In this document: positions 1-64,000 of the stretch, piece after piece | Position numbering within the stretch: the first letter of the stretch is position 1 | Layout: each line of letters begins with the position of its first letter | DNA from: Cyclobacteriaceae bacterium | GTDB taxonomy: Bacteria > Bacteroidota > Bacteroidia > Cytophagales > Cyclobacteriaceae | DNA: 64,000 nt | Reading direction: 5' to 3' | NCBI GenBank assembly: GCA_026129485.1 | Contig: JAHCHY010000009.1 | Coordinates: 1 to 64,000 of the forward strand | The notes under the pieces: model-generated | Told to the model about the DNA's origin: nothing | Databases searched by the model: none | What the model saw: only the letters and a program-made list of their open reading frames with translations | Made by a program: the position numbers and the translations under genes

Positions 1-1
1 A

Positions 2-469
2 ACCCTGATTGCCCGGGCAAATAAAAAGAAACCGGATCAGCGGCAAAACCAGCCGGAACTTGGTGGAACCGGGCAGGAGAACAAGCCCATTTCGTTTGAA
101 GATCTGTTACGTGAGATTCAGGCGTCAAAAGCGCCTCAGCCCAAGCCTTTAGTGCAGCCCAAACAGGTTGAATATGTGGACTATGACGATGAGATAGAGG
201 AAGAAATAAAGCCGCTTAAGAAACCAGACTACAGAACAGAAGACGAGATATATGCCACTTATGAAAAGGCAAAATCCGAAGCTTTTAACCGGGCATCGCT
301 TGAAGAAACCATGCACCTTGAAGATACTGTAGTGAGTTACGAAAAGTTCAAGGGCTATAAGCGGGAACGTAAAGTTGCTCCGGCCGTTGACTACATCAAG
401 GAACTGCGTAACCCGTCTTCTTTCAAGAGGGCTTTTATCCTGAGTGAGGTGCTCTCCAGGCGCTTCTAA
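2..469 (+). CDS. Hypothetical protein, C-terminal part (5' end outside window)
   Basis: The reading frame is open from the first bases of the window to the TAA at 467-469, so this is the 3' end of a longer gene. The GTG at 152 is internal and is not needed as a start. The visible part is hydrophilic and highly charged. It has an acidic stretch (YDDEIEEEIKP), probably helical segments, and a C-terminal tail RAFILSEVLSRRF. A tail of this kind (helix ending in xxAFIxSEILxR) is one I associate with uncharacterised Bacteroidota proteins, but I cannot name a family. No membrane segment or catalytic motif is visible in the part shown. Function unknown. Confidence 0.7.
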   Translation, partial: TLIARANKKKPDQRQNQPELGGTGQENKPISFEDLLREIQASKAPQPKPLVQPKQVEYVDYDDEIEEEIKPLKKPDYRTEDEIYATYEKAKSEAFNRASLEETMHLEDTVVSYEKFKGYKRERKVAPAVDYIKELRNPSSFKRAFILSEVLSRRF

Positions 470-577
470 AACCTGATTTTTTTACGAAAACATTACTTAT
501 ATTAGGTAAAGTTTTTTTTAAGGCTGTGCTTTGCACATTGGAGGCGTTTGTGCAGCTCCAAAATTGAGAAAGTAGTA

Positions 578-608
578 TTGCGGGGGCCGCGGGAAACCGT
601 TACCTTGC
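578..608 (+). promoter_or_regulatory. Candidate Bacteroidota promoter for the adhesin pair
   Basis: TTG at 578-580, a 20-base spacer and TACCTTGC at 601-608 resemble the Bacteroidota vegetative promoter (TTG, about 19 bases, TAnnTTTG). It lies 20 bases upstream of the ATG at 628. Seen by eye only. Confidence 0.4.
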
Positions 609-627
609 TTTTAATTTTTTGCTTGAT

Positions 628-969
628 ATGGTTGGTTTTAAATACCTCACTTGCAGTTTATTGATTTTTGCTGCATGGTCTTTCCAGACTGGAAACAACG
701 TGGCTTATCCGCCTGTAAAGCCCTGCGATGAAATCCAGGTTACTTACAAGATAAAAAACACCTCGGGTAGCCAGGCCAATGGCGAAATCGAATTGAAGTT
801 TAAAGACGACAAGCAAACCTATACCACCTATCTCTTTAGTGGCGATAGCAGGAATAACCGGTTAGATGTAACCGAAACAAAAATCACCGAACTGAACGCT
901 GGTGATTATAACGTGATTATCCGCAGCAAAGAAGGCTGCACCCGGCACTTAACCATCAGGATTAAATGA
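628..969 (+). CDS. Small secreted protein coupled to the adhesin
   Basis: A protein of about 113 residues starting at the ATG at 628. An upstream in-frame TTG at 619 is a weaker choice because the ATG directly precedes a typical signal peptide (FKYLTCSLLIFAAWSFQ). The mature part is short and beta-rich, with two cysteines (CDEIQVTYKI near the start and EGCTRHLTIRIK at the end), which fits one Ig-like or jelly-roll sandwich domain. No family is recognised. Its TGA overlaps the ATG of the giant adhesin (ATGA at 966-969), which implies translational coupling and a shared job, perhaps as a surface partner or periplasmic helper. That role is inference from position. Confidence 0.75.
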   Translation: MVGFKYLTCSLLIFAAWSFQTGNNVAYPPVKPCDEIQVTYKIKNTSGSQANGEIELKFKDDKQTYTTYLFSGDSRNNRLDVTETKITELNAGDYNVIIRSKEGCTRHLTIRIK

Positions 970-3900
970 AGAGAAGTTTACTCCCCCGCTTATTTCTTCT
1001 GACGTTGCTGCTTGGTATGATGGCATTTGCGGCTGATGTAATGGCCCAGGCACCTGTTGTTGTCCTGTCGGAAAAGAAAGATGCCTGCCGCGATTTGCAG
1101 GATGCCGGTGGCGCTCCCGGTACGGACGGTATACTGGATAACGGGTCAATTATAGTAACGGTAACATCAGGAATTCCGCCTCTACAGCTTTTCATAATCG
1201 GCCCCACTAACCTCATTAATGTTCCGCTTGCGTTAGGTGTTCCCTATGTGGCTCAAGATCTTAAGCCGGGTAATTACATTATTGTGGTTCAGGACGGAAA
1301 CCCCCAGGATTTCAATGGTAATTTTATTATTAACGGTACTACAGATATTGTAGCAGGGGTTACACCGGGCTTCCCCGTTAACAGTACAAGCTGTGGCGCT
1401 CCCAACGGCCAGATTTCAATAGATGTTTCCGGTGGAACTTCGAGCTATTCCTATAGCTGGACGGCAACAAACGGATTTATCTCTACGGCTGAAGATATTA
1501 CCGGATTATCAGCGGGTGATTACACAGTAGTGGTTACCGATAACGGAACAAACTGTTCCCAAACCATTGGCCCAATTACCATTCTTGAGCCTCCGGCACC
1601 AACCGATGCCGTGCTGAGCTTGTCAGGAACAAGCCCGGTTTGCGCAGGGCAGTCTACAACCTTACAGGTTAATATAACAGGTGGGGCCGGCCCCTTCACC
1701 TTAACCATTTCTGGTTTGGGAACAGTGGGCAGCTATGCTAATGGGGCAGATATAACGGTTGCCCCGCTGGTTAATACTACCTACACACTTACTGCAGTTA
1801 CCGATGTAAACGGCTGCCCGGCTGATGCTGTAAGCGGATCGGTTAATGTTACGGTAAATCCTGTTCCGGGAGCTCCTGCTGTTACATTTATTCCAAATAC
1901 CTATTGTGTAGGAGCAAGCATAATTGCGCCCGCCATTACATCCCCGGCTGGAGGCAGCACCTACCAGTGGTATGATGATGCAGGGTTAACCACACTCCTG
2001 GCAACCACTACAACGCCAACCAATATTCAATTGGGATTTAGCAGCGCTGCAGCGAATACAAAAACCATTTACGTTACCGAAACCAACAGCTTTAATTGCA
2101 CTGGCCCGGCAACCCCTGTAACCTTAACGGTTAATGCCGTACCCGTAGCTCCTGCTGTTACATTTACACCTTCGGGGTATTGTGTGGGTGAAGTTATTAC
2201 ACCACCGGTTATCACAAGCCCGGTTGGCGGAAGCACCTACACCTGGTACAGCGATGTAAGCTTATCAACCGTAATTGCAACGAGTGCAACGCCTACTAAT
2301 GCCGCTCTTGGCTTTAGTAGCGCAACACCGGGTGTGCGTACCGTTTATGTTACCGAAACGAATTCAAACGGATGTCCCGGGCCGGCTACACCTGTAACGC
2401 TAACGGTCAGTTCAGTTCCGCTTGCACCGGCTGTTACATTTTCGCCAAGTTCCTATTGTGCAGGGGATGCCATAGTGCCCCCGGTTATCACAACCCCGGT
2501 GGGTGGCAGCACATACCAATGGTATGACGATGCCGGCTTAACAATACTGTTAGCTACAGCATCGGCACCTACCAATGCTCAATTAGGCTTTAGCAGCGCT
2601 TCAGCAATAACCAAGACGGTATTTGTTACAGAGACCAACAGCAGTAATTGCAGTGGCGCTGCCACACCGGTAACATTAACGGTAAATCCGATTCCTGCCG
2701 CTCCTGTCGTAAATTTTAATCCGTCTACTTATTGTGTCGGAAACACAATAACACCGCCAACGGTTAATGCCCCGGTAGGCGGTAGTACGTATACCTGGTA
2801 TAGTGATGCAGGGTTGTCCGTAATTCTGACCACGGGCGTTGCCCCAACCAATGCTGCTTTGGGTTTCAGCAGTGCCGTGCCCGTTGTCAGAACGGTATTC
2901 GTTACAGAACGAAATTCCAGCAATTGCGAAGGAGCAGCTACCAGCATTACACTCACAGTAGGGGCGGTGCCCGGTGCACCGGCTGTTACATTTAATCCCA
3001 ACAGCTTTTGCGTGGGTGAGTCCGTAACTCCTCCTGTAATTACAACACCCGACCCGGAAAGCACCTATAACTGGTACAATAATGCCGGGCTTACCGTGTT
3101 GCTGACAAGCGGAGCGGCACCAACAAATCTTGCATTAGGATTTAATTCAGTAGCACCGCTGGTTCGCACCGTTTATGTTACCGAAACCAATTCTGCCAAC
3201 TGTACAGGGCCGGCAACCCCAGTTACACTTACCGTTAATGCTGTACCGGTAGCTCCGTCCGTTACGTTTACACCCGCAACCTACTGTGTGGGCGAATCGA
3301 TAAGCTCGCCATCGGTAAATGCCCCGGTTGGCGGAAGCATCTACACCTGGTACAGCGATGCAAGCTTGACTACGGCACTGACTACCGGAACCGCTCCGGC
3401 CAATACTGCACTTGGCTTTAGCAGTGCAACCGCCAATACCCGCACTGTATTTGTAACGGAAACTACCGCGAGCGGGTGCGAAGGGCCATCTACCAGCGTT
3501 ACGCTTACCATAAACCCGGTTACTGGGCCTCCGGCTATTACATTTTCACCCGCCTCATATTGCGTTGGGCAAACCATTACTCCGCCTGTTGTAACAAGCC
3601 CGGTTCCGTTCAATACCTATACGTGGTATGCTGATGCCGCGCTGACCACACCGCTTACTACCGGAACAAACCCGACCAATGCAGTGCTTGGATTCAGCTC
3701 TGCAGCACCGCTTGTGCGTACAATCTACATTACTGAAATCAACGGAAGCGGTTGCGAAAGCGCTCCATCCAGCATTACCTTAATTGTTAACGCCATTCCG
3801 GCCGCGCCTGCCATTACATTTTCTCCTGCTGCCTATTGTGTGGGCGATGTCATTGTTCCGCCTTTTGTAACAACCCCGGGCGGAAGCAGCACCTATGCCT

Positions 3901-6587
3901 GGTACAGCGATGCCGGGTTAACCACTCCATTAACCACAGGTGTGAATCCAACGGCTACCCAGCTTGGATTCAGCGCTGCTGCTGCCGGTACCACTACGGT
4001 GTTTGTAACCGAAACCATCAGCGGCTGTGCCAGCGCAGCTACACCCGTAACCTTAACGGTTAACCCGTTGCCTACTGCGTTGCTGAGTGGCGATGTTAGT
4101 ATCTGTGATGGGCAAAGCGCTAACCTGACTTTTACATTTACAGGCACTGGCCCCTGGAATTACGAATACTCCGATGGTACTACTACCTTCGCTGAAACGG
4201 CAGCGGTGAGCCCGGCTATAGTTTCTGTTAGTCCCGCAACTACAACAAGCTATACCTTGGTTTCAGTGTCGGATGCAAATTGCAACGGTACCGTATCATC
4301 AACATCAGTAACTGTTGTTGTGGATGTGCCTCCGTCTGCCGCCTTGGGTGTCAGCGCTACCGTTAGCCCGGTTTGTTCGGGTGGCGCGAGCGATATTGAA
4401 GTGGCAGCATCTGAAAATGGTGTGAGCTACCAGCTCAGAAACAATGCCGATAACAGTTCGGTCGGTTCACCTGTAGCCGGAACAGGTAGCTCTGTTGTAT
4501 TGTCCACCGGACCCCTTGCCGCTACAACTACCTTTAACGTGCTGGCAACACGCGGAGCATGCCCACCGGTACAGTTAGCCACAACGGTTACAGTAACCGT
4601 ATTAGGCAATATTGATGCAGCCCTTACCGTAACAGCCACAGCAAGCCCGGTATGTGAAGGCACCAGCTCAAGTATTCAGATAGCAGGCTCAGAAGTTGGC
4701 GTTGATTATCAGCTTCGGAATGATGCGGATGATTCTGCCATAGGAGCGCCTGTTGCCGGAACGGGAAGTACCCTGACAATCTCAACCGGGGCGCTTACTT
4801 CGTCCACTACATTTAATATCCTGGCTTCTAACGGGATTTGTTCTATTGAACTGACTAACCTGGCAACGGTAAACGTTGATATAAACCCTGACCCGGCATT
4901 GACCGTTACCGGGCCGGCTGCCACACTCTGTATTGGAGGAAGCGCCTCCATCCTGATCAACAACTCGGAGACTGGCGTTAGCTATCAACTCAGAAACGAT
5001 GCAGATGATAGTAATGTAGGTTCGGCTGTAGCCGGAACAGGGGGCACGATTGCATTGCCAACCGGGGCACTGGTTGCCGATGCGTCATTTAATGTGCTGG
5101 CTACAGGTGGCGTATGTGCGCCTATTGAGCTGACTACTGTTGTAACGATAAACGTTGCCGGATCAGTTGATCTTACACTTGGTGTAACGGCTGACCAAAC
5201 TGTTTTCTGTTCCGGTGGAGGAACCAACATCAATATTGCAGACTCTGAAGCTGGAGTAGATTATCAATTGCTTAATAATGCTGATGATAGCCCGTTGTCT
5301 GCGGTAGTGGCCGGTACAGGTGGCATCTTGGTTATCCCCACAGGTGCTTTAACGTCAACAACCGATGTAAGTGTGCTGGCGTCAAATATTTCCTGCTCGG
5401 CAAAGCTGAATGCAACTGTTACCCTGACTGTTAATGCATCGCCTGACTTATCGTTGGCGGTGTCTTCTTTGAGCAGCACAATTTGCTTTGGAACATCAAC
5501 CGCTATCCAGGTAGCTGGTTCGGAAGCGGGCGTGAGCTACCAGTTGCGCAACAATGTGGATAATTCACCTATTGGAGCGCCAGTGGCAGGAACAGGCTCT
5601 ACGCTTAGCCTGCCAACCGGTAGTTTAACAGCGAATACCGTATTCAATGTGTTTGCGAGCTTAAGTGCCTGTTCAGGTCAGTTGGCTGGCGTAGTAACAG
5701 TTAACGTATTGCCAAGCGGAGATCCGCTTTGCGCGCCTCTCAATAATTGCGCTACTGTTATAATTGTTCCGGTTACAAAAGATGCGACCTGCGGTGTTAC
5801 TCCTGCTGACGGAGCGGTAAGGTTTGATATTGATCCAACTGTACCATTAGTAAATATTGATGGAGTTCGTATTGATATTGCCGGCCCGGTATCAGTAACA
5901 CAGCATAACGATTATGAGTTTGAAGCTTTGCCTGTGGGCATATACAACTACACGATTTACTATGGAGATAACAGCAACCCGGCCTGTATCAAGACGGGTG
6001 ATTTTACGATCAATTCATCCGGATCGCCAGATCTGGTTGACTTTACGGTAGTTACTACGGATTACGATTGTCTTGAAACGGACGGTTCCATTACCCTGAC
6101 CGGATTTACCGGTTCGGTGGATACAGGTTATACCTATACAATCTACCTGGGCGGGGATGTGATCCAGACGGGAACCATTACTGCCGATCAGGCTGCAAGT
6201 GGCTTGTTTGTGATATCCGGTTTGCCTTTGGGTACTTACCAGGTACAGCTTACGCAAAACCAGTCAGCGGTAAATACCTGTGTAGGACTGATTGCTTCTG
6301 TTTTCCGTGAGGCGGCTATTGCAGAGCCGACCTGGGGCTGTGGATTATATGTACCCAATATCTTTACGCCTAACGGAGATAATCTTAATGAGACTTTCTT
6401 CATCCGTAATTTACCTTCAAACTCGAAACTGGTAATTACCAACCGCTGGGGCAAACAGGTGTACACCAGCAGCAATTACCAGAATGATTGGAACGGTGAT
6501 GATGCCACAGACGGGGTGTATTACTACCAGTTAGTGGTAGACGGCCAACGTTACACCGGCTGGGTTGAAATTATGCGGGGGAATTGA
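966..6587 (+). CDS. Giant repeat adhesin with T9SS type B (CHU_C) sorting domain
   Basis: An 1873-residue secreted surface protein. Order: signal peptide (1-28, ending VMAQ); a SprB-like repeat (about 138-195, GQISIDVSGG...GLSAGDYTVVVTDN); eight 91-92-residue Ig-like repeats of family A (300-1034), each with a core TPSxYCVG, GGSTYxWYxDAGLT, LGFSSA, VYVTETNS; one divergent Ig-like unit (1035-1124); five 92-93-residue repeats of family B (1125-1586), each with GVSYQLRNNADxS, VAGTGS, FNVLA; a non-repeated region; and a gliding-motility-associated C-terminal domain (1792-1873, PNIFTPNGDN, NRWGKQVY, DGVYYYQL). The CHU_C domain marks export by the type IX secretion system. Adhesion or gliding is the usual role of such proteins; the ligand is unknown. 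The start overlaps the preceding gene by ATGA. A T9SS plug protein is encoded about 5 kb downstream. Confidence 0.9.
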   Translation: MKRSLLPRLFLLTLLLGMMAFAADVMAQAPVVVLSEKKDACRDLQDAGGAPGTDGILDNGSIIVTVTSGIPPLQLFIIGPTNLINVPLALGVPYVAQDLKPGNYIIVVQDGNPQDFNGNFIINGTTDIVAGVTPGFPVNSTSCGAPNGQISIDVSGGTSSYSYSWTATNGFISTAEDITGLSAGDYTVVVTDNGTNCSQTIGPITILEPPAPTDAVLSLSGTSPVCAGQSTTLQVNITGGAGPFTLTISGLGTVGSYANGADITVAPLVNTTYTLTAVTDVNGCPADAVSGSVNVTVNPVPGAPAVTFIPNTYCVGASIIAPAITSPAGGSTYQWYDDAGLTTLLATTTTPTNIQLGFSSAAANTKTIYVTETNSFNCTGPATPVTLTVNAVPVAPAVTFTPSGYCVGEVITPPVITSPVGGSTYTWYSDVSLSTVIATSATPTNAALGFSSATPGVRTVYVTETNSNGCPGPATPVTLTVSSVPLAPAVTFSPSSYCAGDAIVPPVITTPVGGSTYQWYDDAGLTILLATASAPTNAQLGFSSASAITKTVFVTETNSSNCSGAATPVTLTVNPIPAAPVVNFNPSTYCVGNTITPPTVNAPVGGSTYTWYSDAGLSVILTTGVAPTNAALGFSSAVPVVRTVFVTERNSSNCEGAATSITLTVGAVPGAPAVTFNPNSFCVGESVTPPVITTPDPESTYNWYNNAGLTVLLTSGAAPTNLALGFNSVAPLVRTVYVTETNSANCTGPATPVTLTVNAVPVAPSVTFTPATYCVGESISSPSVNAPVGGSIYTWYSDASLTTALTTGTAPANTALGFSSATANTRTVFVTETTASGCEGPSTSVTLTINPVTGPPAITFSPASYCVGQTITPPVVTSPVPFNTYTWYADAALTTPLTTGTNPTNAVLGFSSAAPLVRTIYITEINGSGCESAPSSITLIVNAIPAAPAITFSPAAYCVGDVIVPPFVTTPGGSSTYAWYSDAGLTTPLTTGVNPTATQLGFSAAAAGTTTVFVTETISGCASAATPVTLTVNPLPTALLSGDVSICDGQSANLTFTFTGTGPWNYEYSDGTTTFAETAAVSPAIVSVSPATTTSYTLVSVSDANCNGTVSSTSVTVVVDVPPSAALGVSATVSPVCSGGASDIEVAASENGVSYQLRNNADNSSVGSPVAGTGSSVVLSTGPLAATTTFNVLATRGACPPVQLATTVTVTVLGNIDAALTVTATASPVCEGTSSSIQIAGSEVGVDYQLRNDADDSAIGAPVAGTGSTLTISTGALTSSTTFNILASNGICSIELTNLATVNVDINPDPALTVTGPAATLCIGGSASILINNSETGVSYQLRNDADDSNVGSAVAGTGGTIALPTGALVADASFNVLATGGVCAPIELTTVVTINVAGSVDLTLGVTADQTVFCSGGGTNINIADSEAGVDYQLLNNADDSPLSAVVAGTGGILVIPTGALTSTTDVSVLASNISCSAKLNATVTLTVNASPDLSLAVSSLSSTICFGTSTAIQVAGSEAGVSYQLRNNVDNSPIGAPVAGTGSTLSLPTGSLTANTVFNVFASLSACSGQLAGVVTVNVLPSGDPLCAPLNNCATVIIVPVTKDATCGVTPADGAVRFDIDPTVPLVNIDGVRIDIAGPVSVTQHNDYEFEALPVGIYNYTIYYGDNSNPACIKTGDFTINSSGSPDLVDFTVVTTDYDCLETDGSITLTGFTGSVDTGYTYTIYLGGDVIQTGTITADQAASGLFVISGLPLGTYQVQLTQNQSAVNTCVGLIASVFREAAIAEPTWGCGLYVPNIFTPNGDNLNETFFIRNLPSNSKLVITNRWGKQVYTSSNYQNDWNGDDATDGVYYYQLVVDGQRYTGWVEIMRGN
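1863..4067 (+). repeat. Eight tandem 276-bp Ig-like repeats (family A)
   Basis: In-phase coding repeats start at 1863, 2139 and every 276 bp to 3795; the last copy is one codon shorter. The protein cores are strongly conserved (TYCVG, WYSDAGLT, PTNxxLGFSSA, VTETNS), while the DNA differs at many third positions. Confidence 0.9.
4338..5723 (+). repeat. Five tandem 276-279-bp repeats (family B)
   Basis: Coding repeats start at 4338, 4617, 4896, 5172 and 5448. Each carries a YQLRNNADDS-like and a VAGTGS core. Sequence and period differ from family A, so the protein holds two separately amplified domain types. Confidence 0.9.
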
Positions 6588-6654
6588 TTCAAAATTTGAA
6601 ATTCAAGGTGTAAAATCCGGGTTACTGCTGATTTTGAATTTTAAATCTTGATAC
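6588..6654. terminator. Weak AT-rich stem-loop between convergent genes
   Basis: The gap holds TTCAAAATTTGAAATTC and, 30 bases on, GATTTTGAATTTTAAATC, which can pair imperfectly. It may end transcription from both sides. Weak support. Confidence 0.25.
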
Positions 6655-7662
6655 TTACAGCGCAGCCAGGAATTTCATCGTATCTACGTTATCGGCATAA
6701 TCCCATACATCGGGCTGCTGGGCCTTGCCAAATGGAATGCTGTTGGTATACCAGCCTTTAACCGATACTATGCATTGTAATTTTTCTTCGTGCGACCGGA
6801 GCTTTTGTTGCAGGTCAGCCTGATCGAGGTAGCGCTCGAAAAATAATACCGAGATAGGGGATACGAGGTTCACGTTCTCGGTGAGCAAAACAAATCCGTT
6901 GTCAAAAAAAGGAGTTTGATTTACAAGGAGGATGGATTTCTGGTAATCGTAATTGTTGGCGTATTTATGATGGTTAATGATTTCCTCATAGGGCTTCCAA
7001 CTATCCAGAAGTCCGGAAAACTCGTAGTCAGCAGGAACGAATAGCTTGGCTACATTGCGGCATCCCAATCCGAAGTAAGTAAACACATCGGTACCCAGCT
7101 TCTGCAATTCATCGGCCGGTTCTTCGCCCATAATTATTGCGCATGAAGACCTGTTTTTGCGGATGATGTGCGGCAGGTTGCGGAAGTAGTATTCGAAATA
7201 GCGCGAAGTGTTATCGCTGCCGGTGGCAACCATGGCTTCCGCTTTGTTAAGCCGTTCTTCAATCTGAATGCGGTTGGCAAACCCGGGCTCAATTTCAATC
7301 AGCCATTTAATCAATAGCTCAACCAGGTAATTATCCTGCGCGCTGGGCTTGATCATGGCCTTGTGCCCGCTGATCAGTACACAAAGCAGGTCATGAAAGC
7401 CCACTAAAGGAATGTTTCCGGCCATGGCGATACCTACTGTTTTGGAAACATCGGTAAGCTGGTACCGGCCTAACCAGGTCTGCAGGGTTTGAGCACGCAA
7501 GAAATGCGATATCCCGCTAAGGGCTGCTTCTACTGAAGGCGGTGTAAACCAGGCATTATTTTGCGAGGCATGGGTGAATATCGATTCCTTTTTCGCATGC
7601 TTAAGATTGGTAATCCGGTTCCCCAGTTCGGTGAAAGCCTCTATTCTGCTGTTTAAATTCAT
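6655..7662 (-). CDS. Acyl-CoA reductase (LuxC-like aldehyde dehydrogenase fold)
   Basis: A 335-residue protein that I recognise as the acyl-CoA reductase/LuxC family common in Bacteroidota. The family forms an acyl-thioester on a cysteine and reduces it with NAD(P)H to an aldehyde. Supporting stretches are GIAMAGNIPLVGFHD (77-91), HKAMIKPSAQD (100-110), MVATGSD (144-150) and the cysteine motif YFGLGCRNVAKLFVP with Cys201 as probable nucleophile. No signal peptide, so cytoplasmic. It is divergent from a ferredoxin across a 93-bp gap, an arrangement I believe is common in this phylum and suggests a redox link. The physiological acyl substrate cannot be told from sequence. Confidence 0.85.
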   Translation of the reverse strand: MNLNSRIEAFTELGNRITNLKHAKKESIFTHASQNNAWFTPPSVEAALSGISHFLRAQTLQTWLGRYQLTDVSKTVGIAMAGNIPLVGFHDLLCVLISGHKAMIKPSAQDNYLVELLIKWLIEIEPGFANRIQIEERLNKAEAMVATGSDNTSRYFEYYFRNLPHIIRKNRSSCAIIMGEEPADELQKLGTDVFTYFGLGCRNVAKLFVPADYEFSGLLDSWKPYEEIINHHKYANNYDYQKSILLVNQTPFFDNGFVLLTENVNLVSPISVLFFERYLDQADLQQKLRSHEEKLQCIVSVKGWYTNSIPFGKAQQPDVWDYADNVDTMKFLAAL

Positions 7663-7694
7663 GTTGGGTAAACTTTCGGGCTTATATAACTGTT

Positions 7695-7724
7695 TTGATA
7701 GCTAATCAAGTAGCCGTATTTTTG
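7695..7724 (+). promoter_or_regulatory. Promoter of the ferredoxin gene
   Basis: TTG at 7695-7697, exactly 19 bases, then TATTTTTG at 7717-7724: a full match to the Bacteroidota TTG-N19-TAnnTTTG pattern. It lies 31 bases upstream of the ferredoxin ATG. Confidence 0.65.
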
Positions 7725-7755
7725 CGGCAAAAGTAGACAATCTGACTAAACCGCC

Positions 7756-8115
7756 ATGGCGATCAGGATAACAGACGAGTGTATTAATTGCGGGGCTTGT
7801 GAACCGGAGTGCCCCAATACAGCTATTTATGAAGGAGGCCGTGAGTGGAACTGGGCTGGCGGTACAGCGCTTACCGAGGTAGAACTGGAGGACGGCTCCA
7901 AAGTAGATGCCAAATCGGCTCAATCCCCCGTGTCGGATGAGTTTTATTATATCGTTTCCGGAAAGTGTACGGAATGCACCGGGTTTCATGAGGAGCCTCA
8001 ATGTGCGGCTGTATGCCCGGTAGATTGCTGCGTGCCCGATCCTGATCTGGTAGAGAGTAAAGAGGAATTGCTGGCCAAGAAAGCCTGGCTGCACAACGAG
8101 CAGCTGCAAGCATAA
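7756..8115 (+). CDS. 4Fe-4S dicluster ferredoxin
   Basis: A 119-residue soluble electron carrier. The N-terminal cluster motif is C9-x2-C12-x2-C15-x3-CP; the second is C71-x2-C74-x8-C83-x3-CP, with the enlarged spacing typical of the long bacterial 2[4Fe-4S] ferredoxins. A non-cysteine insert of about 50 residues lies between the motifs, and the C-terminus is a charged helix. It is divergent from the acyl-CoA reductase and ends 5 bases before the convergent DUF58 gene. Likely a low-potential cytoplasmic electron donor; the partner is unknown. Confidence 0.9.
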
Positions 8116-8120
8116 AAAAA

Positions 8121-9026
8121 TTACTGCATTTTGCTGCGCTTGATCATATAAGCCTGCAGCACATCAAAATAGCCGGTGTTAATATCGGCCGAGATAAAAT
8201 CAATTTTTAGCTGGTTGCATCGCATTTCCAGGTTCCGGTGGTAGGCTGCCAGATCTTTCTCGTAGTGGTCTTTAATCTCCTGCGGGTTGAGCAAAAGCTT
8301 TTCCCCTGTTTCGAGGTCCACAAATTCATAAGGTCTTTCTTCAAACTGAAAAGCAAGCTCGGTGGTGTGATCGGTTACGTGAAACAGGATAACTTCATGC
8401 TTGTTATGCTTCAGGTGCTGGAGCGCTTTAAATATCTCCTCATCATTTCCTCCGTCAAACATATCACTGAAGATGATGACGAGCGATCGCCTGTGTGTTT
8501 TCTCGGCTACCTCGTGGAGAACCTCAGCCACACGTGTGCCTTTACCGGGCTTTGCTTCAGCGCGTAAACGTCTTTCAAGCAGGGTAAAGAGCTTATCCAG
8601 GTGAGAGGCTGTTGACTTAACGGGTGTAAATTCTTCAATCGTATCGGTAAACAGGCAAAGCCCAACCGCATCGCGCTGGCGTGTAAGCAACTGTGCCAGT
8701 GCCGAAGCGGAATAGATGCTGAAATGCAGTTTGGTATGCTTTCCTTGCGGATAAAGCATGCTGGAAGAGCAGTCTATGGCAATTACACAACGCAGGTTGG
8801 TTTCTTCCTCATACTGCTTGGTGTACAACCGGTCGGTGCGGGCAAACACCTTCCAGTCAATGTGGCGGGTACTCTGGCCTTCGTTGTAAAGCCGGTGCTC
8901 GGCAAACTCAACCGAGAAACCATGATACGGTGATTTGTGGAGGCCCGTAATGAAACCTTCCACTAGTTGTTTGGCCAGCAGCTCAATGCTTCCGGTCAGC
9001 CGGATGTCTTCTACACGTAAATCCAC
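8121..9026 (-). CDS. DUF58 domain protein (vWA-like)
   Basis: A 301-residue DUF58 protein. The family signature region (HGFSVEFAEHRLYNEGQSTRHIDWKVFART in part) lies at about 38-65 and is followed by a vWA-type fold with a MIDAS-like DCSSSM motif near residue 90. No membrane segment or signal peptide is visible. The start is GTG at 9024-9026; no ATG fits the conserved N-terminus. DUF58 proteins usually sit beside a MoxR AAA+ ATPase and other vWA/TPR (Bat) genes and are thought to help chaperone-like assembly. Here the gene stands alone between a ferredoxin and a DUF3276 gene, so partners must be encoded elsewhere. Confidence 0.85.
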   Translation of the reverse strand: MDLRVEDIRLTGSIELLAKQLVEGFITGLHKSPYHGFSVEFAEHRLYNEGQSTRHIDWKVFARTDRLYTKQYEEETNLRCVIAIDCSSSMLYPQGKHTKLHFSIYSASALAQLLTRQRDAVGLCLFTDTIEEFTPVKSTASHLDKLFTLLERRLRAEAKPGKGTRVAEVLHEVAEKTHRRSLVIIFSDMFDGGNDEEIFKALQHLKHNKHEVILFHVTDHTTELAFQFEERPYEFVDLETGEKLLLNPQEIKDHYEKDLAAYHRNLEMRCNQLKIDFISADINTGYFDVLQAYMIKRSKMQ

Positions 9027-9099
9027 CCCCGAAAATTGAAAAAAATACTATACTTTCATTCACTTTCATGAACTTTTCATGCTAAAACGGTGAACAGGC

Positions 9100-9130
9100 T
9101 TTGCACACATGGTTTTTCCTGCTACCTTCG
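9100..9130 (+). promoter_or_regulatory. Promoter of the DUF3276 gene
   Basis: TTTG at 9100-9103, 19 bases, TACCTTCG at 9123-9130. This is a close match to the Bacteroidota vegetative promoter and gives a leader of roughly 30 bases before the GTG start. Confidence 0.6.
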
Positions 9131-9168
9131 ATTTAACCTAATTACCAAAACCTAACTATTACCTGATC

Positions 9169-9522
9169 GTGGAAGAGAATAAGACCAATGGAAGAGAAGA
9201 GATTTTCTCTGAGAAAGTGAAGGCCGGTAAGCGCACCTACTTTTTTGACGTAAAGTCAACCCGCTCAAACGATTTTTACCTGACCATTACGGAAAGTAAA
9301 AAGCGATACAATAAGGATGATGATGGATTTACCTACGAGAAGCATAAGATTTTTCTATACAAGGAAGATTTTAACAAGTTTCTGGAGGCCTTGAATAATA
9401 CCGTTAATCATGTTAAAAACGAGCTGATGCCGGGCGTGGATTTTGATGCCTTTGATCAGCATCACGAGAAAGAAGAAGTAAACGGAAATCCTGCAGTGGA
9501 TACTGAGCTGAAGTGGGATTAA
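9169..9522 (+). CDS. PUR-family nucleic acid-binding protein (DUF3276)
   Basis: A 117-residue protein of the DUF3276/bacterial PUR-alpha-like family, a small dimeric single-strand DNA/RNA-binding fold found in Bacteroidota and some other bacteria. Recognisable stretches are EIFSEKVKAGKRTYFFDVKS (11-30), DFYLTITESKKR and KIFLYKEDFNKFLEAL; the acidic tail varies in the family. The start is a GTG at 9169 preceded by a good promoter and no Shine-Dalgarno sequence. It is a single-gene unit closed by a strong terminator. Cytoplasmic; the target nucleic acid is unknown. Confidence 0.85.
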   Translation: MEENKTNGREEIFSEKVKAGKRTYFFDVKSTRSNDFYLTITESKKRYNKDDDGFTYEKHKIFLYKEDFNKFLEALNNTVNHVKNELMPGVDFDAFDQHHEKEEVNGNPAVDTELKWD

Positions 9523-9550
9523 AAAACGAACCCTAACCTAAACCGGAATT

Positions 9551-9580
9551 ACCCTGGCTATAAAGCCGGGGTTTTTCTTT
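9551..9580 (+). terminator. Rho-independent terminator after DUF3276
   Basis: Stem CCCTGGC (9551-9557) pairs with GCCGGGG (9564-9570) with one G-T pair and a TATAAA loop, followed by TTTTTCTTTT. Confidence 0.8.
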
Positions 9581-9663
9581 TGGCCGGGGCCCGGCTCATA
9601 ACAGGCCTCTTACTTACCCCCGAACTCCTTATATTTGCGCCCTGATTTTTTAACGACTGAATA

Positions 9664-10761
9664 ATGGGTTTAAAGTGTGGTATTGTAGGATTACCCAACG
9701 TAGGTAAATCCACCTTGTTTAATGCAATTTCCAATAATAAAGCTGAGGCAGCCAATTTTCCGTTTTGTACCATCGAGCCAAACGTAGGCGTAATTTCTGT
9801 GCCGGATGATCGCCTGAAAATCCTGGAATCGCTCGTTAATCCCCAGAAGATAATTCCAACTTCGTTTGAGTTTGTGGACATTGCCGGGCTGGTTAAAGGC
9901 GCCAGCAAAGGCGAGGGGCTGGGTAACCAGTTCCTGGCCAACATTCGCGAGGTGGATGCCATAGCCCACGTAGTGCGCTGCTTTGAGAACGATAATATTA
10001 TACACGTAGCCGGTAAGGTTGATCCGGTTGGCGATAAGGAAGTAATTGATGTGGAGCTGCAGCTTAAAGACCTGGAATCAGTTGAAAAGAAAATCTCTAA
10101 AGTAGAACGCACAGCCAAGAGTGGCGATGCCAAAGCCAGGAAGGAGCTGGCTACTTTGGTAGCGTACAAGGAGACGTTGCTGGCCGGTAAAAATGCCCGC
10201 AGCCTGCACGTGGAAGCCGAGGACAAAAAAGCCATTGAAGACCTGCAACTGCTTACGGACAAGCCCGTGATTTATGTAGCTAATGTAGATGAGGCTTCCG
10301 TGAATACCGGTAACAAATATGTAGAAGCCTTAAGAGCGCTGGTGAAGGAAGAAGGCGCTGAGGTGGTTATGGTTTGTGCAGCAATAGAAGCCCAGATTGC
10401 TGAGCTTGAAAGCGAGGAGGACAGGAAGGTGTTCCTGGAGGAATATGGCTTGAAGGAGTCCGGCCTTAACCGCCTGATCCGTGCAGCCTACAGCCTGCTT
10501 AACCTGATCACTTACTTTACCGCTGGCGAGAAGGAAGTACGTGCCTGGACGATTCATAAAGGCTGGAAGGCGCCCCAGGCAGCCGGGGTTATTCATACCG
10601 ACTTTGAGAAAGGGTTTATTCGGGCAGAGGTAATTAAGATACCTGATTATCAGAAATATAAAAGCGAGGCCGGGTGCCGCGAAGCCGGTAAATTAGCGGT
10701 GGAAGGCAAGGAATATGTGGTGGAAGATGGCGATGTGATGCATTTCCGGTTCAATGTGTAA
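9664..10761 (+). CDS. ychF: Redox-regulated ATPase YchF (Obg-related)
   Basis: A 365-residue member of the universally conserved YchF/OLA1 family. The P-loop is GLPNVGKST (9-17), the G3-like element is [14 protein letters not shown], and the G4 position reads NVDE rather than NKxD, which fits the family's preference for ATP over GTP. A coiled-coil hairpin follows (about 130-200) and the C-terminus is a TGS domain ([28 protein letters not shown]). Known members bind ribosomes and respond to oxidative stress. Length and order are normal. A candidate -7 element TATATTTG lies at 9630-9637. Confidence 0.95.
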
Positions 10762-10889
10762 GATTTTTTTGCTTTTTCACTTAAACTTTTCTTTGTAGTA
10801 ATTGGCTTTATTATACTGATTTGTAGTACCTTAGCTATCCGCAATTTTTTGTAAGGCGGGGTTAGTAAACCTATTTTTTAGCCCTAAAC

Positions 10890-10899
10890 AGGAGGTACT
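10890..10899 (+). promoter_or_regulatory. Strong Shine-Dalgarno deciding a TTG start
   Basis: AGGAGGT at 10890-10896 sits 3-4 bases before the TTG at 10900. Strong SD sites are unusual in Bacteroidota and unusual in this window. It supports the TTG as the start of the cas6-like gene. Confidence 0.6.
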
Positions 10900-11700
10900 T
10901 TGAGAGTCCGGTTAGTTTTTTCATTGAAGAATCGTGGTGGCTATGTGCCCTTTCACCACCAGTTTTTATTGGCTCAAACCATTAAGGGTTTGATTATGCT
11001 GGGTAAGAATGAAAAGTTTTTTAACTACACGCAGTACAACTTTTCCGGCCTGAAAGGCCAGATCAAGATCAGCCGTAAGGGATTGCACTTTTATTCATCC
11101 AAAGTAACCCTGGTTTTCTCTTCTTCCGATAAAGAGTTTCTCGATTACTTTACCGGTGTGCTGTTTGCACAGAAAGAGCTGCTGGTGGGGGGATTACAAC
11201 TGGCACCTGAATCGATGGAAGCAGAGGAGCCCGTGTCGATTACCGATTCGGTAAAGTTCCTTTGTATTTCGCCAATCGTATTGGTTCCGGCATCATTCAA
11301 TGATGAAAGCGGGAAGCGATTCATCAGCCCGGAGCTGGACGAGTTTTCGGATTTGCTTTACGACAGCACAATTGCCCGAATGGAAGCGAGCGGTAAATTT
11401 TCTGCGGAACAGCTTGCCGATTTTTATAAGTTTCAATTAGTTGCTGACAAGGAATACATCAACCGTATCCAGGCATCTCATAAGAAATTCGCCCGTATTT
11501 ACCCGCTCTACGACCTCGACATTAAGTACGAAGTAAGGGGATATACTTTCCCGTTCACCTTATACGCGCCACAACCGGTGCAGCAGTTTGTTTACGAAAA
11601 TGGCCTGGGGCATTTTTCGCATAAAGGTTTTGGTATGCTGGATGTAGCCCATGCCGACTCTATCCGCAACGAAGCTGACCTGGAAGTTAACTACGCTTAG
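10900..11700 (+). CDS. cas6: Orphan Cas6-like CRISPR RNA endoribonuclease family protein
   Basis: A 266-residue protein with the full Cas6 layout. It has an N-terminal ferredoxin-like half with VPFHHQFLLAQTIKGLI (16-32), which parallels the VPYNHxYYL region of known Cas6, then LCISPIVL (121-128), FISPELDEFSDLL (141-153), and the C-terminal glycine-rich RNA-binding loop GLGHFSHKGFG (235-245). Cas6 normally cuts repeat RNA of type I/III CRISPR loci. No other cas gene or array is in the window. By eye, the positions of the Tyr and His used in archaeal Cas6 (helix 1 and just after) hold Lys and non-His residues, so cleavage may be lost or differ. The start is TTG behind AGGAGG. The stop overlaps the convergent plug-protein gene by 3-4 bases. 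Confidence 0.8.
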   Translation: MRVRLVFSLKNRGGYVPFHHQFLLAQTIKGLIMLGKNEKFFNYTQYNFSGLKGQIKISRKGLHFYSSKVTLVFSSSDKEFLDYFTGVLFAQKELLVGGLQLAPESMEAEEPVSITDSVKFLCISPIVLVPASFNDESGKRFISPELDEFSDLLYDSTIARMEASGKFSAEQLADFYKFQLVADKEYINRIQASHKKFARIYPLYDLDIKYEVRGYTFPFTLYAPQPVQQFVYENGLGHFSHKGFGMLDVAHADSIRNEADLEVNYA

Positions 11701-12953
11701 CGGCTGTTGGCCGGCAACTGATAATACCCTACCAGCAAGTCGGCCTGTGGGCGAAACGGCCTGTGGTAAATAAATACTTCGTAAAGATTCTCGGTTTCAA
11801 AATGGCTTCCTTCCACCTGCAAAGCATTCAGGTTTGATCCTTCCAGCCAGTATTGGTAATCGTACCAGCCTTGTTTCAGAAACAAGGTTTTCTCATACGC
11901 ATTAGCCTGGCGGTTGTAGTCCATACGGCTGGCAGCCGAGTGATCCCAGTCTGTTAACGCACCCATTAAATGAACATTGCCCGGCAACGGAGGTGAGGAC
12001 AATGTGAATGTAACAAACAGGTAATCGCTGGAAACGGACGGATCGCGGTTATCCTGGTTGTAAATGATGTAGTTGCCATTCATATCGCGGTATTGGGCGT
12101 AAGCCTGGCCTTCGCGGGTTTTATCTGTTAATACCGAAAGATGAAAAGGTCTTTTGCCCCGGTCTAAGCGCCCGGTATTGCGCCCCGGAGAATTAAGCGA
12201 GCGGAAGTCCACAAAGCGAAATTCATTGCCGGCCATAAACTGGTTGGTCTGGTCGAAGAACCGGTACTCCAGTTCGCGCCTGTCTTCCCGGATAAAGCTG
12301 GGCCTGATATTTCCCCGGGCATTATCCCATCGCTGGTTCTGCCGTACCCATACCTGGATGGATTCCATAGGATTGGTTACATCCAGCCTGGAATAATTGA
12401 GCTTAAAATTCAACTGCTGGTTGGTAACCCGAAGTGTGCCGAGCCCCTGGTTCTGCGCATCGGTTAAGAGCGACACATCGTTGGTGTAAATCATAAAACG
12501 TTTGCTCAGCAAAAGATCATTCCTGTCATTCTCGCGATAAGCAACCAGCAGGTAGTTGCCGGGAAGCTTAACCGGTGGCACCTCAAAGTAATAGTGCACA
12601 TACGGCACCGAGGTGTTGGTGGACATGTCGTATTCTGTAATGGCATATTCGTTGTATTCATTCAGAAACTCCAGGTCCTGCAATACGGATTTGGTCCAAT
12701 CGTAATTGCAATGAACGATACGAACATAATAATTGCTTCGTTGACCGATCAGGTCGTCAAATTCAAGCACTAAGTTTTGGTTGCTGATGGGGGCAACAGC
12801 AGGCCTCAGGTTATCCTGGTTGCCGGTAATAGCGGGATAAAGCTGTATGGTGCGGATTTCTTCTTCGTAGCTTTTATCTACAAAAACCAGCTTTTTTTGA
12901 GAAAAAAGAGCATTAACAGCCGACAGGTAGAAAATAATGAACAACCACCTCAC
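11697..12953 (-). CDS. Type IX secretion system plug protein (DUF5103)
   Basis: A 418-residue protein with a signal peptide (MRWLFIIFYLSAVNALFSQ) and conserved DUF5103 stretches: VDKSYEEEIRTIQLYP, LVLEFDDL, YYVRIVHCNYDW, PYVHYYFEVPPVKLPGNYLL and a C-terminal YEVFIYHRPFRPQADLLVGYY. The family includes the periplasmic Plug that closes the SprA translocon pore in Flavobacterium. That role fits a genome carrying the two type B T9SS cargo proteins seen here. The start is a GTG at 12951-12953; no in-frame ATG precedes the signal peptide. It is divergent from the sigma-factor gene. Length is normal for the family. Confidence 0.85.
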   Translation of the reverse strand: MRWLFIIFYLSAVNALFSQKKLVFVDKSYEEEIRTIQLYPAITGNQDNLRPAVAPISNQNLVLEFDDLIGQRSNYYVRIVHCNYDWTKSVLQDLEFLNEYNEYAITEYDMSTNTSVPYVHYYFEVPPVKLPGNYLLVAYRENDRNDLLLSKRFMIYTNDVSLLTDAQNQGLGTLRVTNQQLNFKLNYSRLDVTNPMESIQVWVRQNQRWDNARGNIRPSFIREDRRELEYRFFDQTNQFMAGNEFRFVDFRSLNSPGRNTGRLDRGKRPFHLSVLTDKTREGQAYAQYRDMNGNYIIYNQDNRDPSVSSDYLFVTFTLSSPPLPGNVHLMGALTDWDHSAASRMDYNRQANAYEKTLFLKQGWYDYQYWLEGSNLNALQVEGSHFETENLYEVFIYHRPFRPQADLLVGYYQLPANSR

Positions 12954-13034
12954 ATTTTTGAAATTTACGTTTTATACAAAGATGCAGGTAAATCAAATGG
13001 TATTCCAACTTTATTAAACCTTACCGGGTCTAAG

Positions 13035-13607
13035 ATGTCAGAACAGTTCAAGTTGAACGATCAGGATTTGATTAAGGGATGTGTGCAGGGGAACAGGGCC
13101 TCGCAAGAGGCCCTCTATTCACGCTATTGCCGAAAAATGATGGTTACCTGTCAGCGATATGCCAGGTCCACGCTTGAGGCGGAAGACATTTTGCAGGAAG
13201 GTTTTATTAAAGTGTTTGCTTCCATAAAAAATTTCAGGGGCGAGTCTAAGCTTGACACCTGGATTACGCGCATCATGATCAATACGGCTCTCAATCACCA
13301 GCGTCAGAAGTTGTATTTACTGCCTATGGTAGATGTTGCCGATGTTAACCTGCACGAAAACGAAGATATGAGCCTGGCTGATTTTAACCTGGCAGAACTA
13401 ATAGCCATGGTACAGTCGCTGCCGGATGGAGCCCGCGTGGTATTTAACCTGTTTGCAATTGAGGGATATAATCATAAAGAGATCGCTGCCATGCTGGATA
13501 TAAGCGAAGGGACATCCAAATCGCAATACAGCCGGGCAAAATCATTACTGAAAGCAAAATTGGAGAACTATAGTATTTATGGAAAACTCGGAGAAGCAAA
13601 AATTTGA
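13035..13607 (+). CDS. ECF-type RNA polymerase sigma factor
   Basis: A 190-residue sigma-70 family factor starting at the ATG at 13035; the open frame extends further upstream, but only this start fits the family. Region 2 holds DLIKGCVQGNRASQEALYSRY, AEDILQEGFIKVF and the -10-binding WITRIMINTALNHQR. Region 4 holds the HTH GYNHKEIAAMLDISEGTSKSQYSRAKSLLK. It overlaps the next gene by 29 bases, and the operon continues with a membrane protein that looks like its anti-sigma partner. It probably redirects polymerase to envelope genes in answer to a signal sensed by that partner. Confidence 0.9.
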   Translation: MSEQFKLNDQDLIKGCVQGNRASQEALYSRYCRKMMVTCQRYARSTLEAEDILQEGFIKVFASIKNFRGESKLDTWITRIMINTALNHQRQKLYLLPMVDVADVNLHENEDMSLADFNLAELIAMVQSLPDGARVVFNLFAIEGYNHKEIAAMLDISEGTSKSQYSRAKSLLKAKLENYSIYGKLGEAKI

Positions 13608-14970
13608 GGAGAACTGGAGGGCGGCTTTCAAAGATGCCGAACAAAATCCGTCTGACCGCGTATGGTGGTCGATCGATAGTGCATTAACGCACGCGGAAGG
13701 CGGAAGCATGAAGCGGAAAATAGTTTTCTACAAGCGACTCGCTGCCGCCTCGGTTATACTGGCTCTTGCTTTAGCCGGGTCTACTACTTATTTCATGAAT
13801 GAAAAAGAGCAGCAACTTGCTGTAAACACAAAACAAGCCCTGGAGAAAACACCACTTCAGAACCGGGAGGCAAATGAATCTTACCGGGAGAATCCGGTCG
13901 GAACAGGTGAGGATGATAAGCTGAATACCAGTAAACCGGATATCAATATCAAAAATGAGACTTCTACAGGCAAGGAAATACAAGCCGGCAGACTCTATTC
14001 AACAAACGGCAACCGCAGTAATGCCGGCAATAGCTTGGTTGCTATAATCCCATCTGAAAATGAGTTTGAGCCTGAACCGGTCAGTACAACAACCGGGCAA
14101 CGTTTCGGGATGTATGCATACGATCCGCTGGATGAAGTCTATGCCATAGATACCCGTTTGAAAGGCCGGATGCACGAGGTTACGATCGTGCGGAAATTAC
14201 CGGCCATGCCTGCATCGATGATGGCCGATTCGCGCAGAAAGTCTGAGACAAAAGCGGAAAAGCTATGGGCTGGTATTGGTGCAGCCACGGGTAGCTATTC
14301 TTACCAGGGGCAGGGGCATGCCAGCGATGTGGCTGCCTTTAGCCAGGCAAATTCTTTACTTAATAATAGTGTCCAGGTATCCAGTAACAGCAGCTCGCGC
14401 GGTTCTGCCTATAGCTTAGGGCTTAATATGGGGACCCGCCTTTCCGATCGTTGGGTTTTACAGGGTGGTATTGCGTACCTGAACCAAAGCCTGGATTATA
14501 CGTCAAACTTTGCTGCCCATGGGCCGGATAATTCTATCAGGGCTATGGTGGCAGAATATTCGGCTCTGAAGAGCGATGTAACTTTTTCGCCCACAACTTC
14601 TTACCAGGTGAATAGTGTAAACGAGTTGATTTCTGTTCCCGTTCAGGCCGGCTATATGCTGGTTAACCGCAAGTTTGGTTTGCAGGTTAATTCCGGTGTG
14701 GCTACGGATATGTTTATCCAAAACACATTATCCGACAAGAGCGGAGGACTTAAACCTTATTCGGAATCGGCAGGTTCCGAGTCGCCCTACAATACGTTTA
14801 GCTGGGCTGCTTTGGCCGGAACAGAATTCAGCTACAAAATTGGCAGGCAATATCGTGTATCGTTGGCGCCAGGTCTGCGTTATACATTAACGCCCATGAT
14901 GAAATCCGACCAGCGCTCAACACCCCTGATGTGGGATATGGGCTTTAGGTTCAGATATATTTTTAACTAA
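13579..14970 (+). CDS. Putative anti-sigma/outer-membrane beta-barrel fusion protein
   Basis: A 463-residue protein in three parts. The N-terminal 45 residues are cytoplasmic-like and charged, with DRVWWSIDSAL resembling N-termini of anti-sigma partners. One membrane helix follows (about 52-70, AAASVILALALAGSTTYF), then a low-complexity linker (about 75-215, Asn/Glu/Thr rich). The last 240 residues look like an outer-membrane beta-barrel (alternating strands, WVLQGGIAYLNQSLDY, VSLAPGLRYTLTP, final FRFRYIF with aromatic C-terminus). No cleavable signal peptide. It overlaps the sigma gene by 29 bases. Inference: it binds the sigma factor at the inner membrane and reaches across the periplasm to the outer membrane. 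The barrel and anti-sigma roles are read from pattern, not from a firm family match. Confidence 0.6.
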   Translation: MENSEKQKFEENWRAAFKDAEQNPSDRVWWSIDSALTHAEGGSMKRKIVFYKRLAAASVILALALAGSTTYFMNEKEQQLAVNTKQALEKTPLQNREANESYRENPVGTGEDDKLNTSKPDINIKNETSTGKEIQAGRLYSTNGNRSNAGNSLVAIIPSENEFEPEPVSTTTGQRFGMYAYDPLDEVYAIDTRLKGRMHEVTIVRKLPAMPASMMADSRRKSETKAEKLWAGIGAATGSYSYQGQGHASDVAAFSQANSLLNNSVQVSSNSSSRGSAYSLGLNMGTRLSDRWVLQGGIAYLNQSLDYTSNFAAHGPDNSIRAMVAEYSALKSDVTFSPTTSYQVNSVNELISVPVQAGYMLVNRKFGLQVNSGVATDMFIQNTLSDKSGGLKPYSESAGSESPYNTFSWAALAGTEFSYKIGRQYRVSLAPGLRYTLTPMMKSDQRSTPLMWDMGFRFRYIFN

Positions 14971-14985
14971 TTAAATAATACCACT

Positions 14986-15093
14986 ATGAAGAAGTTTTTT
15001 TTACGGGTATCACTTACGCTGTTGTCGTTGGTATACCTGACTTTCACCTTATTGTTTGGTATTTTCAGTGAGCGCAGAAGTATTTACCTGTAA
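14986..15093 (+). CDS. Possible 35-residue membrane micropeptide
   Basis: ATG at 14986 and TAA at 15091-15093 enclose MKKFFLRVSLTLLSLVYL, a further hydrophobic stretch and a charged tail SERRSIYL: one membrane helix with positive-inside ends. It starts 15 bases after the barrel-protein stop in the sigma operon. It could be a genuine small regulator or a chance frame. No homology is claimed. Confidence 0.35.
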   Translation: MKKFFLRVSLTLLSLVYLTFTLLFGIFSERRSIYL

Positions 15094-15190
15094 ATACGTC
15101 CTGAAATTAATTTCGTAATAGCGGCAAATCATTCGAACCGCGTGGCGGTATCCTGTGTCTATAGGGGTGTAAACCAAAATGTGTGCGGCT

Positions 15191-16489
15191 ATGAAGATGA
15201 ATTTACGTTCTTTCGGCTACCTGTTGTTAATGGCGCTGGCCGGTGCCGGAATTTCCTGTTCCGATAAATGTGAGGAAACCTACGAGTATGTGTATTATGA
15301 GCCTGTTTATTCAACATCGGCCGAAATCAAGGCTGCTGTAAAGCAAGAAGAAGCAAAGCCGCTTTCGCAGATCGGCAGGATTTACTTTAAAGATGGATTT
15401 CTGTTTATCAACGAAGCGGGCGAGGGGATTCATATTATTGACAACCGGAATCCTGCTGCACCTCAAAACATTTCTTTTCTGGCTATACCCGGTAATTATG
15501 ACCTCGCTATCCGGGGTAATACGCTTTATGCCGATAGCTACGTAGACCTTATAGCGTTTGATATTACCAATCTGAACGCCATTAAAGAAGTAGACCGTAT
15601 TGAAAGCCTCTTTAATAATTACCAGACTTTGGGAATGATGGTAGCTTCAGCGCGTGGTATTCTAACCCGGTGGGAACAGAAGGAAAGCGTTACGGTTCAG
15701 CAAACCGACTGTGCGGCCCGGTATCAACCCTGGGGTGGTTTTTATTATAGCGAAGGAGTCGCATTCCTAAACAGTTCGGCTTCAGGCGCAAAAGCCGCTA
15801 TTGCACCTACTCCCAGCGCTACCGGTATTGGCGGTTCAATGGCCCGGTTCACTATTGTTGGCGATCATCTTTATGGCCTGGATGGAGCGAATGTAGATAT
15901 TGTGGATATTACCACGCAGGCAGCGCCTGAGGCGGTAAAGGAATTTGCCTTAGCCTGGGATATCGAAACCCTTTTTCCGTACCACGATAAATTGTTTGTG
16001 GGCTCACAATCGGGCATGTATATCCTGGATGTATCCACACCGGATCAGCCGGTTCAGCTTAGCCGGTATGCGCACATTCGGAGCTGCGACCCGGTTGTGG
16101 TAGAAGGCGATTATGCTTACGTAACGCTGCGCAGCGGCAACGCCTGCCAGGGCTTTACCAACCAGCTTGAAGTTATTAACATCACTAACCTGAAGAGCCC
16201 GTCCCTGGTAAAAACGTATCTCATGACCAACCCGCACGGCCTGGGTATCGATAATGGTACTTTATTTATATGCGATGGAAGCGCAGGATTAAAAGTCTAT
16301 AATGCAACTGATGTGAATACCATCGACCAGAATCAACTGGCGCACTATGGAAGCATACAAGCCTTTGACATAATCCCGTACCAGCATATCGCCATGATGA
16401 TTGGTGAGGATGGATTATTTCAGTACGACTATTCCGATCTTGATAACATAAAGCTGATCAGCACACTGTCAATTACCAGGCCGGAATAA
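15191..16489 (+). CDS. LVIVD-repeat beta-propeller lipoprotein
   Basis: About 432 residues from the ATG at 15191 (further ATGs at 15179 and 15197 are possible; this one gives a compact lipoprotein signal ending GISC). After the Cys come LVIVD-type repeats: GEGIHIIDNRNPAAPQNISF, YVDLIAFDITNL, NVDIVDITTQAAPEAV, GMYILDVSTPDQPVQLS, QLEVINITNLKSPSLV, GLKVYNATDV. These indicate a propeller of about six blades on the outer or inner membrane face. It follows the sigma/barrel genes on the same strand and is followed after one base by a barrel protein, so it is probably part of the same envelope operon. Ligand unknown. Confidence 0.75.
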   Translation: MKMNLRSFGYLLLMALAGAGISCSDKCEETYEYVYYEPVYSTSAEIKAAVKQEEAKPLSQIGRIYFKDGFLFINEAGEGIHIIDNRNPAAPQNISFLAIPGNYDLAIRGNTLYADSYVDLIAFDITNLNAIKEVDRIESLFNNYQTLGMMVASARGILTRWEQKESVTVQQTDCAARYQPWGGFYYSEGVAFLNSSASGAKAAIAPTPSATGIGGSMARFTIVGDHLYGLDGANVDIVDITTQAAPEAVKEFALAWDIETLFPYHDKLFVGSQSGMYILDVSTPDQPVQLSRYAHIRSCDPVVVEGDYAYVTLRSGNACQGFTNQLEVINITNLKSPSLVKTYLMTNPHGLGIDNGTLFICDGSAGLKVYNATDVNTIDQNQLAHYGSIQAFDIIPYQHIAMMIGEDGLFQYDYSDLDNIKLISTLSITRPE

Positions 16490-16490
16490 A

Positions 16491-17114
16491 ATGATGCGTT
16501 ATTGGGTTATCGTTTTATTGCTGAGCCATACCAGCCCTGGTCTGGCGCAACCAGGCCCGGATTCACTTTCTGATAAAGCAGGCAAAATACGGTATTACTT
16601 CGCGCTGCAAACAGCTTCGCTAATCGGTTGTAATGATTGCGGAAAAGGCAAGGAGATTACGTTTTCAGGTGCAATCATTCAGGGTGTGCGTTACAAGTCT
16701 TTCAGGTTAGGTGTCGGGTTGGGGCATGATTCCTATCGCAACTGGAATACGGCCCCCGTGTTTCTTTCAGCCGGCTGGGATATAATCCGGCAAAAGAATG
16801 CATTGGTCATGCAGGTTAATTACGGCACCAGCCTGAAAACGTGGCGTTATTATCCGTATGATTTTCAGGAGTATGGTTACAAGGAAACTTCAGGCGGGCA
16901 AACGTTTAATCCTGCTTTAGGATACCGGGTACAATCCGGAAAAATGAATGTAACCTTCGGAATAGGATATAAGGTGCAGATCATCAGCGACCGGTATGAG
17001 TTCCCTTCGTGGTACTGGACAGGAACCCAGTACGTAGAGGGAGCCCCCAATCGCAAAACGGTAAAGCATGAGCTTAACAGGCTGGTGCTGTCCCTGGCGG
17101 TTGGGTGGAATTAA
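16491..17114 (+). CDS. Small outer-membrane beta-barrel-like protein
   Basis: A 207-residue protein with a signal peptide (YWVIVLLLSHTSPGLAQ) and about eight alternating amphipathic strands (IRYYFALQTASL, FRLGVGLGHDSY, ALVMQVNYGTSL, MNVTFGIGYKVQI, RLVLSLAVGWN). The C-terminus ends in an aromatic plus Asn, as in barrel proteins. It carries a CNDC motif near residue 46. It begins one base after the LVIVD lipoprotein stop and so is probably co-translated with it. Its end overlaps the convergent ABC-F gene. No named family is recognised. Confidence 0.6.
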   Translation: MMRYWVIVLLLSHTSPGLAQPGPDSLSDKAGKIRYYFALQTASLIGCNDCGKGKEITFSGAIIQGVRYKSFRLGVGLGHDSYRNWNTAPVFLSAGWDIIRQKNALVMQVNYGTSLKTWRYYPYDFQEYGYKETSGGQTFNPALGYRVQSGKMNVTFGIGYKVQIISDRYEFPSWYWTGTQYVEGAPNRKTVKHELNRLVLSLAVGWN

Positions 17115-19018
17115 TTCTCCAGGCTTTCCAGCTCTGTCAGCAAAGTTTCCCATTTCCGGTTTTCGGCTGTAAGCGATGCCTGCACCTTTTCAAACTTTTG
17201 CTGGTGCTCGCCCAGCCTGGAAAAATCTGCGTACACTTCGGGTTTAGCCAATGCTTCCTCAATCCGTTTCTTTTCTTCCTCTAAGCTTATAATCCGTTCT
17301 TCCGATTTTTTGATCTCGCTGTTAAGCGCTTTTATCTTTTTGTCATTCGTATCGGAAGCGGGCTTGCTGACAGGGGCAGGCTGTTGCTTTTTAGGGGGTG
17401 CTTCTTGTTTTTCCGCAGTTGGTAAGGTGCTTTTTCTCCAGTACTCGTACTCATCGTAAGTACCGGGATATTCTTTAATCTCGTGGTTTTCAATATACCA
17501 GATCTTGTTGGCTACCTGGCTTACAAAGTGGCGGTTGTGCGAAACCACTACAAAGCTTCCCTGGTATTGCTGCAAGGCCTGTATCAGGATGTTCTCAGAT
17601 ATAAAGTCGAGGTGGTTGGTGGGCTCATCCAGCAGCAGGAAGTTGGCTTCCGATATCAATGTTTTGGCTAATGCCACGCGCGATTTTTCACCACCGCTCA
17701 ATACTTTGATTTTCTTGAACACATCTTCATCCGAAAACAGGAAGCAGCCCAGCACGTTGCGTAATTCCTGCTCGGTTTTATTGCTGCCCGATTGCTTCAG
17801 CTCTTCCAGGATTTCGCTCTCTACGTGTAACGATTCCAACTGGTGCTGCGCATAAAAGCCGTAGATCACGTTATAGCCGATGGTGCGTTCACCTTCTACC
17901 GGTTCGGTATTGGCGATTATACGCAGCAGGGTTGACTTACCCTTACCGTTGGCGCCAATCAAGGCTATTTTATCACCTCGTTCAATAGTGGCATGGGTAT
18001 GCTTTAAGATCTGCAACGAGCCGTATGCTTTCGAAATATCTTTCAGGGTAACCACGTGGCGGCCCGAAGGCTGGCTGAATGTAAACCTGAAATTTACCGC
18101 TGCGGCATCGCTCACGACTTCATCAATCATATCCATGCGCTCCAATGCTTTTATGCGCGACTGCACCTGCCGTGCCTTGGTAGCTTTGGAACGAAACCGC
18201 TCTATGAATCTTTCCGTTTGCCGGATTTTAGCCTGCTGGTTTTCGTACGCGTTGTTCTGGATTTCTTCGCGCAATTCTTTTTCCTCGAGGTAAAAAGAAT
18301 AGTTTCCTTCGTAGGTTACTAATTGCTGATTGGTTACGTCAACGGTTTTGGTAATTACATGATCCAGGAAAGTACGGTCGTGCGAAACAATTATAACAGC
18401 TCCTTCATACGAACGTAAATAATTTTCCACCCACTCTATAGAAGGTAAATCCAGGTGGTTAGTGGGTTCGTCCAGCATAAGGCACGATGGCTTTTCCAGC
18501 AGCAGCTTGGCCAGCATTACACGCATGCGCCAGCCCCCGGAAAATTCGCGCAGGGGACGGTGAAGGTCTTGTGTAGAAAAGCCGATCCCTTCCAGCACTT
18601 CTTCGGCTTTGGCCTGCATGGTGTAGCCGTCTAAGTGCTCAAACTTCTCCTGCAGCCGGGTGAGCTTGTCCACCAGGTCATCAGAGTATTCGGTTTCAAG
18701 CTTGTGCAGGATTTTTTCAATCTGCCGTTGCGTATCCACAGCCTCTTTAAAAGCTTCCATCGCAACCGTCAGAATAGCATCTTCGGTTTGGTACGAAAGC
18801 AAGTCCTGGTTTAAAAAGCCAATGGTACAATCTTTTGCTTTGCTGATGGAACCGCTGCTAACCGATAAATCGCCATGGATGATTTTCAGCAGCGTGGATT
18901 TGCCCCGCCCGTTCAAACCGATGAGTCCGATTTTGTCGTTCGGGCGAATGAACATGGACGCATTTTCGTACAACGGCCTGCCGCCTATGTAATAGGAAAT
19001 GTTCGAGATCGAAATCAT
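17111..19018 (-). CDS. ABC-F family ATPase
   Basis: About 635 residues from the ATG at 19016-19018; the frame continues 18 codons upstream but the family N-terminus is MISISNISYYIGG. Two ABC cassettes lack membrane domains. Walker A motifs are GLNGRGKST (34-42) and GANGKGKST, signatures are FSGGWRMRVMLAK and LSGGEKSRVALAK, and Walker B motifs are LMLDEPTNHLD and LLLDEPTNHLD. The charged inter-domain linker and a C-terminal Lys/Glu-rich coiled coil (about 560-635) are typical of Uup/YheS-like members. ABC-F proteins act on the ribosome, relieving stalls or giving antibiotic protection. Monocistronic. Confidence 0.92.
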   Translation of the reverse strand: MISISNISYYIGGRPLYENASMFIRPNDKIGLIGLNGRGKSTLLKIIHGDLSVSSGSISKAKDCTIGFLNQDLLSYQTEDAILTVAMEAFKEAVDTQRQIEKILHKLETEYSDDLVDKLTRLQEKFEHLDGYTMQAKAEEVLEGIGFSTQDLHRPLREFSGGWRMRVMLAKLLLEKPSCLMLDEPTNHLDLPSIEWVENYLRSYEGAVIIVSHDRTFLDHVITKTVDVTNQQLVTYEGNYSFYLEEKELREEIQNNAYENQQAKIRQTERFIERFRSKATKARQVQSRIKALERMDMIDEVVSDAAAVNFRFTFSQPSGRHVVTLKDISKAYGSLQILKHTHATIERGDKIALIGANGKGKSTLLRIIANTEPVEGERTIGYNVIYGFYAQHQLESLHVESEILEELKQSGSNKTEQELRNVLGCFLFSDEDVFKKIKVLSGGEKSRVALAKTLISEANFLLLDEPTNHLDFISENILIQALQQYQGSFVVVSHNRHFVSQVANKIWYIENHEIKEYPGTYDEYEYWRKSTLPTAEKQEAPPKKQQPAPVSKPASDTNDKKIKALNSEIKKSEERIISLEEEKKRIEEALAKPEVYADFSRLGEHQQKFEKVQASLTAENRKWETLLTELESLEN

Positions 19019-19118
19019 GAAGTTTAAAAAACTGCCGCAAAGGTAGGGGATAAGCCGGCCTTGTGCCAACAATCGCGCATAGCTTTCTGCTGATATAATT
19101 GGCGGTGGATTTTTCGAA

Positions 19119-19126
19119 TAGATTTG
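19119..19126 (+). promoter_or_regulatory. Candidate -7 element for the sugar-dehydrogenase-like gene
   Basis: TAGATTTG fits TAnnTTTG, with a TTG 17 bases upstream at 19099-19101. The spacer is shorter than usual. Confidence 0.35.
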
Positions 19127-19154
19127 TAAACTTGCGACTGCTAAAATCTACTTT

Positions 19155-20279
19155 ATGATGCGATCAGCCTTGTACCTTTTTGTGCTTGCAGCTCTTTGCA
19201 GCGCTTGTAAGCCCGATAAGCAGGAATCATTGCCTAACGATAGTATAATCAGCACACTGAAGCTCCCCCCGGGCTTTTCTATATCTGTTTTTGCTGAAGT
19301 AGAGAACGCCCGGTCGCTTGCGTTGTCGCCATCCGGGGTGGTTTACGTGGGTAACCGATCGGAAGATAAAGTGTATGCTGTGCAGGATACCAATGGTGAT
19401 TTTGTGGCCGACAAAAAATGGGTGATCGACACTGGTCTGAACATGCCCAATGGTGTTGCTTTCCGCGATGGTGATTTATATGTAGCCGAAGTAAGCCGCA
19501 TTCTGAAATACGAAAGCATTGAATCGAAGCTGGATAACCCGGGCGAACCGGTTGTGGTGTACGATAAGTTCCCGACTGAAACGCATCATGGCTGGAAGTA
19601 CATCGCCTTTGGGCCCGATGGAAAATTATACGTGCCTGTCGGTGCGCCTTGCAATATCTGCGAACCCACCGATCCCATTTATGCAGCTATTCACCGGATG
19701 AATGCCGATGGCACCGGGCTTGAGCTGTATGTGAGCGGTGTGCGCAACACGGTGGGATTTACCTGGCATCCGCAAACCAACGAGCTTTGGTTTACCGATA
19801 ATGGTCGCGATATGCTGGGTGATGATATTCCGCCCTGCGAATTGAACTATGCACCACAACAAAGCATGCACTTCGGGTATCCGTATTGCCATGGCGGCAC
19901 AGTTAAAGACCCTGAGTTTGGAGATAAACGTGCCTGCGATGAGTTTGTAAAGCCGGCCCTGAATTTTGGTGCGCACGTGGCTCCGCTTGGGCTGAAGTTT
20001 TATACAGGCGCCATGTTCCCGGCCGAATACCAGAACCAGGTTATCGTAGCTGAACATGGTTCGTGGAATCGTTCCAGGAAAAGCGGTTACAAATTAAACT
20101 TAGTTAAGCTGAATGGTAATGAAGTAACCGGCTCCGAAACTTTTGTAAGCGGCTGGCTGAACGAAGAAACACAGGAAGTATCCGGCAGGCCGGTGGATGT
20201 GTTGCAGTTGCCGGACGGATCGTTGCTGGTATCGGATGATCATGCCGGAAAAATTTACAGGATAAGTTATACGAAGTAA
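19155..20279 (+). CDS. Sorbosone/glucose dehydrogenase-like beta-propeller lipoprotein
   Basis: A 374-residue exported protein with a lipoprotein-like signal (LYLFVLAALCSACKPD) and six-bladed propeller features of the PQQ-type glucose/sorbosone dehydrogenase family: LPPGFSISVFAEV, LNMPNGVAFRDGDLYVAE, HHGWKYIAFGPDGKLYVPVGAPCNIC, RNTVGFTWHPQTNELWFTDNGRDMLGDD and the C-terminal RPVDVLQLPDGSLLVSDDHAGKIYRI. Family members oxidise sugars with PQQ, but many Bacteroidota copies are of unproved activity. The ATG at 19155 or the adjacent one at 19158 may start it. Stand-alone gene. Confidence 0.82.
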   Translation: MMRSALYLFVLAALCSACKPDKQESLPNDSIISTLKLPPGFSISVFAEVENARSLALSPSGVVYVGNRSEDKVYAVQDTNGDFVADKKWVIDTGLNMPNGVAFRDGDLYVAEVSRILKYESIESKLDNPGEPVVVYDKFPTETHHGWKYIAFGPDGKLYVPVGAPCNICEPTDPIYAAIHRMNADGTGLELYVSGVRNTVGFTWHPQTNELWFTDNGRDMLGDDIPPCELNYAPQQSMHFGYPYCHGGTVKDPEFGDKRACDEFVKPALNFGAHVAPLGLKFYTGAMFPAEYQNQVIVAEHGSWNRSRKSGYKLNLVKLNGNEVTGSETFVSGWLNEETQEVSGRPVDVLQLPDGSLLVSDDHAGKIYRISYTK

Positions 20280-20365
20280 AAAGCGACACCTTGTTGTTGC
20301 ATTTGGCCTGTACGCGGATAAAACATCAGGAATAAACTTAACCCTTTTCTTCGTAACTTTTCATA

Positions 20366-21844
20366 GTGAAACTACCCCTGTTTTTCCTGCTCGTCCTGTT
20401 GGCCTTTCCTGGCAGCGCCCGGCAGTCAGACAGCCTCGCTGGCAGGATAAATACAGACAGCCTGTTTTCATTAAAGGCTGATACGTTGCTCACGGCCAAA
20501 ATCAAAAAGGCCGACTCAGTAACACAGGCCTTTCAATCCAAGGCAGACAGCATTCACAACCATTATCAAAGGCAGGTTGCCGAGATAGATGCTGCCCGCA
20601 ACAAGCTGCAACACAAGATCGACAGCCTGAATAACCTGGAGATACAAACCGGAAAGCTCACGAAACAGCTTGACAGCCTCAACCAATTACAAGCACAGAA
20701 GCTTAGTGAAGTCAACGGCAAAATCAACGGCCTTAAATCGAAAGCTACAGGATCGCTTAATGAAATCAACCTGCCCGATGAATTACAGGGTCCTGTCAAT
20801 ATCCTCAAACAATCCATTAACGGCTATTCGCTACCCGGCTTAAATAACGCCAGTCTTTCAATTGATAATCTTGATCTGCCCAGCCTTACCAATACAACGC
20901 TGCCCACGCTCACCGATCAGCTTAAGCTGGATCCGAGCCTTAAAAATCTTACCGGGGATCTTGATCTCAATGAGATCGGTAAGGTGAGCAAAGAGCTTAC
21001 CGGCTATGCCGATGATATTAAACAAATCACACAGGGCAACCTCGATGAGATCAAAAGCATCGACAAGACCATCGAAAGCAAAGTGGCGGATATTGCAGGC
21101 ATAGAACAACTGCAGGAAGGCAAAGCATTGCTGGATAAAGCCAAACCGGATTCAGCCGCTTTAGTCAATATGGCTAAAGAAGCGGTACGGGAGCAAATCC
21201 TGAATACCGCGCAGGATCATTTTGCAGGCAAGCAGGAAGTATTGCAACAGGCAATGGACAAGATGAGCAAGCTCAAGAGCAGGTACCCGGAAGTTCAGAG
21301 TCTTGCGGATCTGCCCAAACGGCTACCCAATCCACTCAAAGGCAAACCCTTTATCGAGCGTCTGGTTCCCGGTATCACATTTCAGATTCAGAAATCACAG
21401 TATTTTTTATTGGATGTAAATCCAGCGTTGCTGTATAGGATCAGGCCGAGGCTTTCGGCAGGTGTGGGGTGGAACGAGCGGTTGCCGTTTGATGGATGGC
21501 GGGTGAAAGGAGGCAATGCGCGTATCTATGGCCCGCGTGGGGTGATTCAATTTACATGGACGAAAGGCATCAGCTTCCGCCTGCAACCGGAGGTGATGAA
21601 CACAACCATTCCCCCGTTGCTGGCAAGCCGGATGGGGTATGATCCTTCACATCGTCAATGGATCACCAGCATCTTTGCCGGAATAAAAAAAGAGTTTACG
21701 GTCTATAAGGGCATTAAAGGCAACAGCGAGCTGCTCTACAACTTCCGCGATAAGGATGGTATGAGCCCGTATGCGGATAAAGTGAATGTGCGCTTTGGGT
21801 TTGAGTTTCCGATGAAGAAGAAAAGGAAAGAAAAAAGTAAGTGA
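20366..21844 (+). CDS. Secreted coiled-coil protein with C-terminal barrel-like domain
   Basis: 492 residues from a GTG at 20366, chosen because it directly precedes the signal peptide (KLPLFFLLVLLAFPGSARQ). The first 310 residues are dominated by heptad-like, Leu/Lys/Asp/Ser-rich helices (KIDSLNNLEIQTGKLTKQLDSL and similar), including a Leu-Asn-rich middle (LPGLNNASLSIDNLDLPSL). The last 170 residues read as beta-strands (YFLLDVNPALLYRIRPRLSAGVGW, NVRFGFEFP) ending in a Lys-rich tail. This suggests a periplasmic stalk joined to an outer-membrane-type domain. No family is recognised; function unknown. Confidence 0.6.
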   Translation: MKLPLFFLLVLLAFPGSARQSDSLAGRINTDSLFSLKADTLLTAKIKKADSVTQAFQSKADSIHNHYQRQVAEIDAARNKLQHKIDSLNNLEIQTGKLTKQLDSLNQLQAQKLSEVNGKINGLKSKATGSLNEINLPDELQGPVNILKQSINGYSLPGLNNASLSIDNLDLPSLTNTTLPTLTDQLKLDPSLKNLTGDLDLNEIGKVSKELTGYADDIKQITQGNLDEIKSIDKTIESKVADIAGIEQLQEGKALLDKAKPDSAALVNMAKEAVREQILNTAQDHFAGKQEVLQQAMDKMSKLKSRYPEVQSLADLPKRLPNPLKGKPFIERLVPGITFQIQKSQYFLLDVNPALLYRIRPRLSAGVGWNERLPFDGWRVKGGNARIYGPRGVIQFTWTKGISFRLQPEVMNTTIPPLLASRMGYDPSHRQWITSIFAGIKKEFTVYKGIKGNSELLYNFRDKDGMSPYADKVNVRFGFEFPMKKKRKEKSK

Positions 21845-21897
21845 TGAAATTTCTTCACAAGCTATTCGGGATTTGTAAATCCTGAGTCCAGCGCGTT

Positions 21898-22401
21898 CTA
21901 AAAATCGTCCGCTATGTCTTCAACCTGCTTATTTTTGTCGGCATACATCATGCGGATAACAGGAGCGGAACGATAGGTGAGCTTAACTTCCTTACGGTAA
22001 CCTTTATACGCCAGGGTTAACGTCTGGGCTTTCCAGTAATATGATTCGGTGCGCAGGCTGTACGTAGCTTTTCCATACGATTTCTCCAGGCCCCGCATCA
22101 CCCTGGGGTCGTGCCCGGTGGTTACTTCTATTTCGTAGATCATGCCTTTGTATGTTTTTAGGGAAACCAGCTTCACAGGCACATCGCCAATAGCCATGTA
22201 ATCCGGGTGCTTAGTTTCGTACAACTTTACCGGGAACTCTTTCCGTTCTGCCAGGTCTTTTTTAAACTCAGCGCCTTTCACACTGTCAATCGACATTCCC
22301 AACTTGATTTCTTTAAAGCCGTTGCGTTTTTCCAGCTCATTTACATCCTGCGCATGGGTTAACGAGAAGCTGATCAGCAGTAAAAGAGGTAATAACTTCA
22401 T
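21898..22401 (-). CDS. Secreted hypothetical protein
   Basis: A 167-residue protein with a clear signal peptide (MKLLPLLLLISFSLTHAQ). The mature part begins with FKEIKLGMSIDSVKG, a pattern common in small periplasmic proteins, and is mixed alpha/beta with many Lys and Tyr. Its ATG overlaps the TGA of the DUF2911 gene (TCAT at 22398-22401 on the plus strand), so the two are translationally coupled. Function unknown. Confidence 0.7.
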   Translation of the reverse strand: MKLLPLLLLISFSLTHAQDVNELEKRNGFKEIKLGMSIDSVKGAEFKKDLAERKEFPVKLYETKHPDYMAIGDVPVKLVSLKTYKGMIYEIEVTTGHDPRVMRGLEKSYGKATYSLRTESYYWKAQTLTLAYKGYRKEVKLTYRSAPVIRMMYADKNKQVEDIADDF

Positions 22402-22958
22402 GATTTCGGCTCGTTGAATTGTATGGGAACAACCACTTTAACTTTATCCCACATAAAAACCAGGTCGGCAACATTATTCTTTTGCTCCACAGTAATGGTG
22501 AATGCCTCATACGCCACATTGGATAAGGCCTGTACCGGGACATCGAAACGGGTTACATCCTGTTTTGCGTTGTAGTTATAGGAACCCCACATGCCTGTAT
22601 CCTGGTTAATGATGATGGTCCACTTTTCTTTTTCCGGAATAGTGAGAATCGAGTACGTGCCGGCCTTGAGTGTAAAACCGTTCATGACAATATCGCGGGT
22701 AATGGTTATTTCGGTGGCCTCATTAGCGCCTGTACGCCAGACTTTTCCGTAAGGAACCAGCGACCCGAAAACTGCGCGGCCTCTTTTGTGAGGCTGGCTG
22801 TATGTGATTTTAAGATAGGTATCTTTGTATCGCGCGGTAACAATGCTTAGCGGGCTGGGTCGGGGCTTTACAGTATCCTGGGCGGTAGCAAAGAGTGGTA
22901 TTAAAAAGAAGAAAAGAAAAAATACCCGTGTGTTCCTAAACATGCCTGTAATTTTCAT
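22398..22958 (-). CDS. DUF2911 family secreted protein
   Basis: A 186-residue protein with a signal peptide ending FATAQ, followed by the DUF2911 core: VTARYKDTYLKITYSQPHKRGR, FGSLVPYGKVWRTGANEATEIT, DIVMNGFTLKAGTYSILTIPEKEKWTIIIN and WGSYNYNAKQDV. The family is widespread in Bacteroidota and has no assigned function. It is the first gene of a two-gene unit with the 167-residue secreted protein and is divergent from the dCMP deaminase across 35 bases. Confidence 0.85.
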   Translation of the reverse strand: MKITGMFRNTRVFFLFFFLIPLFATAQDTVKPRPSPLSIVTARYKDTYLKITYSQPHKRGRAVFGSLVPYGKVWRTGANEATEITITRDIVMNGFTLKAGTYSILTIPEKEKWTIIINQDTGMWGSYNYNAKQDVTRFDVPVQALSNVAYEAFTITVEQKNNVADLVFMWDKVKVVVPIQFNEPKS

Positions 22959-22993
22959 CGCGAATATACTATTTTGAACTTTTATTTTAATCC

Positions 22994-23482
22994 ATGACCC
23001 GACCCGCGTTTGACGATATTTACATGGAGCTGGCTGTTAACCTGGCCAGGCGCTCACATTGTATTAAACGCCATGTGGGCGCAGTACTTGCCAAAGACAC
23101 CCGCATTATTTCTATCGGGTACAACGGCCCGCCCTCCGGTACGCATAACTGCGATGAAGAGTGGCCCGAAGTGGGCTGCCCGCGCGATTCAAAAGGCGGT
23201 TGCTCATTGGCTATCCATGCCGAACAGAATGCAATTCTTTATGCCGTGAAGAACAAGACCTCGGTGGAGGGCGCCACTTTATACGTTACGTTATCGCCCT
23301 GCCTGGCCTGCTCACGCATTATATTCAGCATGGGTATCAAGCGTGTGATCTATCTCAATTCGTATGCCGAATTTAAAAACCTGGCTTCGGATGAAGGTGT
23401 GGATTTTTTAAACAAGTTTGGAGTAGAATGCGCCCGTTATACGGGCAAGCTGGATAACGTAACGCATTATGATTTAATCTAA
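22994..23482 (+). CDS. Deoxycytidylate (dCMP) deaminase family protein
   Basis: A 162-residue zinc deaminase. The zinc/catalytic site is HAE (75-77) and PCLAC (102-106). The substrate region GYNGPPSGTHNC and the extra cysteines HNCDEEWPEVGC are typical of dCMP deaminase/ComEB proteins. Expected reaction: dCMP to dUMP, feeding thymidylate synthesis. Cytoplasmic. Followed by a strong hairpin shared with the convergent oxidoreductase operon. Confidence 0.9.
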   Translation: MTRPAFDDIYMELAVNLARRSHCIKRHVGAVLAKDTRIISIGYNGPPSGTHNCDEEWPEVGCPRDSKGGCSLAIHAEQNAILYAVKNKTSVEGATLYVTLSPCLACSRIIFSMGIKRVIYLNSYAEFKNLASDEGVDFLNKFGVECARYTGKLDNVTHYDLI

Positions 23483-23523
23483 TCTCGTGGTCTGTGTCCT
23501 CACAGACCTTGGGTTAGGTTTAC

Positions 23524-23555
23524 AAAAGTCGCCCCGATTTATCGGGGCGACTTTT
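23524..23555. terminator. Bidirectional terminator
   Basis: AAAAGTCGCCCCGAT (23524-23538) pairs perfectly with ATCGGGGCGACTTTT (23541-23555). A-runs and T-runs on both flanks allow termination from either strand between convergent genes. Confidence 0.85.
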
Positions 23556-23574
23556 GTTTCCATGCAATCAACGT

Positions 23575-25002
23575 TTAAAGACTCCAACCCGCACGATATT
23601 CGCGCTTCACAAACTGGTTGGCTTCATCAAAGTTGGTGATCTTCATATTTTTGGCATCCCACAGCAATTTCTTTCTGCCGGGGAACTCATAACCGGTACG
23701 CATGTTATAGCTGCGGATAGCGAGATTACCCATCAGTACCGCTTCGGTAAACGGCCCGGCAAATTCAAATGGTGAGCTGAGCTGGATTTTTCCATAGCCG
23801 GCAATGCAGGCATCTACCCATTGCGTGTAGTGCCCGGCTTCCTGGCCTTGCACGCGGGGCAGGGTAGCAGGAGGCAGGGTTACTTCTTTCATGCGGGCAG
23901 TTGGCAACAGCACAGGCATACGTTCATAGTTGGCCATCAGCTTGCCTTTGGTACCTTCAAATATATAGCCCTGTCCGCCATCACCCATAATTTCATCCGG
24001 TAACAGCTCATCCGGACGCTTGGGAAGCAGGCCGCCATCCATCCAGGTCAGGTTAATCGTTCCTTTGCCATCAGTGCGCGGGAACTTTAAATGTATAATC
24101 GATGATGCGGGGCAGCTATCCGGGTAGTCGGCTAACTTAAAGAAATCGGCCCAGGCAGTTGTCGCGCTGCATTCTACTTCGGATGGGTAGTCGATAGGCA
24201 GAATTCTGAAAGGCGCATCCATAATATGGCAGCCCATATCGCCTAATGCGCCTGTACCGAAGTTCCACCAGCCGCGCCAGTTGAACGGGTGGTAAGCCGG
24301 GTTATACTCAACCTCTTTTATCGGGCCTAACCATAAATCCCAATCTAATTCTTTGGGTACGGTGTGGTTTCCTGCTGGTGTAGCAATACCCTGCGGCCAT
24401 ACGGGTCTGTTCGTCCAGCAATGCACGGTGTGCACATCGCCAATCAGCCCGGCATCTACCCATTCTTTGGCAATGCGCACATAATCTGCGGAAGCGTATT
24501 GATTACCCATCTGGGTAACCACCTTGTATTTTTTGGCTGCTTCAGTAAGCGCACGCGCTTCAAAGATGTTATGCGTAAGCGGCTTTTGCACATACACATG
24601 CTTGTTACGTTGCATGGCTGCGATGGTGGCCACCGCGTGGGTATGGTCGGCTGTGGATACAGAAACCGCATCAATATTTTTAGCTTCCTTATCTAACATT
24701 ACCCGGAAGTCCTTGTAGTATTTTGCCTGCGGAAAATTTTTGCGCGATTCTGTAGTTTGTCTTTCATCCACATCGCACAGGAATGCAACTTTTGCTTTGG
24801 GATTGCCTTTTGTTTTTCCATCAATGCTTCCGGCAAAGCCCGTGAGATCGCTGGCGCCTTTACCGCCTACGCCAATGCCGGCTATATACAGGGTGTCGCT
24901 TGGCGCGAGATAACCCGGGCCTCCCAATACAAAACGAGGAACAATTGAAACTGCCGCTGCACCTAAAGCAGCCTTCTTCACAAAACTTCTGCGTGAGATC
25001 AT
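23575..25002 (-). CDS. Tat-exported Gfo/Idh/MocA family oxidoreductase (copy 1)
   Basis: 475 residues. A twin-arginine signal (SRRSFVKKAALGAAAVSIVP) is followed by the NAD(P)-binding fold (LYIAGIGVGGKGASDL, CDVDERQ) and the catalytic-region motif HVYVQKPLTH, where the usual EKP is QKP. The C-terminal domain holds NWRGWWNFGTGALGDMGCHIMDAPF and ends with TNFDEANQFVKREYRAGWSL. Such periplasmic enzymes act on oxidised or keto sugars, often retaining a tightly bound cofactor. It is the last gene of the GMC/subunit-3 operon and is clearly homologous over its whole length to the next gene. Substrate not deducible. Confidence 0.88.
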   Translation of the reverse strand: MISRRSFVKKAALGAAAVSIVPRFVLGGPGYLAPSDTLYIAGIGVGGKGASDLTGFAGSIDGKTKGNPKAKVAFLCDVDERQTTESRKNFPQAKYYKDFRVMLDKEAKNIDAVSVSTADHTHAVATIAAMQRNKHVYVQKPLTHNIFEARALTEAAKKYKVVTQMGNQYASADYVRIAKEWVDAGLIGDVHTVHCWTNRPVWPQGIATPAGNHTVPKELDWDLWLGPIKEVEYNPAYHPFNWRGWWNFGTGALGDMGCHIMDAPFRILPIDYPSEVECSATTAWADFFKLADYPDSCPASSIIHLKFPRTDGKGTINLTWMDGGLLPKRPDELLPDEIMGDGGQGYIFEGTKGKLMANYERMPVLLPTARMKEVTLPPATLPRVQGQEAGHYTQWVDACIAGYGKIQLSSPFEFAGPFTEAVLMGNLAIRSYNMRTGYEFPGRKKLLWDAKNMKITNFDEANQFVKREYRAGWSL

Positions 25003-25035
25003 AATAGTAGTTGAAAGAGTGTGTTAAAAAATCAT

Positions 25036-26487
25036 TTATAAACTATACCCCTGACGATAGGTTCGCTTCACAAACTGGTTGGCTTCGTCAAAGTTGGTGA
25101 TTTTCATGTTAGGCCCGTCCCACAACAGCTTAATATACCGGCCCGGATAATCAAACTGATCGGGGCGGTTTTCTCTTGGCTTGCGGATGTCGAAGCTCCT
25201 CAGCGCAAGGTTGCCCATCAGGATGCTTTCGGTTAACGGGCCTGCAAGCGCAAAGTCAGAGCTTAATTCTGTTTTACCATAACCGGCTATGCATCCGTCA
25301 ACCCATTGCAGGTAGTGGCCGGGCTCAGCGCCCCCGGTAACGCGCTTAATGGTTTGCGGAACATTAGCTTCTTTTGTTCTGCTGGTAGGCAATAGCTGAG
25401 GATTAATTCCGTAAGTGCCGCACATCATTTTTCCTTTCGTGCCGATCATCAGCACGCCATTTCCACCATCGCCAAATACTTCGTTAGGGCCAAGCTCATC
25501 GGGTCTTTCCGGTTGAATGCCGCCATCCATCCAATGGAACTTGATATCGGGTTTTCCGTTTACGCCATTGAATTTAAGCGTGATATGCGAAGAAGGAGGG
25601 CAGCTTTCAGGAAAGTAACCGCGCCTGAACTCATCCACGTAAACACTGCCTACACTGCATTCCACTTCCGTGGGATAACCTAACCCGAGTGTTCTGAATG
25701 CAGGCTCAATGATATGACAGGCCATATCGCCCAGCGCACCGGTGCCGTAATCCCACCAGCCGCGCCAGTTAAACGGAACTAATTTTTCAACATAGTCTTT
25801 GTAAGGCGCAGTGCCCAGCCACAGATCCCAATCCAGCTCTTTGGGTACTTCTGCCTTTTTATCAGACCACGGAATGCCCTGCGGCCATACGGGACGGTTA
25901 GTCCAGCAATAGACTGTATGCACATCGCCAATCAGCCCGGCACTGTACCACTCGCGCATTTGCCTTACGCCATCGCCCGATGCGCCTTGGTTGCCCATTT
26001 GGGTTACTACTTTGTATTTCTTTGCTGCTTCGGTGAGCATGCGTGCTTCGTAGATGTCGTGTGTCAATGGCTTTTGCACATACACGTGCTTACCCAATTG
26101 CATGGCAGCCATAGCCTGAACGGCATGCATGTGATCGGGTGTTGATACCGATACCGCATCGATGTGCTTGTGCTCGGCATCCAGCATTTTGCGATAGTCT
26201 TTGTAGTATTTCGCTTTAGGAAAATTCCTGACTGATTCTGTCGCTCTTCGATCGTCCACATCGCAGAGGTATGCAATATTTGCTTTGGGATGACCTTTTA
26301 TTTTTCCATCAATGCTTCCGGCAAAGCTGGTAAGATCGCTTTGGCCTTTGCCACCTACGCCTATGCCGGCAATGTATAACGTATCGCTTGGCGCTTTAAA
26401 GCCTTTACCCAATACATGGCGCGGTACGATGGTTACTGCTGCTGCGGCAAGGCCGGCTGTTTTAATGAATGATCTGCGGGTAGTCAT
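25036..26487 (-). CDS. Tat-exported Gfo/Idh/MocA family oxidoreductase (copy 2)
   Basis: 483 residues, paralogous to the neighbouring copy and collinear with it. Tat signal TRRSFIKTAGLAAAAVTIVP, nucleotide-binding LYIAGIGVGGKGQSDL, motif HVYVQKPLTHDIYEARMLTEAAKKYKVVTQMG (partly shared with copy 1), NWRGWWDYGTGALGDMACHIIEPAF, and the same end TNFDEANQFVKRTYRQGYSL. It differs in the loops around 285-350 and in a longer C-terminal insert (RKPRENRPDQFDYPGRY), which may mark different substrates. Only 33 bases separate the copies, so this looks like an old tandem duplication inside a sugar-oxidation operon. Confidence 0.88.
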   Translation of the reverse strand: MTTRRSFIKTAGLAAAAVTIVPRHVLGKGFKAPSDTLYIAGIGVGGKGQSDLTSFAGSIDGKIKGHPKANIAYLCDVDDRRATESVRNFPKAKYYKDYRKMLDAEHKHIDAVSVSTPDHMHAVQAMAAMQLGKHVYVQKPLTHDIYEARMLTEAAKKYKVVTQMGNQGASGDGVRQMREWYSAGLIGDVHTVYCWTNRPVWPQGIPWSDKKAEVPKELDWDLWLGTAPYKDYVEKLVPFNWRGWWDYGTGALGDMACHIIEPAFRTLGLGYPTEVECSVGSVYVDEFRRGYFPESCPPSSHITLKFNGVNGKPDIKFHWMDGGIQPERPDELGPNEVFGDGGNGVLMIGTKGKMMCGTYGINPQLLPTSRTKEANVPQTIKRVTGGAEPGHYLQWVDGCIAGYGKTELSSDFALAGPLTESILMGNLALRSFDIRKPRENRPDQFDYPGRYIKLLWDGPNMKITNFDEANQFVKRTYRQGYSL

Positions 26488-26524
26488 AATTGGTTGGTGG
26501 TTACTTGTTTCTGGTTTGTTGCCG

Positions 26525-26557
26525 GTTGCCTGTTACCGGTTTCTGGTAACAGGCAAC
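26525..26557 (-). repeat. Intercistronic 13-bp stem-loop
   Basis: GTTGCCTGTTACC (26525-26537) and GGTAACAGGCAAC (26545-26557) pair perfectly around GGTTTCT. It lies between the subunit-3 gene and Gfo/Idh copy 2. Flanking TTTCTGG/GTTTGTTG echoes suggest a dispersed repeat rather than a simple terminator. Confidence 0.65.
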
Positions 26558-26563
26558 TGATTA

Positions 26564-27217
26564 CTAACTGTCAAACTTTACACTCTCGGCAAGGGTACGC
26601 TCATCATACTTCATGCCATATTGATCGAGCACATCCTGCGGGACGCCATCCCATTGATTGGGGCGGTTACCCATATAACCGAGGTCTTTAATGCCGATTT
26701 CGCTGGTAAAGAAGCCACAAGCTGTCAGATCGCGCACCAGGTTAAAGAAGGCAACGCCCTGCGCCATTTCGGGTTTAGCCTTTTCAGGCCAGGCAATTTC
26801 ATCAACTATTTCAATCTGCTGAGCCGGTGAGCAGGAAGCAAAATCTGCATGGTATCGTTTCATACATTGCAGGTCAAGCCACTTTAATCCGCCACGCATG
26901 GGTAACTGGTGCCGGGGCATATCTTTTACAATGAACTCTATGAACTCCGGTACTTTGGCATCCGATGCAGAGCCTGAAACTTCATCTTTCGGGATGATAA
27001 TATCCGCCAGCAGGCGAATGGTTTTCATCTCATGCTCATCGAAGAATGTTTCGCTTAAAAGCTTTTGCTCGCGTTCCAGCTCTTCCGGAGTACGATCGAT
27101 AGTGAATGTGGGCAGCTCTGCTGTTTTTTCTTTTGGCGTTTCGCATGATTGATTGATCAGGGCTGTCGCGCCAAGCGAACCGACTGCTAATGTCTTCAGG
27201 TATTTTCTTCTGTCCAT
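26564..27217 (-). CDS. Gluconate 2-dehydrogenase subunit 3 family protein
   Basis: A 217-residue small subunit of membrane or periplasmic GMC-type sugar dehydrogenases. The N-terminus carries DRRKYLKTLAVGSLGATALINQSC, a Tat-like signal with a possible lipidated Cys. The family core follows: FFDEHEMKTIRLLADIIIPKDE, PEFIEFIVKDMP, and the C-terminal FFNLVRDLTACGFFTSEIGIKDLGY. It lies downstream of the GMC gene. The small subunit carries the export signal, so it probably carries the signal-less catalytic subunit through the Tat pathway. This is the arrangement known for glucoside 3-dehydrogenase and gluconate 2-dehydrogenase. Confidence 0.88.
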   Translation of the reverse strand: MDRRKYLKTLAVGSLGATALINQSCETPKEKTAELPTFTIDRTPEELEREQKLLSETFFDEHEMKTIRLLADIIIPKDEVSGSASDAKVPEFIEFIVKDMPRHQLPMRGGLKWLDLQCMKRYHADFASCSPAQQIEIVDEIAWPEKAKPEMAQGVAFFNLVRDLTACGFFTSEIGIKDLGYMGNRPNQWDGVPQDVLDQYGMKYDERTLAESVKFDS

Positions 27218-27221
27218 AACC

Positions 27222-27260
27222 TCACCCCTGGCCCCTCTCCAAAGGAGAGGGGTAAGAGGA
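27222..27260 (-). repeat. Intercistronic GC-rich palindrome (CCCCTCTCC/GGAGAGGGG)
   Basis: CCCCTCTCC (27232-27240), AAA, GGAGAGGGG (27244-27252), flanked by CCTCACCCCTGG and TAAGAGG. The 9-bp stem is perfect. It lies between the GMC and subunit-3 genes. I recall this kind of element as a common dispersed intergenic repeat in Cytophagales. Confidence 0.7.
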
Positions 27261-27266
27261 ATTTGT

Positions 27267-29003
27267 TTAAATGTTCTGCTTCTTTAATTCATCAATAATA
27301 TATTCACTCGCCCGCATGGATAAAGCTAATATCGTCCACGTAGGATTTTTATCGGCCTGCGATACAAACGGTCCGCCATCCACCACAAACAAATTCTTTA
27401 CATCGTGCGCCTGGTTGAATTTATTTACTACTGATTTTTTCGGATCGTTGCCCATTCGGGTTGTGCCTACTTCGTGAATGATGCGGCCGGGCGCTTCCAA
27501 GCCATAATCATTTTCTGCGCTGCCCTGGCCCCAGGTTGCCACTCCGCCCATTTTGTCAATGATCTCGGCAAATGTTTCCTTCATGTGCTTGGCCTGCTTC
27601 ACTTCAAAGTCGCTCCACTTGTAATGGAAGCGCAGCACCGGGATGCCGTATTTATCAACTGTATTCGGGTCAATCTCGCAATAGTTATCTTCGCGGGCAA
27701 CAGCTTCACCACGACCAGCCATGCCAAACGTTGCGCCATAGAAGTAGCGGTAGTCATCTTTCAGCGATGCACCGTAGCCACCGGCTTGTTTCATGCTGCC
27801 ATCACGTCCCGGGTATTTTCCATTCAGGTTTTGCATACCAAACCCGAACCCATAGCCGGGCATGCCCATGCCGCCCCAGTATTCGATGTGGTAGCCGCGC
27901 GGAAAGTCGAGCTTCTTGTTATCTAACCACCACGGTGTGTACACGTGCATGCCACCCACACCATCTTCATTATAGCGCTTGCGTCCGATCAGCTTGGGCA
28001 GAATGCCACCCATGGAAGCCCCGGTGGAATCGTGCAGGTACTTGCCTGCCACACCACTTGAGTTTGCCAGCCCGTTAGGGAAGAGGCTTGATCTGGAATT
28101 AAGCAACAGGCGGGCAGACTCGCACGCGCTTGCCGCCAGTATCACTACTTTGGCCTTTACCGTATATTCCTGCTTGTCGTCTTTATTCACAAAAGAGATT
28201 CCGGTGGCTTTGCCGGATGCATCGGTAAGCACCTCGCGCGCCATAGCGTTGGGTATTACATCTACATTTCCGGTTTTAAGGGCGGGCTTAACCAATACCG
28301 ATGAGGATGAAAAATCGCCATACACAGTGCAGCCGCGATTGCATTGCGAGCAATAGAAGCAGGCGCCCCGCTCATCATTAACCGGTTTGGTTAAAATAGA
28401 TAAGCGCGATGGTATTACCGGGATGTTAAGCTGTGTGGCGGCTTCTTTAATGAATAATTCATGCAGGCGCGGCTTGGGTGGCGGCAGAAAAATACTATCC
28501 GGGTCGTTCGGTAAATTTTCTTTTGAGCCGAATACACCGATCAGCTTATCGATCTTATCATAATAAGGCGCAACATCATCATAGCTTATAGGCCAGTCAT
28601 CACCCAGACCATCAATGCTTTTGCGTTTAAAATCTTTCGGGCCGAAGCGCAATGAAATCCGCCCCCAGTGATTGGTTCTTCCACCCAGCATACGCGAGCG
28701 AAACCAATCGAACTTTGTTCCATTCTTATGCGTGTAGGGCTCGCCTTCAATTTCCCAACCGCCATAAGCTGCATCAAAATCACCGAAAGGGCGGTGTGTA
28801 CCGGCTCCCCTGCGGGGCGACTCCCACGGCCATTTTAATTGCGTAACATTTTTGGCAGGATCGTAAAGCGGGCCGGCTTCCAGCAGCACCACTTTTATTC
28901 CGGCATTGGCCAGCACATAGGCAGCCATACCGCCACCGGCACCGGAGCCTACAATACAAACATCATAATCTTTAGGAGTTTCTTTGATCTGGAAATCGGC
29001 CAT
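27267..29003 (-). CDS. GMC family oxidoreductase (sugar dehydrogenase catalytic subunit)
   Basis: About 578 residues from the ATG preceding ADFQIKETPKDYD; an upstream TTG would add 11 residues. FAD-binding GSGAGGG at 19-25, the GMC signature RMLGGRTNHWGRISLRFG, a cysteine cluster CFYCSQCNRGC near 220, and the C-terminal GTTRMGNDP and DGGPFVSQADKNPTWTILAL with the active-site region. No signal peptide, consistent with export alongside the Tat-bearing small subunit encoded next. Expected action: FAD-dependent oxidation of a sugar hydroxyl, passing electrons to a membrane carrier. With the two Gfo/Idh proteins it suggests a 3-keto-sugar route; that is inference. Confidence 0.9.
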   Translation of the reverse strand: MADFQIKETPKDYDVCIVGSGAGGGMAAYVLANAGIKVVLLEAGPLYDPAKNVTQLKWPWESPRRGAGTHRPFGDFDAAYGGWEIEGEPYTHKNGTKFDWFRSRMLGGRTNHWGRISLRFGPKDFKRKSIDGLGDDWPISYDDVAPYYDKIDKLIGVFGSKENLPNDPDSIFLPPPKPRLHELFIKEAATQLNIPVIPSRLSILTKPVNDERGACFYCSQCNRGCTVYGDFSSSSVLVKPALKTGNVDVIPNAMAREVLTDASGKATGISFVNKDDKQEYTVKAKVVILAASACESARLLLNSRSSLFPNGLANSSGVAGKYLHDSTGASMGGILPKLIGRKRYNEDGVGGMHVYTPWWLDNKKLDFPRGYHIEYWGGMGMPGYGFGFGMQNLNGKYPGRDGSMKQAGGYGASLKDDYRYFYGATFGMAGRGEAVAREDNYCEIDPNTVDKYGIPVLRFHYKWSDFEVKQAKHMKETFAEIIDKMGGVATWGQGSAENDYGLEAPGRIIHEVGTTRMGNDPKKSVVNKFNQAHDVKNLFVVDGGPFVSQADKNPTWTILALSMRASEYIIDELKKQNI

Positions 29004-29083
29004 ATTTGGTTGAATAGAAAAAGTAAGATGGCCCAAAGGTTTTAAAAATCAAAGCTATGTTTTGTGATTGGCGGGTTAACGCT

Positions 29084-29320
29084 TTAAGGAAGCTTTTGGC
29101 GGGATTTTTTGGGAACGGGATCATAACCACTTGTTCCCCACGGATGACAACGGCCTATGCGTTTGGCGCCCAGCACGATGCCTTTTAAAACACCCCATTC
29201 CTGTATGGCCTCGATCGTGTATTGCGAACAGGATGGCGCATGACGGCAATGTGCACCCAGCATAGGCGAAAGTGTTGCCTGGTAAATGCGTATGGGGAAG
29301 ATGAAAATTTTTCTGAGCAT
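29084..29320 (-). CDS. yidD: Membrane protein insertion efficiency factor YidD
   Basis: A 78-residue protein from the ATG (MLRKIF) at 29320; a TTG four codons upstream is possible but unlike the family. The conserved core is [30 protein letters not shown] and [15 protein letters not shown]. It has an amphipathic N-terminal helix at the inner membrane and assists YidC/Sec insertion. In many bacteria it sits beside rnpA/yidC; here it is next to cysS, downstream of it on the same strand. Confidence 0.9.
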
Positions 29321-29371
29321 GCTGTGCTTCAATCAACCTGCTGATTGTTGAAATAGTTCATGGATGGCGAG

Positions 29372-30874
29372 CTACTCAAATGAATACGTCATTTCACCAT
29401 CTTTACCATCCTTAACCTGGATGCCCAGCTTTTTCAGGTCGTCCCGGATTTTGTCCGACAAGGCAAAGTTCTTATCGGTGCGGGCTTTCTTCCGGAGATC
29501 AATCAATAAGTTAATAGCGCCTTTCAGCGTTTCATCATTTTGCTCTTTTTCTTCCTGCAGACCCAGCACTTCTTCCATAAACCCGATATAGGTTTCCTTA
29601 AACTCAGTGAAAGCGACTTTATCTACATCGGATAATTTAATATTGCCTGATTGCAGATCATTGATCCTTGCCGACATTTCAAACAACACGGCCAGCGTTT
29701 TGGCGGTATTAAAATCATCGCTCATGTTCAGGTAACATTCCCTGCTTAGCCGTGTAAGCTCTTTGCTTATTTCAGAATCGGATGCAGCAGGAGCAGGCTC
29801 CATTTTCTTAATAAGAACCAATGCGTTCACTAATTTCTTAAATCCTTTTTCTGCCGCCTGCAAGGCTTCGTTCGAAAAATCGAGCGTGCTGGAGTAGTGC
29901 GATTGCAGCATGAAAAAGCGAACGGCCATTGGGCCATAACCTTTATCCAGCAGCTTATGCGTTCCGGCAAACAGCTCCCGCGGCAAAAAAGAATTGCCTA
30001 ACGATTTACTCATCTTCTGCCCGTTAACCGTAAGCATGTTGGAGTGCAGCCAGTAGTTAACCGGTGCTTTGCCGGTAGCCCCGGTGCCTTGCGCTATTTC
30101 GCATTCGTGGTGTGGAAACTTCAGATCCATACCACCGCCATGAATATCGAATGTGTCGCCCAGGTATTTGGTGCTCATAACGGTACACTCCAGATGCCAG
30201 CCCGGGAAACCATCGCCCCACGGAGAAGGCCACCGCATGATGTGATGGGGTGAAGCTTTTTTCCAGAGCGCAAAGTCGATCTTATCACGCTTCTCGTCCT
30301 GGTTATCCAGCTCGCGGCCGCTTTCTACCAGCTCTTCAATATTGCGGCCCGATAAGATACCGTAATGATTTTTCTGGTTGTACTTGCGCACATTGAAGTA
30401 AACCGAACCATTTGATTCGTAAGCCAAACCTTTATCCAAAAGCTTTTTGGTGATCTCAATCTGCTCCACAATATGGCCGGTTGCGCTGGGCTCAATGCTG
30501 GGTGGCAGAATGTTGAACTGGCGCATTACTTCATGAAAATCTTCGGTGTAGTGCTTCACTACTTCCATAGGCTCAAGCTGTTCCAGCCGCGCTTTCTTGG
30601 CGATTTTATCTTCACCTTCATCGGCATCATTTTCGAGGTGGCCTACATCGGTAATGTTGCGCACATACCTGACTTTATAACCCAGAAAGCGGAGATAACG
30701 GGATACTATATCGAAGGTGAGGAAGGTTCTTACGTTACCGAGGTGCACATCGTTATATACGGTGGGGCCGCATACGTACATGCCTACAAAGCCGGGTGTA
30801 ACAGGCTTAAAAATTTCTTTTGTTCCGGTTAACGAATTGGTTACGAATACGGGGTACTGCTCAAGCTGCTTCAT
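29372..30874 (-). CDS. cysS: Cysteinyl-tRNA synthetase
   Basis: A 500-residue class I synthetase. Zinc ligand and HIGH region [16 protein letters not shown] (Cys35, HLGN 44-47), tRNA/cysteine site [10 protein letters not shown] with Cys230, HHECE (255-259), and KMSKS at 287-291. The C-terminal helical domain and [20 protein letters not shown] ending are normal. Charges tRNA-Cys. Length is usual for bacteria. Confidence 0.96.
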
Positions 30875-30909
30875 AGATCAAAATGCAACCGCGAAAATAC
30901 GACTAAAAA

Positions 30910-31992
30910 TCAGACGTTGGCATCTGAAGCATTACCCGGGTGCGACAGGTAGGAATCAACATTTTGAGCGGTTATGACCTCCAGCGGGAACAGGTGCTTG
31001 GCAGGCGCTTTTTTTCTGAACAGCAGGTAATTAGCCATAGTTTGTATACCCAGCTTGGCCTGCCGCATGGGGTTTTGGTTGATCAGGAAATCTACGTGGT
31101 TCGATTTCAGCAACGCTATGTTGGGTGGAATCAGGTCGTACCCGACAATACGGATATCCGGGTTTCGCGATTTAAAGGCCCGGGCAACCAGGAATGCCTT
31201 TGAAGTGCTTACCGCAACTCCGGCAAGGTCGTTCGAGTTTACAAGCTCATTTAACCGGGCATTGAATTCCGGTGTATCGGGCTGACCAAGCGTTACAGAA
31301 GCAGCGGACATTGAACCCTTATGGGTGTTGAGATAATTCATGAACCCTTTCTCTTTATCTTTTAAGTGCACTGAATTGGGAATATCCTCATCAATGTGAA
31401 GAAAGATGAATTTACTGTTGCCGGGCTGGCCCATGGAAACAAGCTCAGCCGCCAGCGCCCCGCTTTGTTCAAGATCCTGGCCGATAAAGCTCAGGGCATT
31501 GGCTTCTACAATGTGTGTGTTGAATAATACAAAGGGAATGTTCGCATCCTTCAGGCTCTTAAAAAATGGAATAGACGCAAAGTAGAACAGGGGGGCAACC
31601 AATACACCATCAGGCTTGGCGTGGTACACCTCAAGAGCCGCCCGCTGAAAATCAAGATTGTTGTGCAGGTCGTAATAAAGTGTTTTGATGGCAATATCTA
31701 TGCTATACTGGGATAGCTGCTTCAGCCCGGCCTTCAAGCCATTTTCTGATTGTTGCCAGTAAGGATCGGACTCAGGGTTAGGAATCAGCACACTGATCTG
31801 GTGCTGCCGGGAAGTGCTAAGGCTGCGCGCGATCAGGTTGGGTGAATAATTGATACTCTTCAGAACTTCGTTAACCTTTTCGGCTGATTGGGGAGAAACT
31901 TTTCCCCTCTGATGTAAAATCCTGTCAACGGTGCCTTCCGAAACCCCGGCAAGCTTGGCAATGTCTTTTATCCTGATTCGCTTTTGGCTCAT
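30910..31992 (-). CDS. LacI-family transcriptional regulator
   Basis: About 360 residues from the ATG at 31990-31992, giving the family N-terminus RIRIKDIAKLAGVSEGTVDRILHQRG. The frame is open 20 codons further but those residues are not family-like. The HTH/hinge ends at SPNLIARSL, followed by a periplasmic-binding-protein-like ligand domain (ISVLIPNPESDPYWQQ, PDGVLVAPLF, GVAVSTSKAFLVARA, IRIVGYDLIPPN). The recognition helix reads EGTVDRIL rather than the classical STVSRVL. It is divergent from the SusC/SusD locus and very probably controls it in response to a sugar. Confidence 0.9.
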   Translation of the reverse strand: MSQKRIRIKDIAKLAGVSEGTVDRILHQRGKVSPQSAEKVNEVLKSINYSPNLIARSLSTSRQHQISVLIPNPESDPYWQQSENGLKAGLKQLSQYSIDIAIKTLYYDLHNNLDFQRAALEVYHAKPDGVLVAPLFYFASIPFFKSLKDANIPFVLFNTHIVEANALSFIGQDLEQSGALAAELVSMGQPGNSKFIFLHIDEDIPNSVHLKDKEKGFMNYLNTHKGSMSAASVTLGQPDTPEFNARLNELVNSNDLAGVAVSTSKAFLVARAFKSRNPDIRIVGYDLIPPNIALLKSNHVDFLINQNPMRQAKLGIQTMANYLLFRKKAPAKHLFPLEVITAQNVDSYLSHPGNASDANV

Positions 31993-32127
31993 AAGCACGG
32001 CTGTAAAGATATAGTTAAAAACATCATTTTTTGAGAGTGTGTGCGGGCACACGAAGGCTGGCGCAAATGGTCGTTAGGGAAAAAATCCGGATCAATTTTA
32101 TGTCAATTTTTAATGTCGCAAACGAAA

Positions 32128-32143
32128 TCGCAATCGATTCCTG
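32128..32143. promoter_or_regulatory. Candidate LacI-type operator
   Basis: AATCGATT at 32132-32139 fits the AANCGNTT core of LacI-family operators, with a related AACGAAATCG half-site just upstream. It lies between the LacI gene and susC, where such a site would be expected. Confidence 0.45.
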
Positions 32144-32193
32144 AAAAAAATATTCATTATAATTAAGTTGAGAACATCAAAACTTTAATTTTG

Positions 32194-32201
32194 ACAAATA
32201 A
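32194..32201 (+). promoter_or_regulatory. Candidate -7 element for the SusC operon
   Basis: The stretch CTTTAATTTTGAC holds TAATTTTG, fitting TAnnTTTG. A TTG is present upstream at a shorter spacing than usual. The leader to the ATG at 32269 is about 60 bases, typical for susC genes. Confidence 0.35.
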
Positions 32202-32268
32202 CGATACATCCGAATTTTATTTTGATGTAAAGTTCACAAACAAACAAAAACCCTAAACTACACAAATC

Positions 32269-35200
32269 ATGATGAGAAATCTCTACAGAAAACTATCGCT
32301 TACGATCTGTTTTCTGCTAACGATTGCATCGGTTATGGCCCAGGAAAGGACCGTATCGGGCACCGTTACAGACGAGACAGGCAGCGCTATGCCTGGAGTT
32401 AACATCCTCTTAAAAGGTACTTCATCCGGTACCGTTACTGATGGTGATGGAAACTTCAGAATTTCCGTACCCAACGACCAGGCAGTACTTGTGATTTCTT
32501 TTGTTGGCTATGCTACTTCGGAAGTACAGGTAGGTTCCCGGGCGGTTGTAAACATTCAGCTCTCAGCAGATGTGCAAACGCTTAATGAGCTTATTGTAAC
32601 CGGGTATACTGTTCAGAAACGGGCAGATATTATCGGGTCGGTTTCTGTAATCAATTCTAAAAATACAGTAGCACAGCCGGCAGCCAACATCAGCTCTATG
32701 CTGCAGGGAAGAGCTGCGGGCATTACGGTAAGCGGTACCGGTGCACCGGGAGCAGGGGCCAAAGTGCGTATCAGGGGCTTTGTTTCATTTGGCAACAACG
32801 ACCCGCTTTATGTGATTGACGGGGTGCAGACTGACAATGCCAGCTCATTGAATCCCCAGGATATTGAATCAGTCCAGGTACTGAAAGACCCGGTTTCCGC
32901 TTCCATATATGGTTCCCGTGCGGCCAACGGTGTTATCGTAATTACCACCAAGTCAGGCTCCAGCGGTAAGCATGAGATTTCTTACGATGCTTATTATGGC
33001 AGCCAGGCTATTCCGGACAGAGCTTATCCCAAAATGCTTAATACGGCACAGTATGCAGATATGCTGTGGCGATCTTTTGCCGGTGCAGGCATTGCCAATA
33101 ATCACCAGATTTTCGGAACAGGAGCTACACCGAATATTCCCGCCCAGCTATGGACTTCCATGGATAACCGGCCCGGTCCCAGCTTTAACGGGCCCGCCAA
33201 CCCCGGGAATTATGAAGTTTTCCAGGACCTGAACCCCGATCTTTACGGCCCGTACCAGGTTTATAATACACCGGTAGGAACAGACTGGCACCGCGAAGCG
33301 ACACAAAGCGCTCCTATGCAAAGTCATCAGATCAGCGCAACAGGAGGAGGGGAAAAAGCGCGTTACTCTTTAGGATTCAACTATTTCGATCAGCAGGGTG
33401 TATTCAAGCATACTGACTTTAACCGGTATTCCGTTAGGGCCAATACCCAGTTCACTCCCAATAAATGGCTCACCATTGGTCAGAACATGCAGATAAGCTA
33501 TACCAAGCAATTGGGGGGTGGAGGTAACCCTCAGGATCTGGGTGGTGGCCTGGATTTTTCAGGTGAAGGTAGTGCATGGGCGCAGTCCTACCGCATGGTG
33601 CCTTATATACCGGTATATGATATCAATGGAAATTTTGGTGGAAACGGTATTGGTAATTCCGGGAACGGAACCAATCCAGTGGCGGCTTTGTGGAGAGGCA
33701 GGAACAATCAGTTTGCCGGCTTCAATATACTGGGTAATGTTTATGCCAGGATAAAATTCCTGAATGACTTTACTTTCGGATCATCTTTTGGAGTTGATCA
33801 GCGCGTGGGTAACGGATCCAGCTTTACCTACATCACGTATGAAAGAGCTGAAAACCAGAAGACCAATAACTTCAACGAGTTCTTCTTCCGGGGTGGTTCC
33901 TGGGTTTGGACGAACAGCCTTCAGTATGGTAAGGTGTTTGCCGAAAAGCATGATGTTAAAGTGTTTGCGGCTATGGAATCTGTTTTAGAGCAGTTCAGGT
34001 CTTTAAGCGCTTCACGCCAGGATTATGATTTCAGCGATCCTGATTTCGTATCGATCAATACGGGTAAGAACTTGCCGCTGAACGGGGGTGCGCCCTCAAC
34101 CCCCAGGGCATTGTACTCTGTGTTCGGTAAAGCCGAGTATCAATACAACGACCGGTATTTACTTAGCGTAACTCTCAGAAGAGATGCCGCATCGGTTTTC
34201 GGACCTGAAAACCGTACTGCGGTGTTTCCTGCCGTGGGCTTTGGATGGAGAATTTCCGAAGAAGCATTTATGAGTAACACTACATTTATTTCTGATCTGA
34301 AGTTAAGAGGCGGTTGGGGACAAATGGGTAGCCAACGTAACGTAAGCCCTACCAACGCATTCTCATTTTTCCAGGCGGGCTTAACATCAACCGGGTATGA
34401 CATTACCGGGAACAATGGCGGTGTGGTGATAGGCTACAGGCCGGATGTGGTAGGTAACCCCGGAACAAAGTGGGAAAGCGCAGAGATGATAAATATCGGG
34501 TTAGACGGTTCGGTGCTGGATGGGAAGCTGGATTTTACGATTGAGTATTTCAATAATACAACCCGGGACCTTCTTGTTAGCAGGCAGCGCAATGGCCTGG
34601 CTCCTGTGGTAAATCAGCCCATGATCAATGTGGGAACAATGATTAACAAGGGTATTGACGGTACCATTGCCACCCGTGGTAAAATTGGCGGCAGCGGGCT
34701 AACGTATGATGTTGCGTTAACCTACACAAGCTTTACCAATACGGCTGAGAAGCTGGATGCTGACGGGGTTGCGTTTTTTGAGCAAGGTGCAGGTCGCTTA
34801 AGCCCGATACAGCGCACGCAGGCCGGTCAATCCCTGTCAACTTTCTGGGGCTATAAGATTGACGGAATATTTCAAACACAGTCCGAGGTTGACAATCATG
34901 CCGATATGCAGTATAAGCGGGTAGGCTCATGGAAGATCAGGGATGTTAATGGTGATGGCGTGATCGATAACCAGGACCAGACTTTCTTAGGAAGCCCGAT
35001 CCCTAAATTCCAGTTAGGTACCGATCTCGTTTTAAAGTATAAGGGTTTTGATTTCAATGCCTTCCTTTACTGGAACTACGGGAACAAGATCTATAACTAT
35101 ACAAAATGGTGGACTGACCTGAGAGGATTTGTGGGTGGCGTGAGCGAACGCGCACTCACCGACTCATGGTCTGCAGAAAACACCAATGCGAAGCTCCCGA

Positions 35201-35502
35201 TATTGAATGCGAATGACACCTACTCCGGGTCCATCTCGACCGATTACTATATTGAGCCGGGATCATACCTGCGTTTACGCCAGCTCCAGGTTGGTTATAC
35301 ATTCCCATCGCAGGTGCTTTCAAAAGTGGGGTTAGGTCGCGCACGTATCTATGTACAGGGCCAGAATATCTTCACGGTTACAAAATACTCAGGTCCTGAC
35401 CCGGATATTAACATCCAGGGTGGTGAGCTGCAAATGGGCGTTGACCAGTTCAGAACGCCTTCGCCAACCGTTTATATTATTGGTGCAAGCATTGGTTTCT
35501 AA
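32269..35502 (+). CDS. SusC/RagA family TonB-linked outer-membrane transporter
   Basis: 1077 residues. Signal peptide ending SVMAQ, carboxypeptidase-regulatory-like domain (RTVSGTVTDETGSAMPGVNI to QLSADVQTL, about 27-105), TonB-box-like LNELIVTGYTVQKR, plug domain (VRIRGFVSFGNNDPLYVIDG, VLKDPVSASIYGSRAANGVI), then the 22-strand barrel ending TVYIIGASIGF. It forms the channel of a SusCD pair with the next gene and imports an oligomeric nutrient, energised by TonB. The ligand is not evident, and no SusE/F or glycosidase follows directly. Confidence 0.95.
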   Translation: MMRNLYRKLSLTICFLLTIASVMAQERTVSGTVTDETGSAMPGVNILLKGTSSGTVTDGDGNFRISVPNDQAVLVISFVGYATSEVQVGSRAVVNIQLSADVQTLNELIVTGYTVQKRADIIGSVSVINSKNTVAQPAANISSMLQGRAAGITVSGTGAPGAGAKVRIRGFVSFGNNDPLYVIDGVQTDNASSLNPQDIESVQVLKDPVSASIYGSRAANGVIVITTKSGSSGKHEISYDAYYGSQAIPDRAYPKMLNTAQYADMLWRSFAGAGIANNHQIFGTGATPNIPAQLWTSMDNRPGPSFNGPANPGNYEVFQDLNPDLYGPYQVYNTPVGTDWHREATQSAPMQSHQISATGGGEKARYSLGFNYFDQQGVFKHTDFNRYSVRANTQFTPNKWLTIGQNMQISYTKQLGGGGNPQDLGGGLDFSGEGSAWAQSYRMVPYIPVYDINGNFGGNGIGNSGNGTNPVAALWRGRNNQFAGFNILGNVYARIKFLNDFTFGSSFGVDQRVGNGSSFTYITYERAENQKTNNFNEFFFRGGSWVWTNSLQYGKVFAEKHDVKVFAAMESVLEQFRSLSASRQDYDFSDPDFVSINTGKNLPLNGGAPSTPRALYSVFGKAEYQYNDRYLLSVTLRRDAASVFGPENRTAVFPAVGFGWRISEEAFMSNTTFISDLKLRGGWGQMGSQRNVSPTNAFSFFQAGLTSTGYDITGNNGGVVIGYRPDVVGNPGTKWESAEMINIGLDGSVLDGKLDFTIEYFNNTTRDLLVSRQRNGLAPVVNQPMINVGTMINKGIDGTIATRGKIGGSGLTYDVALTYTSFTNTAEKLDADGVAFFEQGAGRLSPIQRTQAGQSLSTFWGYKIDGIFQTQSEVDNHADMQYKRVGSWKIRDVNGDGVIDNQDQTFLGSPIPKFQLGTDLVLKYKGFDFNAFLYWNYGNKIYNYTKWWTDLRGFVGGVSERALTDSWSAENTNAKLPILNANDTYSGSISTDYYIEPGSYLRLRQLQVGYTFPSQVLSKVGLGRARIYVQGQNIFTVTKYSGPDPDINIQGGELQMGVDQFRTPSPTVYIIGASIGF

Positions 35503-35521
35503 TTGTAAATGCGAAAGAATT

Positions 35522-37213
35522 ATGAAAAGAATAATAAATATCAAGGTTATAGCAACAGTAACAGTTATTGTTACCGGCTTGGTTTATTCCTGTAGCGATG
35601 AGTTTTTAGACAGAGCTCCATTGGGTGCGATATCCGAAGTTTCCTTGGCCAATTCTGCCGGGGTAAACGGTAGCCTTATCCAGACCTACAGAACATTACG
35701 GGGCGCCAATGTGGCTGCGTGGTACACAAGCCCTTCCAACTGGGTTTGGGGAAGTGTAAGATCGGAAGAAGCTTATAAAGGATCGGAAGCATCTGACCAG
35801 AACCAGTTAAATCCTATTGAGCGTTATGAAGTTTTACCCAATAACGGTTCGGTGCATGATAAATGGCGGGGCTGCTACGATGGTATAGGTATGGCTAATC
35901 AAACGCTGCGCCTGCTGGCGCAAGCCACCGATATACCGGATGCCGAACGCCTCCAGATTGAAGCCGAAACGAGATTCATAAGAGGGTTTCATCATTTTGA
36001 GGCGAAGCGAACTTTCAATAAGGCCCCGTACATTGGTGAAAGTGTGGTGTCCACCTCAGACTTTCAAAGCATAACAAACGATGCGGATATCTATCCCCAG
36101 ATTGAAGCGGATTTACAGTTTGCCTATGACAATCTGACGCCTACCAAAGACCAGAAGGGCAGGGTAAACAAATGGGCTGCAGGCGCTTTTCTGGCTAAGG
36201 CGCTGTTGTACCAGAATAAGTATGCTGCTGCTAAAACAATTTTTGATAATTTAATAACGAACGGTGTTACCAGCAGTGGCGAAAAATATGATCTGTTACC
36301 CCGGTTCTCAACGGTCTTTCGTGGCGCTAACGAAAACAGCAAGGAAGTGATCTTTGGCGTCCAGGTAACCGTGGGCGATGGAACCGGTGGCGCGAACAGT
36401 AACCTGGAAGGTGAGCTGCCCAACCCGCATAACGATGGCCCCGGTGGATGCTGCGGCTTTTTCCAGCCAACCCAAACGTTAGCCAACAGCTACAGAACAT
36501 CGGCTGGCTTACCGGTTGCTAATCCTCATGCTACTGCACTTCTTCAGCATGAGAACAGCCCGGGTTCATTTCCGGACAGAGGCTCATTTGATCCCCGCCT
36601 GGATTGGACTGTAGGACGGGTTGGAATCCAGTTTCTGGATTGGGGAGTAGCGGCCTCGTCATGGATAAGAAACCTGCCCAATGGCGGGCCATTCCTGCCT
36701 ATCAAGAATATCCACACGCAGGCAGAAGTGGGCTCATTCCAGGTTTCAGGAGGATGGGGGCAACCTACTTCGGGAAGAAACATACTGGTTATGCGCTATT
36801 CCGATTTGCTGCTGATGGCGGCAGAATGCGAGGTTGAAGCCGGATCGTTGGAGAAAGCCCGCGAGTATGTGAATTTAGTTCGCACAAGGGCCTCAAATCC
36901 TGCGGACTTTGTGCAGAAAGAGGGTGTGGACGAAGCTGCTTATGAAGTAGCCACATATAACACTACATGGACTGATCAGGCTGTAGCAAGGGCTGCTGTC
37001 AGGTTAGAAAGACTGCTTGAGCTGGCTATGGAAGGACACCGGTTCTACGATTTGGTAAGATGGGGAGTTGCGAGCACCGTGCTCAATGACTTTATAACAA
37101 GGGAAGCGCCCATCCGTACGCACATGGCTGGCGCTGTCTTTTCTACCGAAGATAACTACCTGCCCATTCCGGAATATGTAATAGCGCAGAGTACAGGTAA
37201 CATAAAACCCTAA
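35522..37213 (+). CDS. RagB/SusD family nutrient-binding lipoprotein
   Basis: 563 residues from the ATG at 35522, 19 bases after the SusC stop; the frame opens earlier inside susC but the lipoprotein signal fixes the start (VTGLVYSC, lipid Cys24). SusD fold: TPR-like segments (AERLQIEAETRFIRGFHHFEAKR, GRVNKWAAGAFLAKALLYQNKYAAAKTIFDNL) and the C-terminal RYSDLLLMAAECEVEAGSLEKAREYVNLVR and RRLELAMEGHRFYDLVRWG-like region. It sits on the cell surface as the lid of the SusC channel. Ends before a strong terminator. Confidence 0.94.
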   Translation: MKRIINIKVIATVTVIVTGLVYSCSDEFLDRAPLGAISEVSLANSAGVNGSLIQTYRTLRGANVAAWYTSPSNWVWGSVRSEEAYKGSEASDQNQLNPIERYEVLPNNGSVHDKWRGCYDGIGMANQTLRLLAQATDIPDAERLQIEAETRFIRGFHHFEAKRTFNKAPYIGESVVSTSDFQSITNDADIYPQIEADLQFAYDNLTPTKDQKGRVNKWAAGAFLAKALLYQNKYAAAKTIFDNLITNGVTSSGEKYDLLPRFSTVFRGANENSKEVIFGVQVTVGDGTGGANSNLEGELPNPHNDGPGGCCGFFQPTQTLANSYRTSAGLPVANPHATALLQHENSPGSFPDRGSFDPRLDWTVGRVGIQFLDWGVAASSWIRNLPNGGPFLPIKNIHTQAEVGSFQVSGGWGQPTSGRNILVMRYSDLLLMAAECEVEAGSLEKAREYVNLVRTRASNPADFVQKEGVDEAAYEVATYNTTWTDQAVARAAVRLERLLELAMEGHRFYDLVRWGVASTVLNDFITREAPIRTHMAGAVFSTEDNYLPIPEYVIAQSTGNIKP

Positions 37214-37229
37214 TTCAACCGGGTTAGGT

Positions 37230-37270
37230 TTCAAAATAAAAAGGCTGCCATGCAGCCTTTTTATTTTGAA
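37230..37270. terminator. Strong 19-bp hairpin after susD
   Basis: Bases 37230-37248 pair perfectly with 37252-37270 around a CAT loop. The GC core is GGCTGC/GCAGCC with A-rich and T-rich shoulders. It should end or attenuate transcription from the SusCD pair before the VCBS gene. Confidence 0.85.
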
Positions 37271-37299
37271 AAAGTTTGTGATGTATTTATTATTGAACT

Positions 37300-40200
37300 A
37301 TGCGACTTTGTTTTTTTGTCATCATACTGCTTGTGTTTTTTTCCTGCGAAAAGAAAAATACAGGTACGCTTTTCAGGGTTTTATCTCCCGGAGAAACAGG
37401 AATAGATTTTATTAACCGGATAGAAGAGTCGGACACGTTTAATATTCTTACCTACGAGTATATCTATAACGGGGGCGGTGTTGCTGTTGCAGACTTTAAT
37501 AATGACGCTTTGCCCGATATCTTCTTTACAGGCAACCAGGTTCTAAACAGGCTCTACCTGAACCAGGGGAACCTGAAATTCAAAGATGTAACCGAAGAGG
37601 CAGGTGTGAATGTAACCGGTCGTTGGAATTCAGGCGTTACCGTGGTAGATATCAATAACGATGGCTGGCCGGATGTATATGTCTGCGCTACTGCACATCC
37701 GGATGCAGCCCGCAGGCGCAACATGCTGTTTGTAAACACCGGTACGAATAGTGCCGGGGTGCCTGTATTTAAGGAAATGGCCGCTGCTTATAACATCGAT
37801 TACCCGGGAAACAGTGTTGCAGCAACTTTTTTTGATTATGATAAAGATGGCGATCTTGATCTTTATATTTTAGAGAATGTGATGCTTCAGGGTACACCAA
37901 TAACTTACCGCGAAAAGATAAAAGACGGCACCGCGGCAAACTCCGATAAATTGTTCAGGAATGATAACGGCTTTTTTACGGATGTTTCCATTGAAGCAGG
38001 AATTGTATATGAAGGCTATGGATTAGGGCTGACCATCCAGGATTTTAACAACGATTCATGGCCTGATATTTATGTTTCCAATGACTATTTGTCGAATGAT
38101 GTTTTGTATATAAATCTGAAGAACGGAAAGTTTGCCAATGAAACAGCGCTTTCGTTAGGGCATCAAAGTAATTTTTCGATGGGAAATGATGCCGGTGATA
38201 TCAATAATGACGGGCTACCCGATTTGATAACGCTGGATATGCTCCCGGAAGGCAGTGATCGTAAAAAGAGCACCATCAGCAACAAAATGTACCAGTCTTA
38301 TTTAAACAACGAAGCATTTGGGTACGAGTATCAGCATGTTCGTAATATGCTTCAGTTGAATACGGCTGACAACGAATTAAGATTCAGTGAAATTGGCCAG
38401 TTAGCCGGTATTCATCAAACGGAATGGAGCTGGTCGGCCTTGTTAGCTGACTTTGATAACGATGGATGGCGGGACCTGGTAGTAACCAATGGATTCCCCA
38501 AGGATATTACAGACCGCGATTTTGGCAATTACAGGTCGGAAGTGCTAAACGTTGCATCGCCCCTCCGGATGATTGATTCGATACCCGTAGTAAAGGTTCC
38601 CAATTATGCCTTTAAGAATAATGGCGACTTAACCTTTACGGATGTTTCCACAGCCTGGGGCCTTGACCAACCTTCTTTTTCAAACGGGGCTGCCTTTGCC
38701 GACCTGGACAATGACGGGGATTTGGATTATATCGTTAATAACATAAACGGGAGCGCATTTCTTTATGAAAACAGGTTGAACAATCAGCATAACCGATCAA
38801 AGTCCTCGCACTTTTTGCGTATTGATTTTGAAGGGCCCGGTCAAAATACAAAGGGCCTCGGCTCAAAAGTATATGTTTACTACGGGCCGAATCAGCAGTA
38901 CTATGAACACTATACATTCCGGGGATATCTTTCATCAGTTGAAGGTATTGCCCACTTTGGATTGGGACAAAGCACGATGGTCGATTCGGTTCGGATAATC
39001 TGGCCTGATGGTAAGCAACAAACGCTTAAATCTGTTCCGGCTGACAGAAAGATCACCGTTTCTTACCAAAATGCAACCGAAGCAAAACCTGCTGCCGGGG
39101 CTGTAGTTGATAAATTATTAGTTGAGTCGGCAGGTGAAACAGGGATCATGTTCAGGCATCAGCAACGGGATATAATTGATTTTAATATTCAGCGAACCAT
39201 ACCGCACAAGTTTTCGCAATTCGGGCCTGCTTTGGCAGTTGGCGATGTGAATGGCGATGGACTGGAAGATTTGTATGTAGGCGGATCGACCGGGATAGAG
39301 GGTCGGTTTTTCATACAGAATAAAGATGGAAAATATACCCCGGGGCAGAAAATTATGGGATCAACCCGATCTACCGAAGAGACCGGTGCATTACTTTTTG
39401 ATTTTGATAATGACGGGGATCTTGACCTGTACCTGGCAAGAGGCGGATTTGAACAGGAAGAAGGTGCAGTTTATCAAAGCGATCTCTACATCAACCACAA
39501 CGGTACGTTTACATTAAGCTCCGAATTGTTACCGGAAATGAAAACCAGCACCTCGTGTGTACGGGCTGCTGATTTTGATGATGACGGAGACCTCGACCTG
39601 TTTATCGGGTCGCGGGTTATTCCGGGAAGCTACCCGCTTCCGCCACGAAGCTATATTTTGAAATACGACAATGGCCGGTACATTGATGTAACAGATCAGG
39701 TTTGCCCGGAACTGATGAACCTGGGGATGGTTACCGATGCAATCTGGACAGACTATGATAACAACGGAACACCAGACCTGGTTGTGGTAGGCGAACTGAT
39801 GGCCATTACGGTATTCAAAAACGAGCATGGTAAGCTGTCAAAGGTTCATACACCGTTAGATAATTATGTAGGCTGGTGGAACAGCATAACAGGAGCCGAC
39901 TTTGATCAGGATGGCGATATCGATTACGTGGTGGGTAATTTGGGGCTTAATAACTGGTATAAGGTGTCGGATAAAAAACCGTTGCGTGTATTTGCAAAAG
40001 ATCTGGATAATAACGGCAGCATTGAAGCGCTGTTGTTTTGCTATACTAAAATGACAGACGGTACCGAGCAGCTTTGCCCCGTGCATTTCTGGGATGAATT
40101 AAACCAGCAAAGTCCGCGGTTCAGGCGACAGTTTAAAAAGTACAGGTATTTTAGCAGGTCAACCTGGGAAACGCTGCTGTCTGAAAATGACAAGAAAGAT

Positions 40201-40800
40201 GCCTACATACGCGATGTGAATTACGCGGCTTCCGTTTATGTGGAGAATCTTGGCAATGGTAATTTTCAAATCCACGAGCTTCCGGTAGACGCCCAGCTGG
40301 CACCGGTGAATGGAATTTTAGCGGTTGATGTAAACGGAGATTCCTGGCTTGATTTATTGCTTGTTGGCAATGATTATGGCAATGAAGTTTTTATAGGCCG
40401 GTATGATGCCCTTACCGGGGTTACGCTTATTAATGATACCAAAGGTGGATTTAAAACCGAAAAGCCTGCTGCCAGTGGATTTTACGTACCGCATGACGCC
40501 AAGGCGCTGGTTCGGATATCAAAACCGGGTGGTGATCTCGTTGTTGCTTCACAAAACCGCGATAGCTTACGTGTGTTTACAAACAAGCGACACCATGCAG
40601 GCACATTAAAACCGGAACGATTGGATGAATATGCGGTGTTGACTTACGCAAACGGAAAGAAACAGAAAGTTGAATTTTATTATGGCTCAGGTTTCCTTTC
40701 CCAATCAACCCGGACATTGAATATACCTAAAGGTGTAACGGAAATTGAAATTTATAATTCAAAAGGAGAGAGCAGGCAGATGCTTGTGGTGGGGATGTAA
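37300..40800 (+). CDS. VCBS/FG-GAP repeat lipoprotein with ASPIC/UnbV domain
   Basis: 1166 residues. Lipoprotein signal (MRLCFFVIILLVFFSC). Many calcium-binding FG-GAP/VCBS motifs of DxNxDGxxD type: DFNNDALPDIFF, DINNDGWPDVYV, DYDKDGDLDLYI, DFDNDGWRDLVV, DLDNDGDLDYIV, DVNGDGLEDLYV and others, in two propeller arrays. Between them is an ASPIC/UnbV domain (GLGSKVYVYYGPNQQYYEH to SVRIIWPDGKQQTL, about 525-585). Such surface propellers are commonly encoded next to SusCD pairs; their job is unproved but likely glycan binding or processing. Sixteen bases separate it from the Gfo/Idh gene, so the two are co-transcribed. Confidence 0.88.
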   Translation: MRLCFFVIILLVFFSCEKKNTGTLFRVLSPGETGIDFINRIEESDTFNILTYEYIYNGGGVAVADFNNDALPDIFFTGNQVLNRLYLNQGNLKFKDVTEEAGVNVTGRWNSGVTVVDINNDGWPDVYVCATAHPDAARRRNMLFVNTGTNSAGVPVFKEMAAAYNIDYPGNSVAATFFDYDKDGDLDLYILENVMLQGTPITYREKIKDGTAANSDKLFRNDNGFFTDVSIEAGIVYEGYGLGLTIQDFNNDSWPDIYVSNDYLSNDVLYINLKNGKFANETALSLGHQSNFSMGNDAGDINNDGLPDLITLDMLPEGSDRKKSTISNKMYQSYLNNEAFGYEYQHVRNMLQLNTADNELRFSEIGQLAGIHQTEWSWSALLADFDNDGWRDLVVTNGFPKDITDRDFGNYRSEVLNVASPLRMIDSIPVVKVPNYAFKNNGDLTFTDVSTAWGLDQPSFSNGAAFADLDNDGDLDYIVNNINGSAFLYENRLNNQHNRSKSSHFLRIDFEGPGQNTKGLGSKVYVYYGPNQQYYEHYTFRGYLSSVEGIAHFGLGQSTMVDSVRIIWPDGKQQTLKSVPADRKITVSYQNATEAKPAAGAVVDKLLVESAGETGIMFRHQQRDIIDFNIQRTIPHKFSQFGPALAVGDVNGDGLEDLYVGGSTGIEGRFFIQNKDGKYTPGQKIMGSTRSTEETGALLFDFDNDGDLDLYLARGGFEQEEGAVYQSDLYINHNGTFTLSSELLPEMKTSTSCVRAADFDDDGDLDLFIGSRVIPGSYPLPPRSYILKYDNGRYIDVTDQVCPELMNLGMVTDAIWTDYDNNGTPDLVVVGELMAITVFKNEHGKLSKVHTPLDNYVGWWNSITGADFDQDGDIDYVVGNLGLNNWYKVSDKKPLRVFAKDLDNNGSIEALLFCYTKMTDGTEQLCPVHFWDELNQQSPRFRRQFKKYRYFSRSTWETLLSENDKKDAYIRDVNYAASVYVENLGNGNFQIHELPVDAQLAPVNGILAVDVNGDSWLDLLLVGNDYGNEVFIGRYDALTGVTLINDTKGGFKTEKPAASGFYVPHDAKALVRISKPGGDLVVASQNRDSLRVFTNKRHHAGTLKPERLDEYAVLTYANGKKQKVEFYYGSGFLSQSTRTLNIPKGVTEIEIYNSKGESRQMLVVGM

Positions 40801-40816
40801 ATTTAAACAAGCGATT

Positions 40817-42211
40817 ATGAAAACAGGAAAATCAAACCGAAGGGGATTTATCAAGAAGCTTACCGGCACCGCTTTAGGTGCTGCGGTGGGCGCCAATGTG
40901 CTGGGCGCTTCCAAAGTGGAAATACTGAAAGCGGTTCAACACAAGCCTCAATCATTCGGCCCGAACGACCAGGTTAATATAGCTATAATCGGCATGGGTA
41001 TAATGGGTTTCAGCAATGCATACTGGAGCTTGCAAGTGCCGGGTGTAAAGCTGGTAGCAGTTTGTGATTTATACACGGGGCGGCTTGACCGCGCACGGGA
41101 GCTGTACGGCAAAGATTTGTTTGTTACGAAGAATTATAAAGAAATTCTTGATCGTAAGGATGTGGATGCGGTTATCGTGGCTACCTCCGATCACTGGCAC
41201 GATCGCATTTCCATTGAAGCGATGAACAAGGGCAAGCATGTGTATTGTGAGAAGCCGATGGTGCACCGGTTAGACGAAGGAGCGGAAGTGATAGCCACGC
41301 AAAAGAAAACGGGCAAAGTTTTTATTGTGGGAAGTCAGCGTGTAAGCTCGATCGTAACGCAAAAGACAAAAGAGATAGTTGAATCCAAAACCATTGGCGA
41401 CCTGGTGATGGTTGAAACCTGGATGGACAGGCACAGCGCCAACGGTGCCTGGCAGTATTCTATACCTACTGATGCAAATGCAAACACCGTAGATTGGGAT
41501 AACTTCCTGGGCGATGCACCTAAACGTAGCTATGACCCGGTCCGGTTTTTCCGGTGGAGAAACTACCAGGACTATGGCACCGGTGTAGCGGGTGATTTGT
41601 TTGTGCATTTGTTCTCTGCTTTGCACGCAGTTACAAGCTCAAAAGGACCTAACCGCATTCTGGCCACAGGTGGCTTACGTTACTGGAAAGATGGAAGAGA
41701 TGTACCCGATGTGATTATGGGCTTGTATGATTACCCTGAAACCAAACAACACCCGGCTTTTAATTTACAGATGCGCGTAAACTTTGTGGACGGAAGTGAG
41801 AGCGGGGAAGGGCTGCGACTTATCGGTACAGATGGTGTAATAGATATGGGGTGGAGCTCAGTAAAGGTTAAGCATCATAAAATTCATAATGAGCCTGGTT
41901 ATGGCGGCTGGGATTCGTTCGATACGTTTACGGAAGCACAACAGAAGGAATACGAAAAATGGTATAAGGCAAAATACCCGAAGAAACCCGGCACAATTTT
42001 ACCCTCCGACCTGGAATACATGGCGCCAGAAGATTACAGCGCCAATCTCGATCACCACATAAATTTCTATAAAGGCATTCGTGAGAAGACCCCGATTGTG
42101 GAGGATGCCTTGTTTGGTATGCAGGCAGCCGGCCCGGCCCTGGCAACCAATAAGAGTTATTTTGACAAAGCCATTGTTAAGTGGAACCCGGATTTAGCCC
42201 AACTGGCTTAG
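40817..42211 (+). CDS. Tat-exported Gfo/Idh/MocA family oxidoreductase (copy 3)
   Basis: 464 residues from the ATG at 40817; the frame extends into the preceding gene but the Tat signal SNRRGFIKKLTGTALGAAVGA fixes the start. NAD-binding VNIAIIGMGIMGFSNAY, catalytic-region HVYCEKPMVHRLDEG with canonical EKP (unlike copies 1 and 2), and a C-terminal domain with YQDYGTGVAGDLFVHLFSALH and SGEGLRLIGTDGVIDMGW. Probably periplasmic and acting on a sugar imported or exposed by the neighbouring surface proteins. Closed by a terminator. Confidence 0.88.
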   Translation: MKTGKSNRRGFIKKLTGTALGAAVGANVLGASKVEILKAVQHKPQSFGPNDQVNIAIIGMGIMGFSNAYWSLQVPGVKLVAVCDLYTGRLDRARELYGKDLFVTKNYKEILDRKDVDAVIVATSDHWHDRISIEAMNKGKHVYCEKPMVHRLDEGAEVIATQKKTGKVFIVGSQRVSSIVTQKTKEIVESKTIGDLVMVETWMDRHSANGAWQYSIPTDANANTVDWDNFLGDAPKRSYDPVRFFRWRNYQDYGTGVAGDLFVHLFSALHAVTSSKGPNRILATGGLRYWKDGRDVPDVIMGLYDYPETKQHPAFNLQMRVNFVDGSESGEGLRLIGTDGVIDMGWSSVKVKHHKIHNEPGYGGWDSFDTFTEAQQKEYEKWYKAKYPKKPGTILPSDLEYMAPEDYSANLDHHINFYKGIREKTPIVEDALFGMQAAGPALATNKSYFDKAIVKWNPDLAQLA

Positions 42212-42239
42212 GAAGGCTTCTGTAATTAACCCAATCAAT

Positions 42240-42275
42240 TCAGGCACCTGCAACAGGTGCCTGAGCTTTTATTGA
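42240..42275 (+). terminator. Terminator after the SusCD-associated operon
   Basis: TCAGGCACCTG (42240-42250), loop CAA, CAGGTGCCTGA (42254-42264), then GCTTTTATT. Perfect 11-bp stem. Confidence 0.8.
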
Positions 42276-42329
42276 GAATCTATCCGGCAATGATGTTTTT
42301 GCAGTTAACGAAAGCGTGTTGAGAACTTA

Positions 42330-43277
42330 TCACGCTTTCTTTCTTTTCCCGGCTGCTTTTTTCTTAACCGGTAGATCAAACAGCTCTTGTTTGGGAACAA
42401 ATACGGGCTCAGGTATTTGTGTGCCGCAATGCTTGTTAAGCTGTTGGATGAGATAAAGCGCAAGCTCGGGCGAGTGCAACTCCTCGTGCTGATGCATAAA
42501 GAAATATATTTTATGAATACCCTGCTCTTTCCAGGTCTTCATGCGCTGCACCCAGTCGTCAATGCGGGTATAATCGGTAGGATGGAGGCCGTTGCCCACA
42601 AACCGGATAAAAGCTTGTGGCGTGCTTAGCCGCATGTGTACACAATCCCTGCGGGCGCTGGCATCGGTAATTACCGCACCGGCTGAATTTTTCTCCATCA
42701 TGGCAAACAGCTTATCGAATGCTTCGGTATTCGTATACCAGTCTTTATGGCGTTGCTCCACAAACAGTTCAATATCTTTTGGCATGGATTCAATAAATGC
42801 CTGCTGAATCTCCAACGACTTAGGTCCCATTTGCGGGTGCGGCATCAGAAAAACCGGCCCCAGGTTTTCTTTAAATTCATAGACCGCATCAAAGAAACGA
42901 TCAACCAATTCCTGCGTATCTTTTAATCGTTTAATGTGTGTGATCTGATCAACAAACTTGGGACAGAATTTAAACCCTTCGCCAACTTTACTTTTCCAGC
43001 TCCTGATCTGGGCTTGGGTGGGCATCCGGTAAAACGTGGCATTGAGCTCAATACAATTAAAGTGGCGTGCGTAATGTTGTAAAAAGTCAGCTTGCTTTGT
43101 TTTAGGCGGATAGATTTTGCCCACCCAGTCAGGCCGGCCCCATTTTGCACAACCCACAAAAAAACCGGTTGCAGCTTTATGCCCGGCAATAACTTTTGTG
43201 GTGGCCGGGTGGTCGGGCGGGAGTGTGAAATCAATGGCAGAAAGATCAAGTTCAGATTCAACACGGCCAAACTGCAT
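42330..43277 (-). CDS. DUF72 family protein (YecE-like)
   Basis: 315 residues from the ATG at 43275-43277; the longer open frame upstream is not family-like. DUF72 TIM-barrel features: GFFVGCAKWGRPDWVGKIYPPKTKQADFLQHYARHF (in part), NCIELNATFYRMPTQAQIRSW, FKFCPKFVDQITHIKRL, VFLMPHPQMGP, RHKDWYTNTEAFDKL, MRLSTPQAFIRFVGN and the C-terminal WKEQGIHKIYFFMHQHEE. It ends in a basic tail KKKAAGKRKKA. The family resembles endonuclease-IV-type barrels, but the activity is not established. Confidence 0.88.
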   Translation of the reverse strand: MQFGRVESELDLSAIDFTLPPDHPATTKVIAGHKAATGFFVGCAKWGRPDWVGKIYPPKTKQADFLQHYARHFNCIELNATFYRMPTQAQIRSWKSKVGEGFKFCPKFVDQITHIKRLKDTQELVDRFFDAVYEFKENLGPVFLMPHPQMGPKSLEIQQAFIESMPKDIELFVEQRHKDWYTNTEAFDKLFAMMEKNSAGAVITDASARRDCVHMRLSTPQAFIRFVGNGLHPTDYTRIDDWVQRMKTWKEQGIHKIYFFMHQHEELHSPELALYLIQQLNKHCGTQIPEPVFVPKQELFDLPVKKKAAGKRKKA

Positions 43278-43492
43278 ATACTTTCGTTTTTTTAAGAAAG
43301 ATAGGGCAATAATTTGTTTCGGGAAAGCGATCAGGAGGCTCAACACAGCGCATGAAATTTGCATGATAAAGTATTTGTGGGATGATGGCATCGGTACTGA
43401 TAAAAAGAAACAGGTGGCGCTTATCTGCTGAAATCTTTTAAATCGTTTGAGGAACCGCTCAAAATCTGCTTTTTTCGTTCTTACCAGAATAC

Positions 43493-43522
43493 TTGAAAGG
43501 GCAGGGTTAATTTTTACCTTGC
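43493..43522 (+). promoter_or_regulatory. Promoter of the M20 amidohydrolase gene
   Basis: TTG at 43493-43495, exactly 19 bases, TACCTTGC at 43515-43522. It lies 24 bases upstream of the ATG at 43546. Confidence 0.6.
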
Positions 43523-43545
43523 ATAAAAACCTAAAGCCCCAACCT

Positions 43546-45198
43546 ATGACAAGAATACTTACTACGTTTGTTGCCCTCATTTGCTGCATGGGTGCGTTCG
43601 CCCGGCAGGAAGTGCAGCGTGTTGAGAAATTAAAAACCGAAGCTGCTCTTGAAGTTGAAAAATATGCGGTGCTGGGTCAGCAGATAAATGATATGCTCTT
43701 CAGCTTTGCCGAGCTTGGATTTCAGGAGTATGAAACTTTTAATTACCTGACCGGCCTGCTTGAGAAGAATGGATTTAAAGTTGAGAAAGGTATAGCCGGT
43801 GTACCAACCGCATGGATGGCTTCGTGGTCTTACGGATCGGGCAAACCCGTAATTGCCCTGGGGTCTGATGTGGATTGTATTCCCAAAGCTTCCCAGAAAC
43901 CCGGTGTGGCTTATGCCGACCCGATTGTGGCCGGAGCCCCCGGCCACGGGGAAGGCCATAACTCCGGCCAGGCCCTGAATATCATTTCAGCGCTTGCATT
44001 GAAGAAGATCATGGAGCGCGAAAAAATATCGGGTACGATCCGGCTGTGGCCGGGCATTGCCGAAGAGCTTGTAGGCACGAAGGCCTATTATGTTCGTGCG
44101 GGTTATTTTAAAGATGTGGATGCCTGTATTTTTACACACGTAGCTAACAATTTAGGTGTTGGCTATGGCGATTCAGGCGGTAATGGATTGGTTTCGGTTC
44201 GGTTTACATTTGAAGGCGCAGCCGCACATGCTGCCGGTGCTCCGTGGCGTGGTAAAAGTGCATTGGATGCTGTGGAGCTAATGAATATCGGCTGGAATTT
44301 CAGGCGCGAGCACCTTGAGCTTACACATCGTTCGCACTACGTAATTTCCGATGGTGGCGATCAGCCCAATGTGGTTCCATCCAAAGCTTCCGTGTGGTAT
44401 TATTTTCGCGAACGCACGTATCCTAACATCAAACGTCTTTTTGATATTGGTGTAAAGGTGGCAGAAGGAGCAGCTTTAATGACGGATACAAAGTTTACAT
44501 ACGAAGTATTAGGCTCTGCCTGGCCCGGGCATTTCAACAAGCCCATTGCGGAGGCCATGCATCAAAACATGAAGATTGTAGGTTTGCCAAAGTGGAGCGA
44601 AGCAGATCAACTATTGGCCAAGGCTACTCAACTGGAGTTAAAAGCGCCTAATGTAAACGGACTTGCCACTAAACTGGATACGATTAGTATGCCGGCACCA
44701 ACCGGCCCTGTAAATGTGATGGGGCGGCAGCTTATGGCTATGGGCGGTGGCTCTGATGATATTGCCGACATCAGTTGGACTGTGCCTACGGTTGTTTTGC
44801 GCTATCCGTCCAACATTCCGGGTTTGCCGGGCCATCATTGGAGTAATGCCATTTCGATGGCAACCCCCATAGCGCATAAAGGTATTGTGTATGGCGCTAA
44901 GGCTGAGATTATGACAGTATTGGATATGTTGCTGAAGCCCGAACTATTGGCAAATGCCTGGGCTTATTATAAGGATGAGCAAACAAAAGACCTGCAATAC
45001 ACGCCACTGGTGGGTGAGAAAGATAACCCGGCTATTACCTTGAACAAAAAAATTATGGAAGAGTATGCCCCTAAGCTGAAACCCTTCTATTATAACCCGG
45101 CTAAGTACAAAACATACCTGGACCAGTTGGGTATTGTGTACCCTACGGTTAAGCCGGAACAAAGAGAAGAGCTGAAGAAATTGGAGGAAAAGAAATAA
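43546..45198 (+). CDS. Exported M20 family amidohydrolase (AbgB-like)
   Basis: 550 residues from the ATG at 43546, which begins a signal peptide (TRILTTFVALICCMGAFARQ). M20 metal-site motifs: FAELGFQEYETFNYL, IALGSDVDCIPKASQ, GHGEGHNSGQA, GTIRLWPGIAEELVGTKAYYVRAG, a dimerisation domain with FTFEGAAAHAAGAPWRGKSALDA, and the C-terminal PTVVLRYPSNIPGLPGHHWSNAISMATPIAHKG (in part). It resembles p-aminobenzoyl-glutamate/peptide-amide hydrolases of the AbgB type but is longer, with an extra C-terminal 60 residues of Lys/Glu-rich helix. Probably periplasmic; substrate unknown. Confidence 0.85.
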   Translation: MTRILTTFVALICCMGAFARQEVQRVEKLKTEAALEVEKYAVLGQQINDMLFSFAELGFQEYETFNYLTGLLEKNGFKVEKGIAGVPTAWMASWSYGSGKPVIALGSDVDCIPKASQKPGVAYADPIVAGAPGHGEGHNSGQALNIISALALKKIMEREKISGTIRLWPGIAEELVGTKAYYVRAGYFKDVDACIFTHVANNLGVGYGDSGGNGLVSVRFTFEGAAAHAAGAPWRGKSALDAVELMNIGWNFRREHLELTHRSHYVISDGGDQPNVVPSKASVWYYFRERTYPNIKRLFDIGVKVAEGAALMTDTKFTYEVLGSAWPGHFNKPIAEAMHQNMKIVGLPKWSEADQLLAKATQLELKAPNVNGLATKLDTISMPAPTGPVNVMGRQLMAMGGGSDDIADISWTVPTVVLRYPSNIPGLPGHHWSNAISMATPIAHKGIVYGAKAEIMTVLDMLLKPELLANAWAYYKDEQTKDLQYTPLVGEKDNPAITLNKKIMEEYAPKLKPFYYNPAKYKTYLDQLGIVYPTVKPEQREELKKLEEKK

Positions 45199-45241
45199 TT
45201 TAAAAATTTGGTCGTTTGTTAAGATTATAGACTAATTAAAC

Positions 45242-48004
45242 ATGGGCCTGAACTGGAGAAAAGTGTTAATTCTCTCAGGGATTTCAGTGCTTGGTTACTT
45301 CAGTGCGGTTGGGTCCCACTTAAGGGCAGGTAATATTTCGATAACCAGGCAAAATTGTTCATCAACTGAGTTTAGAATTTTAGTCGTGCTTTATGCCGAT
45401 ATGGGATCTCCTGTTATTCCGGGAGGAGGAATCCTTAATTTTGGTGATGGTACATTGATGACTACGACCTCTGGCGATTTTGTAAGGGGTGCAAATTTAC
45501 CTAATCAGGTTAGCGTTTATACACTTGATGTTTTGCACACCTATTCTGCAAGCAATCAGCCTGTTTTGGTTAGTTACGAGGAACCAAACAGAAACGGAGG
45601 CATATTGAATATTGCAAACTCAGCAGGTGTTCCTTTTTATTTAGAGTCTGTCATACTTGTTTCTTCAACGCTCTGTAATTCTACTCCGGTATTGTTTTCA
45701 CCCCCGGTTGACATAGCTTGTCATAAAATTGCATTCCAACATAATCCTGCCGCGTTCGATGCAGATGGAGATAGTTTGTCTTTTCATCTTGCTGTTCCAA
45801 AAAGATCACGCAATACAGAAGTAGATTATGCCTCTCCGGATAATGAGTCATTTTACTCAAACTTTGCATCAGGTTCTGAAGATGGTTTAAATCCGCCCAG
45901 TATTATGATTGACCCTGTTTCGGGAATGCTGGTTTGGGATGCACCGGGAGCAATTGGCGAATACAATGTGGCCTTTATCGTTAATGAATGGAGAAAGATA
46001 AATGGCAATTACACTATTATTGGTTTTGTGAGGCGAGATATGCAGATAATTGTAGCGGAATGCTCCAATAGACCTCCTGAGCTGATTATTCCACAAGATT
46101 TATGTATTTACGTTGGTGAGTTTCTTGAAAGGGAATTTACAGGTATTGATCCTGACGGAAACCCAGTTAAAGTAGAAGTATTTTCCGGGATTTTTGATCA
46201 TAACTCTAACCCTACGGTGGTTCCGCAAATTCCGCAGTTTAGCATACCACCTTCGCTTACGACTTTTAAATGGGTACCGAACTGTAATGATGTTAGAAAC
46301 CAACCTTATCAGGTTGTGATCAAGATTACAGATAATCCAACCCATGGGTACTCGATAGCACGGTTCAAGATATGGAACATCAGGGTGGCTGCGCAAGCGC
46401 CAGAAGTGAATGAGCCGGTACTGGATGTTATTGCCAGAAACGGAACTATTTTCTGGTCGCCATACATATGTTCTAATGCAAGTAGTATCGTGATCTGGAG
46501 GCGAGTGGGGAAATTTGATTATATACCGGACAAATGTATAGCGGGAGTTCCTGAATATGCCGGGTATATACGGATTGCAGAAGTTGATCCGGGGCAAACC
46601 AGCTTTATTGATGACAACTTCGGGCAAGGGTTGGCACCAGGTGCTGTATATTGCTATAGGATCACAGCTATCTTTCCTTTAGCTGGCGGAGCTGAAAGTG
46701 AGGTTTCAGTAGAAAAGTGTATGCCACCTGTTTTGGCTGAAGCACCTGTAATAACGAAAGTATCGGTTGACAAGACTTCTAAGGAAACAGGAACAGTAAG
46801 TTTGAAATGGTACAGCCCTTATGATTTGGATTTTAATGATTTTGAGGGACAATATGAATATGTTGTACTAAGAACTGTACAGGGTGGATTAACGGATTTT
46901 ATACCGATTACTACAGCTTCGATTGTTGATACTGTATTTGTTGATTACGGATTGAACACCGAATCTTTTTCTTATGCTTATAAAATAGTGTTGTTGGCAA
47001 AAGGTATGGGCGAGAGCGAATTGATTCCTTTAGATTCTTCCACTGCTGCATCCTCCGTCTGGAATATTACATCAAGCGAAGATAAGGCGATATCTCTTTC
47101 ATGGTTCGCTGATGTTCCCTGGAGTAATACGGTGCAGGCTAATCCCTGGCATTTGGTATATAGACAATCCGAAGATGAAGATGAATTTATATTAATGGAC
47201 AGTGTTAATGTAGTTGAAAATGGATTTTCTTATACGGATAGAGGAACATTCAATGCAGTGCCATTGGAAGACCAGAAGTTTTATTGCTATAAGATACTAA
47301 CGCGCGGTTCGTATGGTAATCCAGATATTGAGTCTCCTTTAGAGAATTTTTCTCAGGTGATGTGTTCTACTACTTTTGATGATACGCCTCCATGTATTCC
47401 TCTTGTTAAGGGCGCATTGGATTGTAAAGTGCTTGTAAAGGAATGGTCATGTAATCAACAATATTTTGATAATGAGCTGCTTGTAGAGCATGAGAATATT
47501 GTTTGTGATGCTGATGTCTATTACTACAAGATATATGCAGTTGAGACGGATCAATTACAATTAATAGATATTTCATTTAGTCCCGCTTATGTGCACTCCA
47601 ATTTGAACAGTAAATCAAAGTGCTATCGGGTAAGTTCGGTGGATAGAGCGGGGAATGAGAGTGATCTGAGTGAAATGGTATGCTTTGATAACTGTCCAAC
47701 TGTTTATTTCCCTAATGTATTTACACCAGATGGTGATATGTATAATCAATTTTTTACTACAATAAACAACGAACCTTATTGCACAAGATTTGTAGAACGT
47801 ATTTCTTTAAAAATCCTGAACAGATGGGGGCAAACTGTTGTTGATATACCTTCAGCCGGATCAGTTCAATGGAATGGAAGGGACAATAAAGGTAGGGAAG
47901 TTGATACGGGAATTTATTTTTTTATTGCTAACATTGAGTTTCAGGTTAGTAACCAAAAAGAAAGATTTAGTGAAGTTAAAGGATGGGTTCAGTTGATGAA
48001 GTAA
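45242..48004 (+). CDS. Secreted T9SS type B (CHU_C) protein, low GC
   Basis: 920 residues with an N-terminal signal-like segment, then beta-rich domains: HLRAGNISITRQNCSS (a cadherin/PKD-type start seen in such proteins), FDADGDSLSFHLAVP, fibronectin-III-like units (FKIWNIRVAAQAPEVNEPVLDV, GAVYCYRITAIFPLAGGAESEV, KCYRVSSVDRAGNESDLSE), and a C-terminal gliding-motility-associated domain VYFPNVFTPDGDMYNQFF, ILNRWGQTVVD, GIYFFIANIEF. The CHU_C domain marks T9SS export to the surface. The two 60-base lines I counted (46081-46140, 47161-47220) are 33% and 28% GC, against 60% in a line of the preceding gene (44221-44280). It is followed after 14 bases by ribE. Confidence 0.85.
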   Translation: MGLNWRKVLILSGISVLGYFSAVGSHLRAGNISITRQNCSSTEFRILVVLYADMGSPVIPGGGILNFGDGTLMTTTSGDFVRGANLPNQVSVYTLDVLHTYSASNQPVLVSYEEPNRNGGILNIANSAGVPFYLESVILVSSTLCNSTPVLFSPPVDIACHKIAFQHNPAAFDADGDSLSFHLAVPKRSRNTEVDYASPDNESFYSNFASGSEDGLNPPSIMIDPVSGMLVWDAPGAIGEYNVAFIVNEWRKINGNYTIIGFVRRDMQIIVAECSNRPPELIIPQDLCIYVGEFLEREFTGIDPDGNPVKVEVFSGIFDHNSNPTVVPQIPQFSIPPSLTTFKWVPNCNDVRNQPYQVVIKITDNPTHGYSIARFKIWNIRVAAQAPEVNEPVLDVIARNGTIFWSPYICSNASSIVIWRRVGKFDYIPDKCIAGVPEYAGYIRIAEVDPGQTSFIDDNFGQGLAPGAVYCYRITAIFPLAGGAESEVSVEKCMPPVLAEAPVITKVSVDKTSKETGTVSLKWYSPYDLDFNDFEGQYEYVVLRTVQGGLTDFIPITTASIVDTVFVDYGLNTESFSYAYKIVLLAKGMGESELIPLDSSTAASSVWNITSSEDKAISLSWFADVPWSNTVQANPWHLVYRQSEDEDEFILMDSVNVVENGFSYTDRGTFNAVPLEDQKFYCYKILTRGSYGNPDIESPLENFSQVMCSTTFDDTPPCIPLVKGALDCKVLVKEWSCNQQYFDNELLVEHENIVCDADVYYYKIYAVETDQLQLIDISFSPAYVHSNLNSKSKCYRVSSVDRAGNESDLSEMVCFDNCPTVYFPNVFTPDGDMYNQFFTTINNEPYCTRFVERISLKILNRWGQTVVDIPSAGSVQWNGRDNKGREVDTGIYFFIANIEFQVSNQKERFSEVKGWVQLMK

Positions 48005-48018
48005 ATGCGGATGGATAA

Positions 48019-48603
48019 ATGTTTACCGGGATAATAGAATCACCAGGAAAAATAACTCATGTTGAACCTCAACAATCCAACCTCGTGTTTTGGATTGAGA
48101 GCCCGATAAGTCATGAGCTGAAAATCGATCAGAGCGTTTCGCACGATGGTGTTTGTCTTACCGTAACAGAAATTGCCGGCAATGCGCATTGTGTAACGGC
48201 TGTGCAGGAAACTTTGAATAAGACCAGCCTGCGAGGCTGGAAGACAGGAGTTTTGGTAAACCTGGAACGATGCATGGCAGCCAACGGCCGGTTTGATGGC
48301 CATATTGTGCAAGGCCATGTAGACCAGGTGAGTATAGTGAAATCCGTTAGTAATGAAAACGGTAGCTGGTTGTTTGACTTTGAGTATGATGCAGCGTTGG
48401 GGAATGTTACGGTTGAGAAAGGCTCAATCTCGGTCAATGGTGTAAGCTTAACCTGCTTTAACAGTGGGGACGGAATTTTTTCGGTAGCTATTATTCCCTA
48501 CACATTTGAGCATACCAATTTTAACCGGTTAAAGCCGGGCGATTCCGTTAACCTGGAATTTGATATTATTGGTAAATACGTAAAGCGGTTGTTGAAAAAA
48601 TAA
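48019..48603 (+). CDS. ribE: Riboflavin synthase
   Basis: A 194-residue riboflavin synthase alpha chain with two homologous lumazine-binding halves. The first starts MFTGIIESPGKI and holds SVSHDGVCLTV; the second holds GHIVQGHVDQV, KGSISVNGVSLT. It converts two 6,7-dimethyl-8-ribityllumazine molecules to riboflavin plus the pyrimidine. Cytoplasmic, normal length. It follows the T9SS gene closely, though this is unlikely to be a functional link. Confidence 0.95.
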   Translation: MFTGIIESPGKITHVEPQQSNLVFWIESPISHELKIDQSVSHDGVCLTVTEIAGNAHCVTAVQETLNKTSLRGWKTGVLVNLERCMAANGRFDGHIVQGHVDQVSIVKSVSNENGSWLFDFEYDAALGNVTVEKGSISVNGVSLTCFNSGDGIFSVAIIPYTFEHTNFNRLKPGDSVNLEFDIIGKYVKRLLKK

Positions 48604-48616
48604 ATGAGCAATGAGT

Positions 48617-49198
48617 TTAATCACTGCTCGCTTTGTTTCGGTATCGTTTCAAAAGTATTTGCGAAACCTGGTAGCTCAACCGTCCGCAGGCTAACCCGAT
48701 CAAGCCGCCCACTAATATATCTCCGGGAAAGTGCACCCCGAGGTAGATCCGGGTATAGGTCATCAGCGCTGCCCAGGCAAAAATTACCCCAATCCATTTT
48801 ATATGATCCCGTAGTGCCAGGCATACGAAGAGCGCTACACCCAGCGTGTTGGCGGCATGACCGGATGAAAAGCCATAGCGCCCCCCCCTGTATTCATTAA
48901 CATGATGCAGCAGCCCAACCAGAGTGGGGTCGTGCGAGGGGCGAAGTCTTTCAAAAAAAGGTTTCATAAAAGATGAGGTGATCTGATCGCAAAGCAAAAC
49001 GGTAAGCGCTGCGCCAATCATAATAAACCAGCCTTCCTTTTTGTAGGTCTTAAAAACAAGGTAAGCGAGAAATATGTAAAGCGGAATCCAGAACGCTGTT
49101 TTGGTAACCAGGATCATAACCGGGTCGAGCCAGTCTGCATGATGGCTGTTCAGCCAGATCAGCAGCTTTTTATCCCATTCAACCAGGTCTTCTAACAT
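48617..49198 (-). CDS. PAP2 family membrane phosphatase
   Basis: 193 residues from the ATG at 49196-49198, giving LEDLVEWDKKLLIWLN, the usual start of Bacteroidota PAP2 proteins. Five or six membrane helices. The phosphatase site is complete: KPFFERLRP (79-87), SSGH (111-114), and TRIYLGVHFPGD (139-150) with Arg, His and Asp. Members dephosphorylate phosphatidic acid, undecaprenyl pyrophosphate or lipid A; the substrate here is unknown. Convergent with ribE. Confidence 0.9.
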   Translation of the reverse strand: MLEDLVEWDKKLLIWLNSHHADWLDPVMILVTKTAFWIPLYIFLAYLVFKTYKKEGWFIMIGAALTVLLCDQITSSFMKPFFERLRPSHDPTLVGLLHHVNEYRGGRYGFSSGHAANTLGVALFVCLALRDHIKWIGVIFAWAALMTYTRIYLGVHFPGDILVGGLIGLACGRLSYQVSQILLKRYRNKASSD

Positions 49199-49288
49199 CG
49201 TCTTAAAGGTATGATTAATCGGACACACCAGCTCTTGAAAACTCACTATAAATTGTAACTTGTAGGCCTGTATTTGGCTTTAAATCGT

Positions 49289-50770
49289 ATGGATAAATTT
49301 GATCTTGTCATTATTGGCGCAGGCCCTGCAGGTTATGCAGCGGCCATGCGGGCATTGGATTTCAAAAAGCGAACATTGGTGATAGAAAAAAGCAGGGTAG
49401 GCGGTGCAGGTGTTACCAACGGTGCGCTTTCATCCAAAACCTGGTGGGAGCTTTCGCGCGAAGCATCTGCATTCCGTAAGAACCTGAAGCGCTATAATAT
49501 TGAAGCGCCATCTATCAGCTTCAAGGAAATACAAAGCGAAGTGCGCAAAGCTGTGGCTGAACGGAAAGGCTTGCTGGAAGAGCACATGCGCGAGCTGAAT
49601 GCATCCGCTTACTCAAACCTGCTTCAGTACAGAACCGGTCATGCCCGGTTAGTAACACAACATGAAATTGAGATTACCAATGGCGGTCGACAGGAAACCG
49701 TGTATGCTGAAGATATAATTCTGGCAACCGGAAGCCGGCCCCGGTATTTACCTGAGCTTCCGATAGATGAAAAGATCGTGTTAACCAGCGAGGGCATTGA
49801 GGATCTTGAAGATTTTCCCGAGAGCATGGTGATTGTGGGGGCGGGGGTAATCGGTTGCGAGTATGCCACGATATTCAGCGGCTTTGGCCGAACCAAAGTA
49901 CACCTGATAGACAAGGGCGATCGCATCTTACCATTTGAAGATGAAGACGTGGTTCGCATTGTGGAACGCAATATGGAGAATAACGGTGTATTGATTCACC
50001 GTAATTCACGGCTGGTAGACATGAAGATTGTGAACGGGCGCGTGGAATATGAGCTGGAATATACCGATGGCAGCCGCGATATATTTAATGTAGAGAAAGC
50101 CCTTGTTTCCGTTGGTCGCGTTCCCAATATAGAGAACCTATGGAGTGATCAGGTGGGTATCAGCATCTCTAAACGCGGCATTGATAATAACGATACACAA
50201 ACCAATGTTCCCAATATTTATGCAGTAGGTGATTTAACAGCCGATATCTCGCTGGTGAATGTAGGTGAGCTGGAAGGCCGGTATGCGGTTGAGCGTATCT
50301 TTGGCCACCCGGATCGGAAGCTGGTTTATGAAAACATCAGCACCATTATGTTTTTAAGTCCTGAAGTTGCCGGTGTGGGTATGAATGAGATCCAGGCCAG
50401 GGAAAAAGGTATTGATTACAAAGTGGTAACCTTGGAGTACAGCACCATCAGCCGGGCTATAGCTAAACGCAACACACAGGGGTTTATTAAGCTGTTGGTA
50501 ACCTGCGATGACCAGATGAAGATACTGGGTATGAAAGTGGTAGGCTTGCATGCCAGCAGCGCTATCCAGGCGGTGGCGGTGCTCATCAGCATGGATAAAG
50601 GCATTGACGAGCTGGCCGAATGTGTGCACCCGCACCCCAGTATTACCGAAGGCATCCAGGAGTGTGTGCGTATGCTGATGGGAAAGTCGCTTTTAAAACC
50701 TGCCGGGCTGCGCGGCCGGCTTTCCTGCCGTACCTGTATTAAGGGATGCTACACCGATATAGAATTTTAA
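49289..50770 (+). CDS. Lipoamide-dehydrogenase-like flavoprotein lacking the redox disulfide
   Basis: 493 residues from the ATG at 49289. FAD site GAGPAGYAA (10-18), NAD site IVGAGVIGCEYATIFSGFG, FAD-ribityl motif NIYAVGDLTADISLV and C-terminal interface HPHPSITEGIQECV are all those of the lipoamide dehydrogenase/glutathione reductase family. The redox motif GGTCxxxGC is replaced by GGAGVTNGALSSK (38-50), so Cys41 becomes Gly and Cys46 Ala. The last residues add Cys480, Cys483 and Cys487 (LSCRTCIKGCYTDIEF). It cannot work as a classical disulfide reductase; a transhydrogenase-like or diaphorase role, or use of the tail cysteines, is possible. One base separates it from the next lipoprotein gene. 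Confidence 0.85.
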   Translation: MDKFDLVIIGAGPAGYAAAMRALDFKKRTLVIEKSRVGGAGVTNGALSSKTWWELSREASAFRKNLKRYNIEAPSISFKEIQSEVRKAVAERKGLLEEHMRELNASAYSNLLQYRTGHARLVTQHEIEITNGGRQETVYAEDIILATGSRPRYLPELPIDEKIVLTSEGIEDLEDFPESMVIVGAGVIGCEYATIFSGFGRTKVHLIDKGDRILPFEDEDVVRIVERNMENNGVLIHRNSRLVDMKIVNGRVEYELEYTDGSRDIFNVEKALVSVGRVPNIENLWSDQVGISISKRGIDNNDTQTNVPNIYAVGDLTADISLVNVGELEGRYAVERIFGHPDRKLVYENISTIMFLSPEVAGVGMNEIQAREKGIDYKVVTLEYSTISRAIAKRNTQGFIKLLVTCDDQMKILGMKVVGLHASSAIQAVAVLISMDKGIDELAECVHPHPSITEGIQECVRMLMGKSLLKPAGLRGRLSCRTCIKGCYTDIEF

Positions 50771-50771
50771 C

Positions 50772-51332
50772 ATGAAAGGTATTGTGATTGTGATATTGGT
50801 TGTGCTGGTATCGTCTTGCTCCATTGAAAAATTGTACTCCATCCGGCAAAGCCAGAAACGACCGGACTTTGAGCAGGTCGATTTCCATGACCTCGCCCAA
50901 CGTTATATGTACAAGGAAGAAACAGAAGAATCGGTTGAGGGTATTTATGCGGTTTCGGTAGTCGTGCTCCGAAAGGGTAAGCCGTTTTTGTCGACCGTTG
51001 AGAAAGAAAAGATTGTGGAACGAAAGGAAAACTATTCCACAGTTGCTATTATCCGTGATCCGAACAATGCCAGCCGGGAATATCTTGAAATCTCGCTTGA
51101 TAAATCGTTGCTGCCGTCCTATTCTGTTCGCGGAGAGTTTACAAGGCTGGCCGAATCGAATCTTTTAGTATACCGGCATTTTGAACCGCGAAAGCAGTCG
51201 GTAACCTATACGTTTACGTACGACAAAACCCGCGATATGCTGGAGGGCATCCGAAAAGAAAATTCAGGTAATTCTGAGTTTACCTACACGCTAACCTATC
51301 TCAAGCTTCACCCGAAGCGGCTGGATAAATGA
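50772..51332 (+). CDS. Hypothetical lipoprotein
   Basis: A 186-residue protein with a lipoprotein signal (MKGIVIVILVVLVSSC, Cys16). The mature part is charged and predicted mixed alpha/beta, with VEGIYAVSVVVLRKGKP and YTFTYDKTRDMLEGIRK. No family is recognised. It starts one base after the flavoprotein stop and is likely co-translated with it. Convergent with hisIE. Confidence 0.65.
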   Translation: MKGIVIVILVVLVSSCSIEKLYSIRQSQKRPDFEQVDFHDLAQRYMYKEETEESVEGIYAVSVVVLRKGKPFLSTVEKEKIVERKENYSTVAIIRDPNNASREYLEISLDKSLLPSYSVRGEFTRLAESNLLVYRHFEPRKQSVTYTFTYDKTRDMLEGIRKENSGNSEFTYTLTYLKLHPKRLDK

Positions 51333-51338
51333 AGCGGT

Positions 51339-51938
51339 TTAGCTGTGCCTGGTTTTTAGCACCGTAATAACATCCTTCAGTTCATACCCCTTTGCAGTAA
51401 GCAGCACAAGGTAGTGGTACATCAGGTCGGCAGCTTCACCTAAAAATAAATCCCTGTTGTCGTCTTTCGATTCAATCACCAGCTCGACAGCCTCTTCACC
51501 CACTTTTTGCGCGATTTTATTAATACCGGCATCAAACAACTGATTGGTGTATGATCCGCTTTTAGGATTTGCCTTCCGGTTTTGGATAATGGATTCAAGA
51601 AAGCCTAATTCAATACCTTCATTTTTTTCATCGAAACAGGTATCGGCACCGGTGTGGCAGGATGGACCTTGGGGTTTTACTTTAAACAATAAGGTATCGT
51701 TATCACAATCTAATAATACATCTACCAGTATAAGATAGTTTCCGGATGTTTCTCCTTTTGTCCACAACCGTTGTTTTGTACGACTATAAAACGTTAGCTT
51801 TTTTTCAGCCAGAGTTTTGGCAAGCGCTTCCGGGTTCATAAAGCCAAGCATTAACACTTTATGGGTTTGTGCATCCTGTATCACACAGGGTACTAATCCA
51901 TTTGCTTTTTCGAAATTAACTTCAGAAGTGTCAATCAT
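51339..51938 (-). CDS. hisI: Bifunctional phosphoribosyl-AMP cyclohydrolase/phosphoribosyl-ATP pyrophosphatase
   Basis: A 199-residue HisIE fusion. The HisI half has TFYSRTKQRLWTKGETSGN and the metal site CDNDTLL...GPSCHTGADTCF. The HisE half (from about 115) is the all-helical MazG-like fold with KVGEEAVELVIESKDD. It catalyses steps 2 and 3 of histidine synthesis. Last gene of the operon, 6 bases after hisF. Confidence 0.95.
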   Translation of the reverse strand: MIDTSEVNFEKANGLVPCVIQDAQTHKVLMLGFMNPEALAKTLAEKKLTFYSRTKQRLWTKGETSGNYLILVDVLLDCDNDTLLFKVKPQGPSCHTGADTCFDEKNEGIELGFLESIIQNRKANPKSGSYTNQLFDAGINKIAQKVGEEAVELVIESKDDNRDLFLGEAADLMYHYLVLLTAKGYELKDVITVLKTRHS

Positions 51939-51944
51939 AGTCTT

Positions 51945-52700
51945 TCAGATTCGGATGGGGATACCATTATTTTTAAGGTACGATTTTAGATCGGGAATGG
52001 AAAGCTCGCCAAAATGAAAGAGCGAAGCGGCTAATGCGGCATCGGCTTTTCCTAAAGTAAAGGCTTGTGTAAAATGTTCCCGGTAGCCGGCACCACCGGA
52101 TGCAATTACCGGGATACTTAATAGTTCGTGAAGCTTTGCCAGCGGGTCAATGGCAAAACCCTGTTTGGTACCATCGTGATCCATGCTGGTGAACAGGATT
52201 TCACCGGCTCCACGCTGCTGTCCTTCCCGTGCCCATGTAAATAATTTTTTGTCGGTAGGCCTGCTTCCGCCATGTGTATGAACAGTCCATTGGTTAAAAA
52301 TTTTTCGGGCATCAATGGCCAGTACCACGAACTGCGACCCGAACGCACGGGCCAGCTCATCTATTAACTGCGGGTTGCGTACCGCGGCTGAGTTTATACT
52401 TACCTTATCGGCACCGGCTTCCAGTAAAGGTTCTACATCGGCAACGGAGCTAATACCTCCGCCTACCGTAAACGGGATATTTACATGCCGGGCAATTTCT
52501 TTTACCAACGATACAAACGTTTTTCGATTGTCGGTGGTGGCCGTTATATCCAGGAACACCAGCTCATCAGCGCCTTGTTGCGCATAAGTAGCGCCAAGCT
52601 CAACCGGGTCGCCTGCATCGCGAATGTTTACAAAGTTTATTCCTTTAACGGTGCGGCCGTCTTTAATATCTAAGCAAGGTATAATTCGTTTGGTAAGCAA
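51945..52700 (-). CDS. hisF: Imidazole glycerol phosphate synthase cyclase subunit
   Basis: A 251-residue TIM barrel starting [19 protein letters not shown]; the start is a TTG at 52698-52700, since no ATG fits and HisF always begins this way. [33 protein letters not shown] and ASGGAG are the phosphate-binding and catalytic strands. It pairs with HisH to form IGP and AICAR. It follows hisA by 11 bases. Confidence 0.95.
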
Positions 52701-52711
52701 TGCGAAAGGAA

Positions 52712-53434
52712 TTATGTGTTCTGAAATGCCTTCAATTCTTCTAACTTAAGCTTGCCCTCGTAAATAGCTTTGCCGATAATTACAGCATACACCTTGGCAT
52801 ACTTTAGTTCTTTCAGGTCGTCCATGCTGCTTACTCCGCCACTGGCTACAACTTTTAGCGTGGGAAAACGCTTGATCAGTTTTTTGTACAACCCGATGTT
52901 GGGGCCTTCCAGCATACCATCGGTGGTAATGTCTGTGCAAGCCAGGTATTCCAGGCCTTCTCGCTCAAAACGACTCACCAGATCAAATAACCTGAAGCTG
53001 GTGTCTTCCAGCCAGCCGTTGATGGCTACGGTTTCACCCTTTACATCAGCGCTCAGGATAAAGTTTTCGGTACCATATTGCTTCAGCCAGTTGCTGAATT
53101 TTTCGGGCTCCTTTACGGCAAGGCTACCCACATTGATCTGGTGAACGCCCAGCTCTAACAGTTGCTCTACTTCTTCTTCCGTTTTTACTCCTCCGCCAAA
53201 ATCAACACTCAAAGCGGTCTGCTCCTGTATATCGCGAATTACGTCCCAGTTTACTACATGGCCTTCGCGTGCACCGTCCAGGTCAACCAGGTGTAAGCAA
53301 TCCAGGTCAGCATCCTGGAACTCCAGCGCGACTTCAACCGGGTCTTCGCGGTATATTTTCTTCTTGCCAAAATCACCTTGTGTAAGCCGTACACATTTTC
53401 CATCGATAATATCAATAGCCGGGATGATGCGCAT
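52712..53434 (-). CDS. hisA: ProFAR isomerase
   Basis: A 240-residue TIM barrel, [20 protein letters not shown] at the start, with [37 protein letters not shown] and [12 protein letters not shown]. Catalytic Asp8 lies in the first strand and the second catalytic Asp in TDITTDG. It opens the ribose ring of ProFAR. Normal length; 6 bases after hisH. Confidence 0.96.
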
Positions 53435-53440
53435 AATATG

Positions 53441-54025
53441 TTAAACCTGATTTAAAAATAAGGATAAAATTTTTTCTCCTGCTTCTGCCGATTTTTCGGG
53501 ATGAAACTGCACAGCAAAGAAATTATCTTTTCGCATGGCCGCGCTGAAAGGCTGTGTATATTCGGTAATAGCCGATGTGTACGCATTAACTGGTACATAA
53601 TAGCTATGCACAAAGTACACAAACTGATCGGTTAACGAGGTATCCATCCAGCTTTGTGTAGGTGTTAATGAATTCCAACCCATGTGCGGAACCTTTTCAT
53701 TTTTTTTCGGTTGAAACCGTTTAACAGGCTCATCAAATATGCCGATGCAAGGTGTATCGTTTTCTTCTGAGCAGGCGCAAAGTAATTGCATACCGAGGCA
53801 AATACCCAGTACGGGTTGTTTCAGCTCTTTAATCAACAGGTCAAGCTTCCTGTCTTTCAGGTAATTCATGGTGGTGTTTGCTTCGCCCACACCGGGGAAA
53901 ATAACCTTGTCTGCTTTGCGTATATCTTCCGGATTATCGGTAATCACATAAGAAACGTTTAGCCGCTCAAGCGTGAAGGCTACGGAGCGGATGTTACCTG
54001 CATTGTACTTTATTATGCTAATCAT
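53441..54025 (-). CDS. hisH: Imidazole glycerol phosphate synthase glutaminase subunit
   Basis: A 194-residue class I glutamine amidotransferase. Nucleophile in PVLGICLGMQLLC and the His/Glu pair in FAVQFHPEKSAEAG. IFPGVGEANTTM and VPHMGWNSL are HisH-specific. It feeds ammonia to HisF. It is separated from hisB by a 129-base gap filled with AT-rich repeats. Confidence 0.95.
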   Translation of the reverse strand: MISIIKYNAGNIRSVAFTLERLNVSYVITDNPEDIRKADKVIFPGVGEANTTMNYLKDRKLDLLIKELKQPVLGICLGMQLLCACSEENDTPCIGIFDEPVKRFQPKKNEKVPHMGWNSLTPTQSWMDTSLTDQFVYFVHSYYVPVNAYTSAITEYTQPFSAAMRKDNFFAVQFHPEKSAEAGEKILSLFLNQV

Positions 54026-54039
54026 TGGAAATTACGATC

Positions 54040-54150
54040 TACGAATGATGAATTACGAATTTGAAATCGATTATGAATTATTGACACTTAATTTATTGTG
54101 ATTAGTCCTGGCAGTTTTAATTGTACTCGTAAATCGTCATTCAAAATTCG
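54040..54150. repeat. AT-rich degenerate repeats between hisB and hisH
   Basis: Units such as TACGAATGATGAATTACGAA and AAATCGTCATTC, AAATTCGTCATTT recur in both orientations and can fold back. They break the otherwise tight spacing of the operon. They look like a dispersed intergenic element. Confidence 0.5.
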
Positions 54151-54154
54151 TCAT

Positions 54155-55318
54155 TTAAAGCATTCCCTTCGTACTCGGTAGCTGATCGTTAAACGGATCT
54201 TTGCGTACAGCCATTTTAATGGCTTTCGCGAAAGCTTTAAAGATTGCTTCGATCTTGTGGTGCTCGTTGGCGCCTTCCGCTTTAATGTTCAGGTTGCATT
54301 TGGCTGTATCCGAAAATGATTTGAAGAAATGATAAAACATTTCAGTGGGCATCTCACCGATTTTTTCGCGTTTAAACTCAGCATCCCATACTAACCACGG
54401 CCTGCCGCCAAAATCTATTGCCACTTGTGCTAAGCAATCATCCATCGGTAAGCCTGCCTCTCCGGCAGGCAGGCCTGTCTGCCTCTCCGGCAGGCAAAAG
54501 CCATAACGCTCAATTCCTTTTTTATTACCCAATGCTTGCAGAAATGCATCGCCTAAAGCAAGCGCTGTATCTTCAATAGTGTGGTGCTCATCAATATGCA
54601 AATCTCCTTTTACGGTTACTTCCAGATCGATTAATCCATGCCGGGCTAACTGATCGAGCATGTGATCGAAGAAGCCAAGCCCTGTACTGATGTTCGATTT
54701 TCCGGTTCCGTTTAGATTTACCGAAACAGAAATGTCAGTTTCTTTAGTAGTTCTGCGTATGGTGGCTTTACGTGATGGGATTACCGTTTCATAAATTTCT
54801 TTCCAGCTTGTGGTAATCAACGCGCAATGTTCATTAAGTCCTTTTTCAGCTAATGCACCTGCAAGCGAGCCGTCATTTACCAGGATGCCTTTTGCTCCAA
54901 GATTTTTAGCCAGCTCAACATCCGTAAGCCGGTCGCCAATCACGAACGAGCTTGCCAGGTCATATTCGCTACTGAAATAGGCGGTAAGCATGCCCGTTCC
55001 GGGCTTACGCGTAGGTTTGTTTTCGTGTGGAAAAGATTTATCTACATGAATTGCTGAGAACCGGATACCTTCTCCGGCTAATGTATCGGCTACTAAGTTT
55101 TGCACCGGCCAGAAAGTTTCTTCCGAAAAGGAAACTGTACCCAATCCATCCTGGTTGGTAACCATTACCAGCTCGTAATCGGTTTCGCGGGCAATGCGCC
55201 CCAGCCACGTAAACACACCGGGTATAAATTTTACTTTGCTCAAGCTGTCAATCTGCGGATCGTCAGCCGGCTCAACAATCAGCGTGCCATCCCGATCAAT
55301 AAATAAAACCTTCTTCAT
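54155..55318 (-). CDS. hisB: Bifunctional histidinol-phosphatase/imidazoleglycerol-phosphate dehydratase
   Basis: A 387-residue fusion. The N-terminal HAD phosphatase has [11 protein letters not shown] (Asp8, Asp10), MVTNQDGLG and [14 protein letters not shown]. The C-terminal dehydratase has [28 protein letters not shown] and [15 protein letters not shown], the paired metal-binding His motifs. Steps 6 and 8 of the pathway. Oddity: residues 278-291 are a 14-residue insert between FCLP and MDDCLAQ, encoded by a palindromic repeat; other IGPD enzymes I know run directly from GFxLP to MDE. It overlaps hisC by ATGA (55315-55318). Confidence 0.94.
54446..54495 (-). repeat. Palindromic element inserted in frame in hisB
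   Basis: Two near-identical 19-bp hairpins, GCCTGCCTCTCCGGCAGGC (54452-54470) and the same with one change (54477-54495), flank AGGCCT. Stems are GCCTGCC/GGCAGGC. The inserted length is 42 bp, so the frame is kept. Confidence 0.85.
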
Positions 55319-56346
55319 AAAGCGCTAAGTTCGCGTATTAATATTTGATTTTCTTCCGTTGTTCCCACCGTTATGCGTAAGCAATTATCACAAAGCATTA
55401 CAGCCGTCCGATCGCGTACGATCACACCGCGTTTTACTAATTTTTGGTAGATATCCTTCGCATCGGTAACACGAGTTAACAGAAAATTGGCATCGGAGGG
55501 AAATACTTCCATTACCAGCGGTAGATTTTTTAGCTGGCCTTTTAGCTTTTCACGTTCTGCAATAATTTCTTTCACCCATTCCTTTTTGCGGGTTTCGTTG
55601 TTGAGCGCATCCAGCGCTACCTGTTGCGATAAAATGCTGATATTATAAGGAGGCTTGATTTTGTTAAGCACCTGAATGATTTCAGGTGATGCAAAACAAA
55701 TCCCTAACCGGATGCCTGCCAGTCCCCAAGCTTTTGATAAAGTCTGTAACACAACGAGGTTTGGATATTGATTCAGCAAAGGCACGAAGCCGGGTTGATT
55801 GGTAAAATCGATGTACGCTTCATCCACTACAACAAGCCCGGTAAATTCTTTCAATATTGTTTCTGCTATCTCGCGCGTAAGCAGGTTACCGGAAGGATTG
55901 TTCGGACTGCATAGAAAAATCAGTTTGGTATTGCTGTCGCAAATCTGAAGTATAGCTTTCGCATCCAGATCAAACTTGCTGGTGAGCTTTACGGATTTTA
56001 TTGCCACGTCATTAACATCGGCACTTACGGCATACATACCGTATGTAGGCTGCGGAATCAACACGTTATCAACACCCGGTTCGCAAAACGCACGGAACAA
56101 CAGGTCAATAGCTTCATCGCTTCCGTTTCCCAGGAAGATGCGTGATGGATCAACTTGCTTAATCTCACCTAATTTTTCCTTTACGGCTGCCTGGTGCGGA
56201 TCAGGATACCGATTGTAACCCGTAGAGTATGGGTTCTCGTTTGCATCGAGGTAAACAGAAGCCTGCCCCTGAAACTCATCGCGCGCGGATGAATACGGCT
56301 TTAGTTCTAAGACATTTTTTCTGACCAGCTTGTGTAAATCAAACAT
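55315..56346 (-). CDS. hisC: Histidinol-phosphate aminotransferase
   Basis: 343 residues from the ATG at 56344-56346 ([21 protein letters not shown]); an upstream extension of 12 residues is not family-like. Fold-type I PLP enzyme: [48 protein letters not shown] and the PLP-lysine region [16 protein letters not shown]. It transfers the amino group to imidazole-acetol phosphate. Its stop overlaps the hisB start. Confidence 0.95.
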
Positions 56347-56361
56347 GTTTATTAGTTTCTT

Positions 56362-56440
56362 TATCGAGTTGGCAATAAGCAAATGGCAGTATGCAATAAG
56401 TTTTGGCTATCTATTGTCAACTGCTTTTTGCCTACTGCTA
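56362..56440 (-). repeat. Repeat spanning the hisD 3' end and hisD-hisC gap
   Basis: GTTGGCAATAAGCAAATGGC and, in the opposite orientation, GCAGTAGGCAAAAAGCAGTT share GCAGT/GGCAA/GTTGaCAATA blocks and can fold back. The element runs into hisD and encodes its last residues, SSRQKAVDNR. Confidence 0.5.
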
Positions 56441-57720
56441 CTATTTTCATCTAACCTGACCCTTACAGCCAGGGCGTGCGCTTTTAATTGTTCAGCTTCG
56501 GCCATAGTTTCTACCACCGGGCCAATAACCTGTAAGCCTGCTTTTGTTATTTCCTGCACCGTAATGTACTTGGTAAAGCTTTCCAATGCCACTCCGCCAA
56601 AGGCATGGGCGAAACCATTGGTTGGTAAAGTATGATTAGTGCCCGATGCATAATCGCCTGCGGCTTCAGGTGTGTAAGCTCCCAAGAAAATGGAACCGGC
56701 ATTTACAATTTGTTGCTCCAGTGCTGTATTGTTTTGGGTGTTGATAATTAAATGCTCGGGAGCGTATGCATTCACAAAACCGATTAAGGTTTGCTCATCG
56801 CTAAAGCGGATGGATAAACTGTTGTTCAGCGCTTCGATAGCGATGTCTTTGCGAGGCAGGGTGGCAAGTTGTTTTTCCAGTTCCTGTTCAACAGCCGTAA
56901 GAATTTTACCGGATGTAGATACCAGCACTACCTGGCTATCCACACCATGTTCGGCCTGCGATAATAAATCGGCTGCTATGTATGCCGGGTTTGCGACCTC
57001 ATCGGCAATAATCAGGACTTCGGATGGGCCGGCCGGCATATCGATAGCAATACCCTGCTGACTTACAATTTGCTTGGCTTTGGTTACGTATTGGTTTCCC
57101 GGACCGAATATTTTATTCACGGGTGGAATAGATTCAGTGCCATAAGCCATGGCGGCTATGGCCTGCGCACCACCGGCTTTAAATATTTTAGTGATGCCCG
57201 TTAGCTGTGCAGCAAACAAGATGGCTGGGTTGATCTCACCGTTTTTGCCAGGCGGTGTGCAAAGTACTATTTCGGTGCAGCCGGCTAACCGCGCAGGTAT
57301 ACCTAACATCAATACGGTAGAAAATAACGGGGCGGTTCCACCCGGAATATAGATGCCTACTTTTTGGATAGGTGTAGCCTTTCGCCAGCAGGTAACGCCC
57401 GGCATGGTTTCAATTTTTTCCACGCTTCGCTTTTGTGCCGCATGGAATACTTCTATGTTTTTGGCAGCAGTGATGATAGCCGTTTTCAGATCAGCCGGCA
57501 GCTTTTGCACCGCTTCAGAAACTTCTTCAGGAGTTACGACTGGTTTAGCTAACACAACGCCATCAAACTGTTTTGTAAATTCTGTTAAAGCGGCATCGCC
57601 TGATTTGCGTACACGTTCGAGTATATTGTTCACGCTTCCTTCGAGGAAGTCAAGCTCTAATTGCGGCCTTTTGCACAGCTCCGGCCATTCACTTGCAGAC
57701 GGGTTGATGATTTGCTTCAT
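56407..57720 (-). CDS. hisD: Histidinol dehydrogenase
   Basis: 437 residues from the ATG at 57718-57720 (KQIINPS). Family motifs: GVTCWRKATPIQKVGIYIPGG, GGAQAIAAMAYGT, KIFGPGNQYVTKAKQ, DMPAGPSEVLIIAD, DLLSQAEHGVDSQ, PEHLIINT and the end region FAHAFGGVALESFTKYITVQE. It oxidises histidinol to histidine in two NAD+-linked steps. Family members normally end soon after AVRVRLD; here about ten extra residues come from a repeat element. It starts 5 bases after hisG. Confidence 0.95.
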   Translation of the reverse strand: MKQIINPSASEWPELCKRPQLELDFLEGSVNNILERVRKSGDAALTEFTKQFDGVVLAKPVVTPEEVSEAVQKLPADLKTAIITAAKNIEVFHAAQKRSVEKIETMPGVTCWRKATPIQKVGIYIPGGTAPLFSTVLMLGIPARLAGCTEIVLCTPPGKNGEINPAILFAAQLTGITKIFKAGGAQAIAAMAYGTESIPPVNKIFGPGNQYVTKAKQIVSQQGIAIDMPAGPSEVLIIADEVANPAYIAADLLSQAEHGVDSQVVLVSTSGKILTAVEQELEKQLATLPRKDIAIEALNNSLSIRFSDEQTLIGFVNAYAPEHLIINTQNNTALEQQIVNAGSIFLGAYTPEAAGDYASGTNHTLPTNGFAHAFGGVALESFTKYITVQEITKAGLQVIGPVVETMAEAEQLKAHALAVRVRLDENSSSRQKAVDNR

Positions 57721-57725
57721 GGTTT

Positions 57726-58583
57726 TCAAAGAATCATTTTTTCGATCGGGATCACTAAGATACCTTCGGCACCAAATGATTTCAGCAAACCGATCTTTTC
57801 CCAGAAATCATTTTCATTCACAACAGAGTGTAACGATGACCAGCCTTCGCGCCCAAGCGGCAGTATGGTAGGGCTTTTCATGCCCGGAATAACTTCGGTT
57901 ATTTTGGGAATGGCCTCGTTAGGGCAGTTGAGCAGAATATACTTGTTGTTTTTGGCCGACTGCACCGCCTGAATACGAAAGAGTAACTGCTCCAGTATGG
58001 CTTGCTTTCCGGCTTCCAGTTCAGGTGTGGCGATCAATACAGCTTCCGATTGCATCACGATCTCAACTTCTTTCAGCCCGTTGCTTAACAAAGTGCTGCC
58101 AGTGCTTACGATATCACAAATCGCATCAGCCAGGCCTATGCCGGGCGCTATTTCTACCGAGCCGCTGATCTCGTGTATGCCAGCCTTAATGTTATGCTTT
58201 TGCAGAAACTGTTTTACAAGGGTAGGGTAGGTGGTAGCAATATTTTTTCCTTGCAGGTAGGCTACACCGGTATATTCTTCTGCCCGCGGAATGGCTATGG
58301 AAAGCCGGCACCGGGCGAAGTCAAGCCGTCTGATAAGCTGGTTTTGCTTCTGCTTTTCAACCCAGATGTTTTCGCCTACAATACCGGCATCGGCCACACG
58401 GTCTTCCACGTATTGAGGAATATCGTCATCGCGAAGAAAAAGCAGCTCTACGGGAAAATTGCGTACCTGTGCTTTTAGCTGATCGCGACCGTTGCTGAAC
58501 TGGAGCCCGCTTTCCTTTAAAAGCTTAAGCGAGTCTTCCTGCAGGCGCCCGGATTTCTGAATGGCAATTCGTAGCTGGTTCAT
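57726..58583 (-). CDS. hisG: ATP phosphoribosyltransferase (long form)
   Basis: A 285-residue long-form HisG with catalytic domains (LRIAIQKSGRLQEDSLKLLKE, GIVGENIWVE, GLADAICDIVSTGSTLLSNGL with the PRPP-binding signature) and a C-terminal ACT-like regulatory domain (about 210-285, KYILLNCPNEAIPKITEVIPG, GLLKSFGAEGILVIPIEKMI) that gives feedback inhibition by histidine. First enzyme of the pathway and first gene of the operon, preceded by the attenuator leader. HisZ is not needed by this form. Confidence 0.96.
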   Translation of the reverse strand: MNQLRIAIQKSGRLQEDSLKLLKESGLQFSNGRDQLKAQVRNFPVELLFLRDDDIPQYVEDRVADAGIVGENIWVEKQKQNQLIRRLDFARCRLSIAIPRAEEYTGVAYLQGKNIATTYPTLVKQFLQKHNIKAGIHEISGSVEIAPGIGLADAICDIVSTGSTLLSNGLKEVEIVMQSEAVLIATPELEAGKQAILEQLLFRIQAVQSAKNNKYILLNCPNEAIPKITEVIPGMKSPTILPLGREGWSSLHSVVNENDFWEKIGLLKSFGAEGILVIPIEKMIL

Positions 58584-58599
58584 AGTAGTTATCAGTTCT

Positions 58600-58637
58600 A
58601 AAACAAAAAAGGCTTACCGTATGTGGGCAAGCCTTTT
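58600..58637 (-). terminator. Attenuator terminator of the his operon
   Basis: Reading the minus strand, AAAAGGCTTGCC (58637-58626) pairs with GGTAAGCCTTTT (58618-58607) with one G-U and a 7-base loop, then a T-rich run (TTTTTTGTTTT). It sits 17-54 bases before the hisG start. Confidence 0.85.
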
Positions 58638-58657
58638 GAAATCCTGTTATCGTTTTA

Positions 58658-58729
58658 TCAAAACAAAGCTATGCCACCTGTGCGGTTTACATGATGGTGG
58701 TGGCCGTGTATGCTTTGTGCGTTTGTCAT
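58658..58729 (-). CDS. Histidine operon leader peptide
   Basis: A 23-codon ORF on the minus strand: ATG at 58729-58727, TGA at 58660-58658. The peptide begins MTNAQSIHGHHHH and continues VNRTGGIALF. Five of the residues are His (8, 10-13), a density far above chance. Just downstream is a terminator whose left arm can instead pair with codons 19-22 (GGCATAGCTTT, 58675-58665). When His-tRNA is scarce a ribosome stalled at codons 8-13 leaves that stretch free and the antiterminator forms; when it runs to the stop it masks the stretch and the terminator forms. Not previously listed because of its length. Confidence 0.85.
   Translation of the reverse strand: MTNAQSIHGHHHHVNRTGGIALF
58665..58675 (-). 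promoter_or_regulatory. Antiterminator arm of the his attenuator
   Basis: GGCATAGCTTT can pair with AAAGGCTTGCC of the terminator stem: ten pairs (one G-U) with a single bulged U. It lies 15 bases after the last His codon, within reach of release when a ribosome stalls there. Confidence 0.7.
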
Positions 58730-58767
58730 AATTTAGGATTCAAAAGAACAGAATAGTTTCAAGATGT

Positions 58768-58775
58768 CAAAATTA
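58768..58775 (-). promoter_or_regulatory. Candidate -7 element of the his operon
   Basis: The minus strand reads TAATTTTG, fitting TAnnTTTG, 38 bases before the leader ATG. The -33 TTG is not clear. Confidence 0.4.
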
Positions 58776-58818
58776 TATCCCAAAAAAAGAGACAGGCTAA
58801 CGGGTGTTTGAATTGCAC

Positions 58819-59559
58819 CTATCTCTTCCCCCCAAGCCCCAACCCTAAATACCCGATCAGCGAAAGCACAAACCCGATAAAGCCAAATATAAAAATGAGG
58901 ATGTAGCGTTCCGAGACCAGGTTGATCAATACATCGTTGGGGTTATCGGGGTTTACGAATAGTTCAACCTGCTCGCCTATCTCTACAGCCGGTGGGTTAG
59001 AGTAGGTAGAACCTTCAAAGATCATTTCCTTTCCCTGCCATGTGTACGACACCACCGGGGCGGCAGTGTTACCGCTTCCCCTTCCGTAGCTCAGGTCAAC
59101 CACGGTGCCGGTTACAGTTTCGGCTTTGCTGGTAAAGATGTAATCCGCGCCAAGCCAGTACATGCTTAACAAGATGAAAATGGTGCCCACCGCGGCAAGT
59201 ACGAAGAAAACAATTCCCGGTGCATCTTGAGGTAATGCAAAACCTTGCCGGGAAGCTACGGTATCAACCAATCTTTTAGCTTGCCTGAGCGAAATCCGGT
59301 ATTCGTCCATAACCATTTTAATAGCCTGTATCTTGTTATTGGACCGAAGCAGGTCTTCGACACGCGCCCGCATAACGGCCGGTGATGCTGTTGATGGTTG
59401 TGCTCCAGGCCGGGTAGCTTCACCCGCCAGGTAGGCTACCCAGTCTTTCGCATCTGCCAGGGAAAGTTGGTGTTGGTTACACAAAAACTGAATAGCGGCA
59501 ATTTTTTGCCCGCTTTGCAGGAGTTCTTTTACTTTTGCCTGGGATTGAGAAGGAAGCAT
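58819..59559 (-). CDS. DUF3592 membrane protein with two L7/L12-like helical repeats
   Basis: 246 residues. Two N-terminal helix pairs, KVKELLQSGQKIAAIQFLCNQ/LSLADAKDWV (9-41) and VEDLLRSNNKIQAIKMVMDE/ISLRQAKRLVD (67-99), resemble the C-terminal fold of ribosomal protein L7/L12 (KIxAIKxVREx...LKEAKxxVE). Then a membrane helix (about 113-135), a DUF3592 beta domain (TVTGTVVDLSYGRG, APVVSYTWQGKE, VELFVNPDNPNDVLI) and a second membrane helix (about 218-240). Function unknown. It ends about 90 bases before the his leader. Confidence 0.75.
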   Translation of the reverse strand: MLPSQSQAKVKELLQSGQKIAAIQFLCNQHQLSLADAKDWVAYLAGEATRPGAQPSTASPAVMRARVEDLLRSNNKIQAIKMVMDEYRISLRQAKRLVDTVASRQGFALPQDAPGIVFFVLAAVGTIFILLSMYWLGADYIFTSKAETVTGTVVDLSYGRGSGNTAAPVVSYTWQGKEMIFEGSTYSNPPAVEIGEQVELFVNPDNPNDVLINLVSERYILIFIFGFIGFVLSLIGYLGLGLGGKR

Positions 59560-59590
59560 TGTTATTGAAAGATACTTACGTTACAATATA

Positions 59591-60616
59591 ATGAGATACC
59601 TCAAGTTGTTGGTTTGTTGCATCTTATTTTCTGCCTGCACAGGCTCTAAAGAAACCCGGCTGCAGCAGTTTTTGCTGAAGGGCAACCTGTCGCTGAAGGA
59701 AGGCAATTATGACAAGGCTGCATATTATTACGGTGAAGCAATAAAATTAGATGGCTGCTATGCCGATGCCTGGAATAATCTGGGCACCGTGCATTTTAAC
59801 CAGAAGCAATACCTGCAAGCCCGGGAAAATTACCGGAAAGCAATAGAATGCAGGCCCGGGTTTATCAATGCCCTGATCAACCATGCTAACACCAGTTACG
59901 AACTAAAGGAATACTATAAGACGCTTGATGACCTGGACAAAGTCATTGCAGCCAGACCCGATACAGCCCTGGCGCACTTTACACAAGGACTGGCCTATAC
60001 CAAATTGCGTGAGTTCAGGAAAGCATTACGGGCATTTGACCGCGCACGGCAGATTGAGCCCAACCATGTGGATATATTAGTTAATCATGCCACTGTGCAA
60101 TATTACCAGAAGAATTTTGATTCCGCGCGTGCCGAATTAAAGCAGGCCGCTCAATTAAAACCAGATGAGCCTAATATCTACAACACACTCGCTTTGATAG
60201 AAATAGAGCAGGCCAATTATACAGAAGCGATGCGGTTGGTAGAAGAGGCCCTGCGCCTGAGTCCCAGGCACCCGTATTACCTGAATAACAGGGGTTTTAT
60301 TTACCTGAGTCAGGACCAACTGGATAAAGCGGAAGAAGATATTAATGAAAGTATCTCACTTGATCCCTACAATGCATGGGCTTATCGCAACAAAGGCATT
60401 CTCAGCCTGATCAAAAAGGACTACAAGTATGCCGAGCGTTTGCTCAAGCAGGCGCTGGATACCGATCCGTTTGTGGATAAAATCTATTTCTACCTCGGTA
60501 TGGCTTATCTCAACAATGGTAATCCCGGCCTGGCTTGTGTGTCTTTCAGGAAATCAGAAGCTCTTGGCGACCGCATGGTTACCGATGAGCAGATCAGGCA
60601 GTGCAATAAGAAGTAA
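59591..60616 (+). CDS. TPR-repeat lipoprotein
   Basis: 341 residues with a lipoprotein signal (LLVCCILFSAC, Cys16) and about eight tetratricopeptide repeats, for example GNYDKAAYYYGEAIKLDGCYADAWNNLG, QYLQARENYRKAIECRPGF, EFRKALRAFDRARQIEPNH, NFDSARAELKQAAQLKPDEP and DKAEEDINESISLDPYNAWAYRNKG (in part). It is a protein-protein scaffold anchored in a membrane. Partner unknown. Divergent from the DUF3592 gene across 31 bases. Confidence 0.85.
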   Translation: MRYLKLLVCCILFSACTGSKETRLQQFLLKGNLSLKEGNYDKAAYYYGEAIKLDGCYADAWNNLGTVHFNQKQYLQARENYRKAIECRPGFINALINHANTSYELKEYYKTLDDLDKVIAARPDTALAHFTQGLAYTKLREFRKALRAFDRARQIEPNHVDILVNHATVQYYQKNFDSARAELKQAAQLKPDEPNIYNTLALIEIEQANYTEAMRLVEEALRLSPRHPYYLNNRGFIYLSQDQLDKAEEDINESISLDPYNAWAYRNKGILSLIKKDYKYAERLLKQALDTDPFVDKIYFYLGMAYLNNGNPGLACVSFRKSEALGDRMVTDEQIRQCNKK

Positions 60617-60655
60617 TTAGCCTCTTTTAAACCACATAGAACATCATTGAGCAGG

Positions 60656-60701
60656 CAGGCGTCAGAGGGTTGATTTGAAGTAAACAGCCGTCTGGCGCCT
60701 G
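60656..60701. terminator. Candidate terminator between convergent genes
   Basis: CAGGCGTCAGA (60656-60666) can pair with TCTGGCGCCTG (60691-60701) with one G-T pair across a 24-base loop, then AATTATTTT. Moderate support. Confidence 0.45.
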
Positions 60702-60708
60702 AATTATT

Positions 60709-62148
60709 TTAAGGCTTCGGAAAATTCTGGCTAGCATCATCAATAATCAAAACCCAGTCTTGCCCGTCTTTGGGAGGTGTAAAGCTGGTTACGCCAGTAG
60801 CGGTAGTTGAAAGCCCCGACAGTATTTTGCCGCTCCTGGGATCAAACCAGCTAACCGATTTGGCGGCTCCGCTTAGCTTACCCAGGTCAATTGAAACAGG
60901 CTTATTTTGAGGCAGGTATATAAACGCATATAAACCATCCTGGTGGCGTGTGGCGATAACCAGGTCTTTGTAATCAGAACCTTTGTCGCCCGTAATAAGC
61001 GATTGATCATTCACACCGTCAAAGTAGGGGCGTGATAGCATCAGTCGTTTGAGATATTGCATTTGTCCTGCGGCTTCAGCTTTGGATGCTTTTTGCCACC
61101 CGATAAGCGTGTCGCCAATGTTAATGGGCGGATTCAACGCATTATTCAGAAACTGCCAGACCTGGTGATGGCCATACGTAACGCCACACGCCCCGGCAAA
61201 CACCGACCGGTAGATGCGTGCCCGTACATCGTATGCGGTGAAATAACCGCGCGTGGCCCGTGTCCATTTTCCGTCCCAGGGATTTACGGGATGGTCTTCA
61301 TAGCAAGGCTCCATATCCAGCGTTGGCTTTTGTGGTTTCAGTAGCAGGTCTTGTGTTACCCGGTTCCACACATCGGTTTCCCGGTCTCCATGCCCCGATT
61401 GAAATGCATTCATGTCTAACCAGCTTTCAGTATGGAAATACTCGCTGCTTGAAGTGCCGCCCATCGGGTGGTAGGTGATAAACGCTTCCTTACCCAATAC
61501 CGATTCAATTCCTTTGGCCATTGCACGCCAGACAGCCCGGTCATCAAACTCCTGTTCACCGCCTTCGGCCTTGAATGTATAAGTGGCTGGCCTGTCGCCA
61601 CCCAATATCCAGATGATATTCCAATGGTTGGCATATCGCTTCGCCAAAGTAGCCCCGTATACTTCAGCATTGGCCGGGGTAAACACGATAGGGCCATCGC
61701 CCCACATGTGTGCCACCTTATCTCCCCAGGTGGGCAGCAGACCTACGTACATGCCCTTGTAGGCAATCCGGTTAATGATAAAATCCACATGATCCCAATA
61801 ATCGTATTCTGTTTCGTTGGCCGGATTAGCCCCGGGTGTAGTAGCCAGTCGGGTCGGGTCTTCATCAATTAAAGGCAAATCGCCATACCGGTTGGGTTGC
61901 CGCAGACCATTCATTTCAGCAAGAGCAACGGCCTGAATTACATTAAACCCCTGCTGCTTTCTTAATTCCAAGTATTCTTCTGCTTCTTCGCGCGTAAGCC
62001 GGTGAAACAGCTCCCAGGCAGTATCACCTAACCAGAAGAACGGTTTCCCATCCGTAGTTATCAGGTAGCGTTGATTGAGGCTTACCCTGACCTGGGCATT
62101 GGAAAAATTAAAGGCCAGCCATAAACCGGTTAAAAGCAAGTATCGCAT
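60709..62148 (-). CDS. Glycoside hydrolase, GH140-like (DUF4038)
   Basis: 479 residues with a signal peptide ([19 protein letters not shown]). DUF4038 TIM barrel: [63 protein letters not shown] (in part), [48 protein letters not shown]. The C-terminal beta domain resembles the collagen-binding-like PF12904 module ([11 protein letters not shown]-like [22 protein letters not shown]). GH140 contains apiosidases acting on rhamnogalacturonan II; other members are uncharacterised. It stands alone, away from the SusCD pair. Confidence 0.85.
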
Positions 62149-62213
62149 GATTCGGTATTTTTGCTTTGCGCGGAACCTAAAGTTACAAATACTTATTCAG
62201 ACAGTAACTGTAA

Positions 62214-62840
62214 ATGATGATTGATTACGAAGCTTTGCGGAAACGGTTAACCATGCCTTTACCGGGAGAACTTGCACACAACCAGATGAGGGCCGAACCG
62301 GTTGGCGCAATTAAGCCCAGGTTTGAGCATAGGCTTCCGCCCAAACCCGGCAGCGTAATGATCCTGTTGCATCCCTATGGTAATGATATTTTGTTTCCGT
62401 TAACCAAACGGCCCGATTATTTGGGAACACACGGTGGGCAGATCAGCTTGCCGGGTGGAAAGGCTGAAGCAGGCGAAACGGCAATTGATACTGCCTTACG
62501 CGAAACGGAAGAAGAGATTGGGATTCATCCAAAGGAAATTGAAGTGCTGGGTACACTTTCCCGGTTCTTTGTTATACCCAGCAACTTTATGGTTACACCC
62601 GTGGTAGGCTTGTTAAATGACATACCGCATTACACACCCGACCCTAAAGAAGTGGTAAGAGTGCTGGAGGGTTCAGTCAGCCAATTGATAGATGACCAGG
62701 CTGTTCGCATCAAGGAGATAATGGCTGCTAAATTGTTTCCCATGCGGGCGCCACACTTTGAAATAGAGCAAGAGGTAGTATGGGGCGCTACCGCCATGAT
62801 TCTGAACGAATTCAGAACTATACTAAAGGAGCTGAGCTGA
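62214..62840 (+). CDS. CoA pyrophosphatase (NUDIX hydrolase)
   Basis: 208 residues. The Nudix box runs from Gly82 to Ile104 with Glu88 and RExxEE (96-101), preceded by the CoA-specific LTKRPDYLGTHGGQISLPGG motif. Expected reaction: CoA to 3',5'-ADP and 4'-phosphopantetheine. Cytoplasmic. ATG at 62214 with a second at 62217. Confidence 0.9.
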   Translation: MMIDYEALRKRLTMPLPGELAHNQMRAEPVGAIKPRFEHRLPPKPGSVMILLHPYGNDILFPLTKRPDYLGTHGGQISLPGGKAEAGETAIDTALRETEEEIGIHPKEIEVLGTLSRFFVIPSNFMVTPVVGLLNDIPHYTPDPKEVVRVLEGSVSQLIDDQAVRIKEIMAAKLFPMRAPHFEIEQEVVWGATAMILNEFRTILKELS

Positions 62841-62844
62841 TTGC

Positions 62845-63324
62845 TTAGCGCGAAGCCAGCTTCTGCCTGATGAAGTCGGTGAACCGATACTTCTGAACAG
62901 CCTCAGCCGATAGGTGCTTTGCACCCTGGATTTTACCTAAGCAGTCCTTGCTTCCGCAACGGCAGTCAAAAGTCCTGTCCATATCCCATTCGGCAGAAGG
63001 GTAGAAGAACGAGAACTCTTCACCGGCTGCAATGGGCTTTACGGTAACCAGTTCCATCAGCGTGGTGTCAAAGAAGCAGTTCGGGTCGCAGCTGTGGTTA
63101 ATACACTCGAGGCATTCCGGGAACAGCTCGATGTGCACATCATCGTTGATCTGTACCGTTAAGTAGTTTGGCTTAGAATAGGTGGCGCGGGCCATAAAGC
63201 CGATCACTACTTCGTTTGCATCAAATGCTTTCTTGGAAAACAAGGAACGAAACCCGGTTACAGCATCCGTACGGATTTCAGCAACCTCGGTTAAATCGAG
63301 GTCAATGGTTTCTATGAAACTCAT
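62845..63324 (-). CDS. SET-domain protein methyltransferase-like protein
   Basis: 159 residues with a compact SET core: FRSLFSKKAFDANEVV, INHSCDPNC (75-83, the NHSCxPN AdoMet-site motif), EEFSFFYPS (102-110) and a post-SET-like zinc motif CRCGSKDC (121-128). The family transfers methyl groups from AdoMet to lysines. Bacterial members are scattered and their targets mostly unknown. It carries no signal, so cytoplasmic. It ends 4 bases after the convergent CoA pyrophosphatase. Confidence 0.85.
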   Translation of the reverse strand: MSFIETIDLDLTEVAEIRTDAVTGFRSLFSKKAFDANEVVIGFMARATYSKPNYLTVQINDDVHIELFPECLECINHSCDPNCFFDTTLMELVTVKPIAAGEEFSFFYPSAEWDMDRTFDCRCGSKDCLGKIQGAKHLSAEAVQKYRFTDFIRQKLASR

Positions 63325-63530
63325 GGTTTAATTGTGGTTGGTTAGTGGTTGTAATAAGTCTAAAAAGTAAAATCAAGATAAAGATATTGACTATATAACT
63401 AAAGTCAAGCAGGTAACTAATAATGTTTGTAACCGATTACCTTGATGGATAAGTTTTTTATGCAAATTGATCTGCCCGGATCAACCGGTTAATCGGATTT
63501 CGGGTCATCCGTTAACGAAGCAGGTGTCAT

Positions 63531-63566
63531 AAAACAAGACACCCCATCTCCGGGGAGAAGGGGTGT
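63531..63566 (-). terminator. Terminator after the ferritin gene
   Basis: ACACCCC (63539-63545) pairs with GGGGTGT (63560-63566), enclosing TCTCC/GGAGA. The minus strand then reads CTTGTTTT, a T-rich run for ferritin transcripts. Confidence 0.7.
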
Positions 63567-63596
63567 ACGTTATCTGGCGGGAAACTAACAGGATTG

Positions 63597-64000
63597 CTAC
63601 TTCACTCCCGATACCTTGGCGGCATAAGCTTCCAGCTTGCCTAACTCCTGGTCAATCATCCACAAGCCTACACCTTCTTCGCCAATCAGGTCAAAGATTT
63701 CAACGGCCCTGCGCGCCAGTATTTCTTCTTCCCGCTGTTCGTTTACAAACCACTGCAGGAAATTGAAGGTGGCAAAGTCTTTTGCCTTAAAGCTTTGGTC
63801 GGCCAGCTCGTTAATGGAAATGGTAACCTGTATCTCATGTTTCAGCACATCTTCAAAGACCTCGCGCAAGCTGCCAAATGCATTCTTGATACCCGTAATT
63901 TCGGGCTGTAGCGCGTGGCCTCCTGCAGCATTCACGTAACGGAATATTTTCAGCATGTGCCCGCGTTCTTCTTCTGCATGACTGTAAAGCAGGTTGCTGG
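63597..64000 (-). CDS. Ferritin (5' end outside window)
   Basis: The frame is open to the right edge, so the gene is cut; the ATG at 63956 is internal. Visible residues include the iron-site helix HAEEERGHMLKIF, then the C-terminal helices with EVFEDVLKHEIQVTISINELA, FLQWFVNEQREEE and the tail. These match ferritin-type iron storage proteins (24-mer ferroxidase shells). It stores iron as mineral and limits oxidative damage. Confidence 0.88.
   Translation of the reverse strand, partial: SNLLYSHAEEERGHMLKIFRYVNAAGGHALQPEITGIKNAFGSLREVFEDVLKHEIQVTISINELADQSFKAKDFATFNFLQWFVNEQREEEILARRAVEIFDLIGEEGVGLWMIDQELGKLEAYAAKVSGVK

Follow-up and report, generated by a model that had tools for sequence, protein, structure and literature searches.

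The question raised by this locus is what role is played by a short histidine-rich reading frame and the hairpin behind it, both located in front of hisG in a member of the Bacteroidota. The window (the whole stretch of 64,000 nucleotides that was analysed) contains the complete hisGDCBHAFIE operon on its minus strand, 3' of this element. The first structural gene is hisG (ATP phosphoribosyltransferase, TIGR00070, 57726..58583), followed by hisD, hisC, a bifunctional hisB, hisH, hisA, hisF and hisIE (51339..57729), and each gene exceeds the curated cut-off of its family model. The nearest named relatives by HisG (92-93%) are MAGs labelled Cytophagales, Cyclobacteriaceae, Flammeovirgaceae or Bacteroidetes.

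The leader frame, MTNAQSIHGHHHHVNRTGGIALF plus a stop codon, is located at 58658..58729 on the minus strand, is kept in relatives and comprises 23 codons closed by TGA (58660-58658). As read from the sequence it contains five His, four of them consecutive, at position 8 (58706-58708) and at positions 10-13 (58691..58702), the latter being the putative control codons. The order on this strand is leader frame, 12-pair hairpin with a U-run (58637-58605) and hisG, with 74 nt between the leader stop and hisG. The locus presents a short leader with tandem His codons upstream of the first his biosynthetic gene, and an intrinsic terminator between the two. In the centroid fold the terminator stem pairs 58637-58626 with 58618-58607 and the U-run begins at 58610.

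All the RNA segments lie on the minus strand. Segment 3, the left arm of the terminator, spans 58626..58637 (fold and alignment) and segment 4, the right arm with the U-run, spans 58605..58618 (sequence, fold and alignment). Segment 2 (GGUGGCAUAGCUUUGU, 58663..58678) is the partner either of segment 1, in a pause helix, or of segment 3, in an antiterminator. In the antiterminator GGCA(U)AGCUUU (58675-58665) faces AAAGGCUUGCC (58635-58626) with ten pairs and one bulged U by hand count; this helix shares an arm with the terminator and the two are mutually exclusive. The original prediction, made from the letters alone, was exact for the reading frame and its histidines, and its assignment of the downstream gene to hisG is borne out by the family model, as is the entire operon. 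Also confirmed were the terminator with a T-run that it placed behind the leader and the competing partner of the left arm at 58665-58675. It did not include a third helix, 1:2, a pause or protector helix within the leader frame. Here the outer part of segment 1 (ACAAAGC, 58712..58718) pairs with 58663-58669 and the inner part (GCCACC, 58699..58704) with 58673-58678, as drawn from the predicted fold and from 42 relatives. The 130-nt leader as a whole folds at -34.5 kcal/mol (z -3.04), a value equalled or bettered by 1 of 200 dinucleotide shuffles.

This layout fits classical attenuation. Given the usual ribosome footprint, a ribosome halted on His10-His13 would occupy segment 1 and stop short of segment 2, and one that has reached the stop codon would sit over segment 2 with segment 3 still exposed. 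The element very probably controls the his operon as a transcription attenuator of the ribosome-mediated type. RNA polymerase would set off only a few bases upstream of the leader ATG, with a ribosome loading on the leader immediately. With plentiful charged tRNA-His the ribosome would pass the four His codons and arrive at the stop codon, where it would cover segment 2; the 3:4 terminator would then form and transcription would end before hisG. When charged tRNA-His is scarce the ribosome would wait on the His codons and cover segment 1, segment 2 would be free to form 2:3, the terminator would be blocked and the operon would be transcribed. Where translation fails altogether 1:2 would form and the terminator would win again. 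Translation of the leader, pausing, termination and the response to histidine are what we infer from the arrangement of these parts.

A run of four His is not rare in itself, since four consecutive His codons occur 50 times on both strands of the 4.08-Mb genome, compared with 18 occurrences of the reversed control pattern. Thirty of the 50 runs were fetched (the window's own excluded); 10 of them are in an ORF of at most 70 codons, and two of these 10 have a terminator-like hairpin behind (-9.6 and -10.1 kcal/mol). With a short ORF plus hairpin at two of 30 fetched runs, the leader parts alone could arise by chance. These counts are what can be said for a plain constitutive terminator, or a buffer of the 5' end, preceded by a His-rich ORF that has no regulatory role. 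The argument against chance is not the run itself, it is the position before hisG and the conservation. Among 197 distinct regions upstream of hisG, each 200 nt or longer, 125 contain a short ORF with at least four His in six residues; the next commonest residues (Leu, Ser) reach 15 at the same level and 10 shuffled sets gave 0 each. At the looser level of three in six, His was identified in 140 of the 197, but Leu in 93 and the shuffles in 5-15, so this level is informative only jointly with the terminator.

The close relatives comprise 48 distinct upstream regions with a HisG identity of at least 74%, mostly from one genus, so that these sequences are not independent. Aligning them as a check on the original prediction found the His run kept in 47 of the 48 (at least three His in six residues), and in 46 at the level of at least four in six. 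The terminator, by our own rule, was identified in all 48 compared with 5 of 144 shuffles. The 48 leaders contain 2 to 8 His each, encoded by 131 CAT and 100 CAC, a mix that fits selection for the His content of the peptide. Counting against a plain constitutive terminator, which we consider very improbable, are the run of at least four His in 46 of 48 relatives, the use of both synonyms and the pairing of 2:3 and 1:2 well above slid controls described below. The 48th relative, L020 (L020:1340-1461), presents the leader MKYTQNIFRQHHATSLLGGFMF with two His only (HH) and keeps the terminator and segment 2; it is a natural test of the number of His codons needed.

The conservation of the ORF would also suit a functional His-rich metal-binding microprotein, with HGHHHH as a conceivable set of metal ligands. 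This is the least probable explanation, to the point of being nearly negligible: the codons conserved beyond the His run (QN, LF or MF) coincide with the paired segments, the number of His varies between leaders as given above, and 94 of 149 more distant regions carry a His-rich leader whose sequence is quite unlike this one, in a survey that began from hisG and is blind to similar peptides elsewhere.

The pairing expected of a ribosome-mediated attenuator was followed in alignment A1, which comprises 42 of the 48 relatives; L022, L027, L032, L076, L079 and L087 were omitted, their leaders ending differently. RNAalifold on these 42 sequences recovered the terminator alone and neither 1:2 nor 2:3, as expected for helices that compete, and the three helices were for this reason counted separately. 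Helix 1:2 has 86.9% of its cells paired (slid controls 30-45%) and helix 3:4 has 100% (slid controls 21-73%). Helix 2:3 has 80.5% (slid controls 30-54%), a fixed-column count that shows the pairs of the window inexactly since its own 2:3 needs a bulge. The covariation score was reached by column shuffles of A1 in 11 of 500 cases for 1:2, 1 of 500 for 2:3 and 0 of 500 for 3:4. Pairs changed on both sides are in no excess in 1:2 (reached by 148 of 500 shuffles) or in 2:3 (361 of 500); on this measure the terminator is the only helix to stand out. The support for 1:2 and 2:3 consists of paired cells and few changes. The alternative pairing is kept in the relatives together with some compensating changes, and with the His run it supports the original reading of these parts as those of ribosome-mediated attenuation.

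The anatomy, its conservation and the compensating changes are direct observations. In L063 and L008 the segment 2 base common to both partners changes from C to U and segment 3 changes from G to A, and a standard pair survives in each of the three helices (G-U in 1:2, U-A in 2:3 and A-U in 3:4). The same letters of segments 3 and 4 were identified in L009, L012 and L016, whose own folds keep 1:2, 2:3 and 3:4. In these three, segment 2 is shifted by one base relative to A1 and the A26 belongs to a His codon, so compensation in all three helices at one column comes from L063 and L008 only. L034 is a counter-example, where the terminator pair is kept by a double change and the matching 2:3 pair is lost.

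Folding energies were compared with shuffles in 51 of 56 distinct loci with a HisG identity of at least 65%, giving a mean z of -2.26 for 2:3 and -2.35 for 1:2, and a mean terminator energy of -19.7 kcal/mol. L020, L057, L107, L114 and L116 were dropped, L057 for a TTG start that an ATG-only filter did not admit, and the 51 include two loci of another kind (L099 and L154, type B, described below). Weak values (z above -1) were obtained for 2:3 in 9 of the 51 loci and for 1:2 in 7, the latter being L022, L027, L032, L076, L079 and the two loci of the other type. Helix 1:2 was not seen in L027, L032, L076 and L079 (z 0.2 to 1.2), whose ORFs end early, so that little of segment 2 entered the 1:2 test.

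A real switch could also respond to another signal, such as a protein, Rho or the translation of hisG by reinitiation, and not to stalling on His codons. As far as the available text of the sources goes, a DnaA-dependent attenuation of the his operon has been reported in E. coli (PMC10989985) and a reinitiation hypothesis has been put forward for leader genes (PMC4833913). Such a signal would leave the His specificity unexplained, the strong intrinsic terminator is found in all 48 close relatives, and the leader stop lies 74 nt before hisG compared with a distance peak of 11-14 bp given for Bacteroidetes in the accessible part of PMC4833913; we consider this explanation very improbable.

The predicted promoter is of the Bacteroidota type, whose consensus is TAnnTTTG and whose -7 box occupies -12 to -5 (PMC9723704, in its accessible part). 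On the minus strand of the window a predicted -33 element, TTTG, is located at 58768..58771 and a predicted -7 element, TTCTTTTG, at 58741..58748; the position of the latter puts the predicted transcription start at 58736, about 7 nt before the leader ATG. The rule applied (TTTG, CTTG or TTGG, then 19 to 21 nt, then TnnnTTnG) was satisfied in 46 of the 48 close relatives, compared with 22 of 2400 shuffles, the exceptions being L034 and L078. The distance from the predicted -7 box to the leader ATG is 11 nt in the window, with a median of 10 (6-16) in these 46 relatives, which puts the predicted 5' UTR at 7 nt for the window and at 2-12 nt for the relatives when the box is taken as -12 to -5. 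With the ATG 6-16 nt behind the predicted box, translation of the leader probably begins almost at the 5' end of the transcript. In the available text of two transcriptome sources, about 3.7% of the 5' UTRs of Bacteroides thetaiotaomicron fall below 10 nt in length (PMC7366714), and in Flavobacterium psychrophilum 5.5% of mRNAs with a mapped start are leaderless, the median 5' UTR being 24 (PMC9723704). The predicted 5' UTR of the window leaves no room for a usual Shine-Dalgarno site. In these bacteria Shine-Dalgarno sites are hardly used, and the locus makes the loading of ribosomes on an attenuator leader testable under such conditions.

One of the closest known systems is the enterobacterial hisL (RF00514 His_leader), formed by a leader with His codons, the helices 1:2, 2:3 and 3:4 and a terminator with a U-run, located before hisG. 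The element of the window shares the run of His codons in a short leader, the three alternative helices, the U-run terminator and the position before hisG. It differs from hisL in its Bacteroidota promoter, in the predicted distance of about 7 nt from the 5' end to the leader and in the lack of an Rfam His_leader match. No Rfam match was obtained in the window at the gathering threshold, and RF00514 was not among the Rfam matches up to E 10 in 58450-58850, nor did 20 relatives have a match at the gathering threshold. The T-box covariance model likewise had no match in the window, nor among matches up to E 10 in 58450-58850. The best weak Rfam match in the leader was Phe_leader (17.8 bits, cut-off 55), rejected as chance.

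Within the phylum, a 2021 study of F. psychrophilum presents, in its accessible part, strong indications that amino-acid operons are preceded by leader-peptide attenuators, and names a structured element at the 5' end of hisG that is conserved in other Flavobacteriaceae and has no Rfam hits (PMC9723704). The attenuation idea is therefore not new for the phylum. That element coincides with the present one in phylum, gene and lack of an Rfam hit; it is only named in the available text of the study (PMC9723704), whereas here the sequence, the three helices and their conservation are given, in another lineage. No description of this leader in Cytophagales was found in the literature searched, a scope that mostly left out subscription journals. 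The abstract of Vitreschak et al. 2004 (FEMS Microbiol Lett 234:357) reportedly mentions candidate attenuators in Bacteroidetes/Chlorobi, which, if right, lowers the novelty further.

His leader attenuators have also been described in Firmicutes, namely in the Bacillus cereus group, Eubacteriales and Erysipelotrichales (PMC9413887, PMC2965389). Judged from the accessible parts of these sources, they resemble the present element in their three to five consecutive His codons and in having a terminator and an antiterminator, and differ in belonging to another phylum where his T-boxes are the commoner RNA control (158 in 129 genomes). The trpL of Sinorhizobium meliloti (PMC7298713, available text) is an attenuator leader ORF at the 5' end of its transcript, a feature predicted here, although it concerns tryptophan and Alphaproteobacteria, and the near-leaderless start of the present leader is a prediction. 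The mechanism appears to be that of the textbook his attenuator, and this version belongs to a bacterial branch in which such control has seldom been examined. Such an attenuator, with three competing helices kept, is hereby placed in a phylum with only brief mentions in the literature searched, and the relatives are enough for a covariance model that is missing from Rfam.

Other genes of the same genome were inspected for leaders. A trpE-type gene (L257, G000:C13) has the WWW leader MSQLVHTAWWWHKSKFDW upstream, followed by a strong hairpin (-19.5 kcal/mol), likely a Trp attenuator. A prephenate dehydratase gene (L256, G000:C12) has the leader MNANRFYFFWYFYQSPAGLERGSVC, in which Phe, Tyr and Trp codons are mixed, and a hairpin with a U-run (-14.2 kcal/mol) behind this aromatic-rich leader, likely an aromatic attenuator. 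No leader was recognised upstream of ilvD (L258) and of one homoserine dehydrogenase gene (L260), neither of which is shown to head an operon. The first two genes count for the attenuation reading and the last two against it.

Leaders of this kind occur in Cytophagales and in many bacteria of the phylum outside that order. The more distant sample comprises 149 Bacteroidota regions and is not random, being formed by loci from searches (the best-scoring 30 in two of the searches) and 80 hand-picked ones, about one per genus or family. The 94 regions with a His-rich leader at three in six become 93 by a slightly different rule, and at four in six the two rules give 78 and 79. A terminator by our rule follows 50 of the 94 leaders (11 of 282 shuffles) and is absent in 44. 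The other 55 regions have no leader at three in six, and 10 of them have a hairpin match. From one group of the phylum to another the leaders and terminators diverge strongly in sequence, and those of the other families surveyed differ from the one in the window. Long His-rich leaders precede hisG in L125 (ten His), L131, L133, L139 and L225, with 4-5 nt between the predicted -7 box and the leader ATG, so a leaderless start is probable in these loci. A strong terminator was searched for behind these five leaders and none was found.

A second kind of leader (type B) was identified upstream of hisG in further genera of the family and further families of the order, in loci that include L109, L113, L147-L150, L089, L091, L096, L100, L102 and L164. 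The type B peptide closes with HHxHHSS* or a similar ending; directly after the last CATCAT begins a conserved hairpin (for example ATTCCTC / GAGGAAT), with the leader stop codon in or near its loop. ACATATCGCCC then follows the hairpin in 5 of 19 hand-listed loci and a near variant in 9 more (14 of 19). On alignment A2, formed by 18 of these 19 loci (L154 omitted), the hairpin is 87.3% paired compared with 47-66% in slid controls. The terminator search behind type B leaders gave no strong terminator with a U-run, except that in L148 and L150 the hairpin itself has a short T-run behind it (-9.3 and -9.1 kcal/mol) and may act as a weak terminator.

The covariance model built for type B, R1, was run on 241 genomes of the order; counting matches at E 5e-6 or better it hits 37 of them, and in all of the 30 that were fetched hisG follows on the same strand at a distance of 55-240 nt. 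Four weaker matches outside his loci were rejected as chance, each being within a long reading frame; these frames presumably resemble isoleucyl-tRNA synthetase.

A joint reading of both kinds can be offered tentatively, as a possibility that we hold somewhat doubtful. Attenuation by His leaders would be old in the Bacteroidota and would work without Shine-Dalgarno sites, since the leader ORF often starts at the 5' end or a few bases from it. The terminator would have been exchanged at least once within the phylum for the type B stop-codon hairpin, mostly without a recognisable U-run, which would be a mechanistically different kind of his attenuator not yet described. The locus also makes testable what replaces the terminator in related genera and families. 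In another family of the phylum (L186, L190 and L204) CATCAT runs into a CGCC...GGCGAT hairpin before hisG, and in L190 and L204 this hairpin contains the leader stop codon, a layout like that of type B with another sequence.
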